Source: a virus. Taken from it: 21,807 nucleotides of DNA. The translations under genes were made by a program, and so were the position numbers. Below the pieces are notes generated by a model. That model was not told the origin of the DNA, did not search any database, and saw only the letters and a list, made by a program, of their open reading frames with translations. Positions 1 to 21,807 of this stretch are shown here, in pieces. Location of the stretch: the IMG/VR virus record IMGVR_UViG_3300030109_006406, positions 1-21,807 of that record; one strand, written 5' to 3'. Within the stretch, counting starts at the first letter, position 1; each line of letters begins with the position of its first letter.

Positions 1-99
1 ATTTATCACATCTTTTATGTCTAACCATCCAGTTTCCGTGTCCCGTGCATCGCGCCACGTGAGACGAACCATAGGTACTTTCTTAATATCTATATCCAT
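1..99 (-). CDS. Small phage protein, 5' part only
   Basis: The minus strand is open from an ATG at 99 to the left edge, giving the first 33 residues of a protein that continues outside the window. The start follows a purine-rich stretch (GAGAAATTAGAC), a weak ribosome site, and the nearest upstream ATG in another frame stops after three codons. The segment VRLTWRDARD followed by TGWLDIKDVI has the W-x-DA ... GW ... pattern that I recognise from small uncharacterised proteins of tailed phages, often encoded near tail or lysis genes. No function is known to me. The gene points away from the virion operon, so the 100-223 region must serve both directions. Confidence 0.6.
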   Translation of the reverse strand, partial: MDIDIKKVPMVRLTWRDARDTETGWLDIKDVIN

Positions 100-112
100 G
101 TCTAATTTCTCA

Positions 113-141
113 TTGCACATTACAATAAAAAAACATATAAA
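113..141 (+). promoter_or_regulatory. Possible sigma70-like promoter for the virion operon
   Basis: TTGCAC at 113-118 is followed after 17 bases by TATAAA at 136-141. The -10 matches consensus at five of six positions and the -35 at only three. It lies in the AT-rich gap between the leftward gene starting at 99 and the rightward gene starting at 224, so it could drive the virion genes. It is a pattern match in AT-rich DNA only. Confidence 0.3.
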
Positions 142-223
142 TATAGAATAAAATAGGCGCATTTCTTCAAGCCTCGCCCCCTTGCTTTTTCAACGAAAAA
201 CTAGTTGCTATGAAGGATTATGC

Positions 224-1267
224 ATGATTGAATTTGACGAACAATTTATCGAGGATATACCTCAATTTGGGATTGGAGGCTTTTTAAATAAAGCTTTTAA
301 ATCTGTAAAAAAAGCCATTAAAAAAGTAGCCCCTGTTGTAGGTGGTGGTATTGGATTTATGCTTGGAGGCTCTGCAGGAGCTGCCATAGGATCTGGTATT
401 GGTGGTTTAATTGCAGGACAAAAACCTGAACAAGCTCTTCAAACAGCAATGCTTGGATATGGAATAGGATCTTTAGCAGGAGCTGGGTTTAGTCCATTAA
501 AGAAATTTTCAGGTCAAGGTATTGGTGGAAAATTAGGTTTCTTAAAAGGTAAAGAAGATCCATTTAATCTTTTAAAAAATGTTGGAGGACCAAAATTACC
601 TGATAAAGGAAAAAATCTTACAAATACTGAATGGTTAGAAAGTAAAAAAATTAATCCCGATATTTTAAAAACTTCTGATGGTGGTGTTAATGCTGCAATG
701 GATCAATTAGTTACTGGTGAAAGATTAAAAGAGGTAAATAAACTAGCATCATCAGCAAAAAAATCTTCTTTACTTGGTAATGCTTTAACAGCAGGTTCTA
801 TTGCTTCACCTTTCTTAACTTATTATGCAGCAAAAAAAGCAGAAGAAGATTATATTCCAACAGATCCAATGGGTCTTAATCCCTTATATTATCAAGACCC
901 TCAACAATTTCAAGTTGCAGGTTTAGGAACAAAACCTTACTATATGACAGACACACAAGATTATTATGGAATGCCTATAGAAGATTTACCAACTGATTTT
1001 ATTCGTCAGTCTGCGGAAGGTGGTATTATTCAATTAGCTGATGGATCAAAAAAATATTTTCCTCGTAAGACAGGTCCTATCAATGGTCCTGGAACAGGGA
1101 CAAGTGATGATATTCCTGCTATGTTAAGTGATGGTGAGTTTGTCTTTACGGCTAAAGCTGTTCGTAATGCTGGTGGTGGTAGTAGACGTAAAGGAGCAAA
1201 AAAAATGTATCAAATGATGAAAAATTTAGAAAAAGGTGATAGAGAAGGTAGGAGAGGTAGAGCTTAA
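224..1267 (+). CDS. Putative virion protein with glycine zipper and phage GPGTGTSDDIPAMLSDGEF motif
   Basis: The 347-residue product starts at ATG 224, preceded by GAAGGA six bases upstream; a longer reading from TTG 182 has no such site. Residues about 40-66 are a glycine-zipper-like hydrophobic stretch (repeated GxxxG, GGxxGxxxG), with a second Gly/Ala-rich segment after it, suggesting membrane insertion or tight helix packing. The C-terminus from about residue 288 carries GPGTGTSDDIPAMLSDGEF followed by a TAKAVRNAGGG block and a basic tail. I recognise this signature from virion-associated proteins of many marine phages, where it ends proteins of unknown exact role. A SAEGGIIQLADGS segment lies before it. 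It is the first of five tightly coupled virion-type genes, and its stop overlaps the next start (TAATG). Probable role: tail-associated or internal ejection protein. Confidence 0.75.
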   Translation: MIEFDEQFIEDIPQFGIGGFLNKAFKSVKKAIKKVAPVVGGGIGFMLGGSAGAAIGSGIGGLIAGQKPEQALQTAMLGYGIGSLAGAGFSPLKKFSGQGIGGKLGFLKGKEDPFNLLKNVGGPKLPDKGKNLTNTEWLESKKINPDILKTSDGGVNAAMDQLVTGERLKEVNKLASSAKKSSLLGNALTAGSIASPFLTYYAAKKAEEDYIPTDPMGLNPLYYQDPQQFQVAGLGTKPYYMTDTQDYYGMPIEDLPTDFIRQSAEGGIIQLADGSKKYFPRKTGPINGPGTGTSDDIPAMLSDGEFVFTAKAVRNAGGGSRRKGAKKMYQMMKNLEKGDREGRRGRA

Positions 1268-2145
1268 TGGTTGAAGAGTATATTAATAGAGAAGCCCCGG
1301 ATATAGAAGCTAGGAAACTAGGTCTTATAGATTCAGCGAAAGCTTTAACAGAAAAAGGATATGTTCTTCCTGATTATGTTTTAGCAGGTCTTACTCCAGA
1401 ACAACAACAAGCTTTTAAATTAGCTCAATCTGGTATTGGTGCTTATCAACCTTATTTAGATGCTGCTAAAGATTACACAGCGCAAGGACAAAATATTTTA
1501 CAAGGAACAATGGGGGCTCCAACACAAGCTCAATTAGATTCCTACATGAATCCTTTTCAACAACAAGTTATTGATGCCACTATGTCAGAGCTTGATAAAC
1601 GAGGTCAAATGCAAGCTAATCAATTAGCTGGTGATGCTGTAAGAGGTGGTGTGTTTGGTGGTTCGCGTTACGGGGTTCAACAAGCAGAATTATCGGGACA
1701 ACAACAAGATGCACGAGCTGCGGCTTTAGCTAATTTAAATGCTCAAAATTTTGGACAAGCACAAGCAGGTGTAGCCAATCAAATGGAAAGACAACGATTA
1801 GCAGGGTTAGGTATTGCAGGGTTAGGTCAACAACAATCGCAATTAGCTGGACAAGCACAAGCACTTCTAGGTCAAGATGTTAATGCTCTTCTAGGTATAG
1901 GAGGAATGCAACAACAATTTGCTCAACAGCAAGAAGATATTAAACGACAAAATTTAATGCAACCAATGTTACAACCATATCAACAGTTAGGCTTCTATGG
2001 TGATATATTACAAGGAGCTCCAACATCATCGCAAATGATTAATACAGCTCAAGGACCAGGTGTTAGTCCAATGCAACAAGCAATTGGAACTGGTATTGGT
2101 GCAATGACAGGTATTGCAGGCCTTAAAAAATTAGGAGTAGTATAA
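1267..2145 (+). CDS. Putative Gln/Gly/Ala-rich virion protein
   Basis: This 292-residue protein starts at an ATG overlapping the previous stop by one base, with AGGAGAGG just upstream. It is rich in Gln, Ala and Gly, with many QQQ and LAGLG segments. Residues about 92-143 hold a block reading YMNPFQQQVIDATMSELD, then AVRGGVFGGSRYGV. I recognise this MNP(Y/F)xQQVxDA ... GxFGGSR pattern from uncharacterised structural proteins encoded in tail or ejection gene clusters of marine phages. There is no catalytic motif. The helical, low-aromatic composition fits a filamentous or internal virion component. Its stop overlaps the next start in another TAATG. The identification as virion protein rests on context and remembered family features. 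Confidence 0.7.
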   Translation: MVEEYINREAPDIEARKLGLIDSAKALTEKGYVLPDYVLAGLTPEQQQAFKLAQSGIGAYQPYLDAAKDYTAQGQNILQGTMGAPTQAQLDSYMNPFQQQVIDATMSELDKRGQMQANQLAGDAVRGGVFGGSRYGVQQAELSGQQQDARAAALANLNAQNFGQAQAGVANQMERQRLAGLGIAGLGQQQSQLAGQAQALLGQDVNALLGIGGMQQQFAQQQEDIKRQNLMQPMLQPYQQLGFYGDILQGAPTSSQMINTAQGPGVSPMQQAIGTGIGAMTGIAGLKKLGVV

Positions 2146-5100
2146 TGAGTGTTTTAAACAGATCAATGTTTAATAAACAAATTGTTAATAGAGAAATGGG
2201 ATCTCCTCCTCAAGGGGAAAAACCTTCAACAACTTTTTTTCAAAAATTATTCGATGGAGCAACTGGTTTAGGAACAGGTGTAGGCCCTTATGGAGATAAA
2301 GAACAAGGTAATATTCTTGATTTAAGAGAATATGGTGCAGGAGTATATGATATTACAGATCCTCAGTTTGTAGAATTTATTAAAAATTATCATCAAGGAG
2401 ATGGTACATTTGAAGAAGGAATTCAAACTTATGTTAATTCTTTAAAAACTGTAGAAAGAGCAGAGGGATCTCCTATAGGTGGTGAGCAACAAAGTATAGG
2501 TGAACAACAAGGTGTTATGAATGCTCTTTTAGAAGCTATTAAAAATATGAGCTCTGACTCTGTTGTAAGAGAAGGCGAACTAATGAATATGATAGATCCA
2601 AACTCTGTTGTTCGTGAAGGTGAAGAAGGTTTTCAATATGATTTTGATATAGATGGAAAAAATAAAACTTTTAGTTTTGATGAAAAATTAAGTCCTTCAG
2701 GTATAGAAGCTTTTAGAGAGACATATAATATTACTCCTACTGAAATGGACCCAAGACTTAGACAAATGGGATCTCCTCCTCAAGGAGAGATGATAGAAGA
2801 ACAAGTTGATGTAGAAGATGTTGGTATTATGGATGGCTTTAGTGGTGGTGAAGAAGAAACTGCTGCAGCTGTACTGCAAGAAGGGGAAAGATCTAAAAAA
2901 GAAATTGATGATGCAGATACTTATGATGAATTAATGAGATCGGTTCGAGGTGATGATTTAAGTGAAGCGGAACGTCGTCAAGAACTAGCTTCTGTTGTAG
3001 GAGAAAAAGATGCAGAAGAAACACCTGATAGTGTACTAGCTCTTGTTCAACCTGTTTTACAAATGTTAAATGAAGATACAGCTAATACTGGTATTGGCCA
3101 AATAGAAGAAGGTCAAGAGATGGCTAATGTTATGCCTACGCAAGCAGAAGCTACAGATGCAATGGCTATGATGATGCCAGAGCGACCTGTTGGGGTAGCT
3201 AATGGTGGTTATATGAGTTCTTTTCCTAATCAAAATTTAAATACAGAGTCATTATCAGCAAGCGATAATATTGATGATCGTATTATGCAAAATTTACAAT
3301 TTGAAAGAATGGCTCCGGGGATGATGGGTTATGCTGAAGGAGGTTTAGTTGAACAGTACGCCTCAGGAGGGGACGTACGCCGTGTCCCAAAGTACAATAC
3401 AGGAACTAGTTCTTTAGGAGTAACTTATGATGATACAAAGCTTAATGAAGATCAAGGATTTGGATTAGATATTTTAAATAATGAAGAAGAAACAGAAGTT
3501 GAGCCTTATGACACAACTACGATGGATTTTTTAACACAAATATTATCTCCAGAAGCAGGACAAAGTGCATTAAAAACAAAATACGATACGAATTATAAAT
3601 TATTTTCTGAGATTTTAGGTGGTCAAGGACCAAGTAAAGATGAAAAAATTGGAGAAATTTTAACAAGTGTTGTTAGTCCTTTAGCCTTTCAATATGCTCA
3701 AGGTGCTGACATTCAAGAATTACTAGCTGCGGGAACACAAGCAATTGGGAAAATATCACAAAAATATTCTGCTCAGGAAAGAAAATCTGAAAGTGAAATT
3801 AGATCAGCTGCATTAGCTCAAGCTTTGAAACCTGCTCCAGATGATCCTTTGGTAACAGTGTTTTTAAAAGATGATCCGAATACAACTGAAAATGAAAGTG
3901 TAAGATCAATACAAATTACTACCTCACAATTAAAAGAGGATGCATTAAGACCTATAGGAGAAAAATTATATTCAGCTAATTCTACAGCTTTAGCTATTGC
4001 AGAACTTAGTAAATTAGAAAGTGAAACTAAAGGAATTGATATTGATACTGCTATTAAAGAAATAGAATTTGAATATGCAGATGTTTTAAAAAATTTAGAA
4101 GTTCAAGATAAACAAGCTTTAGTAGATGGAAGAATTATAACTAATAGTATTAATAGTGCTATTGCTGATAACAAACCAGAGCTGTTAGCTGCTGAGCTTA
4201 AAAATATAAATTTAACTAATATAGAAAAAGGAATTAAAAATGATACTTTAAGGCCTACTTTAGAAGCAGAGTTAGAAAAATCTTTAATTAATATTGATAT
4301 TGCTACTCAAAACTTGCAACAAGAAATTATTGAAACAAAATATGCAGATGAATTAGCTCAACTTAGTGGGGCTGAAAAAACTGCTCGTATTAATGAACTT
4401 ACTCAATCATATGATTTTAATGAAGAAAACAATGTTCTTCTTTTAAAACAGAAAAAAGCTGAGATAAATAATATTGTTCTTACAGGCAAGAATTTAGATC
4501 TTGAAAATGAATATAAAACTCTTCAAAATAAATATGCAGATGAAGGTTTTAGTTTAGAAAATGAATCTAAAATGTTGAACAACCTTAATCAACAACAAGA
4601 AAACATTAAAATATCAATAGAAAATGAATACTTACCTAAAGAAAAAAAATTAAATTTAAATAAGTTAAATGAAGAAATACTTTCTTTACAAGAAAATACT
4701 TATGGATCTATGATAACAAATGAAAAAAATATTATTGAGCTGAACACATATAGTCAAGAAAAAGAACTAGAGCTTAATAAATTGTTATTAGAAAATGAAA
4801 CTTTACAATACAAATTAGATAATCCAACCAAAGATTGGCAAGCAACTAAATCAATAGTTGATTATAAAAATAAATGGGTTGATAGCGATATTTACAAAAA
4901 TACTATTGAAAGACAAAGCATGTTGCAAGATCTTGTTATTGCAAGTGCACAAGATTCAGGACCAGGAGATGTATCTTTTATATTTAAATATATGAAATTT
5001 TTAGATCCTAACTCTGTTGTTCGTGAAGGTGAATTTGCTACGGCAGAAAATGCGGGTGGTATTCCAGCAAAAATTAGAAATATTTATAATAAAATGAAAG

Positions 5101-5345
5101 ATGGGGCTTTGTTAGATCCAGATGTTAAAAATCAATTTATAAAAACCGCTAGTGAAATGTTTTTAGTACAAGTAGATAACTATGAAAATCAATACAAAAG
5201 TGAAGCAGCAATTGCTGGAAGATTATTTGGAGAAGAAAATATTGAAAATGCTATAATTCCAATGAAGGATTGGATTGATACAAATTTAATTAATGGTATT
5301 CAAGCTGATTTTAAATTTGATAATTATTTAAAAGGATTAGAATAA
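2145..5345 (+). CDS. Large putative virion/DNA-ejection protein with repeated short motifs and a coiled coil
   Basis: 1066 residues; the start overlaps the previous stop (TAATG) and AGGAG lies seven bases upstream. Residues 1 to about 420 look disordered and acidic, and contain two copies of MGSPPQGE (about residues 18 and 208), two of SVVREGE (about 138 and 154), and glycine-pair motifs ANGGYM, YAEGGLV and YASGGDV. Residues about 600-880 are a long Leu/Glu/Lys/Asn-rich helical region likely to form a coiled coil. The C-terminus has a conserved-looking module beginning FLDPNSVVREGEFATAENAG and ending in an NQYKSEAAIAGRLFG segment. I recognise it from large virion proteins of tailed phages. 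Likely an internal virion or ejection protein; a tail fibre or tape measure is less likely. No lysozyme or transglycosylase motif seen. Confidence 0.75.
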   Translation: MSVLNRSMFNKQIVNREMGSPPQGEKPSTTFFQKLFDGATGLGTGVGPYGDKEQGNILDLREYGAGVYDITDPQFVEFIKNYHQGDGTFEEGIQTYVNSLKTVERAEGSPIGGEQQSIGEQQGVMNALLEAIKNMSSDSVVREGELMNMIDPNSVVREGEEGFQYDFDIDGKNKTFSFDEKLSPSGIEAFRETYNITPTEMDPRLRQMGSPPQGEMIEEQVDVEDVGIMDGFSGGEEETAAAVLQEGERSKKEIDDADTYDELMRSVRGDDLSEAERRQELASVVGEKDAEETPDSVLALVQPVLQMLNEDTANTGIGQIEEGQEMANVMPTQAEATDAMAMMMPERPVGVANGGYMSSFPNQNLNTESLSASDNIDDRIMQNLQFERMAPGMMGYAEGGLVEQYASGGDVRRVPKYNTGTSSLGVTYDDTKLNEDQGFGLDILNNEEETEVEPYDTTTMDFLTQILSPEAGQSALKTKYDTNYKLFSEILGGQGPSKDEKIGEILTSVVSPLAFQYAQGADIQELLAAGTQAIGKISQKYSAQERKSESEIRSAALAQALKPAPDDPLVTVFLKDDPNTTENESVRSIQITTSQLKEDALRPIGEKLYSANSTALAIAELSKLESETKGIDIDTAIKEIEFEYADVLKNLEVQDKQALVDGRIITNSINSAIADNKPELLAAELKNINLTNIEKGIKNDTLRPTLEAELEKSLINIDIATQNLQQEIIETKYADELAQLSGAEKTARINELTQSYDFNEENNVLLLKQKKAEINNIVLTGKNLDLENEYKTLQNKYADEGFSLENESKMLNNLNQQQENIKISIENEYLPKEKKLNLNKLNEEILSLQENTYGSMITNEKNIIELNTYSQEKELELNKLLLENETLQYKLDNPTKDWQATKSIVDYKNKWVDSDIYKNTIERQSMLQDLVIASAQDSGPGDVSFIFKYMKFLDPNSVVREGEFATAENAGGIPAKIRNIYNKMKDGALLDPDVKNQFIKTASEMFLVQVDNYENQYKSEAAIAGRLFGEENIENAIIPMKDWIDTNLINGIQADFKFDNYLKGLE
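2194..2215 (+). repeat. 22-bp direct repeat, copy 1 (encodes MGSPPQG)
   Basis: Identical over 22 bases to 2764-2785. Both copies are in the same reading frame of the 1066-aa virion protein and encode MGSPPQGE. Around 2462 a looser relative (EGSPIGGE) follows the same pattern. Confidence 0.85.
2593..2624 (+). repeat. 32-bp direct repeat, copy 1 (encodes DPNSVVREGE)
   Basis: Matches 5002-5033 with one mismatch in 32 bases, and the last 24 bases are identical. Both copies are in frame in the same gene. A third copy of the peptide (SDSVVREGE, near 2555-2580) uses different codons, so the peptide itself appears to recur in addition to the DNA. Confidence 0.85.
2764..2785 (+). repeat. 22-bp direct repeat, copy 2
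   Basis: Second copy of the MGSPPQG-encoding repeat at 2194-2215, 570 bases downstream. Confidence 0.85.
5002..5033 (+). repeat. 32-bp direct repeat, copy 2
   Basis: Second copy of the DPNSVVREGE-encoding repeat at 2593-2624. This copy sits in the conserved-looking C-terminal module, the probable original location of the motif. Confidence 0.85.
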
Positions 5346-7948
5346 TGAGCGATGAATTTAGTACTTTAAAATCTTTAAAAAATGAAACAAAAAAAGTAAA
5401 ACAGCTTTTAAATTTAGAAAGATTTAATCTTCTTCCTCAAGATATTCAAATAGCTCTTAATGATGAAAGAGAAGCAGGAAGAATACCTAATCCTATGGAG
5501 CCTATTTCAATAGAAGAATTTGAAGATTATAAAAACATGATGTCTTTATTTATTGGAGATAAAATTGCATCTTCGGATGAAGATTTTGCTGGGTTGTGGC
5601 TATCTCAAGAAAAAGCTGCTGATTTTATTACAGATAAAGAAGTACAAAAAGAAATTGCAGCAATTGCAGGTGGAATAATTTTACCTACTTTAATTCCTGT
5701 AGCAGGACAGACAACTTTAGCTCCAAGAGTAGCGGCTTTTATTACTAAATATCCCAGATATGCAAAAACAATTGCAGCTTTTTTTGGTGGGGCAGGTGGA
5801 GCAGCTCCTTTTAGCGACAGTTATATAGAAGCTCTTGGATATGGAGCTAGAGAAGCAGCTGGAGAAGGAGTGTTTCAATTACTGTCTAAGTTTTTTGGAG
5901 GGAGGCTTATTAAATTATTTAGAGGAAATGCAGGTAAAAATTTAGAAGATGGTGCAGCCGCAGCACTAAAAATTGCAGAAGATGGTGGTGCAACTTTAAC
6001 TCCTGCTCGTTTATCAAATTCAAAAACAATTGATCTTTTAGAAAATTTTGCAGAAGTTTCTTTTTTTGGTGGACAAAGAATTAGAGAAGCAGGTGAAGTT
6101 GGAGTAGAGTCTGTTCAAAAAGAATTAACAAAATTTTTAAATAAAGAATTTATAGATAAATCTAATAAAACATTATTAGAAAGTGAACAAAAACTTGTTC
6201 AAAGCTTTTTAAAAAATGCTAGTCAAGCAGAAGTCGATGACATGCTAAAAGTATTTATTATGCAAGGAAGAGATTTTTATAAAACCTCTGTAAGTGCTGC
6301 ATACAAAGCATTAAATAAACAAGTTGCTTCAACAGTTGGAAGTCAAGCAAAGATTATAGATATTTCTAATCTTAAAAAAGTTTTAAAAAGAAATTTAAAT
6401 ATATATTATGGAAAAAATATTATTCCTAATGAAGGACCAATTAATTCTATTATAAAATATGTAGAAAAATTACCAGATAAAGTAGATTTTAATACAGCAA
6501 AAACTATACGAACTTTTTTATTAGGTAAAACAGGAGCTTTTCAAGTAGGTGGTACTACAGTAGATGATGCTGCTAAAGCTGTAGCAGGTGCTTTACAAAA
6601 TTCTGTTACAAAAAACATGGATAAAAGCATTAAAACTTTAGCTAATTCTGGTAAATATAGTAAAGAACAAATTAAAGCGATAGATCAGCTATATAAACAA
6701 GCTAATTCTCTTTTTAAAGAAGGTAAAGAAACTTTCAATACAAAATTTATTACAGGTTTATTAATTGGTGACTCTCAAGGAGTAACAAAATCTGGTTTAG
6801 ATATGACATCCGCTATTTATAAAAATTTTGTTAAAGCTGGAAGTCCTTCAAGAATAAAAGAATTTTATAAGTTACTTGATAATGGTGTTAAAAATAAAAT
6901 AATTACAACAGAAGCAGCTCAAACAATTAAAAATAAAGTTCAAGGACAATTTATTTTTGATATTATAGGGCCTAATACTGATGAAATTTCAGGACTTTTA
7001 AATGCTAAAAAAGTATTAAGTGAAGTAAGTGGTTTTAAAGGAAAAGGAAAAGGAATTGTTGATGCTTTATTTAAAGGAAACGAAAAAGCTTTAGGAAACT
7101 TTAAAAGATATTTAAATGCATTAAATTTAGCTCAGAAAAGAGGTATTGGTTCTCAACAAGGAGGATTAGCTTTATTTTCTGGACAAGTTAAAGCAGCAAG
7201 TACTATAGCAGGAGGATCAGGTATACTTGGTTTTAGTTTGTCTGGAGGAGACATTGGTAGTGGTGTTTCAGCTGCAACAACACTTACTCCATTAATTGTT
7301 TTAGGAGGGCCTGCAGTTATCTCAAGAATGTTTACAAATAAAAAATTTGTAAACAGTTTAATGAATATGCAATTAGCTAGATCTGGATCTAATCAATTTG
7401 GTAGAGCATTTACTACTTTTATTAATGATGGAATAACAGCTGGTTTTTTTGATATTGGTAATGCTGAAAAAGTAGTAATGGAAAATCAATCAGTCTTTGG
7501 AGACAGTGAAGATATGCAAAAAAGATTTCCATGGTTAAAAGATTTAGATTTAAATGATGAAAGTGATGAGGAGATTATAAATCCAGATATTAAATTTTTA
7601 AATGAATTTGAAAATCAAAGACAAGAAGAAATAAACGAAGTGGATACTAATCAAAGTTTTTTAGATGAAATTAATGGAGAAACAATAGTAGAAGAAACTG
7701 TTAGTGATAGACAACCGGGTTTAGAGGAAGCTGTTACAACAGAAGAAATTATTGATGTTCCTAAACCAAATACAGAAATGATGTCAGCAGAAATAATTCA
7801 ACCTCTTAGTAGCCCTGCTGGAATGCCTTTTGATCCATCTATGTCTACAACAGATAAACTAGAAGAAGTAGGTTTACCTGTGTTCGCTAAACACGGTGGA
7901 ATTATGTCTTTAATGGAACAAAGAAAACCAAAACAAATGGTGTCATAA
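5345..7948 (+). CDS. Large putative internal virion/DNA-ejection protein with hydrophobic segments
   Basis: 867 residues, starting at an ATG that overlaps the preceding stop (TAATG) with AAAGGA upstream. Hydrophobic Gly/Ala-rich stretches at about residues 103-121, 139-155 and 618-672 look capable of membrane insertion, as expected of proteins ejected into the envelope during infection by short-tailed phages. The middle (about 200-600) is Lys-rich and helical. The last 130 residues become acidic and disordered and end with LPVFAKHGGIMSLMEQ and a short basic tail. I recognise a closely similar ending (GG-I-x-SLM ... KQMV) from marine phage virion proteins. No peptidoglycan hydrolase motif is visible. 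The order of genes (347, 292, 1066, 867, 389 aa) fits a cluster of tail-associated and internal core proteins. Confidence 0.7.
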   Translation: MSDEFSTLKSLKNETKKVKQLLNLERFNLLPQDIQIALNDEREAGRIPNPMEPISIEEFEDYKNMMSLFIGDKIASSDEDFAGLWLSQEKAADFITDKEVQKEIAAIAGGIILPTLIPVAGQTTLAPRVAAFITKYPRYAKTIAAFFGGAGGAAPFSDSYIEALGYGAREAAGEGVFQLLSKFFGGRLIKLFRGNAGKNLEDGAAAALKIAEDGGATLTPARLSNSKTIDLLENFAEVSFFGGQRIREAGEVGVESVQKELTKFLNKEFIDKSNKTLLESEQKLVQSFLKNASQAEVDDMLKVFIMQGRDFYKTSVSAAYKALNKQVASTVGSQAKIIDISNLKKVLKRNLNIYYGKNIIPNEGPINSIIKYVEKLPDKVDFNTAKTIRTFLLGKTGAFQVGGTTVDDAAKAVAGALQNSVTKNMDKSIKTLANSGKYSKEQIKAIDQLYKQANSLFKEGKETFNTKFITGLLIGDSQGVTKSGLDMTSAIYKNFVKAGSPSRIKEFYKLLDNGVKNKIITTEAAQTIKNKVQGQFIFDIIGPNTDEISGLLNAKKVLSEVSGFKGKGKGIVDALFKGNEKALGNFKRYLNALNLAQKRGIGSQQGGLALFSGQVKAASTIAGGSGILGFSLSGGDIGSGVSAATTLTPLIVLGGPAVISRMFTNKKFVNSLMNMQLARSGSNQFGRAFTTFINDGITAGFFDIGNAEKVVMENQSVFGDSEDMQKRFPWLKDLDLNDESDEEIINPDIKFLNEFENQRQEEINEVDTNQSFLDEINGETIVEETVSDRQPGLEEAVTTEEIIDVPKPNTEMMSAEIIQPLSSPAGMPFDPSMSTTDKLEEVGLPVFAKHGGIMSLMEQRKPKQMVS

Positions 7949-9118
7949 ATGGGTTGGTTCAGTAATTTTTTTGGGGGAAGCACTAAAAAAGAACCTTCAT
8001 CTTCTTCAGGTTCATCACAACCTAATTCTCCTCAATCTCAATCAATTAAAGAATCAAATGAAGCTATTCAAAATCTAGTAGACAACAAAGATAAATATCA
8101 AAATAATTTAATAGCTGGAGATAATCGCAACGAATATCAAATGAGAATGCAAGCTCTTAAAACAGGGCAAACTTTTGATCCTTCTAAATTTACATTTACA
8201 GATAGAAAAGGAAATCAAATTGATCCAGGTTCTGATAATAAAACTATAGGAAATGCAGGTGGAGCTGAAGCTTATAAAAAAAGATTTCCTATAACTTCTG
8301 GTATTCAAAACTTAGCAGGCGCCGCTTCTAATCTTATTCCCGGTGTAGGAATGGCAAAAGGAATTTTAAAAGTTTTAGGTAATTTTGGTAAAGGAACAAA
8401 AAATGTTTTTAATCAAGCAGTAACAGGTATTACAGATTCTAATGCTTATAATGATTTTAAAAACTTAGTTACTAAAGATGAAAAGATTCCAACAGATATG
8501 GGAACACGAATGAGCAGTATGGATCAAGCAGATGCTGATGCAGCTACTTTAAACATGGCTGATATTTCTGGTCCTTCTATGTCAACAGACATTATAGAAA
8601 TAAAAGATCAAAAAGTTAAAACAAAAGATAACCTTGATAAAATAAATAATGCTCAAAAAACTTTAAACGAAGCTTTAGATATACAAAACTTTAGAAGAAT
8701 TATAGATAATCCTTCTGCTATTGAAACATTACCTATAAATTTTAAATCTACTGTTGATACATTACTTCAAAACAATCAATTAAATTCTAGTGATTACTTA
8801 AAATCACAACAGTTATTAAGAGATAAAAGTACTCCTGTAGGGCCATTTATTAATGGATATAATAATGCAGGGATTACTAATGCTCTTCCAAATAGTAATC
8901 AAGTAGCAACTAATTTGTTTAATAATTTTAAACCTACTTTAGAATCTATTTCTAATTTTAATGAATCATTAAGTGATGGAAAAGGTTTTGATGTAAACTT
9001 AAATGATCAAACTTTTGAATATAACAAACCCATGCTTGGGGGTAACTTAAATTTTGGCATTGATAATAGTAGCAGTAGCCCAACTTTTGGTATTAACTTT
9101 AGTAAATCCCTTGGATAG
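7949..9118 (+). CDS. Putative virion protein with aromatic N-terminus (MGWFSNFFGG)
   Basis: 389 residues. The ATG directly follows the TAA of the preceding gene with no good ribosome site, so translation is probably coupled. The N-terminus MGWFSNFFGG is short, aromatic and amphipathic, followed by a Ser/Pro/Gln-rich linker to about residue 35. About 115-147 is a Gly/Ala hydrophobic stretch (GIQNLAGAASNLIPGVGM). The rest is Asn/Ser/Asp-rich. The C-terminal part is Phe/Gly/Asn-rich with repeated FNFGI/TFGINF-like segments, suggestive of beta structure. I cannot assign a family. Its position at the end of the virion operon and its composition suggest an internal or tail-tip protein. Confidence 0.6.
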   Translation: MGWFSNFFGGSTKKEPSSSSGSSQPNSPQSQSIKESNEAIQNLVDNKDKYQNNLIAGDNRNEYQMRMQALKTGQTFDPSKFTFTDRKGNQIDPGSDNKTIGNAGGAEAYKKRFPITSGIQNLAGAASNLIPGVGMAKGILKVLGNFGKGTKNVFNQAVTGITDSNAYNDFKNLVTKDEKIPTDMGTRMSSMDQADADAATLNMADISGPSMSTDIIEIKDQKVKTKDNLDKINNAQKTLNEALDIQNFRRIIDNPSAIETLPINFKSTVDTLLQNNQLNSSDYLKSQQLLRDKSTPVGPFINGYNNAGITNALPNSNQVATNLFNNFKPTLESISNFNESLSDGKGFDVNLNDQTFEYNKPMLGGNLNFGIDNSSSSPTFGINFSKSLG

Positions 9119-9320
9119 AGATTTTAATTTAAGGAATGCAATTTGGTTTGCAATGATCCTCATTAGTGCTGGCAGTGTCTATGGAATGATGTCACAGAAA
9201 GTTTCGGCTTTGGAAACAAAACAATCACAGTTAGAAATGATAATACTCCAAGACATACCAGAAATAAAAGAACGAGTGATACGACTTGAAGTATTACTTG
9301 AAAGAATTCTAGAAAACTAA
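9111..9320 (+). CDS. Small single-span membrane protein with C-terminal helix; holin-like candidate
   Basis: About 69 residues if started at TTG 9111, which overlaps the end of the upstream gene by eight bases. The start is uncertain. AAGGA at 9131-9135 is best spaced for an in-frame ATT at 9141, and the first in-frame ATG (9153) would cut into the membrane segment. The product begins (L)DRDFNLRNAIWFAMILIS. It has one predicted transmembrane helix at about residues 10-28, then a charged amphipathic helix (KVSALETKQSQLEMI and ERVIRLEVLLERILEN) likely to form a coiled coil. This architecture is seen in XhlA-like and other small phage holins and membrane accessory proteins. Location at the end of the late operon fits lysis. 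There is no direct functional motif, so holin is only a candidate. Confidence 0.5.
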   Translation: MDRDFNLRNAIWFAMILISAGSVYGMMSQKVSALETKQSQLEMIILQDIPEIKERVIRLEVLLERILEN

Positions 9321-9323
9321 TTT

Positions 9324-9476
9324 TTATTTTTTTACCTTTCTTACATTAATTATTAAACCAAGTTTGGTCATATCATAAGATACTTTTATTTTTTCATTAG
9401 GTTTTATATCTTTGCTTTCTATTTCAATTAACCTATCTGTTTCTTTTTTTAACAGATCCTTATATTTATTTTCCAT
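9324..9476 (-). CDS. 50-aa charged hypothetical protein
   Basis: A short ORF starting at ATG 9476 with GGGAG seven bases upstream; that site overlaps the last codons of the preceding gene (stop at 9479), two bases away. The product begins MENKYKDLLKKETDRLIEIE, is rich in Lys and Glu, and ends in an IIxVRKVKK basic tail. No family recognised. It is the last gene of the minus-strand replication operon and ends three bases from the stop of the converging plus-strand operon. A strong ribosome site and tight packing are the reasons to call it real. Confidence 0.6.
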   Translation of the reverse strand: MENKYKDLLKKETDRLIEIESKDIKPNEKIKVSYDMTKLGLIINVRKVKK

Positions 9477-9478
9477 AA

Positions 9479-9886
9479 TTAAGCTCCCATTAATTGTGAT
9501 GTTGAAATAAAGTAGTGCTGTATTTTTCTTGTTCTACAATCCCAAGTGTCAAACACTGTTTCTTTATCTATAAAAACTAAATGGCGAGATACAGCTACAA
9601 GAGCAGATTTTTTAAACTCCCAATTACGAATAGAGATAGTTCTTTTATTTTTGTCTCTAGGAGTTTTTTGTTTTATCCAACCATGCTCAGCTAAAAATAT
9701 TTCATAAGTTTGACGATGATTAGGAAACATACCTGTGGTCTTAGATAGTTCACATAAATCTTCCCAAACTTTTTGATAAGGTAATTTTGTAGCTAGAGTA
9801 CATGCTCTTATAACACAGTCCCCTAAGTTAGATTTTTTTTGAAATGGAGTATTTGATCTTCCTCCATCGTGAAATTTATATTTCAT
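9479..9886 (-). CDS. Papain-like (cysteine peptidase-fold) phage protein
   Basis: 135 residues from ATG 9886, with AAAGGA six bases upstream. The sequence has FHDGGRSN, then GDCVIRACTLAT with Cys24 at the start of a helix, SRHLVFI with His102, and VFDTWDCR with Asp113. This Cys - His - Asp order and the surrounding pattern (DCVxRAxxxA ... xxRHxxxxxx ... DTxD) match small phage proteins that look like the papain/C39/transglutaminase fold. The residues for a catalytic triad are present, so thiol-peptidase or amidase activity is possible, but no substrate is indicated. It follows DNA polymerase on the same strand with a 64-base AT-rich gap holding a possible promoter. The function in replication or host takeover is unknown. 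Confidence 0.65.
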   Translation of the reverse strand: MKYKFHDGGRSNTPFQKKSNLGDCVIRACTLATKLPYQKVWEDLCELSKTTGMFPNHRQTYEIFLAEHGWIKQKTPRDKNKRTISIRNWEFKKSALVAVSRHLVFIDKETVFDTWDCRTRKIQHYFISTSQLMGA

Positions 9887-9921
9887 TATTTTCCTTTCTT
9901 TTAAATATTATACTATACTAT

Positions 9922-9942
9922 ATTATATAATATTAAAGTCAA
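9922..9942 (-). promoter_or_regulatory. TTGACT-N9-TATAAT element, possible internal promoter
   Basis: On the minus strand TTGACT (9942-9937) is followed by nine bases and TATAAT (9927-9922), then by tandem TATAG-type steps reaching another TATAAT at 9912-9907. The element lies in the 64-base gap between the DNA polymerase stop and the 9886 start. The nine-base spacing is too short for a normal sigma70 promoter; TATAGT at a 19-base spacing is the nearest conventional alternative. Similar TTRACW-N9/10-TATAAT arrangements occur at 17014-17034 and 20272-20293. Confidence 0.35.
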
Positions 9943-9950
9943 GAAAATTT

Positions 9951-11813
9951 TTAAGTCGCTTCTCCCCACGATTTTCCTACATCGCAATCAACCTTACTTG
10001 GAACCGATAAAGAAATACAATTTTGCATGATCTCCATAATTTTATTTTTTGTTTCTTCAGAGCCATCAAAACTTAAAGTAAGTTCATCATGAATTTGTAT
10101 TAAAGGAGTTAAACCTTCTTTATATAATTCTATCATTGCTTGTTTTGTTTGATCAGCAGCCGACCCTTGTATTAATCTATTCAATGCTTTGTATGTTCCT
10201 GCACGTTGTAAATGATGATGTTTACCATATTTTATTTCTGCTTGATCTTTTGGGAGTGCTTTAAATACGCCAAAAGTGGTTGGTTCCCACAATTCAAAAC
10301 GACATTTTCTACCTTTTAATGTTGAGACGTAACCTTCGCTATTGGCGTAGTTTGAAACCCTCGTTGCTAAATCTTTAACAAAAGGGACTCGACTATTGTA
10401 AGCTGATAAAATTTCTTTTGCAACAGTAACATCTACTTGCAATTCATTGGAAAGTTTGTTAACGCCCATACCATAAAACAAGCCTAAATTAATAGTTTTG
10501 GCTTGATCCCTTTCAATTTCAGCTATGTCAGCAACGATATTATGGAAATCTGCATTAGGATTTTTTTGATATTCTTCCACAATCGATTGAGATCCTTGGC
10601 ATCCAAGTTTAAAAGCATAGTGTGACGCGATCCGTGGTTCTTGTTGAGAGTAATCAAAACTACCCCAGGTCTCCCCTTCATCTGGTAAAAATAATCCTCT
10701 TATCTGTTTTTTAATTTCTTTATTACGAGAAGGTAATTGCTGTAAATTTGGATTAGAATAACTTAGTCTTCCTGATACTGTTCCAGATTGGCCATCCCTC
10801 ATTTGATGAATGCTTGCATGAATTCGTCCTGTTGATCCATGATGAATAATTGTATCTAAAAAAGTAGATTGAACTTTATTAAACTCTCTTGCACTCTGTA
10901 TTTTTTTAGCAATAGGATGTTTATGATGTAATAAAAAATCTTTGGTAAAGCTAGGGGCATTAGTTTTTTCTGTTCTTGGATATTTTATTTTGAGTTTATC
11001 AAAAACTTTCGCCACACTTGCTGCAGCCCAAACATCAACTGCAATACCCGAGTCTGCCAATATTTCATCAAGTATCTTCTTCTCTGTATTCTTAAAACTT
11101 TTTTTATGACTTGTTGCTTTTTCCACATCGACGCGTACTCCTTTTTTAATCATTTCAAAAATAATAGGAACTAAATCCATCTCTAATTTGTAAACACTTT
11201 TTAAACTTTCTTTTTCAATAATAGGTCTCATATGATGATATAATCGTAAAGTTAAATCAGCATCTTGCTCTGCATAGGTTCCTACAAAGATAGCAGGGAG
11301 TTTATACATTTCTGTTTTAGGATTAACTCCAAATTCTATTGCAGCTTGTTTTAATAAATTTTCATCTTTGTATTCTCCTAACATATCTTTACCAACAGCA
11401 TTAAGTGCATAAGAAAATTTATTCTCATTAATGATGGGAGCCATGATCATTGTGTCAACAATTGGTCCTTTGACATCAATTCCTTCAGCATATAACCAAC
11501 CTAAGTCATAAAGAGCATTATGAGCCACTTTTATAGCATTATTTTGCATCAATTTTTTAAACCATGCCATAACGCGCCTACGATCCCAATTGAAGCCATT
11601 TTCGTGTCTTATGGGGTAATACCCCTTCCAACCATCTACAGCGACAGCCACGCCTATGATATGGCCTCTTTTTTTCGTCCACCCTGGTCCACTGGTCTTT
11701 AATTCAGGGTCATAGGTCTCTAAATCAAATGCAATGACTTTTGCATCGGATAAGTCAGGTAAATCATGTGGAGGGATCCATTCCGATTGAGTAAAACCAA
11801 AATTATGTTGCAT
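9951..11813 (-). CDS. polA: Family A DNA polymerase with 3'-5' proofreading exonuclease
   Basis: 620 residues from ATG 11813, with AAAGGAG nine bases upstream. The N-terminal DnaQ-like exonuclease shows Exo I D30-x-E32 (AFDLET), Exo II HNALYD (D103) and Exo III YAEQD (D184). The polymerase domain shows motif A FDYSQQEPR (D387), motif B R435-DQA-K439-TINLGLFYG and motif C IHDE (D576). A SGRLSYSNPNLQQLPSR block precedes motif A, as in PolA enzymes. There is no N-terminal 5'-3' exonuclease, as usual for phage PolA. The position equivalent to E. coli Phe762 is Leu443. All catalytic residues are present, so the enzyme should be active and is the replicative polymerase of this phage. Its start overlaps the stop of the DUF6378-like gene (TAATG), so the two are translationally coupled. 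Confidence 0.97.
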   Translation of the reverse strand: MQHNFGFTQSEWIPPHDLPDLSDAKVIAFDLETYDPELKTSGPGWTKKRGHIIGVAVAVDGWKGYYPIRHENGFNWDRRRVMAWFKKLMQNNAIKVAHNALYDLGWLYAEGIDVKGPIVDTMIMAPIINENKFSYALNAVGKDMLGEYKDENLLKQAAIEFGVNPKTEMYKLPAIFVGTYAEQDADLTLRLYHHMRPIIEKESLKSVYKLEMDLVPIIFEMIKKGVRVDVEKATSHKKSFKNTEKKILDEILADSGIAVDVWAAASVAKVFDKLKIKYPRTEKTNAPSFTKDFLLHHKHPIAKKIQSAREFNKVQSTFLDTIIHHGSTGRIHASIHQMRDGQSGTVSGRLSYSNPNLQQLPSRNKEIKKQIRGLFLPDEGETWGSFDYSQQEPRIASHYAFKLGCQGSQSIVEEYQKNPNADFHNIVADIAEIERDQAKTINLGLFYGMGVNKLSNELQVDVTVAKEILSAYNSRVPFVKDLATRVSNYANSEGYVSTLKGRKCRFELWEPTTFGVFKALPKDQAEIKYGKHHHLQRAGTYKALNRLIQGSAADQTKQAMIELYKEGLTPLIQIHDELTLSFDGSEETKNKIMEIMQNCISLSVPSKVDCDVGKSWGEAT

Positions 11814-12091
11814 TATTTTTTCTCCTTTGTAGTTCGTTCATTTATCTCCCCGGCAATAGCTCCATAAGCAGCTAAGTCAATGTAATTATCTTTTTTATGT
11901 TGATTCATTAAACGTGCAATTTTTACTAAGGCCATGCAGATAGCAACATCATGAGCAGTAATTTTTGTTTTTAAAAACACAGACCATAAGTCAGCAATGT
12001 TTTGATGGTTTTTTAATTTATCACCATAATCATTTTGTCTATCTCCCCCAATTAATTTTTTTGCTTCTTCTAATAATTTTTGAGAAATCAT
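11813..12091 (-). CDS. DUF6378-like small phage protein
   Basis: 92 residues from ATG 12091, with AAGGA seven bases upstream; the start overlaps the helicase stop (ATGA) and the stop overlaps the polymerase start (TAATG). The sequence contains GGDRQNDYGDKLKNHQNIA, then an ITAHDVAICMALVKIARL helix and a DNYIDLAAYGAIAGE helix. This is the (G)DRxxDYG ... W ... DxxxxMxxxKxxR ... DNxxDxAGY pattern of the DUF6378 family, common beside phage replication genes and reminiscent of all-alpha nucleotide-handling folds. The biochemical role is not established. Its position between helicase and polymerase suggests a replication or nucleotide-pool function. Confidence 0.8.
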   Translation of the reverse strand: MISQKLLEEAKKLIGGDRQNDYGDKLKNHQNIADLWSVFLKTKITAHDVAICMALVKIARLMNQHKKDNYIDLAAYGAIAGEINERTTKEKK

Positions 12092-13578
12092 ATTAGATAT
12101 CCTTCTGGTTGTTGTGATTCTACAATATATAAATTTTGTTTTGCTCTTGTTACAGCTACATAAAAAACTCTATGTTCATCATCTGGATTTTTCATATAAG
12201 ATCTGTACACTAATCTTCCTAAATCTAATAATACAACAACATTATCACATTCACCTCCTTTAGCTTGATGAATAGTAGATACTCTTATTCTAGGTTCTCC
12301 TTTTATATTTTCCCCAATTCTTTCTAATCTTCTTAAATAAGTAATATCAAAGTCACTAACTTTATCCATTACTTCATGCCAATACCCATCAACAAGTAAA
12401 CCATGATTGTTTTTTAAATCTTCTAAAGTAAACAAAGATTCTTCATCTTCCCCTTTAAAAGTTTTCCCTCCTCTTTTAATCCCTGTACCTGTTTTAATTT
12501 TGTTGTATAAATTTTTTACTTCTAATAAAGAAACTACAGACCCACTTTTTAATTGTTGCCAAGTTTCAATTGCTTCTAATGTTGATGGAACTATAGGACG
12601 ATGATCACCTCTACCATACCAAAAACCTCTATCTTTTAAAAAAGATTCTATTTTTTCATTTCTTATTTTTTTAGTTCTTCCTAGTAGCAGCCAATTACCT
12701 GTCGATAAATCTATATGTCTTAGATCAGCAATATAGCTTATTTTTCCTATTTCTTCTTTTGGCTGCCAATTTTTTTCTCGTCTATTTTTAACTCTAGAAA
12801 TAATACGATTAGCTAACTTATAAACTTTTTGAGGACATCTATAAGATTTATCGAGTACAGTAACATCTCCTTTTAAATTTATAAAACGATCCACATCAGC
12901 ACCTGACCAACGAAAAATTGCTTGATCATCATCACCAGCTATATATGTTTCTTTACTGTTTTTAATTAACTTACTTACCATATTGTACTGTATGCGAGGC
13001 ATATCTTGAGCTTCATCAATAAATAAGACATCAAACTGTGTAGAAAATGTGTCATTTGTGTAATCAATAATCATGTCAGTAAAATCAAATAAATTATTTT
13101 CTTCCTTATAATCTTTTATACATCGATCTAAATAATCAAGTTTAGTCCAATTGATAGTTTCTCCACTAGTATTCCATGCATCCTCTAAAGAAATATCTTT
13201 TAACCTAGACATATTAATTAAATTAACAAACTGATGATTAGAGTTTGAATAAATTGAATCATCATTAGTATCAAAAACTAAATCAAAACCAATTAACTCA
13301 GATAATTCTTTCCAATGTTTTGATTTCATTAAATTTTCTTTATTAACAGGTAAGTGTTTGTAAGCAAAACTATGAAGAGTTCTAAAATGTATTAAATCAT
13401 CTTTACTTGCTTGAAATTTATCTCTTGCGCGATCCCTAGCTTCATATGCAGCTTTCTTAGAAAAAGAAAAAAATCCAATTTTATCCCAAGCTATTCCTTC
13501 TTCTTTTTTCTGTCGACAAATGTCTAATAGTTTAGTGGTTTTACCTGTACCTGGTGGACCTAAAATTATTTTTATCAT
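12088..13578 (-). CDS. UvrD/Rep-like superfamily 1A DNA helicase
   Basis: 496 residues from ATG 13578, overlapping the primase stop in an ATGA. Motif I is GPPGTGKTT at residues 7-15, Ia-like FSFSKKAA at about 37-44, motif II LFIDEAQD at 185-192, motif III GDDDQAIFRWSGAD at 215-228, a YRCP segment at 246-249 typical of motif IV, motif V STIHQAKGGE at 434-443 and motif VI VAVTRAK at 474-480. All hallmark residues of a 3'-5' SF1A helicase are present. It is shorter than bacterial UvrD/Rep (about 670-720 aa) because subdomains 1B/2B are reduced, as in phage versions. It lies between primase and polymerase and probably unwinds DNA for replication or recombination. No hexameric DnaB-type helicase is in the window, so it may be the main replicative helicase. 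Confidence 0.93.
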   Translation of the reverse strand: MIKIILGPPGTGKTTKLLDICRQKKEEGIAWDKIGFFSFSKKAAYEARDRARDKFQASKDDLIHFRTLHSFAYKHLPVNKENLMKSKHWKELSELIGFDLVFDTNDDSIYSNSNHQFVNLINMSRLKDISLEDAWNTSGETINWTKLDYLDRCIKDYKEENNLFDFTDMIIDYTNDTFSTQFDVLFIDEAQDMPRIQYNMVSKLIKNSKETYIAGDDDQAIFRWSGADVDRFINLKGDVTVLDKSYRCPQKVYKLANRIISRVKNRREKNWQPKEEIGKISYIADLRHIDLSTGNWLLLGRTKKIRNEKIESFLKDRGFWYGRGDHRPIVPSTLEAIETWQQLKSGSVVSLLEVKNLYNKIKTGTGIKRGGKTFKGEDEESLFTLEDLKNNHGLLVDGYWHEVMDKVSDFDITYLRRLERIGENIKGEPRIRVSTIHQAKGGECDNVVVLLDLGRLVYRSYMKNPDDEHRVFYVAVTRAKQNLYIVESQQPEGYLI

Positions 13579-15188
13579 AAAGTCAAATCTAAATCATCCA
13601 TGTTTTCTCCTCCTAATACCTCATCTTCTTTTTTAATTTTATTATTTTTAATTGTTGTAGGAGTAGGAATTTCTACAATAGATTTTTCAAACGAAGGTAT
13701 AACCCAAGCTCTTGTTTGTATTTTTCTAACAGATACAGTTATATTTGTTCCTCCAATATCTTTTAGACGTTGAACAATCCATACTCGTTGAACTTTAAAA
13801 TTTTTACTATTTTCTAACCATCGTGATAAATCAACAAGTCTGAAATAAGTAGGAGTAGCTGTAAATGTTTTTTTATTTTTAACAAACTCTTTAGTAGTCT
13901 CTTCATCAGTAAATGTTTTTTGCATTTCTAATTCATCCATAGAAAAAGATTCTCCTCTTGCTAAACAGAATTCTTTTAAATAATCTAAAAATTCTCCTAC
14001 CTTAGAAACATCCGAAGGCACTTCATCTATTTTTATATTTTCAAATAACATAGATACAATTTCATCCCAATCTTCTGCTTTAACTCTAGGAACATATATT
14101 TTTAATTGTTGACCAACCATTTTTCTAAATAAAGGATGAGCATATAAAATACCTAAATCATCAAACTCAACTCTTTTATCTCCTACATTTAAAAACCAAA
14201 TAGGAGGTACACTATCTAAAACAGATAACTCACTATAAGTTGGATGATCTATTGTAGATTGACCTATGCCATGTTTTCTTAATTTACATAAAGATTTTTG
14301 ACAAACCGATACAATAGGTTGGTCACTACATCGATAAGAATATTTAGGATTTCCATCTGGTTTATTAGATCTAACTTGCTTTTGTATGATAGTAACTTCA
14401 TTAGCATTTAAAGGAGGATCCATATAATCCCGGTTATAGTTTTCTAATAAATCTTCCCAATCATCTGGATTAGCTTTGCGATAAAAAATTCCTATATTAA
14501 ATAATCCGTTGTTACGCGTACCTTCAGGAAACCCTTGTGTTGTTAAAACTTGTAAACATGGAGGACCTTCGGCTATGACATCTTGTTTTATCTTGATTGC
14601 AATTTTACTGATATCATCACAAACATATTTGTCATATAAATTAAAGAACTCGTCAAGAGAAGCACCATCACCATTATCAAGAAACGCGTACCGGGTATCA
14701 CCATGATAAGGAAGGTTCAACCAAGAACCTGTGTCTTTTTCGTTGGCTAGTTGAGTTTGTTTAGGGAAAACTTCTGTATGTGCATATCCGATGTAAGAAG
14801 CAATCTCTTTAAGTTTTTGTTGAAAGATAGCTGCCGACTGTGGAATTTTGGAAAAAAGAAAAATATGAGCCCCAAAAGATTTGGATGAGCACATTATTAG
14901 TGGTAATTCATATTCTCGTATTTTGGATAATATTTTTTTATGATCCAGTGGGTACTCGTCAATATCAATACATCCCCAAGTACAAGTTGCATCGTCACGA
15001 ATGGGAACAATTCCTAAAGCAGGCATCTTTCCATCAAGATGATCTTGATACATTTGTAAGGTAGGTGGTTCGTGTTTCGTGAACATTTTACCATCGCGTT
15101 TTCCATTTATTTTTGTTTCTGAATAGCGATATTCACCATGAGCACGGTCAAGACCTGTAAATATATTTTTAAATTTTTCTGCTTTCAT
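13575..15188 (-). CDS. Archaeo-eukaryotic-type (AEP) primase / primase-polymerase
   Basis: 537 residues from ATG 15188. The N-terminal domain shows the AEP core: CIDIDEYP with D75-x-D77 as metal ligands, CSSKSFGAHIFLF (101-112; the S-x-G-x-H strand), EVFPKQ and GSWLNLPYHG (154-163). An EGTRNNGLFNIGIFYRKANP block (222-241) then resembles the PriCT-type region, and Cys287, Cys296 and Cys301 (RCSDQPIVSVCQKSLC) probably bind zinc, perhaps with another ligand. The C-terminal 200 residues resemble no family I can name. The enzyme would lay primers for the phage polymerase. No Shine-Dalgarno site precedes the ATG, but FTGLDRAHGEYR directly after it looks like the conserved N-terminus. By eye the first half has higher GC than the last third. 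It follows a perfect hairpin at 15205-15235. Confidence 0.85.
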   Translation of the reverse strand: MKAEKFKNIFTGLDRAHGEYRYSETKINGKRDGKMFTKHEPPTLQMYQDHLDGKMPALGIVPIRDDATCTWGCIDIDEYPLDHKKILSKIREYELPLIMCSSKSFGAHIFLFSKIPQSAAIFQQKLKEIASYIGYAHTEVFPKQTQLANEKDTGSWLNLPYHGDTRYAFLDNGDGASLDEFFNLYDKYVCDDISKIAIKIKQDVIAEGPPCLQVLTTQGFPEGTRNNGLFNIGIFYRKANPDDWEDLLENYNRDYMDPPLNANEVTIIQKQVRSNKPDGNPKYSYRCSDQPIVSVCQKSLCKLRKHGIGQSTIDHPTYSELSVLDSVPPIWFLNVGDKRVEFDDLGILYAHPLFRKMVGQQLKIYVPRVKAEDWDEIVSMLFENIKIDEVPSDVSKVGEFLDYLKEFCLARGESFSMDELEMQKTFTDEETTKEFVKNKKTFTATPTYFRLVDLSRWLENSKNFKVQRVWIVQRLKDIGGTNITVSVRKIQTRAWVIPSFEKSIVEIPTPTTIKNNKIKKEDEVLGGENMDDLDLTL

Positions 15189-15204
15189 AAATATAAATAA
15201 TAAT

Positions 15205-15235
15205 TAGGAGCATAAATTGTGAGATTATGCTCCTA
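15205..15235 (-). terminator. Perfect 11-bp hairpin in the replication operon (attenuator or terminator-like)
   Basis: Arms TAGGAGCATAA and TTATGCTCCTA (15205-15215 and 15225-15235) pair perfectly around a nine-base loop. It begins 18 bases after the stop of the 274-aa gene. On the minus strand the 3' side continues AATTATTATTTATATTT straight into the primase ATG at 15188. The tail is U-rich but broken by A residues, so complete termination is doubtful. Partial termination, RNA processing or a protein-binding dyad are alternatives. The 5' arm contains AGGAG, which is locked in the stem. Confidence 0.6.
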
Positions 15236-15253
15236 TCTCAATAAAAAGAGTAA

Positions 15254-16078
15254 TTAAGATCCTAAAACGCTACTATCAGCATTAGGTGTAACATCTTTTA
15301 GATCTTCATCATTATCATTTAGAGCCTCTGGTGTTGGATCAATAGATCCAGAACTAACAAGCTCATGAAAGTGCTTTGCTTCCTCCACAATGTAAGATGG
15401 ATTCTTTAAATCGTTAACCGATTTTTCTAAAGTAATATTCCATCCCCACCAATCATTCTTTTTATTTTGCTCTTGTACACCTTTCATTTTGTACACATTA
15501 GCAAACATTGGAAGAGTGACTAGACTACCATTACCAGATTGTATTTTTTGATTCATCATCATTGTATTCCAGTAACGAGATTTTTTGTATTGAGTTTTCT
15601 GCATAATAATTTGGCATCGCTCAAACGATCCATCATCATTCATTCGTAAAACAAAATACTCCGCCGTTCTCACTATGTAAGTAGGGCTAATAGCACCATT
15701 AATCATGTAATGGTCTTCACCATCCGCTCCACGCGTTAACGGTGGAATTTCGTCTGGCTTATAAATTTTTACAGGTGCTCCTGTTCCCTCACCAAGAGGG
15801 CTCCATTCTACACCTCGAACTCGAAATGCACATGGCACTACAAGAACTTCTTTGTAAAAATCTTTCGTAACAGAATTAAAAATATCTCCTTGCTCTAGCC
15901 CTTCAACAAACTTAGCATTAGATTTTTTAACTTCTGGAGTTTGAGAACTAGCAATCTTTAAGAATGGGATTGCCATTTCTTGTGCATCAACATTTTCAAA
16001 CCCTGCACCTGCAAAATTTGAGAAGTCAATAACATTAGTCGATACTTCGCTTTTCTTTTTTTTCGATACATCGTTCAT
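15254..16078 (-). CDS. Conserved phage replication-operon protein, possibly single-stranded DNA-binding
   Basis: 274 residues from ATG 16078, with AAGGAAAA upstream and only two bases after the previous stop. The N-terminus is Lys-rich (VSKKKKSEV). The core has IPFLKIASSQTPEVKKSN, EGLEQGDIFNSVTKDFY, a VVPCAFRVRGVEWSP strand and a NDWWGWNITLEKSV segment. I recognise this pattern from uncharacterised proteins lying next to primase and polymerase in many marine phages. The last 25 residues are strongly acidic (NDNDEDLKD), like the acidic tails of T7 gp2.5-type ssDNA-binding proteins, although there is no terminal aromatic residue. No other ssDNA-binding candidate is visible in the operon. The ssDNA-binding role is an inference. 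Confidence 0.55.
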   Translation of the reverse strand: MNDVSKKKKSEVSTNVIDFSNFAGAGFENVDAQEMAIPFLKIASSQTPEVKKSNAKFVEGLEQGDIFNSVTKDFYKEVLVVPCAFRVRGVEWSPLGEGTGAPVKIYKPDEIPPLTRGADGEDHYMINGAISPTYIVRTAEYFVLRMNDDGSFERCQIIMQKTQYKKSRYWNTMMMNQKIQSGNGSLVTLPMFANVYKMKGVQEQNKKNDWWGWNITLEKSVNDLKNPSYIVEEAKHFHELVSSGSIDPTPEALNDNDEDLKDVTPNADSSVLGS

Positions 16079-16080
16079 GG

Positions 16081-16644
16081 TTATTTTCCTTTTTTTATTT
16101 TAACTTTGTTACCCATAAAAACGCTAAATGTTTCTATAGGAAGCTCTTTGCCCGAGTTTATTTGTTCACCAATAAAGGCATTTAAGGTCATCGGCTCGAC
16201 CTTTCGTTTTTGGTCAGGAGCTAAACCACTTTGCTCTAAGTCATTTATTAACTTAGAGGCTTGATCGTTATCTCCCTTACCAAACCTTATAGACACAATG
16301 TTTTTAATTAGCTCTCCATGATTATTTTCTTCGAGCCATTTAAAAGCTTCCGCTTCTTTATCACGAGTAATACTGCCTTTAAAAAAAGGTTTAAAACTAA
16401 CAGCATCACCATTGGTCAATTTAATTTCTTTAACTCCTCGTTGTTCCATGAGCTGCACAATGGCATCATTCATTTGTTGGAGTTCTTGTTTTTTTGTTTT
16501 TGCTTGTTGCTCTAATGCTAATATCTCACTTTCTATTTGTAAGAATTTATTAGAAGCTTCTGAAACATCTTTTACTTCTGATATTTCAACTGTTTTATTT
16601 TCTTCTTCTGGTAGATAGTTTGTAAAATCAACTTTCTCTGTCAT
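16081..16644 (-). CDS. Phage hypothetical protein with N-terminal coiled coil
   Basis: 187 residues from ATG 16644, chosen because AAAGGA lies six bases upstream; an in-frame ATG at 16659 has no such site. Residues about 25-65 (KFLQIESEILALEQQAKTKK and on) form a probable coiled coil. A compact part follows with VKEIKLTNGDAVSFKPFF, FKWLEENNHGELIKNIVSI and RKVEPMTLNAFIGEQIN. I recognise this architecture (coiled coil, then KPxFxxSI ... AFxWLxxNxxGxLIKNxVS) from proteins in replication clusters of tailed phages, without known function. The start overlaps the previous gene by 17 bases and the stop is two bases before the next start, so all three belong to one operon. Confidence 0.65.
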   Translation of the reverse strand: MTEKVDFTNYLPEEENKTVEISEVKDVSEASNKFLQIESEILALEQQAKTKKQELQQMNDAIVQLMEQRGVKEIKLTNGDAVSFKPFFKGSITRDKEAEAFKWLEENNHGELIKNIVSIRFGKGDNDQASKLINDLEQSGLAPDQKRKVEPMTLNAFIGEQINSGKELPIETFSVFMGNKVKIKKGK

Positions 16645-16981
16645 AGTTATTCCTTTCATGAATGTCTATCTGTATGGGGTAATATGTATAAGTACGTCGA
16701 TCATATTTTAATACTTTATATTTTCCACGATTATTATCTGCTGCAATAGAACATGCTAATCCAATCATAGAAGGATCACCAATCAACAATAAATAATCAT
16801 TGTCATTAAAGTCTTTTAAAATATTTTTCGCTTTACGCACCGCGGGAGCCGGGGATAACATTATTTGTTTTCCTTCTTCAAAGACAGGAACTAGTGTCCC
16901 AAAACCTTGAGCACTAATAACATTAAACTTAGACACCTCTTGGATGACATATACATTACCTTTATTTTCTGAGTCTTTCAT
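16628..16981 (-). CDS. Conserved phage hypothetical protein (YLLLIGDP motif)
   Basis: 117 residues from ATG 16981; a GTG at 16993 gives four more residues, and AGAAAG just before the ATG is only a modest site. The protein contains VYVIQEVSKFNVISAQGFG, DNDYLLLIGDPSMIGLACSIA and NNRGKYKVLKYDRRTYTYYP. I recognise the series VYVVQE ... (D/N)DYLLLxGDPxxIGxA ... NxGxxKxLKWDRxxxxYxP from small conserved proteins of many tailed phages; their function is unknown to me. It is the first gene of the minus-strand replication operon, directly behind the divergent promoter region, so it is probably expressed early. Confidence 0.75.
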   Translation of the reverse strand: MKDSENKGNVYVIQEVSKFNVISAQGFGTLVPVFEEGKQIMLSPAPAVRKAKNILKDFNDNDYLLLIGDPSMIGLACSIAADNNRGKYKVLKYDRRTYTYYPIQIDIHERNNYDRES

Positions 16982-17013
16982 CTTTCTAAACACCCTATAT
17001 TATTTATATTTCC

Positions 17014-17034
17014 ATTATACAAGAAAAATGTTAA
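17014..17034 (-). promoter_or_regulatory. TTAACA-N9-TATAAT element in the divergent promoter region
   Basis: The 60-base gap between the minus-strand operon (start 16981) and the plus-strand SNF2 gene (start 17042) contains TATAAT on the minus strand at 17019-17014, a perfect -10. At a normal 17-base spacing the -35 is poor (TTTTAT). A TTAACA (17034-17029) lies only nine bases upstream of it. The -10 sits 33 bases before the first codon, so it is the likely start of the replication operon. I see no clear plus-strand promoter in the same gap. Confidence 0.45.
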
Positions 17035-17041
17035 TGATAAA

Positions 17042-18529
17042 ATGATTTTTTTAATCGCAGAAAGTATGAAAAAATATAAATATAGTTTTAAAACAAAACC
17101 TTATGCCCATCAATTAGCTGGTATGGGTGCTATGGTAAACCATTTTTCTAAAGGAGAAAAAGAATTCGCTCTTCTTATGGAGATGGGTTGTGGAAAAACT
17201 AAAGTCCTTATTGATGGATCTGCTTTTCTTTATGACAATGGTTACATTGTTGGGTTACTTGTTATTTGTCCTAATGGAGTTAAAGGAACCTGGGTTAAAG
17301 AAATTGAAACACACATGCCAACACATGTTGATCGCAATGTTATTGTATGGACAGGTCAAAAAACAAAAAAGCATGAAGAAGAATTACAAACGTTATTTAT
17401 TACAGAGCCAGCTAAAGTTCATTTAAATATTTTAATAATGAACGTTGATGCTTTTGCAACAGACAGAGGAAAAAAATTTGCTGATAGATTTTTAATGACA
17501 CGTCAAGCAATGATGGTTGTCGATGAAAGTACTGTTATTAAAAACTCAACAGCACTTCGTACTAAATCAATTACTAAGCTTGGTAACTTAGCAAGGTACC
17601 GTGTTATCATGACAGGCTCACCAATTACTAATTCTCCAGAAGATCTTTACTCTCAATGTAATTTTTTAAATCATGAGCTGCTAGGCTTTAGTTCTATTTA
17701 CACTTTTCGCGCTCGGTATTGTCAACTACAACGACTCTCTTTTGGTGGAAGATCTTTTAACAAAGTAACAGGATATAAAAACTTAGAAGAGTTAAATTAT
17801 AAACTACAAAAATTTTCTTATCGAGTATTGAAAAAAGATGCTTTAGATTTACCCCCTCAAGTGTGGGTCAAAAGAATTGTTCCTATGACAACAGAACAAC
17901 TTGATGCATATATGCAAATGAAGCGAACAGCTTTAGTGCAGCTCAAGGAAGAAACATTGACGACTACGTCAGTGCTCGCCCAGTTAATTCGACTTCATCA
18001 AATTGTTTGTGGTCATATGGCAACAGATGATGGTAAAGTATTATCGTTGCCAAATAATCGTATCAAAGAATTGTTGGCTATTCTAGAAGAGCACGGTGAT
18101 AAAGCGATTATCTGGGCGAATTATCGTCATGACATCCAGGAGATAGAAAAAACATTATCAAAGAAATATGGATCGGGGTCCGTGGTCACTTATTATGGTG
18201 ACACTCCTCAGAATGTCAGACAAGAATACATTGAACGTTTTCAAACTGATCCTAAAACAAAATTCTTTATTGGCCAACCGATGACCGGGGGACGTGGTAT
18301 TACATTGACAGCAGCTAGTCTATCAATTTTTTATTCTAACAATTATGATTTAGAAATTAGAGAACAAGCAGAAGCACGTAATCACCGTATTGGTACAGCT
18401 AATAAAGTAACATACATAGATCTTGTTTCTCAAGGAACAGTAGATGAAAAAATTATTTATGCTCTTAGAAATAAAATAAACTTAGCTACATCGGTGTTAG
18501 CTGAAGAAGTAAGAAAATGGTTAATATGA
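17042..18529 (+). CDS. SNF2-family (superfamily 2) DNA helicase/translocase
   Basis: 495 residues from ATG 17042; ATG 17066 is an equally possible start, and neither has a strong ribosome site. Motifs in order: YAHQ (Q-motif-like, 21-24), MEMGCGKT (Walker A, 46-53), VICPNGVKGTW (Ia, 74-84), VVDEST (motif II, 159-164; DEST rather than DEAH), MTGSPITNSPEDLYSQ (motif III, 190-205), IIWANYR (motif IV, 356-362), TGGRGITLTAA (motif V, 415-425) and QAEARNHRIG (motif VI with arginine finger, 442-451). Both RecA-like domains are complete. This is the compact SNF2 type seen in phages, without accessory domains. Such motors remodel protein-DNA complexes or help replication and recombination. It is transcribed divergently from the replication operon, and its last 13 bases overlap the zinc-knuckle gene. 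Confidence 0.93.
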   Translation: MIFLIAESMKKYKYSFKTKPYAHQLAGMGAMVNHFSKGEKEFALLMEMGCGKTKVLIDGSAFLYDNGYIVGLLVICPNGVKGTWVKEIETHMPTHVDRNVIVWTGQKTKKHEEELQTLFITEPAKVHLNILIMNVDAFATDRGKKFADRFLMTRQAMMVVDESTVIKNSTALRTKSITKLGNLARYRVIMTGSPITNSPEDLYSQCNFLNHELLGFSSIYTFRARYCQLQRLSFGGRSFNKVTGYKNLEELNYKLQKFSYRVLKKDALDLPPQVWVKRIVPMTTEQLDAYMQMKRTALVQLKEETLTTTSVLAQLIRLHQIVCGHMATDDGKVLSLPNNRIKELLAILEEHGDKAIIWANYRHDIQEIEKTLSKKYGSGSVVTYYGDTPQNVRQEYIERFQTDPKTKFFIGQPMTGGRGITLTAASLSIFYSNNYDLEIREQAEARNHRIGTANKVTYIDLVSQGTVDEKIIYALRNKINLATSVLAEEVRKWLI

Positions 18530-18750
18530 TTCCATGTCACAATTGCAAAGGAAACGGATATGTCAGACTATCATTTGAAGCAGAAACCAACATTGAACAG
18601 TGTAAGGTTTGTCACTCACAAGGGGAAATCGATGAAAATAAATACTACCACCAAACGTGGACCGAGGGTGTTGACAACAATATTAGCATCTACTACGGGC
18701 CACCACTTGATCCAGAATGCTTTAAAAACTACAAGATTTCGGGAGAGTAA
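18517..18750 (+). CDS. Small DnaJ-type zinc-knuckle protein
   Basis: 77 residues from ATG 18517, or 74 from ATG 18526 (MIPCHNCKGNG), overlapping the end of the SNF2 gene. Cys7 and Cys10 lie in CHNCKGNG and Cys29 and Cys32 in CKVCHSQG: two C-x2-C-x-G-x-G-like knuckles that together form one zinc site, as in the cysteine-rich centre of DnaJ. There is no J domain. Isolated knuckle proteins of this kind occur beside helicase and polymerase genes in marine phages, and may mediate protein contacts or redox folding. The acidic tail after residue 38 overlaps another possible reading frame (18632-18787), so the tail may be less constrained. Confidence 0.75.
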   Translation: MVNMIPCHNCKGNGYVRLSFEAETNIEQCKVCHSQGEIDENKYYHQTWTEGVDNNISIYYGPPLDPECFKNYKISGE

Positions 18751-18787
18751 ACCAGTTATAGAGTTTAAGGGAGAACCACCCTTTTAG
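18632..18787 (+). CDS. Possible overlapping 51-aa basic protein
   Basis: This ORF is +1 relative to the zinc-knuckle gene and overlaps it for 119 bases. ATG 18632 is preceded by AAGGGGA at ideal spacing, one of the stronger ribosome sites in the window. The product begins MKINTTTKRGPRVLTTILAS and contains a KTTRFRESKPVIEF segment. It is basic with no family that I can name. Evidence for: the ribosome site, and extension 37 bases past the other stop. Evidence against: the acidic reading in the overlapping frame also looks like protein. One or both may be real. Confidence 0.4.
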   Translation: MKINTTTKRGPRVLTTILASTTGHHLIQNALKTTRFRESKPVIEFKGEPPF

Positions 18788-18794
18788 AATTCTG

Positions 18795-18838
18795 AGTGAA
18801 GTTATGTTTTTTCCTCCCAATATTATCATAGCTTCACT
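18795..18838 (+). other. 12-bp inverted repeat with 20-base loop
   Basis: AGTGAAGTTATG (18795-18806) pairs with CATAGCTTCACT (18827-18838), with a single G-U wobble. It lies in the gap between the stops at 18750/18787 and the next start at 18865. There is no U-tract after the stem, so it is not a typical terminator. It could be a processing or attenuation element. Confidence 0.4.
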
Positions 18839-18864
18839 TGGATCTTTGTATTAAGATAAATGCA

Positions 18865-19068
18865 ATGATTAAAACATTTGTATTAGTAGTAAGTCTTTGG
18901 GGATTTAATGGCAGTTCTTGGGTATACACAGGTAATCAATCTGTTTTGAGTATGCAGCTTAATCAAGAGCAATGTGAAATGATTGAAAAAAGTTGGACAA
19001 AGTTTGAGAAGAACCCCTATTTTCGTTTTTCTATAGAGTGTGTAGAAGAAATTAAAAAAGAAACTTAA
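18865..19068 (+). CDS. Small secreted or periplasmic phage protein
   Basis: 67 residues from ATG 18865. The N-terminus MIKTFVLVVSLWGFNGSSW has a charged start and a hydrophobic core like a signal peptide or anchor. The remaining 50 residues contain two cysteines (EQCEMIEKSW and FSIECVEE) that could form a disulfide outside the cytoplasm. I recall similar small exported proteins (xxWGFNGxxW ... QCxxxxxxW ... RFSxxCV) from marine phages, but no function is known to me. An in-frame extension upstream to TTG 18838 lacks a ribosome site and would bury the signal-like segment. Confidence 0.6.
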   Translation: MIKTFVLVVSLWGFNGSSWVYTGNQSVLSMQLNQEQCEMIEKSWTKFEKNPYFRFSIECVEEIKKET

Positions 19069-19266
19069 TTGTTTAAAGTTCTTTGTATTTGTTTGACTAT
19101 AATTATTTGTGTATCTATTTGGCGATATTACTCTCCTTATCAAACATTTATGCGTGAATGTCGATATAATGAGTTCTTACAAGGAGAATTAAGCGATGAA
19201 TACTGCACTTGGCACTATAGAGAGCTGATGAAACCTAACTCTTGGCTTAGAGAATTGTTAGATTAA
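19069..19266 (+). CDS. Small membrane-anchored phage protein with TTG start
   Basis: 65 residues. The frame is the same as the preceding gene's and begins immediately after its stop, so the earliest start is TTG 19069; the first ATG (19150) would remove the membrane segment. The N-terminus (L)FKVLCICLTIIICVSIW is a likely single membrane helix or signal anchor, followed by a short outside or cytoplasmic part with two Cys (RECRYNEF, DEYCTWHYRE). No family recognised. Pairing with the exported protein upstream suggests they act together at the envelope; a spanin-like or superinfection role cannot be shown. Confidence 0.45.
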   Translation: MFKVLCICLTIIICVSIWRYYSPYQTFMRECRYNEFLQGELSDEYCTWHYRELMKPNSWLRELLD

Positions 19267-19268
19267 TA

Positions 19269-19297
19269 TTGTTAATTTTATAAATTTTAGCTATAAT
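19269..19297 (+). promoter_or_regulatory. Sigma70-like promoter
   Basis: TTGTTA (19269-19274), a 17-base spacer, then a perfect TATAAT (19292-19297). It lies in the 60-base gap before the 19327 gene, so transcription would start near 19304. It is the best conventional promoter I see in the window. Confidence 0.6.
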
Positions 19298-19326
19298 TCG
19301 CTTACAATATTAAAAAAGGCAAGGTT

Positions 19327-19524
19327 ATGTTATTACCTAATAGTCCTGTTCGCAAAATATCTCAATGTCCTAAATGTGGCGAAGTATCTCTTAAATTTTA
19401 TGATCCTCAACATAATAAAGTATTAAAAAAACAAGAATGGGAACAGGTATTAATAGAGGGAAGAGAAGCCCTAAAAAAAATTTTAGGGCCTGTTACAGAA
19501 GATCCAAAGTTTTTTACTGATTAG
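19327..19524 (+). CDS. Small protein with one CxxC zinc-ribbon-like motif
   Basis: 65 residues from ATG 19327, preceded by AAGG at about seven bases and by the promoter at 19269-19297. The N-terminal part has ISQCPKCGEVSLKFYDP (Cys14, Cys17): half of a zinc ribbon, so the protein may dimerise around zinc or have lost its second pair. The rest is a Lys/Glu-rich helix (VLKKQEWEQVLIEGREAL). No family recognised. Its stop overlaps, by four bases, the end of the converging gene on the other strand. Confidence 0.6.
   Translation: MLLPNSPVRKISQCPKCGEVSLKFYDPQHNKVLKKQEWEQVLIEGREALKKILGPVTEDPKFFTD
19468..19489. other. Perfect 9-bp inverted repeat inside a gene
   Basis: GCCCTAAAA (19468-19476) and TTTTAGGGC (19481-19489) are separated by AAAA. 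It lies within the 3' part of the 19327-19524 gene, 35 bases before the convergent gene ends. No U-tract follows on either strand. Confidence 0.4.
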
Positions 19525-19538
19525 TTTTTAAAACTTTG
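19505..19538. terminator. Inverted repeat at a convergent gene junction, possible bidirectional terminator
   Basis: CAAAGTTTT (19505-19513) and AAAACTTTG (19530-19538) flank the overlapping stop codons of the 19327-19524 and 19706-19521 genes. The stem is weak (A/T rich, 16-base loop) and lacks a clean U-tract, so termination here is a guess supported by position. Confidence 0.3.
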
Positions 19539-19706
19539 AGGGCCAGATAAAGATCTTAACTCTTCCCATTTTTGATATTCCTCAACTACAATTTTTTCTA
19601 TTTGAATAGGCTTAGATAGCTGAGTTCTTTTACACATTTTATCAAGCAACTTTCTGGTCTTCGCTGTAATCATTTGATTGTAATGCGTTTGTTTTTTCTT
19701 TTTCAT
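19521..19706 (-). CDS. Ribbon-helix-helix-like small protein
   Basis: 61 residues from ATG 19706, with AAGGA upstream. The segment MITAKTRKLLDKMCKRTQLS, then KPIQIEKIVVEEYQKWEEL, has the layout of Arc/CopG/MetJ-type proteins: a short strand, helix A, a turn with Ser/Thr, then helix B with an Ile-Val-x-E-Y pattern. Such proteins are dimeric DNA-binding repressors, often autoregulatory. It overlaps the upstream zinc-finger gene by 65 bases in another frame. It could regulate early phage genes or be an antitoxin; no toxin partner is obvious. The family call is from pattern only. Confidence 0.5.
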   Translation of the reverse strand: MKKKKQTHYNQMITAKTRKLLDKMCKRTQLSKPIQIEKIVVEEYQKWEELRSLSGPQSFKN

Positions 19707-19842
19707 ATTCTTTTTCCTTTTCTTTTAAATTGAAACACCTAATACATAAGTGATCAAAACTATTTTTTACTGTCATCATTAAATCATGATGATATTTTTT
19801 ATAACAATGAGTACACTCTGAGTGTGTATCAAAAAAACTCAT
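19642..19842 (-). CDS. Small two-CxxC zinc-finger protein
   Basis: 66 residues from ATG 19842, which overlaps the preceding stop in an ATGA, so it is probably translationally coupled; only a weak ribosome site precedes it. SECTHCYKKYHHD (Cys10, Cys13) and HLCIRCFNLK (Cys33, Cys36) form a four-cysteine zinc finger with 19 residues between the pairs. The C-terminus is a highly charged Lys/Glu run. No family recognised. It may bind nucleic acid or a host protein, as many phage zinc miniproteins do. The last 65 bases overlap the ribbon-helix-helix-like gene. Confidence 0.6.
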   Translation of the reverse strand: MSFFDTHSECTHCYKKYHHDLMMTVKNSFDHLCIRCFNLKEKEKEYEKEKTNALQSNDYSEDQKVA

Positions 19843-20021
19843 CTTTTTAATATGGGTCTATTTAATTCCCCCTCTCTTTTCCAGTTATCTTCTCCTTTAA
19901 CAAATTGTTTACGATCATCTGCTAACCATCCAATAACTCCGTAATATTGTGAATTATTAATATGTACCCAAATCAATGTTGGTTTTGTTTTTTTAAAATA
20001 ATTAAAAATTTTCTTAATCAT
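19839..20021 (-). CDS. 60-aa phage hypothetical protein
   Basis: The start at ATG 20021 is chosen because AGGGAG lies directly upstream; an in-frame ATG at 20045 has no such site. The product begins MIKKIFNYFKKTKPTLIWVH, then NNSQYYGVIGWLADDRKQF, and is basic with a possible small beta fold. It overlaps the previous gene by eight bases and the next by an ATGA. No function recognised. Confidence 0.55.
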   Translation of the reverse strand: MIKKIFNYFKKTKPTLIWVHINNSQYYGVIGWLADDRKQFVKGEDNWKREGELNRPILKR

Positions 20022-20238
20022 GTTCTCCCTTTCTTGGTTCTTCATTCATTAAAGTATTTATTCTCCACTCTTCATGCTTATACTCTTCATCGGTAACATA
20101 AGACACTAATAAGTTTTGAAGTAACGAGCCACGCGAACCGTGTTTCGCTGATATAGATTTAATACAATCTTTAAATGTAATATCACCAGGCTCTTTTATT
20201 TCTTTTGGCTGTATAATATTTTTTAAAAATTCAAACAT
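20014..20238 (-). CDS. 74-aa phage hypothetical protein
   Basis: Starts at ATG 20238 behind AAGGAAG, a strong ribosome site, and an AT-rich gap with a promoter candidate. The product begins MFEFLKNIIQPKEIKEPGDI and contains KHGSRGSLLQNLLVSYVTD. It is charged, with no membrane segment or catalytic motif. No family recognised. It is the first of four overlapping minus-strand genes ending at 19521. Confidence 0.55.
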   Translation of the reverse strand: MFEFLKNIIQPKEIKEPGDITFKDCIKSISAKHGSRGSLLQNLLVSYVTDEEYKHEEWRINTLMNEEPRKGEHD

Positions 20239-20271
20239 TTTCTTCCTTTCTTTAATATAATATTTTATTAC

Positions 20272-20293
20272 ATTATATTACTAAACATGTCAA
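20272..20293 (-). promoter_or_regulatory. TTGACA-N10-TATAAT element, possible promoter
   Basis: A perfect TTGACA on the minus strand (20293-20288) is followed by ten bases and TATAAT (20277-20272). The spacing is too short for standard sigma70 use; at 17 bases the -10 would be TAATAA. It lies in the 73-base gap upstream of the 20238 gene and resembles the elements at 9922-9942 and 17014-17034. Confidence 0.4.
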
Positions 20294-20311
20294 ATATGGC
20301 TGTTTTCTGGG

Positions 20312-20743
20312 CTATTTCCACTCCTTATTTTCCTCATAGTTTAATTCTTCATCATATTTAATCTCGTTAAAATGTGTCTTAATAATGTTCCAATGTTCTT
20401 TACTTGGGTATGAAAAATATTTTGTAAAGCGAAACCAATGCTCGACTGTTGTGTAATCAATCCCGGTTACTTCACTTAATTTTTTTGCATTTGTTTGTGA
20501 TCGAAGATATTTCACAAATGGTTCTTGTTCCGGGAGCCGTGGTCTATGGGTCATTTCATCTTTTAATAATTCTTTTACTCTATCAGGTCTATCTTTTAAA
20601 ATTTCTTTAAAGACTTGAATAGATAAAGTTTCTTGAACACGATGGTTGGATGATCGTGTTTTCTTTCCCATGAGTAAACGAGCTGCATATCGTTCTGCAT
20701 TCTCCGATGAGTCAATTGCTGTAGGCGTGCGCCAAAATTTCAT
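20312..20743 (-). CDS. WRTP-motif protein with HTH-like C-terminal domain
   Basis: 143 residues from ATG 20743, which overlaps the preceding stop (ATGA). The start MKFWRTPTAIDSSENAERYA carries the same W-x-T-P-x-A pattern as the repeats of the gene upstream, as if it were the last repeat split off into its own ORF. The C-terminal half reads FVKYLRSQTNAKKLSEVTGI, then a DYTTVEHWFR helix and YPSKEHWNIIK. This matches a helix-turn-helix layout (KKLSEVTGI-xxTTVEHWFR) that I recall from phage genomes with DNA methyltransferase loci. It may recognise DNA for the methyltransferase or regulate the locus; both are inference. Confidence 0.6.
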   Translation of the reverse strand: MKFWRTPTAIDSSENAERYAARLLMGKKTRSSNHRVQETLSIQVFKEILKDRPDRVKELLKDEMTHRPRLPEQEPFVKYLRSQTNAKKLSEVTGIDYTTVEHWFRFTKYFSYPSKEHWNIIKTHFNEIKYDEELNYEENKEWK

Positions 20744-20835
20744 TTCTCTGAGATCTTATCTCCAATGGCATAAATCATGACAGCAATAAAGATTAAAACA
20801 ATTAAAATTAATCCTAATAAAATTTCACTTACCAT
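20740..20835 (-). CDS. 31-aa single-span membrane peptide
   Basis: A short ORF from ATG 20835 preceded by GGAGA and a run of A. It overlaps the stop of the W-x-T-P gene at its start by 11 bases and the start of the next gene at its end (ATGA). The product begins MVSEILLGLILIVLIFIAVM: almost entirely one hydrophobic helix, followed by a short charged tail (GDKISEK). It fits a small membrane protein. The ribosome site and the overlap at both ends support it; the function is unknown. Confidence 0.55.
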   Translation of the reverse strand: MVSEILLGLILIVLIFIAVMIYAIGDKISEK

Positions 20836-21790
20836 TTTTTTTCTCCAGATCTAATGCAACGGCAATGTCTAAAGGTTTGTGCATATGAACACCCTTAGCT
20901 GCCCACTTATCTTTTCTTTTTTTCCAACTATCTTTTACTGTCCCATCTTCGTTTATCTCGCCTCGCTTTCCGTCATTCGCTGTTGGTGTTGGCCACATCT
21001 TTTCTTCTTCTTCCAAAACTTTTGTTGCAAGTGAATGACCTTTCGTTCCTTTTCGAACTGATGGAGGAATTTTTGTTCCATCTTTCCAGTCTCTACTCAG
21101 AGGTGTTGGCCAATTCATCTTCATAGGTTTGGAGGATGCTGAGTCCGATGTAGTAGGGGATGGAAGGGACGAGACTATTTCCGAGTGATTTAAGTCTGTC
21201 CACCCTTTTGGGTACCCCATTAGCCACTCTACCCACGTTGGGTTCAATGTTCCACCACCCGTTCCACGGACGTCTGGATGATTGCCCAACATTTTCTGCA
21301 TCTTCCCATTTGGACTCCCCGCGTGATGTTCGCTCGCTTGAGGTGTTGGCCATAGTCTTTTCTCTTTCACTTGATCCTGGAGTCTGATTTGCAGCTGATG
21401 ACCACTTGGTCTTTTCAAGTGGCCCTCGTCCAATGCTTTCTTTATTCCCGGAAGGTTCGAGCCCCCCGCCAAGTTGTCTGGTGTCCTCCACATTTTCATG
21501 TCTGTTACTTTTTTTCCATACTTCACTTGTTCCGCTAGATTGCCTGGATTGACCGTGTTCCTCCCTATACTTTTTCTGAATTCCGCTCTCTTCTTCATTC
21601 CTTCTTCGGACCTGTTCGAAATAATTGTCTTGCTTGGAGTTAGCCACAATCCAGACTCTTTCTCTTTGGTGGTTCGCGCCGATGCTCGAAGCTGAAATAC
21701 TAAACGTCCTTGCGGAGTAACCTTCACTCTCCAGGTTCTTGAGTACGGTGTCGAGACCGAGTTTAATGTGTCCACTAACGTTTTCTCCAA
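20825..21790 (-). CDS. W-x-T-P repeat protein overlapping the DNA methyltransferase in another frame
   Basis: 321 residues if started at TTG 21790; the frame is open to the window edge, so the true start is unknown. Residues 19-34 read TWRVKVTPQGRLVFQL. W-x-T-P motifs occur at residues 49, 101, 147, 227 and 266, usually followed by Ser/Ala/Asn/Asp. Residues 183-200 read NPTWVEWLMGYPKGWTDL. I recognise all three signatures from proteins found at cytosine methyltransferase loci of phages. Over 21093-21790 the same DNA encodes methyltransferase motifs in the other frame; the last 268 bases lie beyond the methyltransferase stop and continue the repeats. The next gene's ribosome site lies in its last codons. 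It may be translated from an internal start or by frameshift; a seven-A run on this strand (21515-21509) is one slippage candidate. Role unknown. Confidence 0.6.
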   Translation of the reverse strand: MEKTLVDTLNSVSTPYSRTWRVKVTPQGRLVFQLRASARTTKEKESGLWLTPSKTIISNRSEEGMKKRAEFRKSIGRNTVNPGNLAEQVKYGKKVTDMKMWRTPDNLAGGSNLPGIKKALDEGHLKRPSGHQLQIRLQDQVKEKRLWPTPQASEHHAGSPNGKMQKMLGNHPDVRGTGGGTLNPTWVEWLMGYPKGWTDLNHSEIVSSLPSPTTSDSASSKPMKMNWPTPLSRDWKDGTKIPPSVRKGTKGHSLATKVLEEEEKMWPTPTANDGKRGEINEDGTVKDSWKKRKDKWAAKGVHMHKPLDIAVALDLEKKNGK

Positions 21791-21807
21791 TAACCCAAGA
21801 CGGGCGC
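21093..21807 (-). CDS. dcm: C5-cytosine DNA methyltransferase, C-terminal part (N-terminus outside window)
   Basis: The open frame enters at the right edge and gives 237 residues to a TAG at 21093. Motif VI ENV (residues 8-10, in VIGENVSGHI), motif VIII QRERVWIVAN (47-56) and motif X GNSLVP (209-214, in RVDRLKSLGNSLVPSIP) are clear, and the EPNVGRVANGVP block before motif X is typical of phage Dcm-type enzymes. Motifs I and IV with the catalytic PCQ lie outside the window. The stretch between motifs VIII and X, where the target-recognition domain should be, is Ser/Arg/Glu/Asn-rich and of low complexity; in the +1 frame the same bases encode the W-x-T-P protein. The enzyme probably methylates phage DNA for protection from restriction. 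GC content is visibly higher than in the rest of the window. Confidence 0.9.
   Translation of the reverse strand, partial: RPSWVIGENVSGHIKLGLDTVLKNLESEGYSARTFSISASSIGANHQRERVWIVANSKQDNYFEQVRRRNEEESGIQKKYREEHGQSRQSSGTSEVWKKSNRHENVEDTRQLGGGLEPSGNKESIGRGPLEKTKWSSAANQTPGSSEREKTMANTSSERTSRGESKWEDAENVGQSSRRPWNGWWNIEPNVGRVANGVPKRVDRLKSLGNSLVPSIPYYIGLSILQTYEDELANTSE

Follow-up and report, generated by a model that had tools for sequence, protein, structure and literature searches.

A conserved hairpin downstream from gp34-like phage genes is a probable terminator-derived 3′-end element

What role does a perfect hairpin play in the only wide gap of a phage replication operon? The question arises from a virus record of 21,807 bases (33% GC), which was analyzed over its whole length and is called the window below. 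On its minus strand, genes for Pam3-type gp32-, gp33-, and gp34-like proteins are followed by those for an AEP-TOTE primase, a UvrD-like helicase, a DUF6378 protein, and a family A polymerase. Junctions within this run overlap or measure 2 nt. The sole exception is the 65 nt from the gp34-like stop codon (15256–15254) to the primase ATG (15188–15186), and the initial annotation was right to describe the hairpin in this gap as splitting the operon. The features of the locus are as follows.

16628–16993, minus strand: Pam3 gp32-like gene (PF23992), the first of the run.
16081–16659, minus strand: Pam3 gp33-like gene (PF23984), 2 nt ahead of the gp34-like gene.
15254–16078, minus strand: Pam3 gp34-like gene (PF23977, phrog_2402), whose product has a possible OB fold.
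15237–15250, minus strand: small upstream hairpin P0 (CTC/GAG in the window), just 3′ of the gp34 stop; weak and only suggestive.
15205–15235, minus strand: the hairpin, defined by folding and covariation, with its 5′ arm at 15235–15225 (TAGGAGCATAA), loop at 15224–15216, and 3′ arm at 15215–15205.
15189–15204, minus strand: U-rich linker of 11 T and 5 A in 16 positions, an interrupted U-tract with no Shine-Dalgarno motif.
13575–15188, minus strand: primase (AEP-TOTE domain PF22548, phrog_21866).
9951–13578, minus strand: remainder of the run 3′ of the primase, with genes overlapping start to stop.
12088–13578, minus strand: UvrD-like helicase.
11813–12091, minus strand: DUF6378 protein.
9951–11813, minus strand: family A DNA polymerase.

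The two arms of the hairpin (15205–15215 and 15225–15235) are 11 nt each and are 100% complementary around a 9-nt loop, with four GC pairs among the 11. These coordinates and the perfect 11-bp stem agree with the initial annotation, as do the 18 bases that separate the upstream stop codon from the hairpin. The hairpin also precedes the primase ATG as described, at a distance of 16 bases rather than 17. The stop-to-start gap is predicted to fold with a free energy of −17.3 kcal/mol, compared with −8.0 ± 2.4 kcal/mol for shuffled sequences (z −3.8), and none of 200 shuffles folded as well. The plus-strand fold of a wider 121-nt stretch is less marked (z −1.8). In a first-order Markov simulation of 100 runs, only 0.17 repeats with arms of at least 11 nt are expected per window, and pure chance was rejected as the origin of the hairpin for this reason. 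The same simulation gives 0.03 per window when at least five GC pairs are also required (the window stem has four). Sixteen same-strand gene junctions were called in the window, and a scan of them with the hairpin rule detected a hairpin only between the gp34-like and primase genes.

One other perfect inverted repeat of at least 10 bp with a loop of 3–15 nt is present in the window. This AT-rich repeat at 7329–7355 has 11 bp and a 5-nt loop, lies inside an 867-amino-acid ORF (5345–7948), and is probably due to chance. A separate recurring hairpin is found on the plus strand at 18791–18842, after genes for an SNF2 helicase and a Zn-finger-like protein, in the window and in four relatives (L028, L043, L061, and L066). 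These five hairpins were detected without a sequence rule and differ in their stems, and TTTCCTCC (on the opposite strand, GGAGGAAA) occurs in each of the five loops. Searching with this motif returned 16 distinct hairpins, all of which contain it by design. Several relatives show, by eye, a sigma70-like TTGNAA-16-TATAAT sequence 3′ of this hairpin. The hairpin may act as a terminator, as an operator, or as an anti-Shine-Dalgarno RNA.

The hairpin between the gp34-like and primase genes is widely conserved. A primase search of IMG/VR yielded 23 loci, of which 21 include the junction (L022 and L023 have no primase start), and a hairpin was recognized by eye in all 21. Searching with gp34 gave 62 loci, many of which share contigs, and in every one the primase gene comes next with a hairpin in the gap. 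The gp34-search loci, the window, L017–L021, and three named phages make up a set of 71 loci with 43 distinct sequences, and all 71 gaps contain a hairpin. When Pan1, R5C, and HTVC023P, which are outside this set, are appended by hand, the count is 73 of 74 gp34–primase gaps; the 5-nt gap of HTVC023P has no hairpin. Two contigs outside the 71 loci (L008 and L011) also carry one, as judged by eye. Among 21 marine loci and pieces, in which gaps of up to 400 nt were folded, hairpins occur at 12 of 12 gp34–primase junctions. Of 243 other same-strand junctions, taken without regard to width, nine have a hairpin, and four of these nine are one further recurring element. A covariance model of the junction, based on the weak-U sequences described below, detected nothing beyond this junction at E ≤ 1 across 250,537 bases; it recovers six of nine given junctions, missing L084, L017, and L021 and scoring L061, L075, and L066 weakly. 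In L080 and L082, the gp34–primase hairpin has lengthened to 22 perfect pairs, and its 5′ arm looks like the greater part of the L081-type hairpin, a pattern that an inverted duplication would give.

Stem sequences vary among these junctions (TAGGAGCATAA, TAGGGGCATAA, AGGGGCGAAT, TAGAGGGCGAAT, AAGGGGGC, GGGCGG, and others), and G exceeds C in the 5′ arm of 42 of the 43 distinct gaps. Covariation in relatives, which the initial annotation had proposed as a check, was examined in a MAFFT alignment of 18 hand-picked distinct weak-U junctions, from which strong-U sequences were left out. MAFFT offsets the L033-type rows by one column, and this was kept. In this alignment, 93.7% of cells pair, versus 85.8% in column shuffles, and pairing falls to 40%–64% when the partner side is slid by one to three columns. 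Changes on both sides are seen at six of the 11 pairs, so the proposed check is borne out. The covariation score is higher than in all 500 shuffles, and a measure of further pair types shows no excess (441 of 500 shuffles are as high). RNAalifold returns the same stem from the alignment, with eight of its pairs. Conservation and covariation together indicate that the pairing is very likely under selection.

To which of its two neighbors does the hairpin belong? Junctions downstream from gp34 were collected from 22 named phages, most of them chosen among the matches listed for 500 matching records (gp34 was identified by tblastn in L095 and L111). Of the 22 upstream proteins, 20 were run in Pfam and all 20 match PF23977. 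The genes 3′ of gp34 differ among these phages and include hypothetical genes near a ligase gene, a Dda-like helicase, an annotated SSB, a RecD-like helicase, and the primase. A hairpin follows gp34 in 21 of the 22 if G-U pairs are allowed, with the provision that for M6, MW2, Ab19, and RHph_I65 the script selects one among several possible stems. Under a strict rule (at least six Watson–Crick pairs, four GC), hairpins are found at 18 of 22 gp34 junctions (3.2 expected from shuffles) versus 14 of 100 other same-strand junctions (4.4 expected). Restricting the comparison to gaps of at least 25 nt leaves 18 of 21 versus 14 of 41.

The 16 phages in which a gene other than primase follows gp34 all have the hairpin with G-U pairs allowed, and 13 have it under the strict rule. 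Conversely, three primase genes do not have gp34 directly upstream; two of these have no hairpin, and the 428-nt gap of the third does not permit a judgment. In JeffCo and VLCpiS6a the gp34 and primase genes are separate, and the hairpin stands 3′ of gp34. Its persistence before varied genes and its location in these two phages assign the hairpin to the 3′ end of the gp34-like gene and not to the primase.

The gp34-like protein itself offers a modest clue to function. Its AlphaFold2 model has a pLDDT of 68. Foldseek returned no match for this model at E ≤ 0.001, and a sequence-profile search of solved structures gave none at E ≤ 1. In VIA-align the best neighbor is the phiC31 integrase-RDF fusion chain 9teh (Z 5.1, trimmed; 124 aligned residues, rmsd 5.6), which ranks ahead of the SSB and RPA proteins and is a weak lead on the function of PF23977. 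Next come many SSB and RPA OB folds (Z 2.4–3.7), and an OB fold is therefore possible for the modeled protein. The label "ssDNA-binding-like" that the initial annotation gave to this gene draws weak fold support from these scores.

A hairpin directly behind a gene calls to mind an intrinsic terminator. The window hairpin is a stable GC-rich stem-loop that stands just 3′ of a stop codon (18 nt) on the strand of the gene, and this position is conserved. What the window lacks is a U run directly after the stem, since the tail is TAATTATTATTTATA with a T-score of 1.94. The U-tract of the window's own clade is interrupted, with TAATTATTATTTATATTT beyond the outermost GC pair. In sister clades, a stem of GGGGGC/GCCCCC is followed by TTTTTTTATTTT, and this element is, by its sequence features, a textbook intrinsic terminator. 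Strong U-tracts (e.g., GCCCCCTTTTTTTATTTT; T-score 4.4–5.7) are present in 18 of the 63 rows of a gp34 tree that left out L062, L086–L088, L018, L020, L025, and L090, and the other 45 rows have weak tails. On this tree, strong tails (T-score of at least 4) require three changes of state.

Tails also differ among the named phages. T-scores exceed 4 in the unrelated phages WFC, Kyle, and BcepF1, and the record of Escherichia phage vB_EcoM_WFC annotates a terminator at the hairpin after its gp34 homologue. Scores are below 1 in five named phages, Pan1, Ab19, JeffCo, VLCpiS6a, and DSL-LC04, apart from those whose stem is ambiguous. At least four T residues occupy the next eight bases after only eight of the 18 strict named hairpins, although in some of these hairpins the first T residues pair with A and so were counted in the stem. 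Judged from sequence alone, the window hairpin is a poor terminator. It was not in the output of a terminator scan, which takes loops of 3–8 nt only, whereas the window loop has 9 nt. The linker at 15189–15204 is near-invariant among the closest relatives while the stems vary, and the 11 T residues among the 16 nt before the window primase compare with a mean of 3.55 (range 1–9) at 20 other starts checked.

The distance from the hairpin foot to the primase ATG is 7–23 nt in the 43 distinct sequences. In the named phages the next gene mostly begins 8–32 nt from the foot (58 nt in M6, via a more upstream stem). A promoter between hairpin and primase was rejected because the spacing in the window is only 16 nt. 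A promoter scan over 9000–18500 placed no site within 15189–15235, and the 35 sites it called in total compare with 43.8 in shuffles. Because the spacing is too small for a promoter, the downstream genes need either read-through or a promoter inside gp34. Rfam gave no match above the gathering score in the window, and identity of the hairpin with an Rfam RNA was rejected on this basis.

We consider it reasonably probable that the hairpin is a leaky 3′-end element, derived from a terminator and belonging to the gp34-like gene, and that it governs how much gp34-like protein is made relative to the replication enzymes. In evolutionary terms, the hairpin would be homologous by position to an intrinsic terminator that is retained immediately 3′ of the gp34-like gene, within a co-directional replication operon, in many tailed phages. 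RNA polymerase reading gp32, gp33, and gp34 would meet the hairpin, where some transcripts would end or would be trimmed back to the hairpin and protected. The remainder would read through into the primase, helicase, and polymerase genes. The result would be much gp34-like, putatively ssDNA-binding protein and fewer replication enzymes. Because the U-tract of the window clade is interrupted, termination is expected to be weak. An excess of the gp34-like product would suit an ssDNA-binding protein, if that label, which comes from a moderate model, is apt. We infer termination at the hairpin, its efficiency, its ratio-setting purpose, and the role of gp34 from these comparisons.

If this proposal is correct, then phages that differ widely in host and gene order have kept a transcript-end element with a single gene family, whose function is unknown. 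These phages would be predicted to need more of the gp34-like protein than of the replication enzymes. The range from strong to interrupted U-tracts would then form a natural series for how phages tune read-through.

A less likely explanation, though one that deserves consideration, is that the hairpin protects or defines a processed 3′ end. Host exonucleases would trim transcripts back to the stem and the gp34 mRNA would be shielded, with no termination at the hairpin itself in the window clade. Retention of the stem in the 45 tree rows with weak tails, the stable fold of the gap, and the presence of the hairpin 3′ of gp34 whatever gene follows all agree with this possibility. However, sister groups and some unrelated phages retain an uninterrupted U-tract, and the leader in the window remains unusually T-rich. 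An 11-bp stem is too short for an RNase III site, and such a site was rejected on stem length.

Regulated translation of the primase is very unlikely. By this account the hairpin would mask or expose the region around the primase start, and the AGGAG in its 5′ arm would be the ribosome site. The hairpin foot is near enough to the ATG to invite the idea, and the initial annotation correctly described the primase ATG as having no Shine-Dalgarno site: The 16-nt leader, ATTATTATTTATATTT, contains no such motif. The same is true of all 43 distinct primase leaders, whereas a Shine-Dalgarno motif precedes 11 of the window's 21 starts and 84 of the 148 starts that automatic ORF calling gave in relatives. 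As had been pointed out, the single AGGAG within the gap does lie in the 5′ arm, but it is ∼40 nt from the primase ATG and occurs in the window only among the 43 distinct gaps, most relatives having GGGGC, GAGGG, or AAGGG. It was rejected as a sequestered primase ribosome site because of this distance and lack of conservation, so the stem holds no functional ribosome site of the kind that a sequestering switch employs. Moreover, the hairpin remains where an unrelated gene follows, and several such gp34 phages have a Shine-Dalgarno-like site after the hairpin, as judged by eye. The missing Shine-Dalgarno at the primase is real and conserved, and it needs no hairpin to explain it. Of the ways in which the initial annotation imagined the hairpin setting the ratio of upstream to downstream products, attenuation is the best reading, and regulated translation finds no support.

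We likewise give little credence to a regulated attenuator in the weak-U clade, in which P0 and a pyrimidine-rich leader would compete with the main stem, and read-through would depend on a bound protein or on ribosomes that have reached the gp34 stop. The pairs of P0 in relatives include ACTCTA/TAGAGT, CTCTA/TAGAG, and ACCT/AGGT, and the sequences differ on both sides among leaders. Thirty-four leaders had sufficient length for folding. A P0-like hairpin of at least −2.1 kcal/mol stability is predicted for 17 of the 27 with a weak U-tract and for none of the seven with a strong one; four further strong-U leaders were too short to include. However, only six of the 34 fold better than their own shuffled versions (p < 0.05), P0 is absent from L033–L035 and L051, and the main stem is far more stable. 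It is a similarly distant prospect that an ancestral terminator became such an attenuator, with P0, the main hairpin, and the near-invariant UUAUUAUUUAU linker forming a sensor bound by free gp34-like, possibly OB-fold, protein. If true, then the gp34-like protein would adjust the amount of replisome mRNA from its own operon.

Least credible is a DNA-level site that one strand would expose close to the primase gene, for instance to allow single-strand priming or to start replication: The location among replication genes and the strand asymmetry of the arms in the marine set would suit it, but the hairpin stays with gp34 when another gene follows or the primase lies elsewhere, and the U-tracts point to RNA.

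How does the proposed leaky element compare with known systems? Among the titles and abstract openings of the literature consulted, no description of this gp34 3′ element was found. Translational autoregulation of T4 gp32 relies on an element that lies before gp32's own gene. It resembles the sensor arrangement in that an ssDNA-binding protein would be tied to its own mRNA; here, in contrast, the element is downstream, and any protein binding to it is hypothetical. Like the intrinsic terminators of phage operons, the hairpin is a GC-rich stem directly after a gene, on the same strand, with a U-rich tail, and it is canonical in sister phages. Unlike them, the window element has a tail interrupted by A residues in place of the defining U-tract, and the next gene starts only 16 nt on.

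The annotated terminator of WFC occupies the same place after the same gp34 gene family. For PB1-like phages, 15 terminators are predicted in KT28 and 12 in KTN6, with their places given in a figure only (PMC4440721), and the gp34 junction may already be among them. These WFC and PB1-like terminators differ from the window element in that a gene other than primase follows, and they are predictions only. In T4-like phages, predicted terminators downstream from gene 32 are reported to be conserved in five of six genomes (PMC1524935). The gp34-like product is only a putative ssDNA-binding protein by its model, and the comparison is one of position rather than of kinship between gp32 and the gp34-like protein. 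Even so, the T4-like arrangement would follow the same position logic, with a predicted terminator placed after the gene for an ssDNA-binding protein.

Follow-up and report, generated by a model that had tools for sequence, protein, structure and literature searches.

To our knowledge, the nested arrangement of a C5-cytosine DNA methyltransferase in two reading frames is known from a single studied enzyme, M.EcoHK31I, and cellular genomes offer few, and disputed, cases of long dual-coding overlap on one strand. The small-subunit gene of M.EcoHK31I overlaps the large-subunit gene in another frame, and M.EaeI is built alike. Multispecific C5-methyltransferases of Bacillus phages, the subject of Trautner 1996 and Gunthert 1986, reportedly carry several small target-recognising domains in a row, and the target-recognising domains of such phage enzymes are about 40 residues long. 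M.EcoHK31I (YGGCCR) and M.AquI (CYCGRG) are two-polypeptide C5-methyltransferases; the former has motifs I–VIII and X in the large subunit and motif IX in the small one, with its predicted recognition domain placed in the large subunit, and the latter is split into two chains after motif VIII (PMC3404938). Furthermore, naturally monomeric C5-methyltransferases are also active when split after motif VIII (PMC3404938), M.EcoHK31I has served as a naturally split enzyme (PMC3439449), and the LambdaBa01 prophage carries an orphan methyltransferase whose predicted target, YGGCCR, is that of M.EaeI (PMC4722110).

The window analyzed here is the whole virus record IMGVR_UViG_3300030109_006406 (21,807 bases of marine phage DNA), at the right end of which two frames, referred to as alpha and beta, are open together on the minus strand. 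Judged from its sequence, the locus probably, and with good confidence, encodes a two-subunit alpha/beta C5-cytosine DNA methyltransferase of the M.EcoHK31I kind, produced from two overlapping genes. As in that enzyme, compared by description, motifs I–VIII and X are found in one chain and motif IX in the second, the assignment of motif IX relying on a reciprocal profile scan. In M.AquI, by contrast, the second chain contains both motif IX and motif X, whereas here alpha retains motif X and overlapping frames give rise to the two chains. Unlike in M.EcoHK31I, beta can hold several WxTP modules and outrun the alpha stop codon, and recognition is assigned here, on the evidence below, to beta, against a prediction for M.EcoHK31I that puts it in the large subunit (PMC3404938). 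What appears to be new is the breadth of the arrangement, the modular beta, the evidence for recognition in beta, and the G/AG tracts within the overlap of some relatives. The features of the window are as follows.

21093..21806, minus strand: alpha, last 237 codons of a C5-cytosine DNA methyltransferase (open frame; PF00145, E 8e-10; phrog_363, E 9e-27)
21768..21788, minus strand: alpha motif VI (GENVSGH), from the sequence; ENV invariant in the alpha alignment
21639..21668, minus strand: alpha motif VIII (QRERVWIVAN), from sequence coordinates
21240..21638, minus strand: alpha read-through segment from motif VIII to IX/X, whose bases also encode beta WxTP modules; open, with little or no amino-acid constraint
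21135..21188, minus strand: alpha motif X (SLGNSLVPSIPYYIGLSI); LGN invariant in the alpha alignment, alpha constraint 0.10
21093-21095, minus strand: alpha stop codon
20825..21805, minus strand: beta, +1-frame protein, 326 codons within the window (phrog_1008, E 1e-25; homologues open in both frames; constraint)
21680..21805, minus strand: part within the window of the conserved beta N-terminal domain (LGLLEKTL...TWRVKVTPQGRLVFQLRAS), from sequence coordinates
21491..21649, minus strand: beta WxTP module 1 (WLTP; cluster 4), by module clustering
21353..21490, minus strand: beta WxTP module 2 (WRTP; cluster 0), by module clustering
21251..21352, minus strand: beta WxTP module 3 (WPTP; cluster 6), by module clustering
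21191..21250, minus strand: segment of beta resembling motif IX (TLNPTWVEWLMGYPKGWTDL), which alpha motif X follows directly on the DNA (reciprocal profile ranking; beta constraint 0.07)
20996..21112, minus strand: beta WxTP module 4 (cluster 5), spanning the alpha stop and mostly beyond it, by module clustering
20828..20995, minus strand: beta WxTP module 5 (cluster 9), in the single-coding tail past the alpha stop, by module clustering

Both chains are cut by the contig end, so to say at their front: the N-terminus of alpha with motifs I–V, and the N-terminus and start of beta, lie outside the window. A TTG at 21790 is probably not the true start of beta, because the beta frame is still open at the contig end. 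The open-frame listing and the mapping of coordinates bear out an earlier note on this DNA, which had described the two open frames, motifs VI, VIII, and X in alpha (motif IX is absent there), the shared bases reading VWIVANS/SGLWLTPS and NVGRVANGVPKRVDRL/TWVEWLMGYPKGWTDL, and a second frame running about 270 bases past the methyltransferase stop (268 bases were found). The overlap lies where that note had it, but as a whole it is longer (0.44–1.26 kb in complete homologues); likewise, the coincidence of motifs is real, but the repeated VAN(T/S) strings in alpha are largely by-products of beta WxTP codons, because alpha constraint there is little or none. Alpha scores above the PF00145 cut-off and matches M.HhaI up to motif VIII, and the catalytic chain carries motifs I, IV, VI, VIII, and X of the C5-methyltransferases; motifs I, IV (PCQP), and VI (ENV) are invariant in the alpha alignment of homologues, in which I and IV, outside the window itself, were observed. 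PHROG matches were obtained from each frame separately, and both families are named 'DNA methyltransferase'; no Pfam model matched beta in the window or in the homologues L082 and L125, nor did any NCBIfam model bearing on function. As a side observation, the family phrog_1008 corresponds to the beta frame. The G+C content is 46% in 20825-21807 vs 33% over the window as a whole, a difference that dual coding or recent acquisition may account for.

The double open frame is far above chance: under synonymous-codon shuffling in the window, beta stays open in 1.65% of the shuffles of alpha, and alpha stays open in 0 of 2000 shuffles of beta. Dual coding at the locus is close to certain, and the comparison of homologues provides what we take to be the decisive evidence for it. 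Viral contigs were searched with alpha and beta separately, and the two overlap in all 146 entries of the resulting table, which include the window twice and some duplicate contigs, with beta always at alpha + 1; 120 distinct sequences remained after duplicates and four loci with displaced C-termini were dropped. Bacterial genomes scanned with the beta alignment yielded 80 loci, again with the +1 overlap in every one (80/80), from about ten phyla and many metagenome-assembled genomes (Firmicutes, Proteobacteria, Bacteroidota, Verrucomicrobia, Calditrichota, Acidobacteria, Planctomycetes, Coriobacteriia, Neomarinimicrobiota, and others); a few of these loci have a broken alpha N-terminus. In complete homologues the overlap extends from before motif IV to about motif X and covers 438–1256 bases, with alpha of 225–477 residues and beta of 146–631 residues, as measured from a beta start chosen by rule, which may be off in single cases.

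Motif IX, which is absent from the chain carrying the other motifs, very probably belongs to beta, which would thus be the motif-IX subunit of the enzyme. Among loci from 25 bacterial genomes that were chosen for holding a beta, with ordinary methyltransferases picked by profile search, those with an ordinary motif IX have no beta, whereas alpha-type loci have one in 8 of 8 cases. A profile of the beta segment LNPxWVEWLMGYP, run over 23 ordinary enzymes, put their motif IX at the top of the ranking in 13 and no lower than fourth in the others. The forward scan of beta with an ordinary motif IX profile was mostly negative, the best window falling at the expected place in 13 of 58, and the reciprocal scan alone was used as profile support. 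Furthermore, the order in the DNA is that of an ordinary gene, i.e., VIII (21639-21668), modules, IX (21191-21250), and X (21135-21188), with IX in the other frame, and the divergent betas of L142 and L143 read TPEEWERRMGYP or TPQEWERRMGFP, nearer to motif IX. These observations bear on the strongest alternative, which is nevertheless improbable, that beta is a real protein but no subunit of the enzyme, e.g., a regulator or an unrelated overprinted phage protein. Consistent with it, beta matches no solved fold or curated family: two AlphaFold2 runs (51 and 85 sequences) both gave a pTM of 0.27, i.e., no confident prediction, and Foldseek with the better beta model gave no match at E below 0.001, for which reasons no fold is claimed; in addition, the sequence match to motif IX is partial. 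Against it, beta accompanies alpha-type enzymes that lack motif IX and not complete ones, its motif-IX-like segment is placed where motif IX belongs in the DNA, divergent beta copies, which read LTMTPEEWERRMGYPIGWT, come closer to motif IX, and M.EcoHK31I shows the same division of motifs. The earlier note had also suggested overprinting of a companion protein; the companion in the second frame is strongly supported, but overprinting as the invention of a new protein on top of an existing one is not favored, since beta seems to hold the enzyme's own motif IX and the splitting of one enzyme between frames is therefore as likely.

Complete viral loci show, with few exceptions, the same opening of beta, namely a stop codon and an AAGGAG-type Shine-Dalgarno sequence followed by ATG, GTG, or TTG, typically TAAAGGAGTTAAATTATG, and in full-length homologues of the truncated window this conserved start sits within the alpha gene before motif IV. 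With a start codon of its own, preceded by a conserved Shine-Dalgarno sequence, beta does not need a frameshift for its production. The companion reading thus has in its favor a conserved internal ribosome-binding site and start, constraint in two frames, the same +1 overlap in phages and bacteria, and frames kept open where both are needed. The alternative offered in the earlier note, that programmed frameshifting reaches the second frame and gives alpha another C-terminus that swaps the recognition region, is very improbable and was rejected as the normal mode. What speaks for it is the displacement of motif IX or X to another frame in some relatives with G/AG tracts; beta, however, starts about 60 residues upstream of the window edge, and because this own start precedes motif IV, most of beta is not an extension of alpha; the window is without a G/AG tract, and the +1 overlap is fixed in all other loci.

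A length-switching version of the frameshift idea is possible in a few relatives that have such tracts and displaced C-termini. Seven of the 80 bacterial loci (L165, L166, L194, L200, L204, L205, and L214) have motif IX/X in another frame or beyond a stop codon, and in eight relatives a G run (6 to 12) or an AG run is found inside the overlap near the junction. The tract positions, in loci with motif IX or X displaced, are 3271 in L135, 1335 in L136, 3163 in L144, 503 in L131, 5544 in L165, 5546 in L166, 5561 in L200, and 5545 in L205. L135 and L136 are 99.9% identical over 1001 bases and are one G apart, which changes the C-terminus that follows each N-terminus, and long tracts are about 4.6 times denser in the gene than in flanking DNA (12 in 169 kb vs 17 in 1107 kb). 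The changes in tract length are possibly phase variation, or possibly assembly or sequencing errors in G runs.

To return to the two-subunit enzyme, beta is modular, and its WxTP modules are freely recombined: module families recur in varied order, on either side of motif IX, in phages and several bacterial phyla, and each module adds about 40 residues to the length of beta (r = 0.90). The order in the window is clusters 4, 0, and 6, then motif IX, then clusters 5 and 9. The 268-base tail is the post-IX part of this array (most of module 4, and module 5), which explains why the second frame keeps its repeats past the methyltransferase stop, as had been noticed earlier. With an average of about 40 residues, the modules resemble in size the domains of the multispecific Bacillus phage enzymes, and they are exchangeable, their DNA binding being putative; the multispecific enzymes are single chains in one frame, whereas here there are two chains in two frames. 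This parallel suggests that the WxTP modules are target-recognising domains, which we consider somewhat better than an even prospect. Separately, a 143-residue open reading frame just downstream of beta (20312-20743, minus strand) begins with a WRTP module; it shares 64% identity with the C-terminus of beta in L049, where the fusion to beta is in frame, and has no Pfam match.

Selection on each frame is evident from the substitution pattern. Taken over all pairs at 70-97% identity, mismatches at the first, second, and third positions of alpha codons come to 0.19, 0.12, and 0.44 upstream of beta, to 0.22, 0.10, and 0.21 within the overlap, and to 0.24, 0.11, and 0.09 in the tails encoding beta alone. 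Because all-pairs data are not independent, the per-frame test was redone on 39 disjoint pairs with bootstrap, taking non-synonymous change in one frame at sites synonymous in the other relative to sites synonymous in both. The beta ratio is 0.81 (0.63–1.07) upstream of beta, 0.35 (0.26–0.52) from the beta start to motif VIII, 0.16 (0.10–0.29) in the variable segment between VIII and IX, 0.07 at motif IX, and 0.38 at motif X; the alpha ratio is 0.20 (0.15–0.29) from the beta start to VIII, 0.87 (0.62–1.55) in the variable segment, 0.14 at IX, and 0.10 at X. These ratios indicate that both frames are constrained across the catalytic half and the IX–X region, and that between VIII and IX selection acts clearly on beta alone while alpha drifts. 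Some alpha constraint in the variable segment may remain, because this segment offers few sites that are synonymous in both frames (14 changes) and the all-pairs version gives alpha about 0.48.

Across 60 loci, alpha-phase stops in the variable segment number 0 vs 369 expected from beta-synonymous shuffles, a count that follows in part from the definition of the region by the alpha open frame; third-phase stops there number 678 vs 621 expected, alpha-phase stops in beta-only tails 158 vs 185, and beta-phase stops in upstream alpha-only sequence 512 vs 509. Since the zero count is partly definitional, comparison within module families is the sharper test of openness: in five families, 0 of 15 module copies before the alpha stop contain an alpha-phase stop vs 24 of 24 copies beyond or spanning it, the spanning copies containing the stop of alpha by definition. 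Alpha is thus kept open in the variable segment though it drifts. The earlier note had proposed such a test of purifying selection, with stop codons or a neutral pattern in homologues as evidence against dual coding; frames stay open where both are needed, and within the overlap it is alpha between VIII and IX that drifts. That the +1 frame is a mere shadow, conserved through the conservation of alpha, is practically ruled out by the per-frame test: alpha codons alone do give some +1 openness (50 of 120 loci have at least one synonymous shuffle that stays open, and one locus has as many as 67%), but substitutions that alter beta are suppressed at alpha-synonymous sites within the overlap and not upstream, the variable segment is better conserved in beta than in alpha, and beta is preceded by a conserved ribosome-binding site of its own and runs on into a conserved tail that codes in one frame, in agreement with the earlier doubt about a shadow.

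In the two-subunit enzyme as proposed, alpha would carry the catalytic domain with motifs I–VIII and X, and beta would be translated in the +1 frame from its own ribosome-binding site inside the alpha gene and would supply the small domain, i.e., the WxTP modules for target recognition and motif IX; the two chains would join into one active enzyme, by which the phage may methylate its own DNA against host restriction. A wider reading, which we offer tentatively and at somewhat less than even weight, is that beta is a combinatorial recognition subunit in which each module, about 40 residues long, recognises a DNA target of its own, the modules being swapped among phages and bacteria under pressure to stay open in the alpha frame so that alpha reaches motif X; in some lineages, the length of a G/AG tract would re-pair the N- and C-termini of both proteins and turn the enzyme on or off. 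The neighboring genes serve phage replication (DNA polymerase A, UvrD-like and SNF2-like helicases, and a primase-like protein), and the scanned proteins of the window included no identified restriction enzyme. The likeliest role is that of an orphan methyltransferase shielding phage DNA from restriction; phage methyltransferases do protect against restriction (PMC4190342).

With an overlap of 0.4–1.3 kb in phages and about ten bacterial phyla and a per-frame selection test passed in homologues, the locus is usable as a reference case of dual coding, and the modular beta makes the target choice of these methyltransferases directly testable. Annotation often keeps alpha alone, so that protein databases lack what is proposed to be the specificity half of a common phage methyltransferase, and beta is without a Pfam entry. 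Named phages matching beta include those of Paenibacillus, Klebsiella, Escherichia, Salmonella, and Cronobacter, and in Paenibacillus phage Tadhana both nested genes are annotated as DNA methyltransferases. In an Enterobacter hormaechei plasmid (L257) and in Klebsiella phage vB_KpnS_MAG26fr (L258), alpha alone is annotated, and beta is encoded too.
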